DNA from: an uncultured Alphaproteobacteria bacterium
Lineage (GTDB): Bacteria; Pseudomonadota; Alphaproteobacteria; HIMB59; GCA-002718135
DNA length: 45,022 nucleotides
Assembly: GCA_902619045.1 (NCBI GenBank)
Contig: CACNCX010000003.1
Coordinates: forward strand, 1 to 45,022
Direction of reading: 5' to 3'
Position 1 is the stretch's first letter, and each line of letters starts with the position of its first letter. Of the stretch, positions 1 to 45,022 are shown one piece after another. The notes below the pieces were generated by a model. That model saw only the letters and a list, made by a program, of their open reading frames with translations, made no database searches and was not told the DNA's origin. The position numbers and the translations under genes were made by a program.

Positions 1-671
1 ATTTCACTGATTTTATTAATTAAGTAAGCTAGATCTTTTGATTTTCCATCTGAACCCATACCATGATAGGCATTAACATTTTGACCTAGCAAAATTACTT
101 CTTTAATCCCATTGGATATATATTTTTTCGTTTCTTCTAGTATATCATCAACTGGTCTAGAAAATTCAGGTCCTCTTGTGTAGGGAACTACACAAAAAGA
201 ACAAAACTTATCACAACCTTCTTGAATTGATATAAATTCAGATGATAAATTAGAAGAATTGAAAATTAAGTTTTTAAATTTTTCATTTTGCAAAAACTCA
301 CTATTTTCTATTTCATCTACTTTATCAATCATATCAGGTAATTTGTGGTAAGATTGAGGTCCTACAACATAATCAACTGATGGAGATCTTTTTTTTATTT
401 CAAGACCTTCAGCTTGAGCTACACAACCGGCAACTACTAATTTCATATTTTGTTTTTTATCTTTAATTTTTTTTACTCTGCCAATATCAGAATAAACTTT
501 TTCAACTGCCTTTTCCCTAATATGACAAGTGTTCAAAACTGTTAAATCTGCTTTAGAAATATCTTTTGTTATTTTATATCCTTTATTCGAAAATAAATCT
601 TTAATACGGTTACTGTCATATACATTCATCTGACAGCCATATGATTTAATATATATGTATTTATCACTCAT
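1..671 (-). CDS. miaB: MiaB, tRNA-2-methylthio-N6-isopentenyladenosine synthase (C-terminal part outside window)
   Basis: Radical-SAM methylthiotransferase that adds the 2-methylthio group to i6A37 of tRNAs reading U-starting codons. The gene is absent from the ORF track because it runs off the window edge; I translated it by hand. About 223 codons are visible, roughly the first half of the family. The N-terminal domain shows its three cluster-binding cysteines in YGCQMN (Cys13), NTCHIR (Cys49) and AGCVAQ, and the radical-SAM CxxxCxxC motif appears as CDKFCSFC. The ATG at 671 overlaps the end of rimI by 8 bp, so the two are probably translationally coupled in a tsaB-rimI-miaB operon. Identification is firm; only the missing C-terminal TRAM domain cannot be checked. 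Confidence 0.96.
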   Translation of the reverse strand, partial: MSDKYIYIKSYGCQMNVYDSNRIKDLFSNKGYKITKDISKADLTVLNTCHIREKAVEKVYSDIGRVKKIKDKKQNMKLVVAGCVAQAEGLEIKKRSPSVDYVVGPQSYHKLPDMIDKVDEIENSEFLQNEKFKNLIFNSSNLSSEFISIQEGCDKFCSFCVVPYTRGPEFSRPVDDILEETKKYISNGIKEVILLGQNVNAYHGMGSDGKSKDLAYLINKISE

Positions 672-1143
672 GATTAATTTTTTTTATGAAGCATTTAGCA
701 TGAATATTTTTGTTATTATATCTATAATAGTTATGTCTAAAATTTAAAAAAACAAAGTTGTTTTTTTGATAAAAATTTATTGCTTCTACATTATCTTCAG
801 CAACTTCAATGAAAATCTTTGAAAAATTAACATTATTTGTTTCAATATAATTTAACAATTTAGTTGCAATTTTTTTTCTTCTTAGGTTCTTTGATACAAA
901 TAAAATATGCAGTTCCAAATCAAATGCACTATCGTTTTTAATAATATCACCAATTAACACCCCTACCAAGTTATCAGCCTCATAGTAACCAATGGAGTAA
1001 TTATTATTTTTACTAAATTGGTTTTCAATATTTTTTAAATTCCAGCCTATCTTTTTGAAATAATTAAATTCATTACTATTATCATCTATAAACTTAATCA
1101 TTGATGATAATTGTTCTTTTTTTATCAAGCTAATTCTATTCAA
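664..1143 (-). CDS. rimI: RimI-type GNAT N-acetyltransferase
   Basis: A 159-residue single-domain GNAT acetyltransferase, the usual size for RimI, which acetylates the N-terminal alanine of ribosomal protein S18. The acetyl-CoA pyrophosphate-binding loop is recognisable as RRKKIATKLL (around residues 88-97), followed by the typical C-terminal stretch EAINFYQKNNFV. The start overlaps the end of tsaB by 4 bp and the end overlaps miaB, so the three genes read as one operon. The tsaB-rimI neighbourhood is the main reason for preferring RimI over a generic GNAT; the true substrate is inferred. Confidence 0.85.
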   Translation of the reverse strand: MNRISLIKKEQLSSMIKFIDDNSNEFNYFKKIGWNLKNIENQFSKNNNYSIGYYEADNLVGVLIGDIIKNDSAFDLELHILFVSKNLRRKKIATKLLNYIETNNVNFSKIFIEVAEDNVEAINFYQKNNFVFLNFRHNYYRYNNKNIHAKCFIKKINHE

Positions 1144-1751
1144 TTTAGTAATTGATTATTGGATATATAAATTGGCTTAATAATAATATTTTTTTTAAAA
1201 GTTAAATTGTTATAATTATTGTAAAAATCCTCAAAAAAAGAAAACTTCATTTGTTCTATTTCATTATTTTCATTAATTTTACTATTATTAAAAAGAATTA
1301 AATCGATATGTTGCGGAATTGAATATTTATTATTTTCAATTTTATCGTACTTTATTTCGTTATCTTTAGTTTTATAACATAAAAATTTCTGCTTGTTAGA
1401 TGAGTTTACAAAAACTGCCAAATTTCTTCTAGAATATTTTATTGAATTAAATTTTAAGATATCCTCAATAGATAATGGGTAATAGGGAATGTCACGAGCA
1501 ATCATTAGACCAGACATAAATGCTGAACCAACTCTTAAACTTGTATAAGATCCAGGACCAATTGTCGTAGAAATTTTTGTAAGATTTTTTGTTAAATTTA
1601 ATCGTTTATCTATTTCTAAATAGGATTGTATTATATTATCACTTAACTTATCTGTTTCTGATTGAGTAATTTTCTGCTGTAATATTATTTTGTTGTCATC
1701 AAATACACAAAATTCTGGTATTGGTGATATAATATCTAAAAACAATAACAT
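1140..1751 (-). CDS. tsaB: TsaB, tRNA threonylcarbamoyladenosine biosynthesis protein
   Basis: Actin-fold partner of TsaD/TsaE in the t6A37 tRNA modification machinery. The 203-residue length fits the short TsaB form. The N-terminal strand MLLFLDI and the phosphate-loop-like GPGSYTSLRVG (around residues 66-76) correspond to the family's GPGSFTGLRIG motif. The C-terminal half is lysine/asparagine-rich and poorly conserved. The start codon at 1751 lies immediately beside the start codon of the divergent deacetylase gene at 1752, leaving no intergenic base. Downstream it overlaps rimI, the classical partner. Confidence 0.88.
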   Translation of the reverse strand: MLLFLDIISPIPEFCVFDDNKIILQQKITQSETDKLSDNIIQSYLEIDKRLNLTKNLTKISTTIGPGSYTSLRVGSAFMSGLMIARDIPYYPLSIEDILKFNSIKYSRRNLAVFVNSSNKQKFLCYKTKDNEIKYDKIENNKYSIPQHIDLILFNNSKINENNEIEQMKFSFFEDFYNNYNNLTFKKNIIIKPIYISNNQLLN

Positions 1752-2780
1752 ATGAAATTACATAACTACATTCTATTGCTATTTTTAAAAAGTATTTCTT
1801 TAACTTTTTTATTAGTAAGTGGAGCTTTTGCAAACGAAGTAAAAAACTCCGCAACTGTATTTATGTATCATAAATTTGGAGTTTCTAAATATCCCTCAAC
1901 AAGTGTAACTATTGATCAACTTAATAGTCATATTGAAGAATTAACAAAAGAAAAATATACGATTAAATCACTAGATTTTATTATTGATACGATTATTAAC
2001 GATGGTGATCTCCCAGCAAATACTATTGGTATAAGTGTAGATGATGCTGATAAATCTTTTTTAGAAGTTGGATGGCCTTTATTTAAAAAAAATAATATTC
2101 CTGTAACATTATTTGTAACAACGGGGACAATTTCAAATAATAAAAAATATATTAACTGGGATCAAATAAGAAAACTGAAAGAAGAAGGTGTAGTGATTGG
2201 TGCACACTCTCATACACATGCTCACATGCCAGATATAAGTATTGAAGAAGTAAGAGATGAAATAGAAACATCGAATAGAATCTTCTTAAAGGAGCTTGGG
2301 GAGATACCAACTTTATTTGCATTTCCTTATGGTGAGACAACAGATGAAATAATTGAATTAGTAAAAGAATTTAAATTTAAGGTTGCTTTTGGGCAGCATT
2401 CCGGAATAATTAATGAAACTTCTAACATGTATTATTTACCAAGATTTTCATTAAATGAAAGGTATGGTGAAATAGATAGAGTAAAATTTGCTGCTTCTTC
2501 TAAAGGATTAGGGGTTTATGACTTTATACCTCAAGATCCAACTATTAAACAAAACCCACCATTCATAGGTTTCTCACTTCTTGATGAAAAGAAAGCTCAA
2601 TCACTAGATTGTTTTATCTTTGATAGCAAAGGTCAGGTAGATAGAGAAATTTATAAATTTAACGAAAGAATTGAAATAAGACTTTCACGAGAATTGTCAC
2701 CTGGAAGATCTAGAATGAATTGTACTGTTAAAGATAGTGAAGGAAATTGGAGATGGTTTGGTCACCAATTTTATTTTTAA
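1752..2780 (+). CDS. Secreted polysaccharide deacetylase (NodB-type)
   Basis: Predicted exported carbohydrate esterase (CE4/NodB fold) that removes acyl groups from a polysaccharide, possibly envelope glycan. Residues 1-27 form a signal peptide ending GAFA. The metal-binding aspartate pair is in SVDDADKS (about residue 96) and the HxxxH metal ligands in HSHTHAHM (about residues 151-158); FAFPYGE is the conserved motif 3. Roughly 90 residues after the NodB domain form an extra C-terminal domain I do not recognise. The gene is squeezed between tsaB and the glucosaminidase: its ATG touches the tsaB start codon and its stop abuts the stop of the convergent neighbour. The substrate is unknown. Confidence 0.85.
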   Translation: MKLHNYILLLFLKSISLTFLLVSGAFANEVKNSATVFMYHKFGVSKYPSTSVTIDQLNSHIEELTKEKYTIKSLDFIIDTIINDGDLPANTIGISVDDADKSFLEVGWPLFKKNNIPVTLFVTTGTISNNKKYINWDQIRKLKEEGVVIGAHSHTHAHMPDISIEEVRDEIETSNRIFLKELGEIPTLFAFPYGETTDEIIELVKEFKFKVAFGQHSGIINETSNMYYLPRFSLNERYGEIDRVKFAASSKGLGVYDFIPQDPTIKQNPPFIGFSLLDEKKAQSLDCFIFDSKGQVDREIYKFNERIEIRLSRELSPGRSRMNCTVKDSEGNWRWFGHQFYF

Positions 2781-3764
2781 TTAGTAAGAAATAGTTTTTT
2801 GATCAAAGATACCAAAGTTATTAGTTTTAATAACTTGTCTTATTGTATTAATATAATTTTCATCTTCTGCGTAAGTGCTTAATTTATTAACAAGTAAGTT
2901 AACATTGGAAAAATTATTTCGTTTTCTCATTATATTTCGGATATCACGAAAATCTTCATATGCGTAATGAGAGTTAATATTATTAAAATATGATTCTACA
3001 CTGTTGCTGTATGAACTGAATGCTTTAATTAAATGAGTATCACCATTTTCTCTTTCAAGTGGAATAACACCTTCCGCATCATCATATGTATATTCGCCAA
3101 AAAGTGCATTGTATTCTTTTGCAAATCTAGACTTACCCCATCCACTTTCTATTGCTGCTTGGGCTAATACTATTGAATTAGGTATTACATCGACGTTTGA
3201 AAGTATTTCGTCAACTAAATCTAATTTGTGCTTATTTTGATACTTAATATTGTACTTTTGAGCAATATCATTAAGTTTTCTTATTTCATTATTATTAAGA
3301 GTTCTAAAGGTTTCTAACTTACCTTTGAGCTCATTAACAAAACTTCTAATCATTAAAATATTTTGATTTTCATTAATAATTATTGGTAAAACAGTTTTTA
3401 CGAATTCTTTTTTATTTGAATCAAGGTAATCAAAGTCTTTATCAGATAATGTTAACTGCAAACTGGGATTGTTTTGCTCTTCAATCTTTGAAGTGATAAT
3501 AGGATTGATTGGCTTTATTCTTACTTTAACAATTAATTTTTCATTCACTATTTCTGCAATAGGAGGACCTTTAAGAGTAATTTCTTTTTCAGATAGTGTA
3601 ATTTCTTTTTGAGAATATAATTTGTTTATTTGATTTGCAGTTTGAATGTTATTCTTAGTATCGACTGCATTAATTTCTACATAACCAACAAAACCATTAC
3701 CTATAAAAATTAATCCAATAAGTAATAAGGGAAAGCAAAAAAAATTTAACAGTCTATCCATCAA
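2781..3764 (-). CDS. Bax-type membrane-anchored glucosaminidase
   Basis: Probable peptidoglycan-active enzyme. An N-terminal hydrophobic segment (about residues 4-28) should anchor it in the inner membrane facing the periplasm. The C-terminal half matches the glucosaminidase/FlgJ-like fold: PNSIVLAQAAIESGWGKSR carries the catalytic glutamate, followed by NALFGE and the FSSYSNSVESYFNN region typical of Bax proteins. The middle (residues 60-165) is lysine/asparagine-rich with no recognisable domain. The start overlaps the end of nfuA by 11 bp. Whether it cleaves glycan strands directly has not been shown for most members. Confidence 0.82.
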   Translation of the reverse strand: MMDRLLNFFCFPLLLIGLIFIGNGFVGYVEINAVDTKNNIQTANQINKLYSQKEITLSEKEITLKGPPIAEIVNEKLIVKVRIKPINPIITSKIEEQNNPSLQLTLSDKDFDYLDSNKKEFVKTVLPIIINENQNILMIRSFVNELKGKLETFRTLNNNEIRKLNDIAQKYNIKYQNKHKLDLVDEILSNVDVIPNSIVLAQAAIESGWGKSRFAKEYNALFGEYTYDDAEGVIPLERENGDTHLIKAFSSYSNSVESYFNNINSHYAYEDFRDIRNIMRKRNNFSNVNLLVNKLSTYAEDENYINTIRQVIKTNNFGIFDQKTISY

Positions 3765-4317
3765 TAGGCCTTACTTCTTGGACTTCTGGAACATAGTGCT
3801 TTAACATATTTTCAATACCCATTTTTAAAGTAGCAGTTGAACTTGGACATCCGGAACATGCGCCTTGCATGTGGAGATATACGACACCATCCTTAAAACT
3901 ATCGTAAATAATATCACCACCATCCATTGCAACTGCAGGTCTTACTCGTGTATCCAATAATTCTTTAATTTGTTTTACAATATCGGTATCGTTTTCATCA
4001 ATCTCTAATGATTTATCCTCACCTTTTTTACTAATATTAATTGTTGCATCTCCAGAATTATAATGATCCATTATTGAGCCTAAGATCAATGGTTTCATAA
4101 CTTGCCAATCTAAAGATTGATTTTTAGTAATAGTAATAAAATCACTTCCAAAAAAAACTCCTTCAACTCCCTCGACTTCAAATAGGCGTTTTGCAAATGG
4201 TGAGTCAGCTGCTTCACCTATATTTTGAAAAAAAGCCGTTCCATCATCCATTACAACCTTTCCAGGTAGAAACTTTAATGTTTGTGGATTGGGTGTTTGT
4301 TCAGTTTGTATAAACAT
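3754..4317 (-). CDS. nfuA: NfuA/NifU-like iron-sulfur carrier protein
   Basis: Fe-S scaffold/carrier delivering clusters to apo-proteins. The N-terminal Nfu domain begins with the family hallmark MFIQTEQTPNPQTLKFLPG and the C-terminal NifU domain carries the cluster-binding CxxC in GACSGCPSS. The ORF track starts 6 bp earlier at a GTG (giving MHMF...); I chose the ATG at 4317 because the family begins at MFIQTE. The length of about 187 residues is standard for alphaproteobacteria and eukaryotic NFU1. It overlaps the glucosaminidase gene downstream and sits behind trpS. Confidence 0.95.
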   Translation of the reverse strand: MFIQTEQTPNPQTLKFLPGKVVMDDGTAFFQNIGEAADSPFAKRLFEVEGVEGVFFGSDFITITKNQSLDWQVMKPLILGSIMDHYNSGDATINISKKGEDKSLEIDENDTDIVKQIKELLDTRVRPAVAMDGGDIIYDSFKDGVVYLHMQGACSGCPSSTATLKMGIENMLKHYVPEVQEVRPIDG

Positions 4318-4390
4318 ATGCACTATATATAGTTATTAATATGTCTTTAGTATGAATATTCTAAAAAAAAATTTAAAATTTGGGGAATTA

Positions 4391-5398
4391 TTAGGATAAA
4401 AAACCAATAATTTCTTTAGTTTTTTGCAAAACAGGTTCTGCTACTGATATAGCGTTCTCTTTTCCCTGATTTAAAATAGAATCGATATAAGAAACATCAC
4501 TCATAAGTTTATTCATCTCACTCGTAATTGGCTCTAATTTAGATACGGATAAATCCGCAAGATCTTTTTTAAAGGAGGAAAATTCCTTACCAGCATAATC
4601 TTTAATAACACTCTCAATAGATGTGTCTTGCAAAGAAGCAAATATCGAAATTAGGTTTTCAGCTTCTGGTCTCTTTTCTAAACCAGTTTTATCTTGTGGT
4701 AATGGTTCAGGATCTGTTTTGGCCTTTTTAATCTTTTGCGTAATATTTTCTGCTGTATCAGTTAACATGATTCTTGAATAATCAGATGGATCTGATTTAC
4801 TCATTTTTTTTGACCCATCACGAAGACTCATAACTCTTGTAGCCTCTCCTAAAATTAATGGTTCAGGAATAGGAAAAAAATCTGTCTTAAAATCATTATT
4901 AAATTTTTGTGCGATATCTCTAGTGAGCTCCAAATGTTGTTTTTGATCATCGCCTACAGGAACGTGCGTTGCTAAATAAATTAATATATCTGCTGCCATT
5001 AGTGTTGGATAAGAAAATAAACCAACAGAAACGTTCTCACTATTCTTTCCAGCTTTATCTTTAAATTGCGTCATACGATTTAACCACCCCATCCTCGCAA
5101 CACAATTGAATAACCATCCAAGCTGTGCATGTTGAGGAACTTGTGATTGAACAAAAATATTATTTTGATTAGGATCAATACCAGAAGCAATAAAGGCAGC
5201 TGTTACTTCTCGTGTTTTATTTGCTAAAACTTTAGGATCTTGCCAAACGGTAATAGCATGTAAATCGACAACACAAAAAAAACATTCGTATTCTTTTTGA
5301 AGACTAACAAAATTTTTTATAGCACCAAGATAATTTCCTAAATGAAGATCACCAGATGGTTGGACACCGGAAAGTATTCTTTTTGTTGGTTTTTCCAT
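4391..5398 (-). CDS. trpS: Tryptophanyl-tRNA synthetase
   Basis: Class I aminoacyl-tRNA synthetase charging tRNA-Trp. The 335-residue length is typical. The HIGH-equivalent is [13 protein letters not shown] (residues 14-26), [13 protein letters not shown] is the ATP/tryptophan region, and the KMSKS loop is KKMSKSDPS (about residues 197-205). The gene begins one base after the murJ stop, indicating a murJ-trpS-nfuA operon, an arrangement seen in other alphaproteobacteria. Nothing unusual. Confidence 0.98.
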
Positions 5399-5399
5399 A

Positions 5400-6947
5400 T
5401 TATTTTTTTAAATATTCTCTTAACTGATTTACCGATAGGACTTTTAACACAATTACTAATCCAAAATAAATAATTATAGATAAAAAGATCATCAGAAATA
5501 AAAGTGTTGAATTTAATAACACTGAATTACCACTTATATTTGCAAAGAATAGTCCATTTAATAGGTAGATTCCTGCAAATAATAGAAATGAACTTAGTAA
5601 AATTTTAATAGAATTCTTTACTAAAAGATCGTCAAATTTCATATGATTCCTAATAGCTAAAAAGAGGTACAGTAATAATGCATTTATCCATGCACTAATT
5701 GCTGTTGCAACAGCAATTCCCATTTCTCTCATTGATCCAATTAAAAGTAGCGATAACACAACATTACTAATCACACTGACAATAGATATATAGAGTGGTG
5801 TTTTAGTATCTTCTCTTGCAAAGTAACAGGAAACTAAAACTTTAATTATAATGTAAGCAGGTAGACCTATAGCAAAGTAACTTAATACTTTAGCAGTATA
5901 AAAAGTATCTTCTTTTACAAATGCACCTCGTTCAAATAAAATATGAATAATGGGTTCAGCTAAAATAAATAGTCCTAGGGCTGATGGTAAAGAAATTAAT
6001 AATGAAAATTCAATAGATCTATTTTGAATATTATTTGTTGTTTCTTGATCTGATTGTTTAATAGCCTTTGATAAACTTGGTAAAAGAACTATGCCAAGTG
6101 CTATTCCAAAGATGGCAAGTGGTAATTGGTTAAGACGATCCGCATAATAAATATGACTGATAGCACCCACTGGTAAAAAGGAGGCGATAATAGTGCCAAT
6201 AACAATGTTTAACTGAATAACACCTGAACCAACAACACCTGGTAAAAATAATTTGAAAAACTTTTTTAATTTTTCATTTAAAACTGGAAGGATAATACGT
6301 GGTCGATAAAAGTTTAAAACCGACCTGTATAAATATAGAAATTGTAACACTCCTCCTATTAATACACCATACGATAATGCGTGACCTGCAGTAGTTACAA
6401 ATGGTGTTAAAAAGAATAATGACAGAATAAAACTTATATTCAAAATGGCAGGAGCAAATGCACCAGCAGCGAAACGTTCATGAACATTATTAATTGAAGC
6501 AAAGTGAGCAGCTAAGGAAATAAAAATAATATAAGGGAAAATTATTTTTCCAAAATGCACAGCAAGTTCATAGGCTTCTTTATTATCGGTAAAACCTGGT
6601 GCTAAAACTTGAATGATATTATGCATTCCAAAGAAAAAAAGGATCGTTAAAACGACCGTAGCAAATAGTAACATGGAGGTTGTGTTTTCAACAAAATCAG
6701 AAGCTTCACGTTCATCTTTTGGATTGAGAACAACACCAGAGAAAACCGGGATTAATGCAGCACTGTATGCTCCTTCTGCTAGGACACGACGAAAGAAATT
6801 AGGAATACGAAATGCTACGAAGAATGCGTCAGCAATTACTGTCGATCCAAGATATCTTGCTATTAATATGTCACGAATAAAACCTAATACTCGACTTAAA
6901 AATGTATAGAAGCTGACAGTAAAGAATGATCTAAAAAGACTCTTCAT
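5400..6947 (-). CDS. murJ: MurJ, lipid II flippase
   Basis: Polytopic inner-membrane flippase moving lipid II to the periplasmic face for peptidoglycan synthesis. 515 residues with about 14 hydrophobic segments. The N-terminus [17 protein letters not shown] and the following [16 protein letters not shown] are diagnostic of the MurJ/MviN family, with its conserved arginines. The ORF starts at ATG 6947. It leads the murJ-trpS pair and follows phoB after a 54-bp gap in which I see no convincing terminator, so read-through from phoB is possible. Confidence 0.97.
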
Positions 6948-7001
6948 ATGGTGGTTTTATAGTTTGGTAAGTGATTTGTATAAGTGAAATTTATGGCTTA
7001 A

Positions 7002-7685
7002 TTACGAGCCAAAACAATATCCTGCTGATCTCACGGTTCTTATAAAATCTTCTTTTACGTCATTATTTATGGCCTTTCGTAGTCTTCTTATATGAACATC
7101 AACTGTTCGAGGTTCTACATGGGCCTCATTTTTCCAAACATGATTAAGTAATTGTTCACGGCTAAAGACACGACCAATATTTTCCATAAAGAAAGCTAAT
7201 AAATTAAATTCTGTTGGACCAAGATGAAGAGTTTCTCCATCTCGTGATGCCGAGTGAGATACAAGATCAATTACTATTCCTTTATAAGTTAAAACTTCAT
7301 CTACAAACATTGGTCTAATTCGTCGAAGAACAGCTTTTACTCTTGCCACTAATTCGTTAACCGAAAAAGGTTTTGTTATGTAATCATCTGCTCCAGTTTC
7401 TAAGCCGCGAAGTTTATCTTCTTCTTCACCTTTTGCTGTTAACATTATGATAGGAATATTCTTATGTTCCTTATTTTTTCTAATTCTTCTACAAAGTTCA
7501 ATTCCTGATAGTTTAGGTAACATCCAATCAAGAATAATTATGTCAGGTGGTTTATATAATATTTTTTCTAAAGCAGTTTCACCGTCCGTTGCAGTATCTA
7601 TTTTATATCCTTCTTTGTTAAAATTAAATTTAAGAAGATCAAGTAATGCTTCTTCATCTTCGACGATAAGCATTTTTAGTTTCAT
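7002..7685 (-). CDS. phoB: PhoB, phosphate regulon response regulator
   Basis: OmpR-family response regulator of the Pho regulon. The receiver domain (residues 1-120) has the acidic pair in IVEDEE, the phosphoacceptor aspartate in IIILDWMLPKLSG, and the conserved lysine in YITKPFSVNEL. The winged-helix DNA-binding domain ends with TVDVHIRRLRKAI and TVRSAGYCF. The gene is last in the SET-phoR-pstSCAB-phoU-phoB array but has its own Pho-box-like motif (7708-7725) in the 41-bp gap after phoU, suggesting autoregulation. The adjacent phoU, pst and phoR genes make PhoB far more likely than another OmpR-family regulator. Confidence 0.96.
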   Translation of the reverse strand: MKLKMLIVEDEEALLDLLKFNFNKEGYKIDTATDGETALEKILYKPPDIIILDWMLPKLSGIELCRRIRKNKEHKNIPIIMLTAKGEEEDKLRGLETGADDYITKPFSVNELVARVKAVLRRIRPMFVDEVLTYKGIVIDLVSHSASRDGETLHLGPTEFNLLAFFMENIGRVFSREQLLNHVWKNEAHVEPRTVDVHIRRLRKAINNDVKEDFIRTVRSAGYCFGS

Positions 7686-7707
7686 GAATCTTTACTATTA
7701 AATTTTT

Positions 7708-7725
7708 GTTACAATTCTATTACAA
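7708..7725 (-). promoter_or_regulatory. Pho-box-like direct repeat upstream of phoB
   Basis: Read on the minus strand, TTGTAAT-AGAA-TTGTAAC: two 7-bp units separated by 4 bp, an 11-bp period as in the Escherichia coli Pho box (CTGTCAT-N4-CTGTCAC type). It ends 22 bp before the phoB start codon. Of the motifs found here this has the two most similar units, and I used it as the reference for the others. Confidence 0.65.
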
Positions 7726-7726
7726 T

Positions 7727-8437
7727 TTATTTTTTCTTTGGAAGAATTGCTTCCCAGGTTGGGTCTGGATTACCATCAAATAGGGGCTCACCAGAAACTG
7801 CATAATAAATATCTTCAGCTATATTTTGTACATAATCACCAATTCGCTCTAGGTCTTTAACCATATATAAAAGACTTGTACATGCTGTGATTCTTTTTGG
7901 TTCTTCCATCATGTAGGTTAATAGTTGTCTTAATATTCCAAGATATTCTTCATCAATTTGTCTATCCATTAACCAAACTTTTTTTGCGGCTTGATCTGAA
8001 AATTCTAAAAAAGCTTTTATTACTTCACTAATCATTATATTTACTTGTGCACCCATATTAATAATATCTCTCGAAGGTTTTTCTGGCAAAACTATTTCTG
8101 CTACTGCTACTCTTTTGGCAATATTTGTTGCATGATCTCCTATTCTTTCTAGATCTTTATTGATTTTAATTGCTGAAAAAATTGTTCGTAAGTCTGCAGC
8201 CATCGGTTGTCTTTTGCCAAGTATTTCAACTAAGCTTTGATCAAGAGTATTATATGCTTTATCAATTACATCATCGTTTTCTATAATTTTTTCTGCAAAT
8301 TCTGTATCTTTATCCTTTAAACATTGAAGTGAGTCTTTTAGTTGATTTTCAACTAAACTGCCCATATCAACAATATTATTTTTAATGTCTCTAATTTCTT
8401 CATCATATGATTTTACAATATGTCCTTCTTGTTTCAT
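7727..8437 (-). CDS. phoU: PhoU, phosphate signalling regulator
   Basis: Cytoplasmic helical-bundle protein linking PstSCAB to PhoR and holding the Pho response down when phosphate is plentiful. 236 residues with two homologous three-helix PhoU repeats; the repeated metal-binding signatures are KDLERIGDHATNIAK (about 93-107) and KDLERIGDYVQNIAED (about 195-210), both carrying the E/DxxxD-type ligands. The start ATG overlaps the pstB stop (TAATG). Because this organism's PhoR lacks membrane segments, PhoU may be its main contact with the transporter. Confidence 0.97.
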   Translation of the reverse strand: MKQEGHIVKSYDEEIRDIKNNIVDMGSLVENQLKDSLQCLKDKDTEFAEKIIENDDVIDKAYNTLDQSLVEILGKRQPMAADLRTIFSAIKINKDLERIGDHATNIAKRVAVAEIVLPEKPSRDIINMGAQVNIMISEVIKAFLEFSDQAAKKVWLMDRQIDEEYLGILRQLLTYMMEEPKRITACTSLLYMVKDLERIGDYVQNIAEDIYYAVSGEPLFDGNPDPTWEAILPKKK

Positions 8438-9198
8438 TAACCAAATCTCCCTGTAATGTAATCCTGTGTTTTTGTATTATCAGGATTTGTAAAAATTTTG
8501 TTTGTCTCACCCGTTTCTATTAATTCTCCTAAATGGAAGAAACATGTTTTCTGCGAAACCCTGGCTGCCTGTTGCATAGAATGAGTTACTATAATAATTG
8601 TATAGTTTAATCTTAACTCATCAATTAATTCTTCTATAATAGCAGTTGCTATTGGATCTAAAGCAGAGCAAGGTTCATCCATTAGGATTATTTCAGGATT
8701 AACAGCAATTGCTCTTGCAATACATAATCGTTGTTGTTGACCGCCTGATAAACTTGTTCCAGGTTCATTTAATCGATCTTTTACTTCATCAAATAGACCT
8801 GCCTTTTTTAATGATGAATGTACAATTTCTTCTAATTCATTTTTTGAGTCAACTAAACCATGTATAGTTGGGCCATAAGCAACATTATCAAAAATAGATT
8901 TAGGAAAAGGATTTGGTTTTTGAAATACCATTCCAATTTTAGATCTTAGACTTACAACATCGGTTTTTTCACTAATAATTTCTTCGTTATCTACTTTTAT
9001 TGATCCCGATACTTTACATATTTCAATTAAATCATTCATTCTGTTTATACATCTTAAGAAAGTTGATTTACCACATCCTGAAGGACCGATTAATGCCGTA
9101 ACTTCTTTCTCCTTGATATCCATTGAGATTCCAAAAAGAGCTTGTTTGGATCCATAATATACATCTACACCATTTGCCAATATTTTAGAGTTACTCAT
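8437..9198 (-). CDS. pstB: PstB, phosphate ABC transporter ATPase
   Basis: ATP-hydrolysing subunit of the high-affinity PstSCAB importer. 253 residues, the standard length. Walker A is GPSGCGKST (about 38-46), the Q-loop is in FQKPNPFP, a PstB hallmark, the signature is SLSGGQQQR, Walker B is EIILMDEP and the H-loop is IIIVTHSM. It lies 3 bp after pstA and is translationally coupled to phoU. All catalytic motifs are intact. Confidence 0.98.
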
Positions 9199-9201
9199 GT
9201 T

Positions 9202-10482
9202 TTACCACTTCCTTTCAAATCTATTTCTTAAGAACACTGCAATGGCATTCATCATAAACAAAAATATTAAAATTACCATTATTGCTGCGGCTGATTTTTC
9301 TTGAAAACCTCTTTCTGCACTTTCCACCCAAAGATATATTTGAACAGGTAGTGCTGCTGAAGGTTCTGTTAAACCAGTTGGAATATTAGGAATAAATGCA
9401 ATCATGCCAATCATTATTAGTGGTGCTGTTTCTCCTAATGCTTGTGCTAATCCAATAATAGTCCCTGTTAAAGTCCCTGGTAGTGCAAGGGGTACGACAT
9501 GATGAAATACCGCTTGTGTTTTTGTTGCTCCAACTGCAAGTGCTCCTTCTTTAATTGAAGGAGGAACAGCTTTCAATGAAGCTCGACAGGCAATGATAAT
9601 GGTTGGTAACGTCATTAAGGCTAATACGGACCCTCCAACTAACGGTGTACTCCTTGGAAGACCAAAAACATTAAGCAATACCCCCAACCCAAGTAGTCCA
9701 AAAACTATTGATGGGACTGCTGCTAGATTTGAAATATTTACTTCTATTAATTCAGTTATTCTATTTTTTGGAGCAAATTCCTCAAGATAAACAGACGCTC
9801 CTATAGCAATTGGAAAAGATAAAATAAAAACAGTAAAAAGAGTAAATAATGATCCCATAAATGAACCAGCTACACCAGCAATTTCAGGATGCCTTGAATC
9901 TGCTTTAGTAAAAAAGAAATTATTAAAAACTTGTTTAACTCTATTTTCTTCAACTAATTGATCAACATAACTTAATTGAATATCATTTAATTTTCTTCTA
10001 TCTTCTGGCACATCCCTTCTTGAATTACCTTTTAATAGTTGATCCACATCACTATGGGCGGTTACCCAAATTTGTTGCTTAGTATTAATAACTTCAGGAT
10101 TATCTAAGAAGTAGTCTTTAATTTCCTTATCTACATTTATAGAAAATAATTTTTTTACTAATTTAATATCTGATTTTGAGAGATCAGGGAAAAAATTTTC
10201 AATAGCCTGTTTTTTAACTCTAAAAAATTTTCCTTTTTCCATATCTTCATCTGAAGAGTCAGGTGTTAGTTTTAAAACCTCTTGATTATAATCAACTTCT
10301 AGGAGAACAATTGTTTTTTGAAAAGCAGTGTATCCTTTAGAAAATATTGTATACAAAAGAAAAACTAAAACTGCTAAAGATAAACACATAGCTGTAAAGC
10401 CGTAATACTTAAATCGCATATCTTCTAAGCTTCTCTTTTTTCTCAAAGAAACAATTTTTTCTTTAGCAATAGAATTATTCAT
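9202..10482 (-). CDS. pstA: PstA, phosphate ABC transporter permease
   Basis: Membrane subunit of the Pst importer. At 426 residues it is much longer than the roughly 300 of Escherichia coli PstA. After a first membrane segment (about residues 27-50) there is an approximately 150-residue polar, probably periplasmic insertion before the conserved permease core begins near residue 205. The EAA-type coupling loop reads EGALAVGATKTQAVFHHVVPLALPG. Long forms are common in alphaproteobacteria. It overlaps pstC by 8 bp and precedes pstB by 3 bp. Confidence 0.95.
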   Translation of the reverse strand: MNNSIAKEKIVSLRKKRSLEDMRFKYYGFTAMCLSLAVLVFLLYTIFSKGYTAFQKTIVLLEVDYNQEVLKLTPDSSDEDMEKGKFFRVKKQAIENFFPDLSKSDIKLVKKLFSINVDKEIKDYFLDNPEVINTKQQIWVTAHSDVDQLLKGNSRRDVPEDRRKLNDIQLSYVDQLVEENRVKQVFNNFFFTKADSRHPEIAGVAGSFMGSLFTLFTVFILSFPIAIGASVYLEEFAPKNRITELIEVNISNLAAVPSIVFGLLGLGVLLNVFGLPRSTPLVGGSVLALMTLPTIIIACRASLKAVPPSIKEGALAVGATKTQAVFHHVVPLALPGTLTGTIIGLAQALGETAPLIMIGMIAFIPNIPTGLTEPSAALPVQIYLWVESAERGFQEKSAAAIMVILIFLFMMNAIAVFLRNRFERKW

Positions 10483-11848
10483 AACGCTCCCTGTATCTCT
10501 TTACTATTTGTAGAGCTATAATGTTAAGAAATAATGTAATAACAAATAAAACTAATCCTAAAGCAAATGCTGATAATGTTCTTGGGTTATCAAATTCTTG
10601 ATCACCTATTAAGGCCACAACAATTTGAACTGTAACTGTTGTTACGTTTTCAAAAGGATTGCCCGTAAGATTGGGGGCTGTGCCTGCTGCAACTACAACA
10701 ATCATAGTCTCCCCTATCGCTCTGGATATTGCTAATAAAAATGCTCCTACAATTCCAGGTAAAGCTGCTGGTAAAATTACTTTTTTAATAGTTTCTGCTT
10801 TATTAGCGCCAATACCAAGAGATGCTTCCCTTAGATTTTGTGGGACAGAGTTTATTACATCATCAGATAAAGAAGAAATAAAAGGAATAATCATAACCCC
10901 CATTACCATGCCGGCTGCAAGAGCGCTTGTTGGTGAAGCATCAATTCCAATTGATTGTCCAAATGCTTTAACGAAAGGTGCAACACTAACAAAAGCAAAG
11001 AACCCGTAAACTATTGTTGGTATCCCTGCCAAAATTTCGAGAAGAGGTTTAACTATTTTTCTAACTCTTTGACTTGCGTATTCTGCTAAATAAATTGCTG
11101 TTAATAATCCAAGAGGTGCCGCTACACACATGGCTACTACCATTACTAAAAATGTTCCAGCAAATATTGGTACTGCACCAAAGGATCCCTCTGCAGCTGT
11201 TTGACCTTCTCTAATTGGAATAAAAGGATACCACTCAGTACTAAATAAAAATTCGAATATTGATACTTCTGCAAAAAAGCGAAGGCTTTCAAATATTAGT
11301 GAAAAAACTATTCCTATTGTAGTGAAAATAGCAACAGATGAACAAAATATAAGTATATATTGAATATATTTTTCAATTGTATGTTGAGCATGAAATTCTG
11401 GTTTTAATTTTTGTGAAGCGTATAAGGCTCCAAGTAACATTATAATGATTATTGAGGTATAAAAAGATATTTGACTTATTTGTCTTAAGGAAGAATAATG
11501 AGATGCAGCATTAATTATTTCTATAGATTTACCATCAGCAAAAGAGGGGTTATTAGCAACATTTCTAATCTCTGCTAACAATAATCCTTCGTTGTAAACT
11601 GCGCCCTCAATATATTCAAAGTTACTAATAACTATGTTTTGAATAATCTGTTCTTGAAAAATAGCCCATGAAAAATAAACAATTAGCGCAGGAAACAAAC
11701 ACCACATTAAAACGTATTGTGCGTAATAATTGGGAAGAGATTTGCTTTTCGTACCTTGTTTTTTAGAGTTTAATTTAATTCTTGATCTTCCGTATATAAA
11801 GGATGAGAAAATTCCGACTGCAATTAAAACTAAAGACCAAAAAAACAT
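10475..11848 (-). CDS. pstC: PstC, phosphate ABC transporter permease
   Basis: Second membrane subunit of the Pst importer. The 457-residue form has an N-terminal extension of two or three extra hydrophobic segments (residues 1-20, about 45-65 and about 130-150) before the permease core starts near residue 160. The cytoplasmic coupling loop is EASLGIGANKAETIKKVILPAALPG. It is separated from pstS by a 63-bp gap containing a strong hairpin followed by a T-run, so expression should be lower than pstS. The 8-bp overlap with pstA suggests coupled translation. Confidence 0.95.
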   Translation of the reverse strand: MFFWSLVLIAVGIFSSFIYGRSRIKLNSKKQGTKSKSLPNYYAQYVLMWCLFPALIVYFSWAIFQEQIIQNIVISNFEYIEGAVYNEGLLLAEIRNVANNPSFADGKSIEIINAASHYSSLRQISQISFYTSIIIIMLLGALYASQKLKPEFHAQHTIEKYIQYILIFCSSVAIFTTIGIVFSLIFESLRFFAEVSIFEFLFSTEWYPFIPIREGQTAAEGSFGAVPIFAGTFLVMVVAMCVAAPLGLLTAIYLAEYASQRVRKIVKPLLEILAGIPTIVYGFFAFVSVAPFVKAFGQSIGIDASPTSALAAGMVMGVMIIPFISSLSDDVINSVPQNLREASLGIGANKAETIKKVILPAALPGIVGAFLLAISRAIGETMIVVVAAGTAPNLTGNPFENVTTVTVQIVVALIGDQEFDNPRTLSAFALGLVLFVITLFLNIIALQIVKRYRERYE

Positions 11849-11863
11849 TTATAACTTAGTATT

Positions 11864-11889
11864 AAAAAAAAGGGGGCTTGTATGCCCCC
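11864..11889 (-). terminator. Hairpin plus T-run between pstS and pstC
   Basis: On the minus strand GGGGGC and GCCCCC form a 6-bp all-GC stem around a 6-nt loop, followed by a run of eight T. In a sequence this AT-rich a GC-only stem stands out. It fits a rho-independent (partial) terminator that lets pstS, the binding protein, be made in excess over pstCAB. Confidence 0.85.
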
Positions 11890-11911
11890 ATTTTATAAAA
11901 ATTTAAGATTT

Positions 11912-12907
11912 TTATTTATAATTTGTTTGATTAGAAATAGCATCAAGAACAGCTGCTCTATCCGCAGGACTTAGTTGAACAAGTCCGGCATCTAGTAAGT
12001 AACCTTCTGTTGCTTCTTCACTTACAAACTCATTAACATAATCCATTAAACCTGGAATAACGCCAATGTGTGCTTTTTTAATGTAGAAGAATAAAGGTCT
12101 TGCTATTGGATATGAATAATCTTGGATACCTTCCATAGAGATTTCAACACCGTTAATCATTGATGCTTTAACTTTATCAGAGTTATTAGATACAAAACTA
12201 TAACCAAAGATACCGAATGCACCTTGTTCTTTAGTTATATGCTCAACATACAGTTCATCATTTTCACCACCTTCAATAACATGGCCATCTTCACGATACG
12301 CTTTACAATCTCCGTCAGCAACTAACATATCTTTAACACAACCCTTTTTCATTACAAGTGAGTCAAATGCATCTCTTGTTCCAGAAGTTGGAGGAGGTGC
12401 CATGATAGAAATTTCAACTTTTGGTAATCTTTTATCTATTTCATACCAAGTTGTTGGAGCATTTTCATTATCTCTAGCCATTGCCTGCCAGATTTCTTCT
12501 TTAGTTAAATCAATGCCACCTTTCATTGTAGCACCGTTAGTATATTTCCATTCATAATCTGCAGCGTATGCAAAAGCTATACCATCATTACCAACTCTAA
12601 CTTCGATGATATCGGTTACACCGCCATCTTGGCAAAGTTTGAATTCTTTATCTTTTTGTGCTCTTGAAGAGTTAGTGATATCTGGATGTTCAATTCCAAC
12701 ACCTGCACAAAATAATTTGTGTCCTCCACCAGAACCAGTTGATTCAATTACGGGTGCTTTCATTCCTTGAGATGCCATTTTTTCAGCAACTAAAGTTGCG
12801 AAAGGATAAACTGTAGAAGATCCTACAATTGAAATATAGTCTCTTGCTGAAACTGAAGTAGTTCCAAATAAAGCAAGGACAGCAATTAATTTGATTATAT
12901 TTTTCAT
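11912..12907 (-). CDS. pstS: PstS, periplasmic phosphate-binding protein
   Basis: High-affinity phosphate receptor of the Pst system. An N-terminal signal peptide ends at SVSA; the mature protein starts RDYISIVGSSTVYPFA, whose GSSTVYPF contributes phosphate-binding residues, with further binding loops at STGSGGG and APPPTSGTRDA. The ORF track starts at 12919, but I chose the ATG at 12907 because GAGG lies about 8 bp upstream and the signal peptide then begins MKNIIKL. The length of 331 residues is normal. It is followed by a terminator hairpin. Upstream, within the phoR 3' end, only a single half-site resembling the Pho box (ATTACAG on the plus strand near 12960) is visible. Confidence 0.97.
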   Translation of the reverse strand: MKNIIKLIAVLALFGTTSVSARDYISIVGSSTVYPFATLVAEKMASQGMKAPVIESTGSGGGHKLFCAGVGIEHPDITNSSRAQKDKEFKLCQDGGVTDIIEVRVGNDGIAFAYAADYEWKYTNGATMKGGIDLTKEEIWQAMARDNENAPTTWYEIDKRLPKVEISIMAPPPTSGTRDAFDSLVMKKGCVKDMLVADGDCKAYREDGHVIEGGENDELYVEHITKEQGAFGIFGYSFVSNNSDKVKASMINGVEISMEGIQDYSYPIARPLFFYIKKAHIGVIPGLMDYVNEFVSEEATEGYLLDAGLVQLSPADRAAVLDAISNQTNYK

Positions 12908-12949
12908 ATTAAGCCTCATTTAAAATAAGGTTGTCCTACAGAATATATA

Positions 12950-14002
12950 TTAAGGATTTATTACAGTTTGCTGAAATACTGGTAAAGAAATAGTAAATGT
13001 TGAACCCTTATCTACCTTGCTTTTTATCGATAATTTACCATTATGCCTATTAGTTATATGTTTAACAATAGATAAACCCAAACCCGTACCGCCTTGATTT
13101 CGAGATCTATTTTTATCTACTCTATAAAATCTTTCAGTAAGTCTAGTTAAATGCTCTTTCGATATGCCTTCTCCCTTATCTATAAAACTTATTTGGCAAA
13201 AGGCGGTATTGTCATCAATTACACTCTCAAGCTCAATTTCAATAGTAGAATTTTCTCTGCTATATTTAATTGCATTATCAGTTAGATTTAAAAAAACTTG
13301 GATCAAAGCATCTTTGTTTGCTGATATTGTAGACTTATCAAAATCATCCTTGATTTGAACTTCAATTTTTTTTGCCATTAACTTGTTTTGTAAATTATCT
13401 ACTACGCCTTCAATTAATTGCCTTATATTCGCTTCTTGAAATTCTATCGGCTTATCTTCAGTCTCATATTTACTTAGTAATAATAAATCTTCGACTAATC
13501 TAGTCATACGCCAAGCCTGATCTTCCATTGTGTCTAAAAATTTACCAACCGTTTTGTCATTGATCTTATCTTCATTGAGTGAATTTTTAATTGTTTCAAC
13601 ATAGCCTAGAATTGAGGAAAGAGGAGTTCTCAATTCATGGCTTACATTAGCCACAAAATCTGTTCGCATTTGTTCGTAGTTTTTAAGAAGACTTTGATCG
13701 TTTAGTGATATTAACAATTCTTCATAATCTTTTTCAACAAATATTAAGTCAGCAATAAAATACATATCACTAAAATTAGATGGGGTGAATTCAAACTTAA
13801 AATCTTCTTTCTCCCTAAAGGCTTTATCAACAAAAGTATTTAACTCTGTTGATCTAATAATATTATTAAGATCTCTTCCTTCATCAATAAATAAAAATTT
13901 TTGTTTAGCTGCATTATTGTAAAAAATTATTTCCTTATTTGTATCAATTGCAATAATAATCGAAGGTATCTTACTTAGACTTAGTCTTAGTTTTTTTTTC
14001 AT
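12950..14002 (-). CDS. phoR: PhoR-like sensor histidine kinase without transmembrane segments
   Basis: Likely kinase of the PhoR/PhoB pair. Residues 10-105 look like a PAS domain, followed by the HisKA H-box FVANVSHELRTPLSS (His about 122), then the HATPase domain with N-box DNAIKY, G1 DKGEGIS and G2 GTGLGLSIV. Unlike classical PhoR (about 430 residues, two membrane helices) there is no hydrophobic N-terminal segment. The gene cannot simply be extended upstream: an in-frame TAA lies three codons before the ATG. It overlaps the SET-domain gene by 32 bp and lies 42 bp before pstS. A cytoplasmic PhoR would have to sense through PhoU/PstB. Confidence 0.9.
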   Translation of the reverse strand: MKKKLRLSLSKIPSIIIAIDTNKEIIFYNNAAKQKFLFIDEGRDLNNIIRSTELNTFVDKAFREKEDFKFEFTPSNFSDMYFIADLIFVEKDYEELLISLNDQSLLKNYEQMRTDFVANVSHELRTPLSSILGYVETIKNSLNEDKINDKTVGKFLDTMEDQAWRMTRLVEDLLLLSKYETEDKPIEFQEANIRQLIEGVVDNLQNKLMAKKIEVQIKDDFDKSTISANKDALIQVFLNLTDNAIKYSRENSTIEIELESVIDDNTAFCQISFIDKGEGISKEHLTRLTERFYRVDKNRSRNQGGTGLGLSIVKHITNRHNGKLSIKSKVDKGSTFTISLPVFQQTVINP

Positions 14003-14471
14003 ATTTTTTTAATTTTGGCCAATCATTGTCACTTAAAATATAACCTACACAATTTCTAGAACCACACTTACAAATGTGATCCACAAAATCTGTATCAAAA
14101 GGATAACCATAGTTATAGAAAAGTTCGTCTCCTTTTTTTATTCGTTTAATAGAAGAAATCCAAATCTCATTATCTATTATGTCTACTTCACAATTCGGAT
14201 TACATGAGTGATTAATAAATTTTGCAAAATTATAATCGACATCACCGTCTATGTCGTATCGCTTGTTTAGTTCAAAAACATAGACCATGCCGTTATTTTT
14301 ATCTTTTTTTGCTTTGCGGATTTGTTTATCTGCTCTTTTGTCACCCTCTCTTTTAGTAACTTTATCACCAATATATTGGATTACTTTCTGGCCTTTTTTA
14401 ATATTAGTTTTTGCAAATAAGCCAGAACCGTGAAGAGGTGATTTTTTTTTAAACCAAATTTTCTGTGTCAT
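13971..14471 (-). CDS. SET-domain protein-lysine methyltransferase
   Basis: SET fold with the elements in order: HGSGLFAKTNIKKGQKV at the N-terminus, the cofactor/active-site motif FINHSCNPNCEVD, the tyrosine motif GDELFYNYGYPF, and a cysteine-rich post-SET motif CKCGSRNCVGYI. This is an S-adenosylmethionine-dependent lysine methyltransferase by family; the substrate is unknown. The ORF track starts at 14546, but the ATG at 14471 begins MTQKIWFKKKSPLHGSG, directly before the domain, and the upstream extension is unlike it. The 3' end overlaps phoR, so this gene heads the regulatory operon. Small SET proteins occur in many alphaproteobacteria; linkage to phoR is the unusual point. Confidence 0.9.
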   Translation of the reverse strand: MTQKIWFKKKSPLHGSGLFAKTNIKKGQKVIQYIGDKVTKREGDKRADKQIRKAKKDKNNGMVYVFELNKRYDIDGDVDYNFAKFINHSCNPNCEVDIIDNEIWISSIKRIKKGDELFYNYGYPFDTDFVDHICKCGSRNCVGYILSDNDWPKLKKYEKKTKTKSK

Positions 14472-14556
14472 ACTGTTATTTTTATACAATACACACATAT
14501 AATAAGAAATTGTATTATAAAATGATACATTTATGTATAAGACCAAAATTTAATTA
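14472..14556. promoter_or_regulatory. Divergent control region, SET-phoR-pst versus plcP1-agt1
   Basis: An 85-bp gap between divergent phosphorus operons, so it should hold both promoters. No clear 11-bp-period Pho box is present here, unlike in front of plcP2. An imperfect inverted repeat, TGTATTA-N5-TGATACA (14511-14529), is visible and could be an operator, or chance in AT-rich DNA. Confidence 0.4.
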
Positions 14557-15369
14557 ATGAAATTTGAAACAAATAAAAAATTTTACCGCACAATTTGGAT
14601 TTCGGATACCCATCTAGGAACTAGTGGCTGTAAAAGCAACATGCTTTTAGAATTCTTAGAAGAAACAGATTCAGAATATTTATTTTTAGTAGGCGACATT
14701 GTTGATGGATGGCGCATGCGTAAGAAAATGTATTGGTCACAAGAACATAATGACGTTGTTCAAAAAGTTTTAAAGAAAGCGAAAAACGGAACTAGGGTAG
14801 TGCTTATTCCAGGAAATCATGATGAGGTATTAAAAGATTTTACAAATTTTTCTTTTGGAGAAATTTCTATCAAAAATGAAGATACGCATCAATTAGCTGA
14901 TGGAAGGAAAGTACTGATTACACACGGAGATGAATTTGATGCTGTGATAATTAATGCGAGGTGGTTAGCCAAAGTGGGATCAGCACTTTATGAATATTTA
15001 CTAAAGTTAAATAATGTATTTAATTTTATTCGACGAAAGATGGGCTTGTCTTACTGGTCACTGTCTCAATATTTAAAAAAGAAAACAAAGCATGCAACTA
15101 ACTTTATTAGTAATTTTGAGTTTGCTGTATCTGATAGAGCTAGAAGAGAAAATGCCGATGTTGTTGTATGTGGGCATATACATAGACCAGAAATAAAAGA
15201 ATTAAATGGTGTTCTCTATTGTAATGATGGTGACTGGATTGAAAGTTGTACAGCACTTGTTGAAGATGAAATTGGCAATTTATCAATTCTTAATTGGCCC
15301 GAAGAAAGAGAAAAATTAAAATTAATTTCTTTAGAAGAAAGACGAAAAATAAAAGAGGATGCAGCCTAA
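14557..15369 (+). CDS. plcP: PlcP-type phospholipase C, copy 1
   Basis: Calcineurin-like metallophosphoesterase of the PlcP family, which removes phosphorylated head groups from membrane phospholipids under phosphate limitation to leave diacylglycerol. Automated annotation often calls it an LpxH-like UDP-diacylglucosamine diphosphatase. Metal-binding motifs in order: WISDTHLG (about 14-21), GDIVDGW, IPGNHDE, THGDEFD and CGHIHRPE. 270 residues, typical for PlcP. The gene overlaps agt1 by 11 bp. By eye it shares about two thirds of residues with the second copy at 21809-22615. The pairing with a glycosyltransferase, not with lipid A genes, decides PlcP over LpxH. Confidence 0.88.
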   Translation: MKFETNKKFYRTIWISDTHLGTSGCKSNMLLEFLEETDSEYLFLVGDIVDGWRMRKKMYWSQEHNDVVQKVLKKAKNGTRVVLIPGNHDEVLKDFTNFSFGEISIKNEDTHQLADGRKVLITHGDEFDAVIINARWLAKVGSALYEYLLKLNNVFNFIRRKMGLSYWSLSQYLKKKTKHATNFISNFEFAVSDRARRENADVVVCGHIHRPEIKELNGVLYCNDGDWIESCTALVEDEIGNLSILNWPEEREKLKLISLEERRKIKEDAA

Positions 15370-16360
15370 AAAAATCGCGTTAATTAGTGATGCGTGGGTT
15401 CCTCAGGTAAATGGCGTAGTTACGACATTTCAAAGCGTTATACCTATTCTAGAAAAAAAAGGTTTTGAAATTAAAATATTACATCCTGAGATGTTTAATA
15501 ATTTTAGTTATCCTAGGTACAAAGAAATAAAAATTTCTTACAATACTAAAAAAGTTACTGAAAAATTTTTTAAAGAATTTAATCCAGATATTGTTCATAT
15601 AATGACTGAAGGTCCAGTAGGTTTTGCTGGTCGTAAGTACTGTCTTAAAAATAAACTACAATACACTTCTTCCTTTCACACCCGTTTTCCTGATTATATT
15701 AAACAAAGAGCTTTTATCCCAAAGAGATTTACATACTCCATATTAAGAAGACTACATAGTGATTCAGAAAGAGTTCTTGTTCCATCAGTTTCAATGCTAA
15801 ATGAGTTAAAAAAATATGATTTTAAAAATTTAGTAGTTTGGAATAGAGGTGTTGATACAGAATTATTTAATCCAAATAAAAGAGACACAAACAGTAAAGA
15901 TAGACAACTGACTTATGTTGGAAGAGTAGCAATTGAAAAAAATATTGAAGAATTTTTAAAACTTAAAGGAAATTATAATAAAATAGTTGTGGGGGATGGT
16001 CCTGAATTAGAAAAATATACTAATAAGTATCCTGAAGTAAATTTTGTTGGTTTAAAAACCGGAGAAGAATTAGCAAAGTATTATGCAAACGCAGATGTGT
16101 TTGTATTTCCTTCTAAAACAGACACTTTAGGAAATGTAATACTTGAAGCATTGGCTAGTGGAACACCAGTTGCTGCATATCCAGTAACTGGGCCTATAGA
16201 TGTATTAACAGATGAGAAGATTAACACTTTAGATAATGACTTATTACAATCAATTAAAAAAGCGCTTAAAGTAAAAAGGGTTGATTGTAGAAATTTTACA
16301 CTTAATTTAACATGGGATAAATGCGTGAAAGAATTTTTAGAATACATGGTAAACGTCTAG
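15359..16360 (+). CDS. agt: Agt-type diacylglycerol glycosyltransferase, copy 1
   Basis: GT4-family glycosyltransferase expected to transfer a sugar from a UDP-sugar to the diacylglycerol made by PlcP, giving phosphorus-free glycolipid. The N-terminal Rossmann half begins ALISDAWVPQVNGVVTT (the glycine-rich acceptor loop); the donor half has YVGRVAIEKNIEEFL, GDGPE and the GT4 EX7E-like segment FPSKTDTLGNVILEALASG. 333 residues. The start lies inside the plcP1 3' end, just after a GAGG. The aquaporin gene follows after 20 bp. Which sugar is used (glucose or glucuronate) cannot be read from sequence here. Confidence 0.86.
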   Translation: MQPKKIALISDAWVPQVNGVVTTFQSVIPILEKKGFEIKILHPEMFNNFSYPRYKEIKISYNTKKVTEKFFKEFNPDIVHIMTEGPVGFAGRKYCLKNKLQYTSSFHTRFPDYIKQRAFIPKRFTYSILRRLHSDSERVLVPSVSMLNELKKYDFKNLVVWNRGVDTELFNPNKRDTNSKDRQLTYVGRVAIEKNIEEFLKLKGNYNKIVVGDGPELEKYTNKYPEVNFVGLKTGEELAKYYANADVFVFPSKTDTLGNVILEALASGTPVAAYPVTGPIDVLTDEKINTLDNDLLQSIKKALKVKRVDCRNFTLNLTWDKCVKEFLEYMVNV

Positions 16361-16380
16361 TTATTTAGGGTAATTTTGTA

Positions 16381-17037
16381 ATGACATATTCTTTAAGACA
16401 AAAAATACTAGCAGAATTTATTGGGACATATTTTCTTGTACTAACAGTTGTAGGTAGTGGAATTATGGGAGAGTTAATGTCAAATGACCTTGGTATAATA
16501 TTACTAGGAAACACAATTGCAACAGGTGCCATTTTATTTGTAATTATTTCTATGTTTATTAATATCTCAGGGGCATACTTTAATCCTGCTGTTGTATTAA
16601 GTGATATTATTCAAAAAAATATTCCTATTAATTATGGAATAATTTTTATTTTTACTCAGATTATTGCTGGTATATTTGGTTGTTTAACTGCAAATTGGTA
16701 TTTTGAATATCCCATAATTGAATGGTCACTCAATGAAAGAGTTGGTGTATTTAAATTCTTTTCAGAAATAATTGCAACTGTTGGATTATTATTAACTATT
16801 TTTATATTAAAAGAGGTAAACAAGGAAAGAATAGCTATTGGTGTCGCTCTATTTATTACTGCAGGATATTGGTTTACATCATCAACAAGTTTTGCAAATC
16901 CAGCAGTAACCATAGGAAGAATGTTTACAGATAGTTTTAGTGGAATAAGTCCATCAAGCGTTATAGGTTTTATTTTAGCTCAGATTATTGGGGCTCTTAT
17001 TGCTACAGTTACTGTTAGATTGTTTTTTAAAAATTAA
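16381..17037 (+). CDS. Aquaporin family (MIP) channel, AqpS-like
   Basis: Six-helix MIP channel with both pore motifs intact: FNPAV (about residue 62) and FANPAVTIGR (about residue 178). 218 residues. The second motif is preceded by WFTSSTSF, which resembles the subgroup often found with arsC in alphaproteobacteria (AqpS), proposed to let arsenite leave the cell. It is probably co-transcribed with plcP1-agt1 and ends convergently with ppx, the two stops sharing TTAA. arsC lies about 7 kb away in the same cluster. An alternative is glycerol movement linked to lipid turnover; the selectivity filter was not assigned. Confidence 0.82.
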   Translation: MTYSLRQKILAEFIGTYFLVLTVVGSGIMGELMSNDLGIILLGNTIATGAILFVIISMFINISGAYFNPAVVLSDIIQKNIPINYGIIFIFTQIIAGIFGCLTANWYFEYPIIEWSLNERVGVFKFFSEIIATVGLLLTIFILKEVNKERIAIGVALFITAGYWFTSSTSFANPAVTIGRMFTDSFSGISPSSVIGFILAQIIGALIATVTVRLFFKN

Positions 17038-17939
17038 TTCAACATATCATGTAAATAACCTTCACGAATTCCATATCTTACAAAAATAATATTTTTAATA
17101 TTATAAAATGAAGCAAGGCTAAATAAAATATATGTAGATAATTTTAATTTATCTAATCGATTGGGTTGAACAACATTCAATTTTTTAATTTGTTTTTTAT
17201 CCATAGAGTATAATTTGTGATAGAATATTTCTAACTCTGAAAATGGTATCAGGTAGCCATGTAGTTTATTTTTCTTGATGCCATTTAGATGTAAATGTAG
17301 TTTTGCAAGATTGCGCCACATGCCTCCAATAACATAAATATTTCCGACGTTTTTAGAAAATTTAAGAGATTGGTTTTTAAATTTCGAAAATAAAAAATTA
17401 TCAAATTTAATTTTAGTAGTTTTGTACATATCAGATTCACTTCTTAAGATGCCAATTTTTAAACTTTTAGTCTCAAGTATGTTCTTATTTTTTATTGAAC
17501 TAAGTTCTAAACTTCCACCTCCCAAGTCTGCAACTAAACCGATTGGATTTTTTATTGAACTAATTACACCTAGGGATCCACATTTAGCCTCATTTTTTGG
17601 TGAGAGCACTTCTACTCTTACTGACTTTCTTTTCTTGAAAGGCTCAATAATTTCTTTTCCATTTATTGTTTCACGAATTGCGGCCGTTGCAATTATATGA
17701 ATATCTAAGGACTCATAATCTTTTGCAATCTTAATATATTCTTCTAAGCATTTTATAGCTTCTTTTATTTTTATCGATGGGAGTTTACCTGTGTTAATAC
17801 TTTCACCTAATTTTAAAAATTCTCTTTTTTGATAAAGTATTGGAAAAGGATAAATAGCTTGCTCATATATAACCAGTCTAAATGTATTAGAACCTAGATC
17901 AATCACTGTTATGGGATTTTTGTTTTTCATTTTAGCCAT
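17034..17939 (-). CDS. ppx: Short exopolyphosphatase / Ppx-GppA family phosphatase
   Basis: Acetate-kinase/Hsp70-fold phosphatase releasing phosphate from polyphosphate or hydrolysing pppGpp. The phosphate-1 loop is TVIDLGSNTFRLVIYE (residues 8-23) and phosphate-2 is GLVADLGGGSLELS (about 133-146). At 301 residues it holds only the Ppx-GppA core and lacks the C-terminal HD-like domain of the long enzymes. It is divergent from sixA with a 32-bp gap, and close to ppk, supporting a polyphosphate role. An in-frame ATG at 17930 is an alternative start. Confidence 0.88.
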   Translation of the reverse strand: MAKMKNKNPITVIDLGSNTFRLVIYEQAIYPFPILYQKREFLKLGESINTGKLPSIKIKEAIKCLEEYIKIAKDYESLDIHIIATAAIRETINGKEIIEPFKKRKSVRVEVLSPKNEAKCGSLGVISSIKNPIGLVADLGGGSLELSSIKNKNILETKSLKIGILRSESDMYKTTKIKFDNFLFSKFKNQSLKFSKNVGNIYVIGGMWRNLAKLHLHLNGIKKNKLHGYLIPFSELEIFYHKLYSMDKKQIKKLNVVQPNRLDKLKLSTYILFSLASFYNIKNIIFVRYGIREGYLHDMLN

Positions 17940-17971
17940 GGAAATGTATATATCTAAAGTATTAAACTCGA

Positions 17972-18430
17972 ATGCTACAAGTTTATTTATTACGTCATGC
18001 CAAATCTAGTTGGGATAATTTAGAGCTTGATGACATTGATAGACCTCTCAATAAAAGAGGTATGAGAAATGCAAAACAATTTTCTAAAATATTAGATAAA
18101 AGAAAATTTCAAATTGGTCAGATAATATGTTCTCCTTCTAAAAGAACAACTAGCACATATAATATAATTTCTAACTCGTTTGATCGCTCAGTAAAATTTA
18201 CAATTGATAACGATATTTATGAATGTCCATCAAATATACTTGTAAGAAAAATTAAAAAATTAAAAAAAAATACTCTTATCATTGGACACAACCCTAGTTT
18301 GATAGAGTCAATTAATATTTTATGTAATTCAAATATTGAACATTTTCCAACCTGTGCTTTTGCTATAATATCCTTTAAAAATAGCTGGACTATTGATAAA
18401 ATTTTAAAACCAAAAAATAAAAATTATTAA
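17972..18430 (+). CDS. sixA: SixA-like histidine phosphatase
   Basis: Small branch-2 histidine phosphatase. The catalytic motif at the very N-terminus is LLRHAKSSWDN (RHG-type, with alanine as in SixA), followed by RPLNKRGMRNA and the second catalytic histidine in IIGHNPSL. 152 residues, standard for SixA. SixA dephosphorylates phosphohistidine on HPt domains or, in Escherichia coli, on the nitrogen phosphotransferase protein NPr; the target here is unknown. It is placed 60 bp upstream of ppk, a pairing that may be only positional. Confidence 0.85.
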   Translation: MLQVYLLRHAKSSWDNLELDDIDRPLNKRGMRNAKQFSKILDKRKFQIGQIICSPSKRTTSTYNIISNSFDRSVKFTIDNDIYECPSNILVRKIKKLKKNTLIIGHNPSLIESINILCNSNIEHFPTCAFAIISFKNSWTIDKILKPKNKNY

Positions 18431-18490
18431 AGAAATATGAATTTTTTATGAACATGTTTTTTTTATACCTAAAAAATATAAAAAAAAATT

Positions 18491-20590
18491 ATGTTAAAAA
18501 AAAATACCGCTTATAACTATGCAAACAGGGAATTGTCTTGGCTAAAATTCAATGAAAGAGTCTTAAGTCAGACATCTGATAGTAAAATTCCACTTTTAGA
18601 AAGGGTTAGATTTTTATCAATAGCATTCTCTAATTTAGATGAATTTTTTATGGTTAGAGTAGCAGGATTGAATGTTCAAAAATTTTCACGAAATAAAAGT
18701 TTTGATGGATTAACACCACAACAACAACTCAAGCTGATAGATAAAGAAACATCGAAGATGATTTCAAATATAAAATCAATATGGATAGATTTACTAAGAG
18801 AGCTTTCAGAAAACAAAATCCATATAGATGTAGAAAAAACACTGAAAACAAAAGATAAAACATTTATTAAAAATTATTTAGAAGAAAATAATTGGGGGGT
18901 TTTAACGCCAATTATTATTGATCCATCTCACCCATTTCCTTTTATACCAAATAAAGAAACAACCTTAGTATGTCGTTTAATGAATAATAAAAAAACTTTT
19001 TATGGAATACTAAGAGTGCCAGAGGGATTAGAAAAATTTATTAAATTACCTGGTAAAAAAACACGTTTTGTATCTATGGAGACAGCCCTACTTATTTCTT
19101 TAAAAGAAATTTTCCAGTGTGATAGGGTTTTGGATAAAGGTGTTTTTAGACCAATTAGGAATAGTGAATTAGAATTAGGGGGTGAAGGAGAAGATTTATT
19201 TTTAGTATTTCAAAAAGCTATTTTTGAGAGAAGAAGACAAGAGGTAATAAGAATTGATTTTGATGAAAGTATATCTAGTCACTTAATTAAATTCATAAAT
19301 AAAAAACTTAACTATAAGGATGTAAATACATATAAACTGCCAATACCCGTTAATCTTTCGAGTATAGAGTCAATTTTTTTGAAAGATTTTAAAAAATTAT
19401 TTTTTCCAAAATTTAAGGTACGATTTCCTGAAAGAATTAAAGATTTTAAAAATGATTATTTTAAAGCTATAGCAAATAAAGATATTGTTATTCATCACCC
19501 TTTTGAATCTTTTGAAGTAGTGACGCAGTTTATTGATCAAGCTGCAGATGATCCAAAAGTCTTATCAATAAAACATACTTTATATCGAACTACTGATGAC
19601 TCACCAATAGAAGCAAGTTTAGTTAGAGCAGCACAAAAAGGAAAATTAGTAACTGTCATTATAGAGTTGCAAGCACGTTTTGATGAAGAGCGTAACTTAA
19701 AATGGGCAAAAGAATTAGAATTAGCTGGAGCGCAAGTTGTTTTTGGCAATATTGATATGAAAACTCATGCAAAAATTACACTTGTAACAAGGAAGCAAAT
19801 GAATTCTGTTGTAAATTACGCACATTATGGAACAGGTAATTATCACCCGAGAAATGCAAGAGTTTATATGGATTTATCTTACTTCACCTGTGACAAAACA
19901 TTAACAAATGATGCTGCAAAAATGTTTAATTATTTAACTAGTTATTCTGAACCAACAACAATAAAAAAAATAGTATATTCTCCAATAACTGCAAGAAACA
20001 AATTAAATGAACTAATTAGAAATGAAATTACAAATGCTGGAAAAAATAAACCATCTGGAATAGTATGTAAGTGTAATGCTCTTGTTGATAAACAAATTAT
20101 TGATGAATTTTATAAAGCATCTCAAAAAAATGTAAAAATTGAATTGTTGATAAGAGGAATTTGCTCTCTAATACCTGGTAAAGAAAATCTATCAGAAAAT
20201 ATAGTTGTTAAAAGCATAATTGGTCGTTTTTTAGAACATACGAGAATATATTGTTTTTATAATGGTCATAAATTCCCTCATAGAAAAAATATCTTGTTTA
20301 TTTCTTCTGCCGATTTAATGCAAAGAAATCTAGATAGGCGGGTTGAAACATTTATTCCTATTGAAAATGAAACTGTACATGAACAAATATTAAATCAGAT
20401 CTTAATTGCCAGTATGACAGATAATACAAATTCTTGGCAAATGTTAAGTAATGGCAATTATCAGAAAAAAGAAATATCAAGCAAAGAGAAAAAATTTTCC
20501 TCTCACAATTTTTTTATCAAAAATCCAAGCTTGTCTGGGAGGGGTTCAGCAAAACTCAAATCTAGAGCTAAGTCTAATTTAAAAATTTGA
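18491..20590 (+). CDS. ppk1: Polyphosphate kinase 1
   Basis: Synthesises polyphosphate from the gamma phosphate of ATP. 699 residues, the standard length. The N-domain begins NRELSWLKFNERVL; the catalytic core shows IKHTLYRTTDD and the autophosphorylated histidine in MKTHAKITLV, followed by HYGTGNYH. The second active-site region is RFLEHTRIYCF, and DLMQRNLDRRVE is the conserved C-terminal motif. With ppx nearby it gives the cell a polyphosphate store. The last 40 residues are basic and serine-rich. It ends 7 bp before the first copy of the duplicated element. Confidence 0.97.
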   Translation: MLKKNTAYNYANRELSWLKFNERVLSQTSDSKIPLLERVRFLSIAFSNLDEFFMVRVAGLNVQKFSRNKSFDGLTPQQQLKLIDKETSKMISNIKSIWIDLLRELSENKIHIDVEKTLKTKDKTFIKNYLEENNWGVLTPIIIDPSHPFPFIPNKETTLVCRLMNNKKTFYGILRVPEGLEKFIKLPGKKTRFVSMETALLISLKEIFQCDRVLDKGVFRPIRNSELELGGEGEDLFLVFQKAIFERRRQEVIRIDFDESISSHLIKFINKKLNYKDVNTYKLPIPVNLSSIESIFLKDFKKLFFPKFKVRFPERIKDFKNDYFKAIANKDIVIHHPFESFEVVTQFIDQAADDPKVLSIKHTLYRTTDDSPIEASLVRAAQKGKLVTVIIELQARFDEERNLKWAKELELAGAQVVFGNIDMKTHAKITLVTRKQMNSVVNYAHYGTGNYHPRNARVYMDLSYFTCDKTLTNDAAKMFNYLTSYSEPTTIKKIVYSPITARNKLNELIRNEITNAGKNKPSGIVCKCNALVDKQIIDEFYKASQKNVKIELLIRGICSLIPGKENLSENIVVKSIIGRFLEHTRIYCFYNGHKFPHRKNILFISSADLMQRNLDRRVETFIPIENETVHEQILNQILIASMTDNTNSWQMLSNGNYQKKEISSKEKKFSSHNFFIKNPSLSGRGSAKLKSRAKSNLKI

Positions 20591-20605
20591 AAATAGAATT
20601 TAATC

Positions 20606-20654
20606 CCACTCACAATAATTGGACATAAGCAGGAAGAAATAATACTGCGAGTGG
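20606..20654 (-). ncRNA. Structured element, copy 1 (candidate small RNA or 3'UTR structure)
   Basis: Arms CCACTCAC and GCGAGTGG enclose a 33-nt region. In minus-strand RNA the one difference from copy 2 becomes a G-U wobble, keeping an 8-bp stem; on the plus strand it would be an A-C mismatch. This favours a minus-strand transcript, downstream of agt2. No long T-run follows, so it is a weaker terminator candidate than copy 2. Function unknown. Confidence 0.4.
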
Positions 20655-20736
20655 TAAGATGTAATTAAATTTTATTTTTTACAGACGTGTTAATAGAATA
20701 TTAAATTTTTATAAATTAAACTAATTTTTTAATTTA

Positions 20737-20796
20737 TTGGTTTTCAAATAAATTTTTTAGTTCCTTCAATTTTTGAAAATTGAATCTCTTACTTCT
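20737..20796 (-). pseudogene. Decayed 3' fragment of arsC
   Basis: These 60 bp match the last 20 codons of the intact arsC at 23747-24166. The C-terminal residues KELKNLFEN are still readable, but the stop codon is changed to CAA and one base is missing further upstream, shifting the frame. The homology ends at about 20796, where agt2-side sequence begins. It is a remnant left by duplication or insertion and has no coding role. Confidence 0.85.
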
Positions 20797-20816
20797 TAGT
20801 AACTATAATTTTAAAA

Positions 20817-21812
20817 TTAATTTTTTGCATTTACAACATTTGATAGAAATTGATTTGCACATTTATCCCAAGTAAATTGCATTGCAAATTTTCTACAATC
20901 TTTTCTATCAATCTTTAAGGCTTTATTAAGTGAGTTTTCAATATTATTATCAAGGCTATCAATTAATGAGTTTTTTAAAATATCTTTAGGACCTGTTACT
21001 GGGTAAGCAGCCACTGGTGTGCCAGAGGCTAAAGACTCTAAAATTACATTTCCAAATGTATCTGTTTTGGATGGGAATACCAATGCTTCAGCATTTGCAT
21101 AATAGTTTGCTAGATCTAGACCTTTTTTCATCCCAACGAAAGACACATATGGATATTTATTTTGTAATCGTTGCTTTTCTGGACCATCTCCAACAACAAT
21201 TTTATGCATCTTAGTTCTTATTTCTAAAAACGCTTCGATGTTTTTTTCTAATGAAACCCTACCAATGTAAACAATATACTTTTTCATTCCCTTTTTTCTT
21301 TTTAAAGGATTAAATAATTCAGTATTAACTCCCCTTGACCAAATTTTAAGATTTTGAAATTGATATTTAGTTAATTCGTTACGCATAGATATTGTTGGGA
21401 CCAATACATTACATGCATTTTTATGAAAATTTTTTAAAAAAGAGTACCCAATTATTTTTGGTATCATTATTCTTTGCTCTATATATTCTGGAAATCTCGT
21501 ATGAAAAGAGGTTGTATATCTCAACTTATTATTCTCACAGAATTTTTTCCCCGCAATTCCAACTGGTCCTTCAGTGGCAATATGTATAACATCTGGATCA
21601 TAATCACCAAAAAATTTTTCTGTTATTTTTTTTGTATTAATTGCTATTTTTATTTCCTTATACCAAGGATAACTAAAATTAGTAAACATCATTGGGTGGA
21701 GTACTTCAATTTGATACTTTTGTTTTAAAAATGGATTAATATGTTGGTATGTATTTACCACACCATTAACTTGGGGAAGCCAAGCATCGGTAATGATCGC
21801 TAATTTTTTCAC
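20817..21812 (-). CDS. agt: Agt-type diacylglycerol glycosyltransferase, copy 2
   Basis: Paralogue of the copy at 15359-16360 with the same architecture: N-terminal IITDAWLPQVNGVVNTY, donor-side YIGRVSLEKNIEAFL, GDGPE and FPSKTDTFGNVILESLASG. 331 residues. It starts with GTG, which shares bases with the plcP2 stop (GTGA), so translation is coupled. Both GT4 catalytic halves are intact, so this is not a pseudogene. The two copies may make different sugar head groups or act under different conditions; that is inference. Confidence 0.86.
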   Translation of the reverse strand: MKKLAIITDAWLPQVNGVVNTYQHINPFLKQKYQIEVLHPMMFTNFSYPWYKEIKIAINTKKITEKFFGDYDPDVIHIATEGPVGIAGKKFCENNKLRYTTSFHTRFPEYIEQRIMIPKIIGYSFLKNFHKNACNVLVPTISMRNELTKYQFQNLKIWSRGVNTELFNPLKRKKGMKKYIVYIGRVSLEKNIEAFLEIRTKMHKIVVGDGPEKQRLQNKYPYVSFVGMKKGLDLANYYANAEALVFPSKTDTFGNVILESLASGTPVAAYPVTGPKDILKNSLIDSLDNNIENSLNKALKIDRKDCRKFAMQFTWDKCANQFLSNVVNAKN

Positions 21813-22615
21813 ACTAATACACTTTCTGCTAGTTTGTTATGTTTATGTTGAAAAATTTTTTCTCTTTCAATTGACCAGTCAATAAGGGATAATTGTCCCT
21901 CATTATTTTCCACTAGCGCAGAACAACTCTCAACCCAATCACCATCATTGCAATATAAAACTCCATTTAATTTTTTTATAATGGGCTTATGAATATGGCC
22001 GCACACAACAACATCAGCATTTGCTCTTTTAGCACTATCAGATACGGCAAACTCAAAGTTAGAAATAAAATTCGTGGCTCTTTTTGTTTGATGTTTGAGA
22101 AATTGAGATAATGACCAATAAGATAGACCTAGTTTTCTTCTGACAAAATTTAGATAGTTATTCAACTTTAATATAAATTCGTATAGAGATGACCCAATAC
22201 TTGCCAGCCATTTAGCGTTTAATATAACTGCATCAAATTCATCACCATGTAAAACAAGGGCATTTCTTCCATCAGCTAATTTGTGTGTAAACTTATTTTT
22301 TATTGATATATTCCCTAGTGAAAAACTTGTGTAACTTTTCACAAGTTCGTCATGATTACCTGGGATAAATATTACTTTTGTACCTTTTCTTGCTTTACGC
22401 AAAATCTTCTGGATAATGTCATTATGAGTTTGATGCCAATAAATTTTTTTTTTCATTCTCCATGCATCAATAATATCGCCAACTAAAAATAAATATTTTG
22501 AATCTGTTGATCTCAAAAATTCAAGAAGCATTTCACTCTTGCTATTTTCTGTTCCTAGATGAAGATCAGATATCCATATAGTTCTATAATATGAAACTGA
22601 TTGCTGATCTTTCAT
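21809..22615 (-). CDS. plcP: PlcP-type phospholipase C, copy 2
   Basis: Second PlcP metallophosphoesterase, 268 residues. All metal ligands seen in copy 1 are kept: WISDLHLG, GDIIDAW, IPGNHDE, LHGDEFD and CGHIHKPI. The C-terminal quarter, GVLYCNDGDWVESC, is nearly identical to copy 1, while the surface segments differ. A Pho-box-like repeat ends 28 bp before the start codon, which copy 1 lacks. The acyltransferase gene lies 77 bp upstream in the same direction. Family role: releasing the phosphorylated head group from phospholipids during phosphate starvation. Confidence 0.88.
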   Translation of the reverse strand: MKDQQSVSYYRTIWISDLHLGTENSKSEMLLEFLRSTDSKYLFLVGDIIDAWRMKKKIYWHQTHNDIIQKILRKARKGTKVIFIPGNHDELVKSYTSFSLGNISIKNKFTHKLADGRNALVLHGDEFDAVILNAKWLASIGSSLYEFILKLNNYLNFVRRKLGLSYWSLSQFLKHQTKRATNFISNFEFAVSDSAKRANADVVVCGHIHKPIIKKLNGVLYCNDGDWVESCSALVENNEGQLSLIDWSIEREKIFQHKHNKLAESVLV

Positions 22616-22642
22616 TTTATTAATAAATAATAGAAAGAATTT

Positions 22643-22660
22643 GTTAAAATTTTATTTCAA
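22643..22660 (-). promoter_or_regulatory. Pho-box-like direct repeat upstream of plcP2
   Basis: On the minus strand TTGAAAT-AAAA-TTTTAAC, two 7-bp units at an 11-bp period, each one base away from the TTGTAAT/TTGTAAC units before phoB. It ends 28 bp upstream of the plcP2 ATG, in the 77-bp gap after the acyltransferase gene. Confidence 0.5.
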
Positions 22661-22692
22661 TTACATTAACTAAATTTTTTTTTACAGAAGTA

Positions 22693-23535
22693 TTAATTAA
22701 ATATTGAGTTTTTATTACTTGGATCTAATCTATAAGTGCTATTCCTTAAAAATTTTGTAATCTCTATAAGATTGCCAATTTCTTTTATGGTTTCAAAGGG
22801 TATTCTTTGTCCAATATGAACATCAATTTTTTTTCCCATTCTTCTTTTAAGTTCATATATCATTAAAGAATATCGAAAGACTTGCCCAATTTTATCAGCA
22901 ACATGAAAAAGTTCGCTATTTTGTCCTTCAAAAAAAATTGGGAGGACAGGTGATTGAGTTTTCATTATTATTTTTGAAGTAAATTGTTTCCATTCACGAT
23001 CTATTGCTTTGATTCCTTTTTTTAATTTTGGTTTCGTTGAAACTGATCCTGATGGAAAAATGATTAGTGCCCCATTATTTCTTAAGTGTTCTTCGCATTC
23101 TTTACGTGCAGCGATATTATTTATTAAAGCATTTCTATTTTTTGAAAAATCAAGAGGAATAATTTTATTCTTAATAAGATCTGCTCCTTGTAAAACTTTA
23201 TGCGTAATAATTTTGTAATCTTGTCTAATTTTACTAATTAAAGAGCATATTGTAAGACCATCAGCTATTCCAAATGCATGGTTAGCGATTACTACAAGTT
23301 TGCCATTTTTAGGAATATTACTTTTAGAATGATAATGTGTCTGAACACGGAGACCTAATCTTTCAATTGCATCATGCCAAAAATTCTCTGGAGGTAAATT
23401 TTCTCTTAAATAATCCTCATACAACTTACGTAACTTAATTTTACCCGTTCCCAATTCGGTTAATTGAATAATAATCTTTCCAACAGGATTAACTTCGGAG
23501 TTAGAAAAGGTAAGCGCTGGTTTATTAATTTTCAT
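22693..23535 (-). CDS. Lysophospholipid acyltransferase-like protein (PlsC superfamily)
   Basis: Glycerolipid acyltransferase fold. Motif I is VIANHAFGIADGL (about residues 90-102), the N-H-x-F-G-x-x-D variant with five residues between His and Asp instead of the usual four; motif III is IIFPSGSVST (about 157-166), followed by VLPIFFEGQNS as motif IV. 280 residues with no obvious membrane helix. It is upstream of plcP2-agt2 in the same orientation and inside the repeat-bracketed cassette, so it may supply or remodel acyl chains on lipids made there (ornithine- or glyco-lipids). The acceptor is unknown. Confidence 0.8.
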   Translation of the reverse strand: MKINKPALTFSNSEVNPVGKIIIQLTELGTGKIKLRKLYEDYLRENLPPENFWHDAIERLGLRVQTHYHSKSNIPKNGKLVVIANHAFGIADGLTICSLISKIRQDYKIITHKVLQGADLIKNKIIPLDFSKNRNALINNIAARKECEEHLRNNGALIIFPSGSVSTKPKLKKGIKAIDREWKQFTSKIIMKTQSPVLPIFFEGQNSELFHVADKIGQVFRYSLMIYELKRRMGKKIDVHIGQRIPFETIKEIGNLIEITKFLRNSTYRLDPSNKNSIFN

Positions 23536-23566
23536 AAAATTTACTTTAAATTCTTAATTTTATAAT

Positions 23567-23584
23567 GTTAAACAATTGTTAAAG
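23567..23584 (-). promoter_or_regulatory. Pho-box-like direct repeat upstream of the acyltransferase gene
   Basis: On the minus strand CTTTAAC-AATT-GTTTAAC, two nearly identical 7-bp units at an 11-bp period, ending 31 bp before the start codon. The centre AACAATTGTT is also palindromic, so a dimeric repressor site is an alternative reading. Confidence 0.4.
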
Positions 23585-23607
23585 TACTCGAAAAAGGAGA
23601 AATAAAA

Positions 23608-23807
23608 AATTAATCCCACTCACAATTATTGGTAATTAGCAGGAGGAAATAATACTGTGAGTGGTAAGAAGCATTTAAATTTTATTGTTTACAGATAGAT
23701 TAATGGAATATTAAATTTTTATAAATTTAATTAATTTTTAACTTCATTAATTCTCAAATAAATTTTTTAGTTCTTTCAATTTATCAAAAATTGAATCTCT
23801 TACTTCT
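23608..23807. repeat. Direct repeat of about 200 bp, copy 2
   Basis: Partner of 20598-20796. This copy contains the intact last codons of arsC and its 3' flank, so it looks like the original location. It lies between arsC and the promoter region of the acyltransferase gene. Confidence 0.92.
23616..23664 (-). ncRNA. Structured element, copy 2 (candidate arsC 3'UTR structure or small RNA)
   Basis: CCACTCAC and GTGAGTGG form a perfect 8-bp stem around 33 nt; inside, ATTATT and AATAAT can add six pairs. On the minus strand the stem is followed by GATTAATTTTTTATTT, so it could end the arsC transcript. The loop on that strand contains CCUCC, complementary to a Shine-Dalgarno sequence. Function unknown. 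Confidence 0.45.
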
Positions 23808-24166
23808 CTAAATTTATCTAATTGGTTTGAACTAAAATGATCTGATGCCGGATCATCAAATGGTATTGAAAATATCTGAGCTTTGGAATTTAAAACTGGA
23901 CATACCTCTTCTTTACAAAGCGTAAAAACGGTATTTAATTCATCTCTAAATTTGTTGTCTAAACTTTCAAAATCTTTTGAATAATGTTTTGATATATCAA
24001 TATCGATTTCACCCATAACCTCGATAGCATTAGGATTAACTTCTTTGGGCACTGATCCTGCACTTTGAATAATGCAGTTAGGATATAATTTTTTTGCAAT
24101 TCCTTCAGCCATTTGACTTCTTGCTGAATTAGCAACACACATAAAAAGAATATTTTTATTTTTCAT
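23747..24166 (-). CDS. arsC: Thioredoxin-type arsenate reductase
   Basis: Low-molecular-weight phosphatase-fold reductase converting arsenate to arsenite. The P-loop is FMCVANSARSQMAEG (CX5R, Cys10) and the resolving cysteines are in TLCKEEVCPV, a short-spaced variant known in related ArsC proteins. The conserved DPA segment is PFDDPASD. 139 residues, the usual length. It overlaps the upstream small membrane gene by 4 bp. Arsenate mimics phosphate and enters by Pst and Pit, which explains its presence here; an aquaporin in the same cluster may be the arsenite exit. A protein tyrosine phosphatase role is possible but the cysteine pair argues for ArsC. Confidence 0.88.
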   Translation of the reverse strand: MKNKNILFMCVANSARSQMAEGIAKKLYPNCIIQSAGSVPKEVNPNAIEVMGEIDIDISKHYSKDFESLDNKFRDELNTVFTLCKEEVCPVLNSKAQIFSIPFDDPASDHFSSNQLDKFREVRDSIFDKLKELKNLFEN

Positions 24167-24390
24167 GTTAGCAAATAAATATATCCAAAAATAAATAGTG
24201 GGAGTTGTAAACCAAAGTTTGTGAGCAGAGCTCTATCTTTTGTCATATAACCAACAATTGACCAACCAACAGCACCTGTACCGTGAATAATTATGTTAAT
24301 TGGATACGCATTTAAATTGGTTAATAATATTCCTGATAAAATTAACGCGGTGCTAAACCACTTAATTCTATTAATTGATAAATCTGTCAT
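24163..24390 (-). CDS. Small membrane protein, possibly DUF6552-like
   Basis: 75 residues with hydrophobic segments at about 11-25, 30-48 and 55-74, hence probably three short membrane helices. A good ribosome binding site, AGGAGA, sits just upstream of the ATG, so the gene is real despite its size. It resembles, from memory, small alphaproteobacterial proteins of the DUF6552 type; I cannot assign a function. It is translationally coupled to arsC (4-bp overlap) and divergent from the DUF47-pit operon. Confidence 0.7.
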   Translation of the reverse strand: MTDLSINRIKWFSTALILSGILLTNLNAYPINIIIHGTGAVGWSIVGYMTKDRALLTNFGLQLPLFIFGYIYLLT

Positions 24391-24456
24391 ATCTTCTCCT
24401 AAATTCTATATATTGCGAATATTACACTTTACTTAAAGATAAAGATATTAATCAAA

Positions 24457-24474
24457 TTGTAACAAAAATTTAAC
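24457..24474 (+). promoter_or_regulatory. Pho-box-like direct repeat upstream of the DUF47-pit operon
   Basis: TTGTAAC-AAAA-ATTTAAC, two units at an 11-bp period; the first is identical to the best unit before phoB. It ends 39 bp before the DUF47 start codon, in the 123-bp divergent region shared with the arsC operon. Confidence 0.5.
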
Positions 24475-24513
24475 ATTTCTTTCTTTTTTTTTGAAAAGTT
24501 CTATAAGCACGCC

Positions 24514-25176
24514 ATGTTTGGATTAAAAAGTGCATCATTATTTGGTGATACCAAAAAGCTTGAAAGAGAAATTGATGAGTTTGTTGATATTGTCTCTGAA
24601 GTGGGCTTAGTATTTAAATCGATAGTTCCAACTTATCTCAATCATTCCGCCAATGGTAAATTTGAGGAAATGGTTGAAAAAGTTAAAGAAATGGAAAGTA
24701 AGGCCGACAAAATTACAAAAGATGTTGAGCATACTCTTTATGAAGAAACACTAATCCCAGATGCAAGAAGTGATGTGTTACGACTTCTAGAACACATCGA
24801 CGAATTAATTGGAATGTACCAAGGAAATTGCTATCACTTCTCTATTCAAAAACCTAATTTTCCAAAAGAATTTCATGAAGATCTTATTGAGTTAACAGAG
24901 ACTGTTGTAAATTGTGTTGAGTCACTTTGTTTGACTGTCCGATCATTTTTTAGAGATATTAAATCTGTTAGAGATAATGCTCATAAAGTAACTTTTTATG
25001 AAAAAGAATCTGATATAAAATTTAGTTCACTTGCAAGAAGAATTTTTGATTCTGAATTACCTCTAGATCAAAAAATGCATCTTCGATATTTTGTAGAAAA
25101 GATTGATCGTATTTGTGATCAAGCAGAAGACATAGCTGACGAGGTTCAAATTTACGCTATTAAACGTTCCGTTTAA
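24514..25176 (+). CDS. DUF47 family PhoU-like protein, Pit accessory
   Basis: 220-residue all-helical PhoU-related protein of the DUF47 family, typically encoded directly upstream of pit and thought to modulate the transporter. Recognisable features include MEKVKEMESKADKITKDVE (about 54-72), the metal-binding-like LRLLEHIDELIGMYQGN and the C-terminal VEKIDRICDQAEDIADEVQ. It lies 6 bp upstream of pit in the same operon. Distinct from the true PhoU at 7727-8437 in length and motifs. Confidence 0.9.
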   Translation: MFGLKSASLFGDTKKLEREIDEFVDIVSEVGLVFKSIVPTYLNHSANGKFEEMVEKVKEMESKADKITKDVEHTLYEETLIPDARSDVLRLLEHIDELIGMYQGNCYHFSIQKPNFPKEFHEDLIELTETVVNCVESLCLTVRSFFRDIKSVRDNAHKVTFYEKESDIKFSSLARRIFDSELPLDQKMHLRYFVEKIDRICDQAEDIADEVQIYAIKRSV

Positions 25177-25182
25177 TTTTCA

Positions 25183-26235
25183 ATGGAAATTACAATTCTA
25201 ATTTTTTTATTTGGTGGTCTTTTTTTAGGTTGGTCACTTGGTGCCAATGATGCAGCAAATGTTTTTGGAACTGCAGTTGGAACACGAATGGTTAGTTTCA
25301 CAAGTGCAGCAATAATTTGTAGTGTCTTTGTTATTCTAGGTGCAATTATTAGCGGAGCAGGTACAACAGAAACCTTAGGAAAGTTAGGTGCTATTAATGC
25401 ATTGCCTGGTGCTTTTGCAGCATGTGTGGCTGCAGGAATATCTGTTTATTTAATGACTAAAGTTGGCTTGCCTGTTTCAACAACGCAAGCAATTGTTGGA
25501 GCAATTGTTGGTTGGAATTTATACACGGGATCTTCAACTAATCTTCAAGTTTTAATTACTATTTTAGGAACATGGATACTCTGCCCTATCATTGCAGGAG
25601 TTATTGCAATGGGTTTATTTACTTTTACAAAAAGAGTTATACTCAATAGAAAATTACATATTCTCAGACTTGATGCCTATACAAGAACAGCTTTACTTTT
25701 AGCGGGTGCTTTTGGTGCTTATAGTTTAGGTGCAAACAATATTGCTAATGTAATGGGTGTCTTCGTACCTATATCACCGTTTACTGATGTTACTATTGGA
25801 AATTTATTCGTCTTTTCCTCAAAAGAACAACTATTTCTGCTGGGTGGTTTAGCCATAGCTGTTGGTGTTTTTACTTACTCGAAAAGAGTTATGTTTACCG
25901 TGGGTAATGATCTCTTAAAAATGACACCAGTGGCAGCATTTATTGTTGTTATATCGCATTCTATTGTTTTATTTTTATTTGCATCCCAGGGCATAAGTGC
26001 TTTTTTACAATCTATAAATCTTCCTTCTATACCTTTGGTACCAGTATCAAGTTCCCAAGCTGTTGTTGGTGGCGTAATTGGAATTGGTCTTTTAAAAGGA
26101 GGAAAAGAGGTTCAATGGTCAATTGCAGGAAGAATTTCTTTGGGTTGGATGACGCTACCTATAATTGCAGCTTTAATTTCTTTAATTGTTTTATTTATTC
26201 TAGAAAATATTTTTAATTTAACGGTCTCTTTTTAA
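25183..26235 (+). CDS. pit: PiT-family inorganic phosphate transporter
   Basis: Low-affinity, ion-coupled phosphate permease. The duplicated PiT signatures are both present: GANDAANVFGTAVG in the N-terminal half and GANNIANVMG in the second half, with further repeats VGLPVSTTQAIVGAIVG and VPVSSSQAVVGGVIG. 350 residues with about ten membrane helices, a short bacterial form. It ends convergently with the PTP-like gene, the stops sharing TTAA. Pit is usually not induced by starvation, so the Pho-box-like motif in front of this operon is noteworthy. Confidence 0.95.
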   Translation: MEITILIFLFGGLFLGWSLGANDAANVFGTAVGTRMVSFTSAAIICSVFVILGAIISGAGTTETLGKLGAINALPGAFAACVAAGISVYLMTKVGLPVSTTQAIVGAIVGWNLYTGSSTNLQVLITILGTWILCPIIAGVIAMGLFTFTKRVILNRKLHILRLDAYTRTALLLAGAFGAYSLGANNIANVMGVFVPISPFTDVTIGNLFVFSSKEQLFLLGGLAIAVGVFTYSKRVMFTVGNDLLKMTPVAAFIVVISHSIVLFLFASQGISAFLQSINLPSIPLVPVSSSQAVVGGVIGIGLLKGGKEVQWSIAGRISLGWMTLPIIAALISLIVLFILENIFNLTVSF

Positions 26236-26756
26236 TTAACTGCTCGATAAGAAAAAATAAAATCTTCCTGTATTTTAGATTCAATAGCTCCTTTTCTTCT
26301 TGATCGCACTAAATCAATAGCTTCTTGTTTTTCATAATTAAATTCAACAAGTAAAATAGCAGCTATAGTGCCAGCTCTTCCTTTTCCTCCACGACAATGT
26401 AAGACTATATTTTTACCATCTATCAATTCGTTCTTTAATAAAACTTTTGTTGTTTCCCATTTATATTTAAAATCTTTATCTGGTGCTCCCATGTCATAAA
26501 TGGGTAAATGGTACCAATGTAATTTATGTTCATAAATATTTTTGACAAACAAAGTTTTATCACACAATTTTTCAAATTCGCTATCTTCAACAAAAGAAGT
26601 AATAGAACTACAATTATTATTTTTAAATATTTCTAATTCGTTTGCTAAAATTGTTTCTTCAAATAAACCATTAGAGTTAAGACCTGGGAAAGAAGTTAAT
26701 ATAATTTTTCCTGCAAATGACTTAGAGTCAATAAAATCATAATTGCTAAATTGCAT
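26232..26756 (-). CDS. Dual-specificity/tyrosine phosphatase-like protein
   Basis: Cysteine-based phosphatase of the PTP/DSP superfamily. The signature HCRGGKGRAGT gives the P-loop CX5R with Cys121 and Arg127; an aspartate at about residue 88 or 93 could be the general acid. 174 residues, one domain, no signal peptide. It overall resembles CDKN3/kinase-associated phosphatase-type proteins. It is directly downstream of the PhnZ-like gene with no gap (26756/26757), so both are probably in one transcript. The substrate could be a phosphoprotein or a small phosphorylated metabolite; nothing here decides. Confidence 0.8.
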   Translation of the reverse strand: MQFSNYDFIDSKSFAGKIILTSFPGLNSNGLFEETILANELEIFKNNNCSSITSFVEDSEFEKLCDKTLFVKNIYEHKLHWYHLPIYDMGAPDKDFKYKWETTKVLLKNELIDGKNIVLHCRGGKGRAGTIAAILLVEFNYEKQEAIDLVRSRRKGAIESKIQEDFIFSYRAVN

Positions 26757-27332
26757 TTACGCTTGTTTAGCTAAAAAAGACTCTCTTGCTTCTTCTAAAT
26801 AGGGACGGAAATGTTCAACATCGGGAGTTTTTTTATCTAGAACTTTTGCTAAATCATCAAATCTCCTAAGCTCTATTGCTTCATCCATAAAAGGTTTGCT
26901 TATAAATGCATCTGCTTCTTCTTTTGTGAAAGGACCGCCTTGAACTTTTAATGAAAGTTTCGATGCTTCTGATAGGCTATCATAATAACCCTCTTCAACA
27001 CTTGATAAATATCTTTTTGAGTCAACATGTGCTCTAATTGGTAAAATAACATCCTCACCAAAATATTTTTTTAAAAAATCAGCACCTAAATTTTCATGAT
27101 GACCATCTTTGCCTTCATGAATGGGATCGCCGTCCTCATAGATAAGGTGGCCAACATCATGCAGTAATGCTGCAGCAATTGTTGGTCCTGGTAATTTATT
27201 TTTTTCAGCAAGTTCAGCGCATTGGAGTGCGTGCTCAAGCTGTGTCACATCCTCATTACCATATTGAATATCAGCACCTTTTGTTTTCAAAAGATCTAAG
27301 AGATAATCTACAATATTTTCTTTCATTCTCAT
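26757..27332 (-). CDS. PhnZ-like HD-domain oxygenase (phosphonate-degradation HD protein)
   Basis: 191-residue HD-domain protein of the type linked to phosphonate breakdown. PhnZ, a mixed-valent di-iron oxygenase, converts 2-amino-1-hydroxyethylphosphonate to glycine and phosphate. Residues Tyr24, Glu27, His34, His58 and Asp59, which I recall as PhnZ active-site positions, occur here at the same numbers (YGNE, LEHA, LLHDVGH), with further histidines in HEGKDGHHEN. This argues for an oxygenase instead of a phosphohydrolase HD protein. It is divergent from phnW across 88 bp. The usual partner PhnY* (an Fe/2-oxoglutarate hydroxylase) is absent from the window. ATG at 27326 is an alternative start. 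Confidence 0.82.
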   Translation of the reverse strand: MRMKENIVDYLLDLLKTKGADIQYGNEDVTQLEHALQCAELAEKNKLPGPTIAAALLHDVGHLIYEDGDPIHEGKDGHHENLGADFLKKYFGEDVILPIRAHVDSKRYLSSVEEGYYDSLSEASKLSLKVQGGPFTKEEADAFISKPFMDEAIELRRFDDLAKVLDKKTPDVEHFRPYLEEARESFLAKQA

Positions 27333-27420
27333 TTATAATTAACTTATTAGAAAATAAATTCAATTCCAACTTTAATAAGATTGATCAAATTTATAATAAT
27401 ATTTATTAAGTAAATATTTA

Positions 27421-28518
27421 ATGGATAAAAAATTATTAACCCCTGGGCCTCTCACGACATCGATGTCAACAAAAGAGGCAATGCTTCATGATTGGGGTTC
27501 GAGAGATACAAAATTTATTGATCTCAATGCATCAATTAGAGATTCCCTTGTTAAATTAATAGACGGTGAAGATAAATATCAATGTGTTCCAATGCAGGGA
27601 AGTGGAACTTTTGCTGTAGAGTCGATGGTGAGCTCTCTTACTCAAAAAGATTCTAAAATTCTGATTCTGATCAATGGTGCTTACGGACAAAGAATGAAAA
27701 AAATGTGCACATATTTAGGGAGAGATTTTATTGAATATGAAGTTGCTGAACATGAAGTACATGACATCAATAAAATTGAAGAGTTAATTGATAACAACAA
27801 CTTAACACACGTCTTTGCTGTATATTGTGAAACAACATCGGGTATTTTAAATCCTATTGAAGACATTGCAAAATTGGTTGAAGGGAAAAATTTATCGTTA
27901 TTCATCGATGCAATGAGTGCCTTTGGTGCATTACCCTTAAGTTCTAAAACAATTACTTTTGATGCTGTAGCCGCTTCATCAAACAAATGCTTAGAAGGTG
28001 TGCCAGGTGTTGGTTTCATTCTTGTAAAAAATGAAGTTATTCAAAATGCAAAAGGCAATAGTCACTCACTAAGTCTAGACTTGTATGATCAATGGCAAGC
28101 AATGGAAAAAAATAAACAATGGCGATTTACACCTCCAACACACGTATTAGCTGCATTCAACCAAGCTATTGAAGAACATAAAGAACAAGGCGGTGTAGAA
28201 GGAAGAGGTAAAAGATATAAAAAAAATTGTGAAATTATTTGTAATGGAATGAAAGAGTTGGGATTTGAGCAACTACTTCCTGATAATTTACAAGCACCAA
28301 TTATTATTACTTTTAAACAACCTAATGATCCTAAATTTAACTTTGACCAATTTTATAATGCTCTTAGTGAAAAAGATTTTTTAATTTATCCAGGAAAACT
28401 AACAGTGGCAGAAACTTTTAGAATTGGGTGTATTGGTAATTTAAATGAACAAGACATGATGGATACAATAAAAGCTGTAAAAGAAGTTGTTACTGAGTTG
28501 GGACTAACATTAAACTAA
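27421..28518 (+). CDS. phnW: 2-aminoethylphosphonate:pyruvate transaminase
   Basis: PLP enzyme that moves the amino group of 2-aminoethylphosphonate to pyruvate, giving phosphonoacetaldehyde and alanine. The start MDKKLLTPGPLTTSMSTKEA is the PhnW hallmark; the PLP lysine is in ASSNKCLEGVPGVGF and the cofactor aspartate in LFIDAMSAFG. 365 residues, standard. There is no phnX (phosphonatase) in the window; instead phnY and phnA are present, so the product is expected to go through phosphonoacetate. The AllA-like gene follows after 7 bp. Confidence 0.94.
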   Translation: MDKKLLTPGPLTTSMSTKEAMLHDWGSRDTKFIDLNASIRDSLVKLIDGEDKYQCVPMQGSGTFAVESMVSSLTQKDSKILILINGAYGQRMKKMCTYLGRDFIEYEVAEHEVHDINKIEELIDNNNLTHVFAVYCETTSGILNPIEDIAKLVEGKNLSLFIDAMSAFGALPLSSKTITFDAVAASSNKCLEGVPGVGFILVKNEVIQNAKGNSHSLSLDLYDQWQAMEKNKQWRFTPPTHVLAAFNQAIEEHKEQGGVEGRGKRYKKNCEIICNGMKELGFEQLLPDNLQAPIIITFKQPNDPKFNFDQFYNALSEKDFLIYPGKLTVAETFRIGCIGNLNEQDMMDTIKAVKEVVTELGLTLN

Positions 28519-28525
28519 CAAAACA

Positions 28526-29158
28526 ATGACAAAAGAAATTGAAATACCTTTAGTTAAAGCAACAAATGAAAATCTTAAAGGATATGGGTATTTAATCGAT
28601 AGTTTTGAAAATAGTGATATTGAAATTGTTACTTGGCCAAAACAAGGATGGCGTGACATAGAAGAGGGAACTGGTAATGAAGGTGGAACTACCGAAGGTT
28701 CTTTTGATACCTGGTGGCAAGGTGACGTGCTTTATGGGCAAAATAATGCTGTTCAACATAAGAGCGATTATGAAGTAGATGGAAAATATATACTGGGTTA
28801 TGCCAATAATCCTGATCAAGAATTACAAAAAGATAAATATTCAGATCCAACAAAAATTTTTTTATGGCATGCAAATTATCATCCTGATGGAGGTCAGCTT
28901 TTCTTTCCTGAAGAAAATAAACCATTTATTTGTCCTTTAGCCTTACCTACAGACGACATTGAACCAGAACATTTTAAAGCATTTTATTGTGACGGATCAA
29001 AAGGTTTGTATATTCATCCAAATATTTGGCATGAAGGGGTGTTTCCAGTTACAGAAAAACAATCGTTTCAAGGAAAACAAGGTAAAGTACATGCAAGAGT
29101 TAGCATCGACTTAAAAGAGGAATTTAATAAGTATATTTATTTTAAAACTGCGATCTAA
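28526..29158 (+). CDS. AllA-like (ureidoglycolate lyase superfamily) cupin protein
   Basis: 210-residue protein resembling the ureidoglycolate lyase/AllA cupin superfamily: KGYGYLIDSFEN at the N-terminus matches the family opening, the C-terminal part has AFYCDGSKGLYIHPNIWHEGVFPV and GKVHARVSIDLKEEF. The rest, including an aromatic, glycine-rich stretch GTGNEGGTTEGSFDTWWQG, is unlike classical AllA, and no other purine-degradation gene is nearby. Its place 7 bp after phnW and opposite the PhnZ-like gene suggests a role in phosphonate metabolism. I cannot name the reaction; confidence is in the fold, not the function. Confidence 0.65.
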   Translation: MTKEIEIPLVKATNENLKGYGYLIDSFENSDIEIVTWPKQGWRDIEEGTGNEGGTTEGSFDTWWQGDVLYGQNNAVQHKSDYEVDGKYILGYANNPDQELQKDKYSDPTKIFLWHANYHPDGGQLFFPEENKPFICPLALPTDDIEPEHFKAFYCDGSKGLYIHPNIWHEGVFPVTEKQSFQGKQGKVHARVSIDLKEEFNKYIYFKTAI

Positions 29159-29178
29159 TTATAAATTTATATTTAATA

Positions 29179-29967
29179 ATGAAAATTATTCACCTTTCAG
29201 ACCCTCATATTTATATTGATAAGATTCATGGCATAGATCCTGTCAGTAAATTTAAAAAAGCATTAACTCATATAAAAAATAATCATGGTGATGCAGATTT
29301 ATTTGCCATCACAGGTGATATTACAGACTTAGGTGATAAAGATTCTTATCAGTTATTTTTAAAAATAATTGATGAAGCAGGTCTGCCGAAGAATTTAAAT
29401 CCTCAACTAATTATAGGTAATCATGATAACAGAGATGAATTTAAAATAAACTTTCCTAATATTGAAACCGATCCAAATGGATTTATTCAATACTTTAAGG
29501 ATATAGATAATAAACGTTTAATTTTTATAGATACTAATCTGATTAACACTCACCAAGGACATTATTGTGAAGAGAGGCAAGAATGGTTAAATAATATTTT
29601 AAGTAAGACTAATACGGATACGTACATCTTTATGCATCATAATCCACTGGCATTAGTAAAAGAGGAAAGTGATGGAATAGGATTACAACAAAAAAAAGAG
29701 TTTCAACAAATTTTAACTAAAAATAATAATATAATAAAACATATTTTTTTTGGTCATCAACACATTACAAGTTCTGGCTCTTATTGTGGTATTACTTTTT
29801 CCTCCCCAAGAAGTACTTGGTCTCCTCTAATACCTAACTTTTCAAATGAATATCGTTTAGGAACGGCTAATACAGATACAAATTATAATGTTGCAATAAT
29901 TCGATCTGACGCCTTAATTATTCATACAGAGGATTTTTTAAAAACAGAAGTTAATTGGTTTAAATAA
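29179..29967 (+). CDS. GpdQ/CpdA-like metallophosphodiesterase
   Basis: Binuclear metallophosphoesterase of the class III cyclic-nucleotide phosphodiesterase group, which includes GpdQ (glycerophosphodiesterase). Metal motifs in order: HLSDPHIY (about 5-12), GDITDLGD, IGNHDNR, MHHNPLA and FGHQHITS. 262 residues, no signal peptide, so it acts in the cytoplasm. It follows the AllA-like gene by 20 bp in a phnW-allA-like-pde operon. GpdQ-type enzymes accept phosphodiesters and phosphonate monoesters, which suits this cluster; cAMP hydrolysis is the alternative. Confidence 0.83.
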   Translation: MKIIHLSDPHIYIDKIHGIDPVSKFKKALTHIKNNHGDADLFAITGDITDLGDKDSYQLFLKIIDEAGLPKNLNPQLIIGNHDNRDEFKINFPNIETDPNGFIQYFKDIDNKRLIFIDTNLINTHQGHYCEERQEWLNNILSKTNTDTYIFMHHNPLALVKEESDGIGLQQKKEFQQILTKNNNIIKHIFFGHQHITSSGSYCGITFSSPRSTWSPLIPNFSNEYRLGTANTDTNYNVAIIRSDALIIHTEDFLKTEVNWFK

Positions 29968-29971
29968 AAAA

Positions 29972-31078
29972 TTATTTTTTTTCGATTACAAATATTTCAT
30001 TGTTAAAATAAAGACCTTTATTTTTAGCAACAATGTTTTGAACAATTTTTTCATAGTTTTTAGTTTTTTCTACTTTCATTACTTTGTCGTCATCCATTTG
30101 ATTGACATATATGGAGGCATTCCAAGCAGAAAAAACTAATGATGTCGCTATACCTCCGCTGATTTCTGTTGGTAGAGCTCTCAATTTACATTTAATAATT
30201 CTTTTTTCTCCAAAAGATAATCTTCTTAATAAATCTTTATCTAAATTTTTCTTAAGATAAGAAATGATACTATTTCCAAGAGAAGGAAATGGGTCCTCTT
30301 TTGGCCAAATTTTACGAATTATTTCATTAGCAGGATCTTTTCCTGAAGCATGAATAGTTAATAATTTCCCTTTTGATTTTAACGCTCTAATCATTGGTTC
30401 GATGACATATTTTGATTTCTTTTCTGCTGTGATTCTTGAACGATAAGGCTGTGAAGCAATAATAAGATCAAATTTATTATCTGATTTTTTTTTGGTAGGT
30501 ATTAATTCATTTACATTAAATTCTTGATCTTCGCGGTAGATAACCATGACTGAAGGCTCTTTATAAGTATGGTTACCTGACTTTTTATTAATTTCTATAT
30601 TCCATTTTTTTTCTAAAAATTCATTTTGTTTTCTTAATTGTTGGGCAAATTCAAGAGAGGTATCTCCTTTTAATTTAATAATATTCCAATTAATTTTTTT
30701 CTGTTTAACTTCATTTTTTGATTTTAGGTTTGCAGCTTCAGCGTAGTGTAGATTTGAAATGACAAAAACCGTATTCTTATGTTCAACAAACCTATCGGGT
30801 AATTTTTCTAAACCTAATCTTACATCTTCTATGCTTATTTCTTTTGTGCAAACTAATAAAGGTACGTTAGGCTTAGCCTCGTGGCACTGACGCATAACAT
30901 TCATAAGTAAGGAACCATCACCCATACCAGCATCAAATATTTTTATACCAGGTTTTTGAGGTTTAATTTTATTTACGTGAGGGCGTATCGCATCAGCAAT
31001 TTGATTTTTTTCATTTGTTGTTGTGACAAATAATAAGTATTTTTGTCTGTTATCATAAAACCTGAAATTTTTTTTCAT
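29972..31078 (-). CDS. Class I SAM-dependent methyltransferase-like protein
   Basis: 368 residues. A Rossmann methyltransferase core is suggested by motif I IKIFDAGMGDGSLL (about 43-56) and by FDLIIASQPYRS (about 211-222), placed like the (N/D)PPY motif; KSKGKLLTIHASGKDP resembles the later strand. The surrounding sequence is lysine-rich and I do not recognise a specific family. It is the last gene of a minus-strand trio with the iron alcohol dehydrogenase (2-bp gap) and the MetE-like gene. The substrate is unknown; methylation of a phosphonate or amine is only a contextual guess. Confidence 0.6.
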   Translation of the reverse strand: MKKNFRFYDNRQKYLLFVTTTNEKNQIADAIRPHVNKIKPQKPGIKIFDAGMGDGSLLMNVMRQCHEAKPNVPLLVCTKEISIEDVRLGLEKLPDRFVEHKNTVFVISNLHYAEAANLKSKNEVKQKKINWNIIKLKGDTSLEFAQQLRKQNEFLEKKWNIEINKKSGNHTYKEPSVMVIYREDQEFNVNELIPTKKKSDNKFDLIIASQPYRSRITAEKKSKYVIEPMIRALKSKGKLLTIHASGKDPANEIIRKIWPKEDPFPSLGNSIISYLKKNLDKDLLRRLSFGEKRIIKCKLRALPTEISGGIATSLVFSAWNASIYVNQMDDDKVMKVEKTKNYEKIVQNIVAKNKGLYFNNEIFVIEKK

Positions 31079-31080
31079 TA

Positions 31081-32193
31081 CTAATAAAGTCCCATTGATT
31101 TAGCAGAAGAGATGAAGGCTTCTTTATTGCCAATAAAGTTTTTACCTCGTTCCCCTAAAAACGCATCATCTACTATATTATTCCATTCTTGAATAGGAAC
31201 TTTTATTTCATTTAAGTTAAGAGGAACCTCTAAAGAACGCATAAATTCACTCAGATGATTTGCGGCATTCTCTAGGTTATCGTTAAAAATTAGTTTTAGT
31301 CTTTCTTCAGCTACACTATCAATGCCAACCATACTTTTAGTAATCATGGGTAATGTAAATGAGCAAGCAATACCATGTTGAATGCCGTAATTGAGCGTCA
31401 CAGGGTATGATAGATTGTGCGCAATAGCAGTTTTTGTATTGGAAAACGCTAAGCCAGCATGAACGCATGCCAGTGCAATGTTTGAACGTAATTCAACGCT
31501 TCTTAAATCTTTAGCGAGAAGTGGTAAATTTTCTAATACTAATTTTGATGCTTGTATTGCATGAGAAGCAGAAATTGGGTTTGCATTAATATTCCAAATA
31601 CTTTCCATTGAATGAGAGAGAGCATCTAAACCTGTTGAAATGGTCAAGCCTAAAGGCTTATCAACCATAATTGATGGATCGATAATTGCTTTTTCTGCAT
31701 AAAGAGATTTATGCGCCAAAGATAATTTATTGTTTTTTTCTTTATCCCAAATTGTGGCCCAACACGTAAGCTCACTTGATGTTCCTGAAGTTGTAGGTAT
31801 TGCAATAATCTTGATTGGATTTTTGACTCTTGGACTTTTCTTATTGCGAACGAAATCTGTTAGATATTCTTGTTTATCTTTAAAAGCAGCAATTGCTTTA
31901 GCTGTGTCTGTAACAGAGCCACCACCTATAGCTAAAATATAATCTACCGATTCATTGATTGAAGAAAATTTTTTTTGTAGCTCTAAAATATCCTTATAAT
32001 CTGGATTAGGCTGAACATCCGTCATAATGGATAGTGGTGGATTTGAAGAAGATTTTAATTCATCGCTATATTTTTTAAAAATTTCTTCTGGATGAGTGAT
32101 TATGATGTAGTTCTTATTTTTAAGAGCATCATGTACTTCTGTAAATCTATTTTCTCCAAAGATAATTTCAACAGGATTAAAATAATTCCACAT
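31081..32193 (-). CDS. Iron-containing alcohol dehydrogenase, phosphonate-associated type
   Basis: Group III (iron) alcohol dehydrogenase, 370 residues. The NAD-binding loop is AIGGGSVTDTAKAIA (about 91-105). The four metal ligands are visible: Asp and His in GLDALSHSMESIW, His in AIAHNLSYP and His in YGIQHGIACSF. The opening MWNYFNPVEIIFGENRF resembles the subgroup found in phosphonate operons, related to phosphonoacetaldehyde reductases. It could interconvert 2-hydroxyethylphosphonate and phosphonoacetaldehyde, feeding PhnY. That role is inferred from context; family membership is firm. Confidence 0.85.
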   Translation of the reverse strand: MWNYFNPVEIIFGENRFTEVHDALKNKNYIIITHPEEIFKKYSDELKSSSNPPLSIMTDVQPNPDYKDILELQKKFSSINESVDYILAIGGGSVTDTAKAIAAFKDKQEYLTDFVRNKKSPRVKNPIKIIAIPTTSGTSSELTCWATIWDKEKNNKLSLAHKSLYAEKAIIDPSIMVDKPLGLTISTGLDALSHSMESIWNINANPISASHAIQASKLVLENLPLLAKDLRSVELRSNIALACVHAGLAFSNTKTAIAHNLSYPVTLNYGIQHGIACSFTLPMITKSMVGIDSVAEERLKLIFNDNLENAANHLSEFMRSLEVPLNLNEIKVPIQEWNNIVDDAFLGERGKNFIGNKEAFISSAKSMGLY

Positions 32194-32197
32194 TACA

Positions 32198-33277
32198 TTA
32201 AATTGATTTTGCCGCTTTAGTTAAAATTGTCATTTTCTCAATTGCTTGTTCTCGAGTAAAGAAACCTAAACCACAATCTGGTGCAGCTATTAAGCGGTGT
32301 TCATCAATATGTTCAAGTGAATCTTTGATACGAACTCTTACTTCTTCAACAGATTCCATTCTGCTTTTTGCAATATCAATAAATCCAAAAATTACTTTTG
32401 TTTTAGTAAATTTTTCTAAAAGATTTAAATCATTATGCCTATGTGAGTCTTCTAAAGATACTTCATCAATAGTTGAATCATCTACAAGTGATGCAATTCT
32501 ATCATAAGCATCTAAATCAGCCTTTTTATAACCTTCTGAATCTAATGAATTAGGATAACCACAACAAATATGGCAAACACGTTGCACTTCTTTAGGTATA
32601 CCATGCATCATTCTTTCTAAATTTTCCATACCATATGAATGAGCTTCATCGGGCTTTCTAGCAAATACTGGTTCATCAATTTGAATATACTGACAACCTG
32701 CATCCACAAGTGCCTTAATTTCTTTATTGAGAGCTAATGCTAAATCAAAACCAAGTTTTTTCATGTCATCATAGTAATTGTTGGCAATTGAATCTGTAAT
32801 TGTCATTGGTCCAGGTAGCGTAATTTTAACTGGGTTTTTTGTAAATTGTTGTGCACTCTTCCAGTCTAAATGCATACGTATTTCTTTACTTGAAATCGGT
32901 GCAACAATAGTTGGAAGGTCAGCTTCGAACGCACCTTGTCTTACTGACTTATGTGTAACTTCCTTAAAACTTACTCCATTTAAAAATCGGCATTGATATA
33001 ATACGTAACTCTCGCGTCTGACTTCTCCATCTGTTGGAACATCAATACCCGCATTTACTTGATCAGTTATAACTTCTTTAATTGCTGCTAAAAATAATTT
33101 TTCAGCATCTGCACCTGCAGACTCTAATGCTTTTTCATATGCGCCAGGTGACCAATTTGATAATAATCCTTTTGACGCTTTTCTCTCTTCTTCTGATTTT
33201 GTCCCTAAAAACCAATCTTGAATAGGTGTTTGTTTCGGTTTTGGATAAGCACCTATTGTAGTTGTTTTAAGAGGCAT
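32198..33277 (-). CDS. MetE C-terminal-domain-like (core-MetE) methyltransferase
   Basis: 359 residues matching the catalytic C-terminal domain of cobalamin-independent methionine synthase, without the N-terminal half. Zinc ligands are visible as HICCGYPN (His and Cys), EVSLEDSH (Glu) and APDCGLGFF (Cys); IQIDEPVF is the conserved substrate region. GGGAG... a GGGAG ribosome binding site precedes the ATG. Stand-alone proteins of this kind transfer methyl groups to a thiol from donors that differ between lineages. It heads a minus-strand trio with the iron alcohol dehydrogenase and the methyltransferase, downstream of a terminator. The donor is unknown. Confidence 0.82.
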   Translation of the reverse strand: MPLKTTTIGAYPKPKQTPIQDWFLGTKSEEERKASKGLLSNWSPGAYEKALESAGADAEKLFLAAIKEVITDQVNAGIDVPTDGEVRRESYVLYQCRFLNGVSFKEVTHKSVRQGAFEADLPTIVAPISSKEIRMHLDWKSAQQFTKNPVKITLPGPMTITDSIANNYYDDMKKLGFDLALALNKEIKALVDAGCQYIQIDEPVFARKPDEAHSYGMENLERMMHGIPKEVQRVCHICCGYPNSLDSEGYKKADLDAYDRIASLVDDSTIDEVSLEDSHRHNDLNLLEKFTKTKVIFGFIDIAKSRMESVEEVRVRIKDSLEHIDEHRLIAAPDCGLGFFTREQAIEKMTILTKAAKSI

Positions 33278-33302
33278 CTATTTTTACTCCCATTTAAATT
33301 TA

Positions 33303-33333
33303 AAATAAAACAGCGGCTTTTATAAAGCCGCTG
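33303..33333 (-). terminator. Rho-independent terminator after the binding-protein gene
   Basis: A perfect 10-bp stem, CAGCGGCTTT with AAAGCCGCTG around a 3-nt loop, followed on the minus strand by TTTTATTTT. It lies 31 bp after the binding-protein stop and separates the phnA-phnY-binding-protein transcript from the MetE-like trio. Confidence 0.88.
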
Positions 33334-33364
33334 TAATAAAAAGTTAATAATAAATAATCTCAAA

Positions 33365-34618
33365 TTACATAAGATCGTTTATTTCTTCCATCATTTCTTC
33401 TTGGAGATCACCCATATCATCAGCGTCGCCTGTAGCAATTTCTTCTGTGTAATCATAGATTACCTGTGTAACAGCTAATCCATTTTCTCCAGGATATGCA
33501 AACCAATCTGCAAGAAGTGGAAGTTGTTCAACTGCAGTAAGTTTATTAGGGTTTTTACTATAGAAATCACCTAATAATTCATTCGCTGCTTTGTTTGGTG
33601 GAACATATCCAGTTGTTTCAGCAACTAATGCAGCACCGATACCTGATGTAATGAACTTTAAGAAAGTCCATGCAGCATCAACTCTTGCTGGATCATCAGA
33701 TGTAGACACTAACATTGCAGCGTTTCCACCTGCTGGTAATCTTGCTGGTGTTCCATTGTTAACTCCAGCCATTCCAGGGAATGGTGCAGTTTTTAAAACA
33801 AAGTCTGCCTTTGCAGCATTAACTGAACCCAAGCTTGAAGTAGACCAGAACATCATACCAATAGTACCTGCGTTAAACGCAGCTTGACCATCAGCAATTG
33901 AATAGTTTGGCATATTACATCCGCTCATGATTGCTTTCATTTGCTCTAACGTTGCAAGTCCTGCATCACCACCCATATTTACAGCTCCATCTTTAACCAT
34001 TGGAACATTCTGAGTGTGCATTAATGCTTGGTGGAACCAGTTACCTGTGATGTTCCAACCAAAGTATAGAGTTCCTTTACCTGCTGCTTCCAATTTATTA
34101 CATGCTGCAATAACTTCGTCCCAGTTAGTTGGAATACTATTTACACCTGCTTCAGCTAATAAATCCATGTTATAATATCCAACTGGCGTTGATACAGAAA
34201 ATGGTAATCCATAAACTTCACCACCAAATGTTGAAAGACTTAACATAGCAGAATGGTAACCATCTTTTTCAAAAGCAGCTTCTTTTGCAATAAATGGCTC
34301 TAAAGACTTAGCAATACCTTTGTCAACTAGAGGTGCTTGTCTGTTAAGACCTTGCATTGTTACATCTGGTAAATTACCTGAAGTAGACTCTCTGAAGATT
34401 GTTGCAGTTGCATCCTCATAGTTTTCATAAGTTGCTCTAAATTTAACTTGAATATCTGGATGTGCTTTTTCAAACTCTGGCATAATAGCTTGAAAAGTTA
34501 CATCGAATAATCCTGAATAAGGATAAGCTACTTCTATTTCAATAGACTTAGCTGAATTAACAGAACCATAAAAACCAAAAGCTAATACGGCAGCCAATCC
34601 TGTAATTAATTTTTTCAT
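33365..34618 (-). CDS. Family 1 extracellular solute-binding protein (UgpB-like)
   Basis: Periplasmic receptor of a CUT1-type ABC transporter. Signal peptide residues 1-22 (cleavage near VNSA), then VAYPYSGLFDVTFQAIMPEFEKAHPDI typical of family 1 binding proteins; 417 residues. A strong GGAGG ribosome binding site and a three-unit Pho-box-like motif lie upstream, and a terminator downstream, fitting a highly expressed starvation-induced receptor. The permeases and ATPase are encoded divergently about 3 kb away. Ligand candidates are glycerol-3-phosphate, glycerophosphodiesters or 2-aminoethylphosphonate/phosphonoacetate; the phnA-phnY neighbours favour a phosphonate, but sequence alone does not decide. 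Confidence 0.85.
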   Translation of the reverse strand: MKKLITGLAAVLAFGFYGSVNSAKSIEIEVAYPYSGLFDVTFQAIMPEFEKAHPDIQVKFRATYENYEDATATIFRESTSGNLPDVTMQGLNRQAPLVDKGIAKSLEPFIAKEAAFEKDGYHSAMLSLSTFGGEVYGLPFSVSTPVGYYNMDLLAEAGVNSIPTNWDEVIAACNKLEAAGKGTLYFGWNITGNWFHQALMHTQNVPMVKDGAVNMGGDAGLATLEQMKAIMSGCNMPNYSIADGQAAFNAGTIGMMFWSTSSLGSVNAAKADFVLKTAPFPGMAGVNNGTPARLPAGGNAAMLVSTSDDPARVDAAWTFLKFITSGIGAALVAETTGYVPPNKAANELLGDFYSKNPNKLTAVEQLPLLADWFAYPGENGLAVTQVIYDYTEEIATGDADDMGDLQEEMMEEINDLM

Positions 34619-34670
34619 TTAATCCCTCCGATTCAAATATAATAATTAATCTAACACGTAGCCTCAAAGG

Positions 34671-34699
34671 GTTACAATTTTATTACGAAAATATTACTA
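34671..34699 (-). promoter_or_regulatory. Three-unit Pho-box-like array upstream of the binding-protein gene
   Basis: On the minus strand three 7-bp units, TAGTAAT, TCGTAAT and TTGTAAC, each separated by 4 bp (ATTT, AAAA), strictly 11-bp phased. The last unit is identical to the best phoB unit and ends 52 bp before the start codon. The region 34619-34755 contains nothing else notable except the GGAGG ribosome binding site. Confidence 0.65.
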
Positions 34700-34755
34700 A
34701 AAAATAAGCTTATTTTTCCACAGCATTAAGAAAAATTAGAGAAAAACTGGTTTAT

Positions 34756-36198
34756 TTACCAAGGTAGCGAAAAGGTTTTTACATTAGTAAAACTTTTCAT
34801 TGCTTCAATAACACCCTCTTTGTAACCAAGACCTGAATCTTTAATTCCTCCAAAAGGAGACATTTCAATTCTATAGCCTGGAACTTCCCAAATATTTACA
34901 GTGCCAACATTTAAGCCTTGAATATATTTTTTTGCTCGCATGAAGTTATTTGTACATACACCAGATGATAATCCGAATGCAGTTGAATTAGATATTTTCA
35001 TTACAGCTTCATCGTCATTAGGCACACGAATGATTGGTATAACTGGACCAAATGTTTCTTCTAAAACTAATTCACTTTTAGGATCAACATGATCTACAAC
35101 TATTGGAGGTAACAAAGCACCCTTTCTTCCAGGGTGATATAAAATTTTTGCACCGTCTTCTTCTGCCATTGAAACTCTTTTATCAAAAAGTTCTGCAGCT
35201 TGAGCATTAACAACTGTACCTAAGTCTGTTTCCATATTCATAGGATCACCAAATTTAATTTTCTTAGCACGCTCAAGAGCCATTTCAACAAATTGATCTG
35301 CAATAGATTCTTGAACCAGTATTCTTTTAACAGCTGTACAACGTTGACCAGAATTTTTCGTTGCTCCCGTAACAGCTAGCTCAACAGCTTTTTTAAGATC
35401 ATCACCATCTAAGTCATTTAAAACAATTAATGGATCATTACCACCTAACTCAAGAACAGTTCTTTTGTATCCAGCTTGTTCGGCAATTAATTTTCCTACA
35501 CCTACACTACCTGTAAAAGTAATGAGATCAATATTTGGATTCTTGATCATTTCTGATCCGATATCTTGAGGCCATCCAGTTACAACTGAAAACATTTCTG
35601 GTGGCAGACCTGCTTCATATAAAACATCAGCGAGTACCATTGCTGTTAAAGGTGTTAATTCTGTCTGCTTACATACTGTACAATTATTAGTTGCAATTGA
35701 AGGAGCAATTTTATGCGCTACCATATTCAAAGGGTGATTAAATGGAGTGATTGCTGAAATTGCCGTTAAAGGTTCTCTTATGGTAAATATTTTTCTCGCT
35801 TTTCCATGCGGAGTTAAATCACAAGAAAATATTTCTCCATCATCAAGAATACAAAGTTGAGCCGTTAAAGAAAAGACATCAAAAGCTCTTCCTACTTCGT
35901 ATAGAGAATCTTGTTTTGAAATACCAAGTTCTAAAGTAATAATATCAGAAATTTCTTCTTTTCTTTTAACAAGTACTTCTGCAGCAGTTTGAAGAATTTT
36001 TTGTCTCTCGTATCTTGTAAGTTTAGGTTGGTAATTTGCAGCAATATCTAAAGCCTTTCTTGCATGCTCTGCAGTACCGGCTGGAACCGTTCCGATTACT
36101 TCACCTGTAAAAGGGTACTCAACATTTATTGTTTTATCTGAAGTAACTTTTTCTCCAGCAATACGCATTGCTTCATTAATCATTTTTTTGTGCATCAT
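34756..36198 (-). CDS. phnY: Phosphonoacetaldehyde dehydrogenase
   Basis: Aldehyde dehydrogenase superfamily enzyme oxidising phosphonoacetaldehyde to phosphonoacetate with NAD(P). The catalytic cysteine is in [12 protein letters not shown], the general-base glutamate in VLELGGNDP, and [11 protein letters not shown] is the cofactor-binding segment. 480 residues, typical. It overlaps phnA by 4 bp (ATGA) with GGAG upstream, and is followed after 137 bp by the binding-protein gene. Linkage to phnA and phnW makes the phosphonate substrate assignment strong. Confidence 0.92.
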
Positions 36199-37436
36199 AG
36201 GGCTCCATTTATTGCATAATAAAATGCATCATAGTTATATAATTGTTTGCTAGTATCTAAGTTTTGTAATTTTAAATTTGATATGAATGGAACCTCTCTT
36301 TCATGGAGTCCTCCATGAGAACGTAAAGGTTCATTTAATCCAGAAAGATTGTGTTTATCTTCCGATGAACCAATAGTCATAAATTCTGAAGACATACATA
36401 TAATATCCCCCATTCTATCAGGAGGTAAATTATAAGTAGAGCATCCTTCATCTTTTGTTAAAACAACTTCTATATCTTTTATTTCTTTAATAGCATTTAC
36501 AACTGAATCTACCCTGCTCTTGTCTTCTAAATAAATTGTTGCAAAAGAACCAAGTGAACCATGATGAACGACATATGGATCTGTAATTGGTAGGATGACT
36601 TTAGCCATGTTTGGTTCAAATTTTTTATCTAAATAATCTTGTAAAAATATTGCATTAGGTGAACCATCTTCTTTTGATTTTGGTTTCATTCCGTGATCTG
36701 CTGTGATGATTATAGAAACATTCTCCTTATTTAAAAGACCAATATATTTATCAAACATTGCATAAAATTTATTTGCTGTTTCATTTCCCGGAGCATATTT
36801 GTGTTGAATATAATCTGTAGTCGATAAATACATGATATTTGGTTTGAACTCTTCAAGAAGCTTTACACCTGCAGCCATTACAAATTCAGAAAGTCCTTCA
36901 GAATATACTTCTGGCACTGGCATCCCCAACCAATCGTTTACATTATCTATACCATTGAGATCTTTTGCTGCTTGATCAGATTTTTCAGCAGAAAAACAAA
37001 TAGCTCTCTCATCATCAAAACTTAATCCGTTTCCTAAAAGTGTTCTCAACTTGTCTTTTGCAGTAACAAGAGCAATTTTAGAACCAGAATTGTAAAATTT
37101 TTCAAAAATAGTTGGTGCTCGCATATATTTTGGATCATTCATCATTACTTCTTCACCAGTCTCAGGTGTATAAAAGAAGTTTCCGCATATACCGTGTACA
37201 GAACTTGGTTGGCCTGTTACAATCGAAATGTTATTTGGATTTGTAAAACTTGGAATAGCGCTGTGAACAAGTAGGTTTTCACCACTTGCAATTAATTTAT
37301 CAAGATTTGGTGTAAGATTAGATTTTGATGCTTCTTCGAGATACTCTTTTTGACTACCATCAAGGCATATAACAATAGCAGTTTTTGAGAAAGAGCTTGG
37401 ATATTCTCTTTTATTAATTTCTAAATTATCGGACAC
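36195..37436 (-). CDS. phnA: Phosphonoacetate hydrolase
   Basis: Alkaline-phosphatase-superfamily zinc enzyme cleaving the C-P bond of phosphonoacetate to acetate and phosphate. Metal ligand Asp26 is in VICLDGS and the nucleophile Thr65 in IPSFTNPNN; further ligands are in [11 protein letters not shown] and SHGGLHE. 413 residues, standard. It begins with GTG. First gene of the phnA-phnY-binding-protein operon and divergent from ugpC. Together with PhnW and PhnY it completes a phosphonatase-independent 2-aminoethylphosphonate pathway. Confidence 0.94.
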
Positions 37437-37476
37437 AAATTCAACTAATATATATTATTAAAAATACAAATTTATA

Positions 37477-37494
37477 GTTATCTGGTAGTTAAAC
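37477..37494 (-). promoter_or_regulatory. Weak Pho-box-like repeat upstream of phnA
   Basis: On the minus strand GTTTAAC-TACC-AGATAAC, an 11-bp-phased pair keeping the TAAC ends but otherwise degenerate, 40 bp before the phnA start. Reported because the divergent partner has a clear array; on its own it would not be convincing. Confidence 0.3.
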
Positions 37495-37514
37495 TCAATC
37501 ATAATTTGAATATT

Positions 37515-37543
37515 TGTTAATAAAATTGAAATAAAACTGAAAT
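37515..37543 (+). promoter_or_regulatory. Three-unit Pho-box-like array upstream of ugpC
   Basis: Three 7-bp units TGTTAAT, TTGAAAT and CTGAAAT separated by AAAA each time, strictly 11-bp phased, ending 69 bp before the ugpC start. The middle unit is identical to one before plcP2. Confidence 0.55.
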
Positions 37544-37612
37544 AAATAGATTTAAAATATTCTCAAATTTAATAAAATTTTGTAGATTAAAGTTAAGATA
37601 CAGGGGGAATGA

Positions 37613-38746
37613 GTGGGAACAATATCGCTTAAAAATATTTCAAAGTCATTTGGGTCTACACAAGTACTTAATAATTTGAATGTTGATATAAACGATGGAG
37701 AATTCTTAACATTAGTTGGTCCATCTGGTTGTGGTAAATCTACATTACTTAGAATAATTGCAGGATTGGAACAGCAGACTTCAGGCGATGTATTAATTGA
37801 TAATAAAAATGTAAATAGAGTTAGAGCCAGTGAAAGAGATTTGGCAATGGTATTCCAGTCATATGCTCTTTATCCTCATCTCACAGTAAGAAGGAATTTA
37901 GAAACCCCATTAAGACTAAGGGATTATAATGCATTTGAAAGACTGCCCTTAATTGGTAATTTTTCTCCAAGCAAAAAAGAGAAAACAGAATCTATAAATC
38001 AATTAGTAAATAAAACTTCTGAAACTCTAAAAATTTCAGAACTATTGGATAGAAAACCAGGACAATTGTCAGGTGGTCAAAGACAAAGAGTTGCTCTTGG
38101 TCGTGCTATGGTTAGAGAGCCTGTTGCCTTTTTAATGGATGAACCTCTTTCAAATTTAGATGCGGCTCTGAGAGTTCACATGCGATCTGAACTATCTGAA
38201 CTTCATAATTCACTTAAAACTACTTTTGTGTACGTAACACATGATCAAGCAGAAGCGTTAACTATGTCTTCTAGAATGGCTGTGATGATTGATGGAAATT
38301 TATTACAACTAGATACGCCTCAAGAAGTATATGACAATCCTTCCTCATTAAGTGTAGCTCAATTTGTTGGAAGTCCAAAAATAAATATATTTAAAGGAAC
38401 TGCGGACTCTGGTGGGACGGTTGGTTTTCTCAACGTTAACCTAAAAAGAAAAAGTTCTGAAAGTAATACAGACTTACATATTGGTATTCGACCAGAACAT
38501 TTAGAAATTACAAATGAAAATAATGAAAATACATTTAGTGGAACAGTTGCATATAGAGAAAATTTAGGTTCAGATATTTTCTTTCATGTAAATATTGAAG
38601 ACGGTTCAAATAAAATAATTGTAAGGGGCTTACCACAATTTACACACCAAATTTCAAACGGTTCTAGTGTGAATATTAAAAGAGTTTCAGATAAAGCATT
38701 ACTATTTAATCAAGCAGGAATGAGAGTTCAATTTACTAATGCATAA
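37613..38746 (+). CDS. ugpC: UgpC/MalK-type ABC transporter ATPase
   Basis: ATPase of a CUT1-family importer, 377 residues. Walker [11 protein letters not shown]-loop VFQSYALYPH, signature LSGGQRQRVALGRAM, Walker B VAFLMDEP and H-loop VYVTHDQ are intact; a roughly 30-residue insertion after the Q-loop (NAFERLPLIGNF region) is unusual. A C-terminal TOBE domain with HIGIRPEHLEI follows. The start is GTG at 37613, chosen because an AGGGGG ribosome binding site precedes it; an overlapping ATG at 37609 is out of frame. It overlaps ugpA by 8 bp. Confidence 0.92.
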   Translation: MGTISLKNISKSFGSTQVLNNLNVDINDGEFLTLVGPSGCGKSTLLRIIAGLEQQTSGDVLIDNKNVNRVRASERDLAMVFQSYALYPHLTVRRNLETPLRLRDYNAFERLPLIGNFSPSKKEKTESINQLVNKTSETLKISELLDRKPGQLSGGQRQRVALGRAMVREPVAFLMDEPLSNLDAALRVHMRSELSELHNSLKTTFVYVTHDQAEALTMSSRMAVMIDGNLLQLDTPQEVYDNPSSLSVAQFVGSPKINIFKGTADSGGTVGFLNVNLKRKSSESNTDLHIGIRPEHLEITNENNENTFSGTVAYRENLGSDIFFHVNIEDGSNKIIVRGLPQFTHQISNGSSVNIKRVSDKALLFNQAGMRVQFTNA

Positions 38747-39695
38747 TTCAAAAGCTCACATATGGTTTATTGCACCAGCAATCATACTGATGATAATTAT
38801 TTTAATCTTTCCTCTTTTTCTTGCAGGAGGAATTTCTTTTACTGACTACAATTTAGGAAACAAAACATTCGAGTGGGTTGGACTAGAAAATTATGACAAA
38901 ATGTTCAATCGAAAAACATATGTCAAAATGATTTGGGCCACAGCGACGTATGTTATTGTTGTCGTTCCAATTTCTGTTGTACTTGGATTATGTGCTGCTA
39001 TGCTCTTAAACTCACTAAGGTTTGGCGCTGATATATATAAAACAATTTTTTTTCTTCCAGTTATGGCAACTCTTCTTGCAATGGCAATTGCATGGGAATT
39101 TACTCTTCATCCAACATTAGGAATTGTAAATAGTTTTTTAGCGAATGGATGTGGAGGAGTTAGGGAATTCATTCTTGGTTTTCATTGGTTGCCATGGGTA
39201 GACTCACAAGAAAGCTGGTACGCTATAGCATGTGCAAACAACATGGATTTTCCATATTGGTTAAAACAAAAAAATACTGCGATTTGGACAGTATGTTTCA
39301 TAGGAATTTGGCAGGCTTTTGGTTTTAATATGGTTTTATATTTAGCTGGCTTAACAAGTATACCAAGGGAGTTATACCAAGCTGCAGAAATGGACGGGGC
39401 TAAATCTACATGGGAGCAATTTAAACTTGTTACATGGCCAATGCTTGGTCCAACAACGTTGTTTGTTGTCACTATTACTACCATTAGAACATTTCAGGTA
39501 TTTGATACCATCGAAATACTTACTAAAGGTGGTCCATCAAAAACAACATATGTCATGATGTATGCAATTTTTGAAAAAGCTATTCAACAAAACTTAACAA
39601 GTATCGGTGCAGCAATCACTGTTGTCTTTATTGGATTTATTCTTGTGTTAACGTTTTTCCAAAGATATGTCATTGAGAAGAGGGTTCATTATTAA
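38739..39695 (+). CDS. ugpA: UgpA/MalF-type ABC transporter permease
   Basis: Six-helix permease subunit of the CUT1 importer, 318 residues. The EAA coupling loop is ELYQAAEMDGAKSTWEQFKLVTWP (quoted only to mark place; core motif QAAEMDGA). Compared with ordinary UgpA it carries an insertion of about 50 residues in the periplasmic loop around residues 128-175, with HWLPWVD and cysteines in NGCGG and ACANN. Start overlaps ugpC; stop overlaps the ugpE start (TAATG). Confidence 0.9.
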   Translation: MHNSKAHIWFIAPAIILMIIILIFPLFLAGGISFTDYNLGNKTFEWVGLENYDKMFNRKTYVKMIWATATYVIVVVPISVVLGLCAAMLLNSLRFGADIYKTIFFLPVMATLLAMAIAWEFTLHPTLGIVNSFLANGCGGVREFILGFHWLPWVDSQESWYAIACANNMDFPYWLKQKNTAIWTVCFIGIWQAFGFNMVLYLAGLTSIPRELYQAAEMDGAKSTWEQFKLVTWPMLGPTTLFVVTITTIRTFQVFDTIEILTKGGPSKTTYVMMYAIFEKAIQQNLTSIGAAITVVFIGFILVLTFFQRYVIEKRVHY

Positions 39696-40588
39696 TGGAA
39701 GCTAAACAATATATTGGGGAAGGTTGGAAGCATGCAATCTTAATTATTGGTGCTATCGTAGTGATGCTTCCTTTTTATATGATGGTTTCTATGTCATTAA
39801 AATCTCAGCAAGAAATCCAATCAATTTCTGGTGGTCTTATTGGTGCGCAAGAAACTCAAACGTTTCCCGTATGTGTTAAAACTGGTTATTCAGAAGAAAC
39901 ATGTACAATGAAGCCATATCAATACAACTATTGGTTTGCATTTGAAAAAGCCCCTATTCCTAGATACTTAATGAATGGTGTCATTGTTACTTTATCAATC
40001 TTCATTATTCAGGTTTTAGTCGCCTTACCGTGCGCATATGCACTCGCCAAGTTACGGTTTTACGGACGAGAATTTGTTTTCTCGATGGTTTTATTTTGCT
40101 TGCTCATTCCAGTTCATGGAATTGCACTTCCATTATATGTTATGTTGGCCCAGGCAGGATTAGTTGACACCTATTCCGCCTTAATACTCCCCTGGACAAT
40201 ATCGGTGTTTGGAATCTTTTTAATGCGGCAATTCTTTATGACTGTGCCCGATGAATTAATTGATGCCGCCAGGATGGATGGTATGGGAGAGTACGCAATC
40301 GTATGGAAAGTAATGCTTCCAACTGCAATACCAGCGTTACTTGCTTTTGCAATATTCTCAGTTGTTGCACACTGGAATGATTATTTCTGGCCACGTATGG
40401 TAATAACAGGAAATAGAGATCTCTTTACTCCGCCGCTTGGTATAAGAGAATTCAGAGGTGGAATTGATAGTGACGAATTTGGTCCTATGATGGCTTCGAT
40501 AGTTACTGTAACTGTTCCTCTTATTGTTGCTTTTATAATCGCGCAAAAACGATTTATTGAAGGAATTACTTTGACAGGCATGAAGTAA
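39695..40588 (+). CDS. ugpE: UgpE/MalG-type ABC transporter permease
   Basis: Second permease subunit, 297 residues. The EAA loop is ELIDAARMDGMGEYAIVWKV and the C-terminus ends FIEGITLTGMK, a MalG/UgpE hallmark. The first periplasmic loop contains an insertion with two cysteines, CVKTGYSEETC (about residues 61-71), absent from the Escherichia coli protein as I recall it, which could form a disulfide near the receptor interface. The DMT transporter gene follows after 14 bp. Confidence 0.9.
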   Translation: MEAKQYIGEGWKHAILIIGAIVVMLPFYMMVSMSLKSQQEIQSISGGLIGAQETQTFPVCVKTGYSEETCTMKPYQYNYWFAFEKAPIPRYLMNGVIVTLSIFIIQVLVALPCAYALAKLRFYGREFVFSMVLFCLLIPVHGIALPLYVMLAQAGLVDTYSALILPWTISVFGIFLMRQFFMTVPDELIDAARMDGMGEYAIVWKVMLPTAIPALLAFAIFSVVAHWNDYFWPRMVITGNRDLFTPPLGIREFRGGIDSDEFGPMMASIVTVTVPLIVAFIIAQKRFIEGITLTGMK

Positions 40589-40602
40589 ATTCTTATCTAC
40601 TG

Positions 40603-41451
40603 ATGGCATTGTCAGTAAATTTTATTTTTATCTTAATTCTTGTATCTGCTCTATGTCATGCAGTTTGGAGTGCTATAATAAAATCAAGTAAGAACCCTTT
40701 ATCGTTAATGGGTATAACATCTGTCTTAGAAGTTACTATTTTTTTACCTTTGACATTTACTGTTCCATTTCCAACTTTAGAGGTTTGGTATTTTTTAATT
40801 GCAACCGTCATCATTCATGTCATTTATAGATTAAATGTAATTTATTCTTATAGATACGGAGATCTTTCGTACATATATCCAATTTCTAGAGGAAGTTCAT
40901 GTTTGTTTGTAGCGATCATTAGTATTTTATTTTTAAGTTCTGATATTAGCGTTGCTGGTTTTGTAGGAATATTAATTGTTTGTATTGGATTATTTTTAAT
41001 TTCTTATTCTAAAAATTTATCTTTTAACTTCAGAGGTTTTGCTCTCGCAATATCAACGGCTATTCTAATTACTGCTTACACTTTAGTTGACGGGGTCGGG
41101 GTTAGACTTTCTGAAAATGGTTTTTCCTATATTTACTGGCTCTTCACACTTAATGGAATACCTTTACTAATTATTGGTTTGATCTCGAAAGATGGTTTAC
41201 GAAAAAAAGAAACGTACACTTTTAGATCGGGGATTGCTGCTGGTGTATTTGCAACAAGTAGTTATGCGATTGTTGTTTGGAGTATGCAATTTATAGAAAT
41301 AGCTTATGTCTCTAGTATTAGAGAAATAAGCATTGTGTTTGCTGCAATTATTGGAATGCTTTTCTTATTTGAGAAGAATGCAAAATCTCGAATAATACCT
41401 TCTATTTTAATAGTGAGTGGTATTTCGGTTGTTTATTTTCAAATTCTTTGA
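40603..41451 (+). CDS. EamA/DMT-family membrane protein, phosphonate-associated type
   Basis: Ten-helix drug/metabolite transporter, 282 residues, two EamA repeats. The segment YRYGDLSYIYPISRGSS is characteristic of a DMT subgroup that, from memory, is often found in phosphonate-utilisation operons. Last gene of the ugpCAE operon. It may export a by-product (such as acetate, alanine or glycine) or import a substrate; direction and cargo are unknown. The stop overlaps a possible TTG start of the next ORF, but that start is doubtful. Confidence 0.8.
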   Translation: MALSVNFIFILILVSALCHAVWSAIIKSSKNPLSLMGITSVLEVTIFLPLTFTVPFPTLEVWYFLIATVIIHVIYRLNVIYSYRYGDLSYIYPISRGSSCLFVAIISILFLSSDISVAGFVGILIVCIGLFLISYSKNLSFNFRGFALAISTAILITAYTLVDGVGVRLSENGFSYIYWLFTLNGIPLLIIGLISKDGLRKKETYTFRSGIAAGVFATSSYAIVVWSMQFIEIAYVSSIREISIVFAAIIGMLFLFEKNAKSRIIPSILIVSGISVVYFQIL

Positions 41452-41486
41452 GGAAAAAATATAGACTTTTTGTACGAAAATTTTAT

Positions 41487-41657
41487 ATGACTTTTATGAC
41501 TGAGGATATTGTGGAAGTGGATCCAAAAACCGAAACTATCTCTTGCGATGGTGGTGAAGATGGTTTAGGACATCCCGCAGTTTATTATACCTTCAATAAT
41601 GAGAACAAAATTGTTTGTGGTTATTGTGGTAAAATATTTATAAAAAAAGAAGAGTAG
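41487..41657 (+). CDS. NDUFS6-like zinc-finger protein
   Basis: Small CHCC-type zinc-finger protein: CDGGEDGLGHPAVYYTF and VCGYCGKIF supply the Cys-His-Cys-Cys ligands, as in the 13-kDa subunit (NDUFS6) of mitochondrial complex I and its alphaproteobacterial relatives. The ORF track uses a TTG at 41448; I prefer the ATG at 41487 (or 41496, giving MTEDIVEVDP) because relatives start shortly before the first cysteine. No ribosome binding site decides between them. Confidence 0.8.
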   Translation: MTFMTEDIVEVDPKTETISCDGGEDGLGHPAVYYTFNNENKIVCGYCGKIFIKKEE

Positions 41658-41659
41658 AA

Positions 41660-42013
41660 ATGTACAAAGAATCTTGGGGTTTAAAAAGAATATGTCCTAT
41701 GTGTAGTAAGCAATACTACGACTTAGGAAGAACCGAATTGGAATGTCCTGAGTGTGGTAAAGAAATTGAAGTTACTACAATGACTAGACCAAGACGTGGA
41801 AGAAAACCTGGAAGTACTAATGCTGCTCCTTTAACTAATCCTATTCCTCCAAAACCAAAAGAAAAAGATGATGAACTTGATATCGATAATTTGGATTTGG
41901 ATAACAACGAAGACAATCTTGAGGATGATACTGTTTTATTAGAAGATGAAACAGAAATTGATCCAATAGCCGAAGGTATTAAACCTAAAGAAGACGGCGA
42001 AGAAGAATACTAA
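41660..42013 (+). CDS. FYDLN_acid family protein (TIGR02300 type)
   Basis: 117 residues. N-terminal zinc-ribbon-like part WGLKRICPMCSKQYYDLGR and ECPECGKEI has two CxxC pairs around a YYDL motif equivalent to the family's FYDLN; the C-terminal half is highly acidic and presumably disordered. The family is characteristic of alphaproteobacteria and its function is unknown. It starts 2 bp after the zinc-finger gene. Confidence 0.88.
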   Translation: MYKESWGLKRICPMCSKQYYDLGRTELECPECGKEIEVTTMTRPRRGRKPGSTNAAPLTNPIPPKPKEKDDELDIDNLDLDNNEDNLEDDTVLLEDETEIDPIAEGIKPKEDGEEEY

Positions 42014-42035
42014 AATTTCAATAAAAATTTAGAAG

Positions 42036-43274
42036 ATGTTTAAGGTACTACAAAACACTTGGGCCCTTTTTTTTGGCTTTGCTTTAATTAGTCTTGGTCA
42101 CGGTTTGCAAGGAACACTAATCGGTGTTCGTTCTGTTTTAGAAGGTTTTAGTTTTTTTGCATCAGGACTTATTATAGCTGGTTATTACGTTGGATACTTA
42201 ACTGGCGCGTTAACAATTCCAAGTTTTTTACAACGTGTTGGTCACATAAGAGTTTTTGCTGCTTTAGCATCGCTTGCTTCTATCGCTATATTATTACACT
42301 CAGTATTTGTTCATCCCTATTCATGGATGTTTATACGAATATTAACTGGTTTAAGTCTTGCTGGAATTTATGTAATCATGGAGAGCTGGTTAAATGAAAA
42401 ATCAACTAATCAAACTCGTGGTCAATTACTTTCCGTTTACATGATTATTACTTTTGTATTTGTTGGAGCAGGACAATTTTTATTAAATTTAGGCGATCCA
42501 GCTAAAGTTGATTTATTTATTTTAGTATCAATCTTATTATCATTCGCACTTCTTCCTATTCTTTTATCTTCAACAGAACAACCTAATACAGAAAGTCCTA
42601 AATTTTTTTCTTTAAGAGAATTTTATACTGTTTCACCTTTAGGTTTTGTTGGCGCATTAGCTACTGGTTTATCGCATAGTGCGGTTTTTGGGTACGGTGC
42701 AATTTATGCATCATCTATTAATTTAAGCTTATTTGAAATTTCTCTGTATATGATGATTATAACGTCAGCTGGCGCCCTATCTCAATGGCCTATTGGGTAT
42801 TTGTCAGATAGAATTGATAGACGTATTATTCTTATTGGTGTTTCTTTTATGGCTTCAGGTTTGAGTTTATTTTTTGTTTTTGCAAACTTTATGCCACTAA
42901 CATTGTTCTTAATTTTTGCTGGTCTTTTTTCAGTTGCATGTTTACCAATGTATTCACTTACAGTTGCTCATACAAATGACTTTTTACAACCTAATGAGAT
43001 AGTATCAGCAAGTGCAACCTTTGGTATACTTATTGGTATTGGATCAATTATCGGACCTTTGTTTGTTTCTGGATTCATGGAAATTTTAGGAGCGGTAGGT
43101 TTTTACATCTATTTATTTTTAATACATGGACTGCTAGGACTGTTTGGTTTGTATAGAATGACACAAAGAACTAAACCACGTGATCTTGAATCACAATACA
43201 ATCCTTTACCACGAAATATTAGTCCTGCCGGTATGGAAATGAACCCCGTTACTGAGCCAACTGAGGACGAGTAA
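42036..43274 (+). CDS. MFS transporter (YcaD-like)
   Basis: 412 residues with 12 predicted membrane segments. The loop 2-3 region YLTGALTIPSFLQRVGHIRVFA and the loop 8-9 motif GYLSDRIDRRIILIG are typical MFS features; overall it resembles the YcaD/UMF subgroup. Substrate unknown. A roughly 35-residue polar tail follows the last helix. It ends convergently with msrQ with a 26-bp overlap of coding sequence. Confidence 0.85.
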   Translation: MFKVLQNTWALFFGFALISLGHGLQGTLIGVRSVLEGFSFFASGLIIAGYYVGYLTGALTIPSFLQRVGHIRVFAALASLASIAILLHSVFVHPYSWMFIRILTGLSLAGIYVIMESWLNEKSTNQTRGQLLSVYMIITFVFVGAGQFLLNLGDPAKVDLFILVSILLSFALLPILLSSTEQPNTESPKFFSLREFYTVSPLGFVGALATGLSHSAVFGYGAIYASSINLSLFEISLYMMIITSAGALSQWPIGYLSDRIDRRIILIGVSFMASGLSLFFVFANFMPLTLFLIFAGLFSVACLPMYSLTVAHTNDFLQPNEIVSASATFGILIGIGSIIGPLFVSGFMEILGAVGFYIYLFLIHGLLGLFGLYRMTQRTKPRDLESQYNPLPRNISPAGMEMNPVTEPTEDE

Positions 43275-43854
43275 GTCTTTTAAATATTCTATGAAGTAAT
43301 AAGAGGATAATTATTCCCATATAAATGACTGGTTCGGTTTTATCAGCGCGAACTAGAACATAAAAATGCATACTAGCCAGAATGGCTACTGGGTAAATTA
43401 AATAATGAATTTTCTTCCATAATTTAAAACCTAATCGTTTAATCATATTGTTTGTTGAAGTGCTAGCAAGTGGGATTAAAAAAAGAAAACTTATAAAACC
43501 AAAAGTTATAAATGGTCTTTTTATAATATCTTGTATGATAAATTGCATATCTAAAAAATGATCTAAAACTATGTAAGTGGAGAAATGCAAACAGACATAA
43601 TAGAAAGCAAAAAGTCCAATCATTCTTCGTAATACAACTATCGATTTTAAAGGTTTAATATTTGATAGAGTAGTAATCATAAGAGTTATTATTATTAATC
43701 TAAGTGCCATTAGACCTAACTCATCCATTAGTTTTTCAATTGGATTTACTCCAAGATTTCCAGTAACAAATTGGTACGCCCAGAGTAGACTAGGAAATAA
43801 AATTAAAATAAATAAGACAGGTTTACTGCGATTAAAATTTCTTGTTGAAAACAT
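43249..43854 (-). CDS. msrQ: MsrQ, heme-binding membrane subunit
   Basis: Membrane partner of MsrP (formerly YedZ), 201 residues with about six hydrophobic helices of the ferric-reductase-like fold. Conserved histidines that would bind heme b appear in YVCLHFSTY and in SMHFYVLVR. It passes electrons from the quinone pool or flavin to MsrP. It lies 3 bp after msrP and its 3' end runs 26 bp into the convergent MFS gene. Confidence 0.9.
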   Translation of the reverse strand: MFSTRNFNRSKPVLFILILFPSLLWAYQFVTGNLGVNPIEKLMDELGLMALRLIIITLMITTLSNIKPLKSIVVLRRMIGLFAFYYVCLHFSTYIVLDHFLDMQFIIQDIIKRPFITFGFISFLFLIPLASTSTNNMIKRLGFKLWKKIHYLIYPVAILASMHFYVLVRADKTEPVIYMGIIILLLLHRIFKRLTRPQLAQ

Positions 43855-43857
43855 TCA

Positions 43858-44775
43858 TTAATAAAATTTAGTCAAATCTAAATCTTTATAGAGATGTGCT
43901 ACTTCTTCTTCATAGCCATTAAACATAAGTGTTTCTCTTCTTTTAAACTCTCCAATTCGTCTCTCTGTTCCTTGACTCCATCTTGGATGATTAACATTAG
44001 GATTAACATTAGCATAAAAACCATATTCCCAAGGAGCTAAAGTTTCCCAAGATGTTTCAGGTTGAGTATCTAAAAATCTAATTTCCACAATTGATTTAAT
44101 TGATTTGAAACCATACTTCCATGGAACAACTAATCTTATGGGTGCGCCATTTTGATTAGGCATTTCATGACCATACAATCCAGTTGCTAATATTGTTAAA
44201 GGATTCATTGCTTCATCCATTCGAAGACCTTCTCTATATGGCCAAATAATTGTTCTCTTTTGCTGACCTGGCATTTCTTCAGGTCTGAAGACAGTTACAA
44301 ACTGAAGATACTTTGCTGAACTTAAAGGTTCGGCCATTTTTATAAGTTCAGATAACTGAAAACCTTGCCAAGGAATAACCATGGACCATGCTTCAACGCA
44401 TCTTAATCTATAAACCCTATCTTCTATTGTTACATTTGATAAAATTTTTTCTAAATCAAATGTTTGAGGCTTTTTCACAAGACCATCTATTTTTATTGTC
44501 CATGGCCTAGGTTTAAAATTTCCAGAATTTAAATGAGGATGTTTTTTATGAGTCCCAAACTCATAAAAATTATTGTAGGTTGTGATTTCTTCGTAAGAAT
44601 TAAGCTTATCGTTTTCATTTAGATTTTTAGTATAAATTGAAAGATCACTATCGTGGTTTGCAAATGCTGATGAGGTAACCGTTGCTACCATGGCGCTAGC
44701 TAAAGATCCCTTTATAAACTTACGTCTATTTAAATATGTCTTATAGGGTGTGATTTCAGATCCTAAAATTTTCAT
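43858..44775 (-). CDS. msrP: MsrP, periplasmic methionine sulfoxide reductase catalytic subunit
   Basis: Molybdopterin enzyme (formerly YedY) repairing oxidised methionine in envelope proteins. Tat signal: NRRKFIKGSLASAMVATV (about residues 17-34) then a cleavage site near AFA. The Mo-coordinating cysteine is in RLRCVEAWSMVIPW; GLYGHEMPNQNGAPIRLVVPW is the sulfite-oxidase fold core. 305 residues, typical. Operon with msrQ. Confidence 0.95.
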   Translation of the reverse strand: MKILGSEITPYKTYLNRRKFIKGSLASAMVATVTSSAFANHDSDLSIYTKNLNENDKLNSYEEITTYNNFYEFGTHKKHPHLNSGNFKPRPWTIKIDGLVKKPQTFDLEKILSNVTIEDRVYRLRCVEAWSMVIPWQGFQLSELIKMAEPLSSAKYLQFVTVFRPEEMPGQQKRTIIWPYREGLRMDEAMNPLTILATGLYGHEMPNQNGAPIRLVVPWKYGFKSIKSIVEIRFLDTQPETSWETLAPWEYGFYANVNPNVNHPRWSQGTERRIGEFKRRETLMFNGYEEEVAHLYKDLDLTKFY

Positions 44776-44826
44776 AATAATAATATATATCTTAAATATT
44801 AAAATTGAAGATTTGCTTCAATAATC

Positions 44827-45022
44827 TTAGCTTTTAAAATGGGAGTTATATTTATTTAGTATTTTTTCTGGCCATGTACTTTTGATAAATTCAAGAATAG
44901 ACCAAACATCGTCATCTGATAACGCATCATTACCAAGCATTTTACCTTCATAATCAGGATTTGATTTTTTAAAACCATATTTAATGACATGAAATAATTG
45001 TGCAGGAGAGTGGTGCCAAGTA
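44827..45022 (-). CDS. c-type cytochrome, C-terminal part
   Basis: Hand-translated, not in the ORF track because it leaves the window. The visible 64 residues read TWHHSPAQLFHVIKYG, GKMLGNDALSDDDVW and ILEFIKSTWPEKI, matching the C-terminal half of small class I cytochromes c; the methionine in GKML would be the axial heme ligand. The CxxCH heme site lies beyond 45022. The stop is at 44827, 51 bp after the msrP start on the same strand, so it may be upstream in the same operon. Confidence 0.82.
   Translation of the reverse strand, partial: TWHHSPAQLFHVIKYGFKKSNPDYEGKMLGNDALSDDDVWSILEFIKSTWPEKILNKYNSHFKS

Follow-up and report, generated by a model that had tools for sequence, protein, structure and literature searches.

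The source family of the DNA studied here is abundant in the ocean, where 2-aminoethylphosphonate (AEP) is the commonest phosphonate and a main source of organic phosphorus. The hydrolytic AEP pathway has already been reported for the order HIMB59 (PMC11366302), and the co-occurrence of phnZ with phnWAY has been described in marine bacteria (PMC9381506). In an earlier survey, phnZ was present in 24 of 75 phnWAY clusters and was read as a separate system for the processing of 1-hydroxy-2-aminoethylphosphonate (R-HAEP; PMC8154272, Table 1). PhnW slowly transaminates R-HAEP; the aldehyde product, which is no substrate for PhnX, is probably 1-hydroxy-phosphonoacetaldehyde, an assignment that was tentative and made without positive identification (PMC8154272). 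Additionally, PbfA, PbfB-D, and PbfF widen the substrate range of AEP clusters (PMC8154272, PMC10590968, PMC12366243).

The window analyzed in this study is a stretch of 45,022 nucleotides (contig CACNCX010000003.1) from an uncultured alphaproteobacterium of this order, whose genome (G000) is 54% complete; the relatives of the source genome were marine single-cell genomes and one MarineAlpha5 bin, names that fit the AEGEAN-169/HIMB59 order. Genes encoding an HD-domain protein, PhnW, and an AllA-like cupin were found where the initial annotation had placed them, and all three enzymes of the PhnW-PhnY-PhnA hydrolytic pathway scored above the curated cut-offs (Table 1). As a whole, the window is best explained as part of an aminophosphonate-scavenging island, a reading to which we assign a probability of roughly 45%. 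PhnW, PhnY, and PhnA would degrade AEP through phosphonoacetaldehyde, and R-HAEP imported as such would be split independently to glycine and phosphate by the PhnZ-type oxygenase, which would need no hydroxylase of its own. The AllA-like protein encoded beside PhnW would be a metal cupin that acts on a by-product of the PhnW reaction, either an aldehyde or a compound of the carbinol type.

Table 1. Predicted features of the window and the matches that bear on their names
Feature	Coordinates	Strand	Length	Match or remark
PhoU-like protein and PiT-type phosphate transporter, flank of the island	24514..26235	+		named from ORF reading only
DSP/PTP-like phosphatase	26232..26756	-		PF22784, 48.7 bits; abuts the 3' end of the PhnZ-type gene
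PhnZ-type HD-domain mixed-valent diiron oxygenase, predicted R-HAEP oxygenase	26757..27332	-	191 aa	TIGR03276 family
phnW, 2-aminoethylphosphonate:pyruvate transaminase	27421..28518	+	365 aa	TIGR03301, 466.5 bits (cut-off 360.8); TIGR02326, 459.5 bits (cut-off 400.8)
AllA-like cupin, phnW-coupled subfamily, putative function	28526..29158	+	210 aa	PF04115 over residues 119-182 only
Calcineurin-like metallophosphoesterase, after the AllA-like gene	29179..29967	+		PF00149, 63.3 bits; NF050112, 175 bits (below cut-off 400)
Phosphonate-type iron alcohol dehydrogenase (PsrA-like)	31081..32193	-		TIGR03405, 363 bits (below cut-off 423.7)
phnY, phosphonoacetaldehyde dehydrogenase	34756..36198	-		TIGR03250, 797 bits (cut-off 635.65)
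phnA, phosphonoacetate hydrolase	36195..37436	-		TIGR02335, 467 bits (cut-off 407.55)

The PTP-like phosphatase gene adjoined the PhnZ-type gene in 80 of the 89 loci having the latter, the PhoU/PiT-type genes were kept beside it in relatives, and the metallophosphoesterase gene was next after the AllA-like gene in many relatives, not all. In relatives, the PhnZ-type gene was always found inside the phosphate/AEP island. The 368-aa protein encoded at 29972-31078 was likewise kept in the island throughout the family; its sole match, to a methyltransferase, lay below the threshold.

Within the family, the AllA-like gene was next after phnW in all 98 loci in which upstream DNA was present. The 7 bp that the initial annotation had counted between the phnW stop codon and the AllA-like ATG were confirmed, and this gap was the usual one among the family loci, ten of which had a 4-base overlap. 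The coupling was unchanged where the PhnZ-type gene was at a distance of 7-14 kb, where it lay on a different contig, and where it was not found, as in the family members G002 and G103, both of which have the AllA-like gene. PhnW was looked for in 12 genomes of the order; eight had both PhnW and the AllA-like gene, and the other four had neither. In a literature search that covered few subscription journals, no paper was found in which an AllA-like cupin or a ureidoglycolate lyase is connected with phnW. The AllA-like gene is supported as a new part of the locus, belonging to phosphonate metabolism and not to that of purines, and its product is probably an unrecognised helper in AEP breakdown.

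Further genes were observed around the phnW-AllA pair in relatives. The cluster of G103 contains a PhnX-looking HAD hydrolase, AepX-type transport genes, and a PbfD-type oxidase. In four loci (L046:1636-6521, L050, L051, and L052), the genes that precede the pair encode a short-chain dehydrogenase and a quaternary-amine transporter of the ProW/OpuAC type, an arrangement that suggests the uptake of methylated aminophosphonates. In two others (L053:9333-10199 and L054:5795-6664), a choline-kinase-like protein, which also resembles the guanitoxin biosynthesis protein GntI, is encoded between PbfD and phnW.

The AllA-like protein had PF04115 as its sole Pfam match (39.9 bits), scored 33 bits against the NCBIfam equivalog of AllA (cut-off 230), and gave profile matches to the AllA structures 1xsr, 1yqc, and 2bdr. 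The AllA core, HP..Q.F.P and WH, is kept (H119, P120, Q124, F126, P128, W168, and H169), whereas the invariant Glu of the ExHP motif, found in 18/18 canonical sequences, is Asn117 in 22/22 AllA-like sequences; in the related DUF4867 structure, this position is occupied by a metal ligand (PMC11968277). Between canonical AllA and the AllA-like protein, identity was 26% over 76 residues, and the latter additionally carries a conserved H164, an invariant H189, and a longer N-terminal part with a GTGxE motif. Since an AlphaFold2 model from 14 family sequences had a mean pLDDT of only 34.8, the putative metal site was read from the sequence.

A canonical AllA is encoded elsewhere in the source genome (G000:C9:19887-20342), 14 bases after allantoicase and in a cluster with xanthine dehydrogenase, a urate-oxidase-like membrane protein, and a PuuE-like protein, all three named by sequence reading. 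This contig of a streamlined marine genome (L268:1-14951) appears to hold a complete purine degradation cluster, together with an ABC transporter of the nucleoside type. The genome G095 has allantoicase and canonical AllA, and neither PhnW nor the AllA-like gene, and 4 of the 14 AllA-like genomes outside the family lacked a match to canonical AllA and also to allantoicase. A purine link of the AllA-like family in relatives, which the initial annotation had named as evidence against its proposal, was not found, and the purine cluster of the source genome has its own AllA. Given this canonical AllA beside allantoicase and the Asn in place of the invariant Glu, we conclude that the AllA-like protein is not the purine enzyme. 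It would instead be a paralogue of ureidoglycolate lyase that moved into phosphonate catabolism, which forms part of the best explanation.

Outside the order, the AllA-like gene was sought in 380 genomes of an even set of Alphaproteobacteria, crossed with Phn-HD and PhnW. It was present in 21 genomes, with proteins about 50% identical, and was distributed as 16/30 genomes with PhnW and the PhnZ type, 2/43 with PhnW only, 3/55 with the PhnZ type only, and 0/252 with neither. The odds ratio for both partners versus one was 21 (p 1.7e-8, for genomes that are not independent). The contrast was also seen when only genomes of 3.5 Mb or more were counted (15/28 with both partners vs 4/65) and by family (9/16 vs 1/43), a way of counting that lessens the non-independence of genomes and does not remove it. 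These contrasts were chosen after the data had been seen, and the partners tried were PhnW, Phn-HD, and allantoicase only; enrichment of allantoicase with the AllA-like gene was weaker (7/16 vs 23/288, assuming overlap of the samples). Among the PhnZ-type loci read outside the family, TmpA was found in 11/19 AllA-like genomes and 6/39 others, and of the genomes whose Phn-HD loci were read, nine had TmpA together with PhnW, every one of which also had the AllA-like gene.

None of the AllA-like genes outside the family lay beside phn genes, and the link there is therefore statistical only and could reflect lifestyle. In Paraburkholderia plasmids, the gene lies beside an MFS transporter instead. 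The only recurrent neighbour of distant AllA-like genes was a divergent LysR regulator, at five loci; as it is about 30% identical to the LysR beside tmpAB, we make no claim of co-regulation. No relatives were found in viral contigs, and a scan of named genomes gave members of this family alone. Taken together, the inseparability of the AllA-like gene from phnW in the family and its occurrence outside almost only with PhnW and the PhnZ type point to a step of aminophosphonate breakdown that has yet to be assigned. The protein is small and expressible, and its list of candidate substrates is short.

The HD protein has Tyr24, Glu27, His34, His58, and Asp59 at exactly the positions named in the initial annotation, which compared them with PhnZ. 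Its diiron ligands H...HD...H...H...D are complete (H34, H58, D59, and the equivalents of PhnZ H80, H104, and D161), and it also keeps the equivalents of PhnZ H62, K108, S126, and R158, the last three of which are the phosphonate contacts in PhnZ structures. The substrate-gating YxxE loop, as defined in PMC8177086, corresponds to Y24-G-N-E27. Because Y24 and E27 are common to TmpB, these two residues alone do not mark a PhnZ acting on hydroxy-AEP. The best match in the PDB was TmpB (6npa, E 2e-33), followed by PhnZ (4mlm/4n6w, E about 2e-29), with alignments over nearly the full length. The model scores were highest for TIGR03276 (202.4 bits), followed by TmpB (158) and PhnZ1 (154), all below the curated cut-offs; that of TIGR03276, 214.6, was passed by no genome of the order.

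The nine PhnZ-type sequences of the family formed one clade (support 100/99) in a 71-sequence tree, outside the TmpB clade and adjoining Phn-HDs of C-P-lyase-type loci (91/90), one of which was verified as such by PhnM. The placement of PhnZ 4MLM, on a long branch, was unsure. Judged by its residues, the HD protein is a canonical phosphonate HD oxygenase with a complete predicted active site, and R-HAEP from outside is most likely its substrate. HD2, the weaker of the two HD proteins in the family, was discarded as a candidate phosphonate oxygenase because the active-site residues Tyr, Glu, Lys, Ser, and Arg are missing from it.

The window contained no PhyH- or TauD-type hydroxylase, in agreement with the initial annotation, which had found no gene for PhnY*, and none was detected in 101 family loci, the window included and several genomes counted twice. 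The rest of the source genome encoded six PhyH proteins, which reached at most 60 bits against the PhnY model (cut-off 500) and were ruled out as PhnY* by score and context. The absence of PhnY* refers to the loci read and to a source genome that is 54% complete. Of 60 Phn-HD loci read in other Alphaproteobacteria, 17 had an adjacent TmpA, one had an adjacent PhyH, and most had neither. A PhnZ type without a linked hydroxylase is therefore the commonest arrangement in this sample, an ordinary one already published for phnWAY clusters. As TauD-type TmpA is a commoner partner in this class than PhyH-type PhnY*, TmpA also had to be checked; with no adjacent TmpA and an HD protein outside the TmpB clade, the locus does not show the features of the TmpA-TmpB pathway.

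TauD-type proteins were observed elsewhere. A dioxygenase of the source genome (L252:5355-6428, contig C40), with no phn gene near, scored 317.7 bits for TmpA and 269.6 for gamma-butyrobetaine dioxygenase. In G108 (93% complete), a TmpA scored 490 bits, over the cut-off (L259:4439-5587), and no PhnZ/TmpB-type protein was found in that genome. In G130, of a sister family, two genes overlap (L254:4418-5545 and 5541-6143), the first for a dioxygenase of the TauD type (342 bits to TmpA) and the second for an HD-domain protein that keeps the metal ligands and is without all phosphonate-binding residues of PhnZ/TmpB. This tandem is TmpAB-like, with a substrate that is probably not a phosphonate, and its neighbour distance recurs in many genomes of that sister family.

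On the basis of these results, several readings of the two proteins were compared. The initial annotation had offered two ideas for a PhnZ-like enzyme without PhnY*, namely that it acts on environmental hydroxy-AEP or that the AllA-like protein provides its oxidised intermediate. The former is the better of the two and matches the published reading (PMC8154272). Of the overall proposal, the complete PhnZ-like site without a linked hydroxylase and the phosphonate link of the AllA-like protein stood, and the supply of an oxidised intermediate did not; that idea fits the data worst. It is true that cupins include oxygenases, that H164 and H189 could form an iron site, and that the three genes adjoin in the window and co-occur in genomes. 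However, the AllA-like gene follows phnW and not the PhnZ-type gene, occurs without the PhnZ type (in the family members G002 and G103 and, beyond the family, in G327 and G385), is rare where only the PhnZ type is present, and accompanies TmpA without replacing it, and we regard oxidation of AEP to R-HAEP by the cupin in place of PhnY* as highly improbable. A pairing of the PhnZ-type protein, acting as TmpB, with the TauD-type enzyme of contig C40 would be consistent with the TmpB match in the PDB and with the higher score of that enzyme for TmpA than for gamma-butyrobetaine dioxygenase. It is nevertheless unlikely, given a score below the TmpA cut-off of 400, a gene never linked in family loci, and an HD protein that groups with the C-P-lyase-linked Phn-HDs.

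As regards the AllA-like protein, its score for PF04115 and the ability of the source genome to make ureidoglycolate from purines might suggest an ordinary ureidoglycolate lyase recruited to the phn operon as a source of glyoxylate, which could serve, for instance, as an amino acceptor. The canonical AllA beside allantoicase, the loss of the invariant Glu in every AllA-like sequence, and the four genomes outside the family with neither canonical AllA nor allantoicase make this very unlikely. Another reading retains AllA chemistry, with the protein cleaving a carbinolamine or N-substituted AEP (C2-hydroxylated or otherwise N-substituted) to phosphonoacetaldehyde and an amine, an ancillary role like that of PbfA, PbfC, or PbfD. 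The substrate that AllA cleaves is itself a carbinolamide, and the AllA-like protein keeps the framework residues H119, Q124, W168, and H169; moreover, the neighbours of phnW-AllA in relatives (PbfD-type aminophosphonate oxidase and AepX-type, choline-kinase-like, and ProW/OpuAC-type proteins) suggest that N-substituted AEPs are handled. This lyase seems unlikely, since it does not predict that the gene should depend on PhnW and the PhnZ type together, no carbinolamine-making enzyme is constantly linked, and the invariant Glu of AllA is replaced. For the by-product reading that we prefer, 1-hydroxy-phosphonoacetaldehyde, the probable product of R-HAEP transamination by PhnW, is a candidate substrate, possible though doubtful. 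As it would arise only where PhnW meets hydroxy-AEP, it predicts that the AllA-like gene depends on both PhnW and the PhnZ type; the retention of the gene in G002 and G103 without the PhnZ type speaks in part against it. That the cupin is a novel type of enzyme in phosphonate catabolism which, acting on this aldehyde, perhaps cleaves the C-P bond itself and so joins the PhnW and R-HAEP routes is decidedly unlikely.

Compared with known systems, the HD protein resembles PhnZ and TmpB in its HD metal ligands, YxxE gate, K108/S126/R158 contacts, and full-length alignment, and differs in forming its own clade and in a locus without a PhnY* or TmpA partner. The locus shares PhnW, PhnY, PhnA, and a PhnZ-type gene without PhnY* with the published phnWAY clusters containing phnZ (PMC8154272, PMC9381506), in which, by term search, an AllA-like gene after phnW is not mentioned. 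With the Ni-dependent ureidoglycolate lyase AllA (EC 4.3.2.3; PMC3793230), the AllA-like protein has in common the HP..Q.F.P and WH core and about 80 aligned residues, and it differs by Asn117, the longer N-terminus with GTGxE, the invariant His189, and no linkage to allantoicase. SftX/SqvB of sulfoglycolysis (DUF4867; PMC11968277) are likewise AllA-related metal cupins recurrent in a catabolic cluster for organo-acid analogues, although their context is that of sulfosugars with a 2His-2Glu site, and the window protein matches PF04115 only. Finally, like PbfA, PbfB-D, and PbfF (PMC8154272, PMC10590968, PMC12366243), the AllA-like gene is a recurrent extra gene in AEP clusters; the folds of those proteins are unrelated to the AllA-like cupin, which is not among the ancillary enzymes reported.
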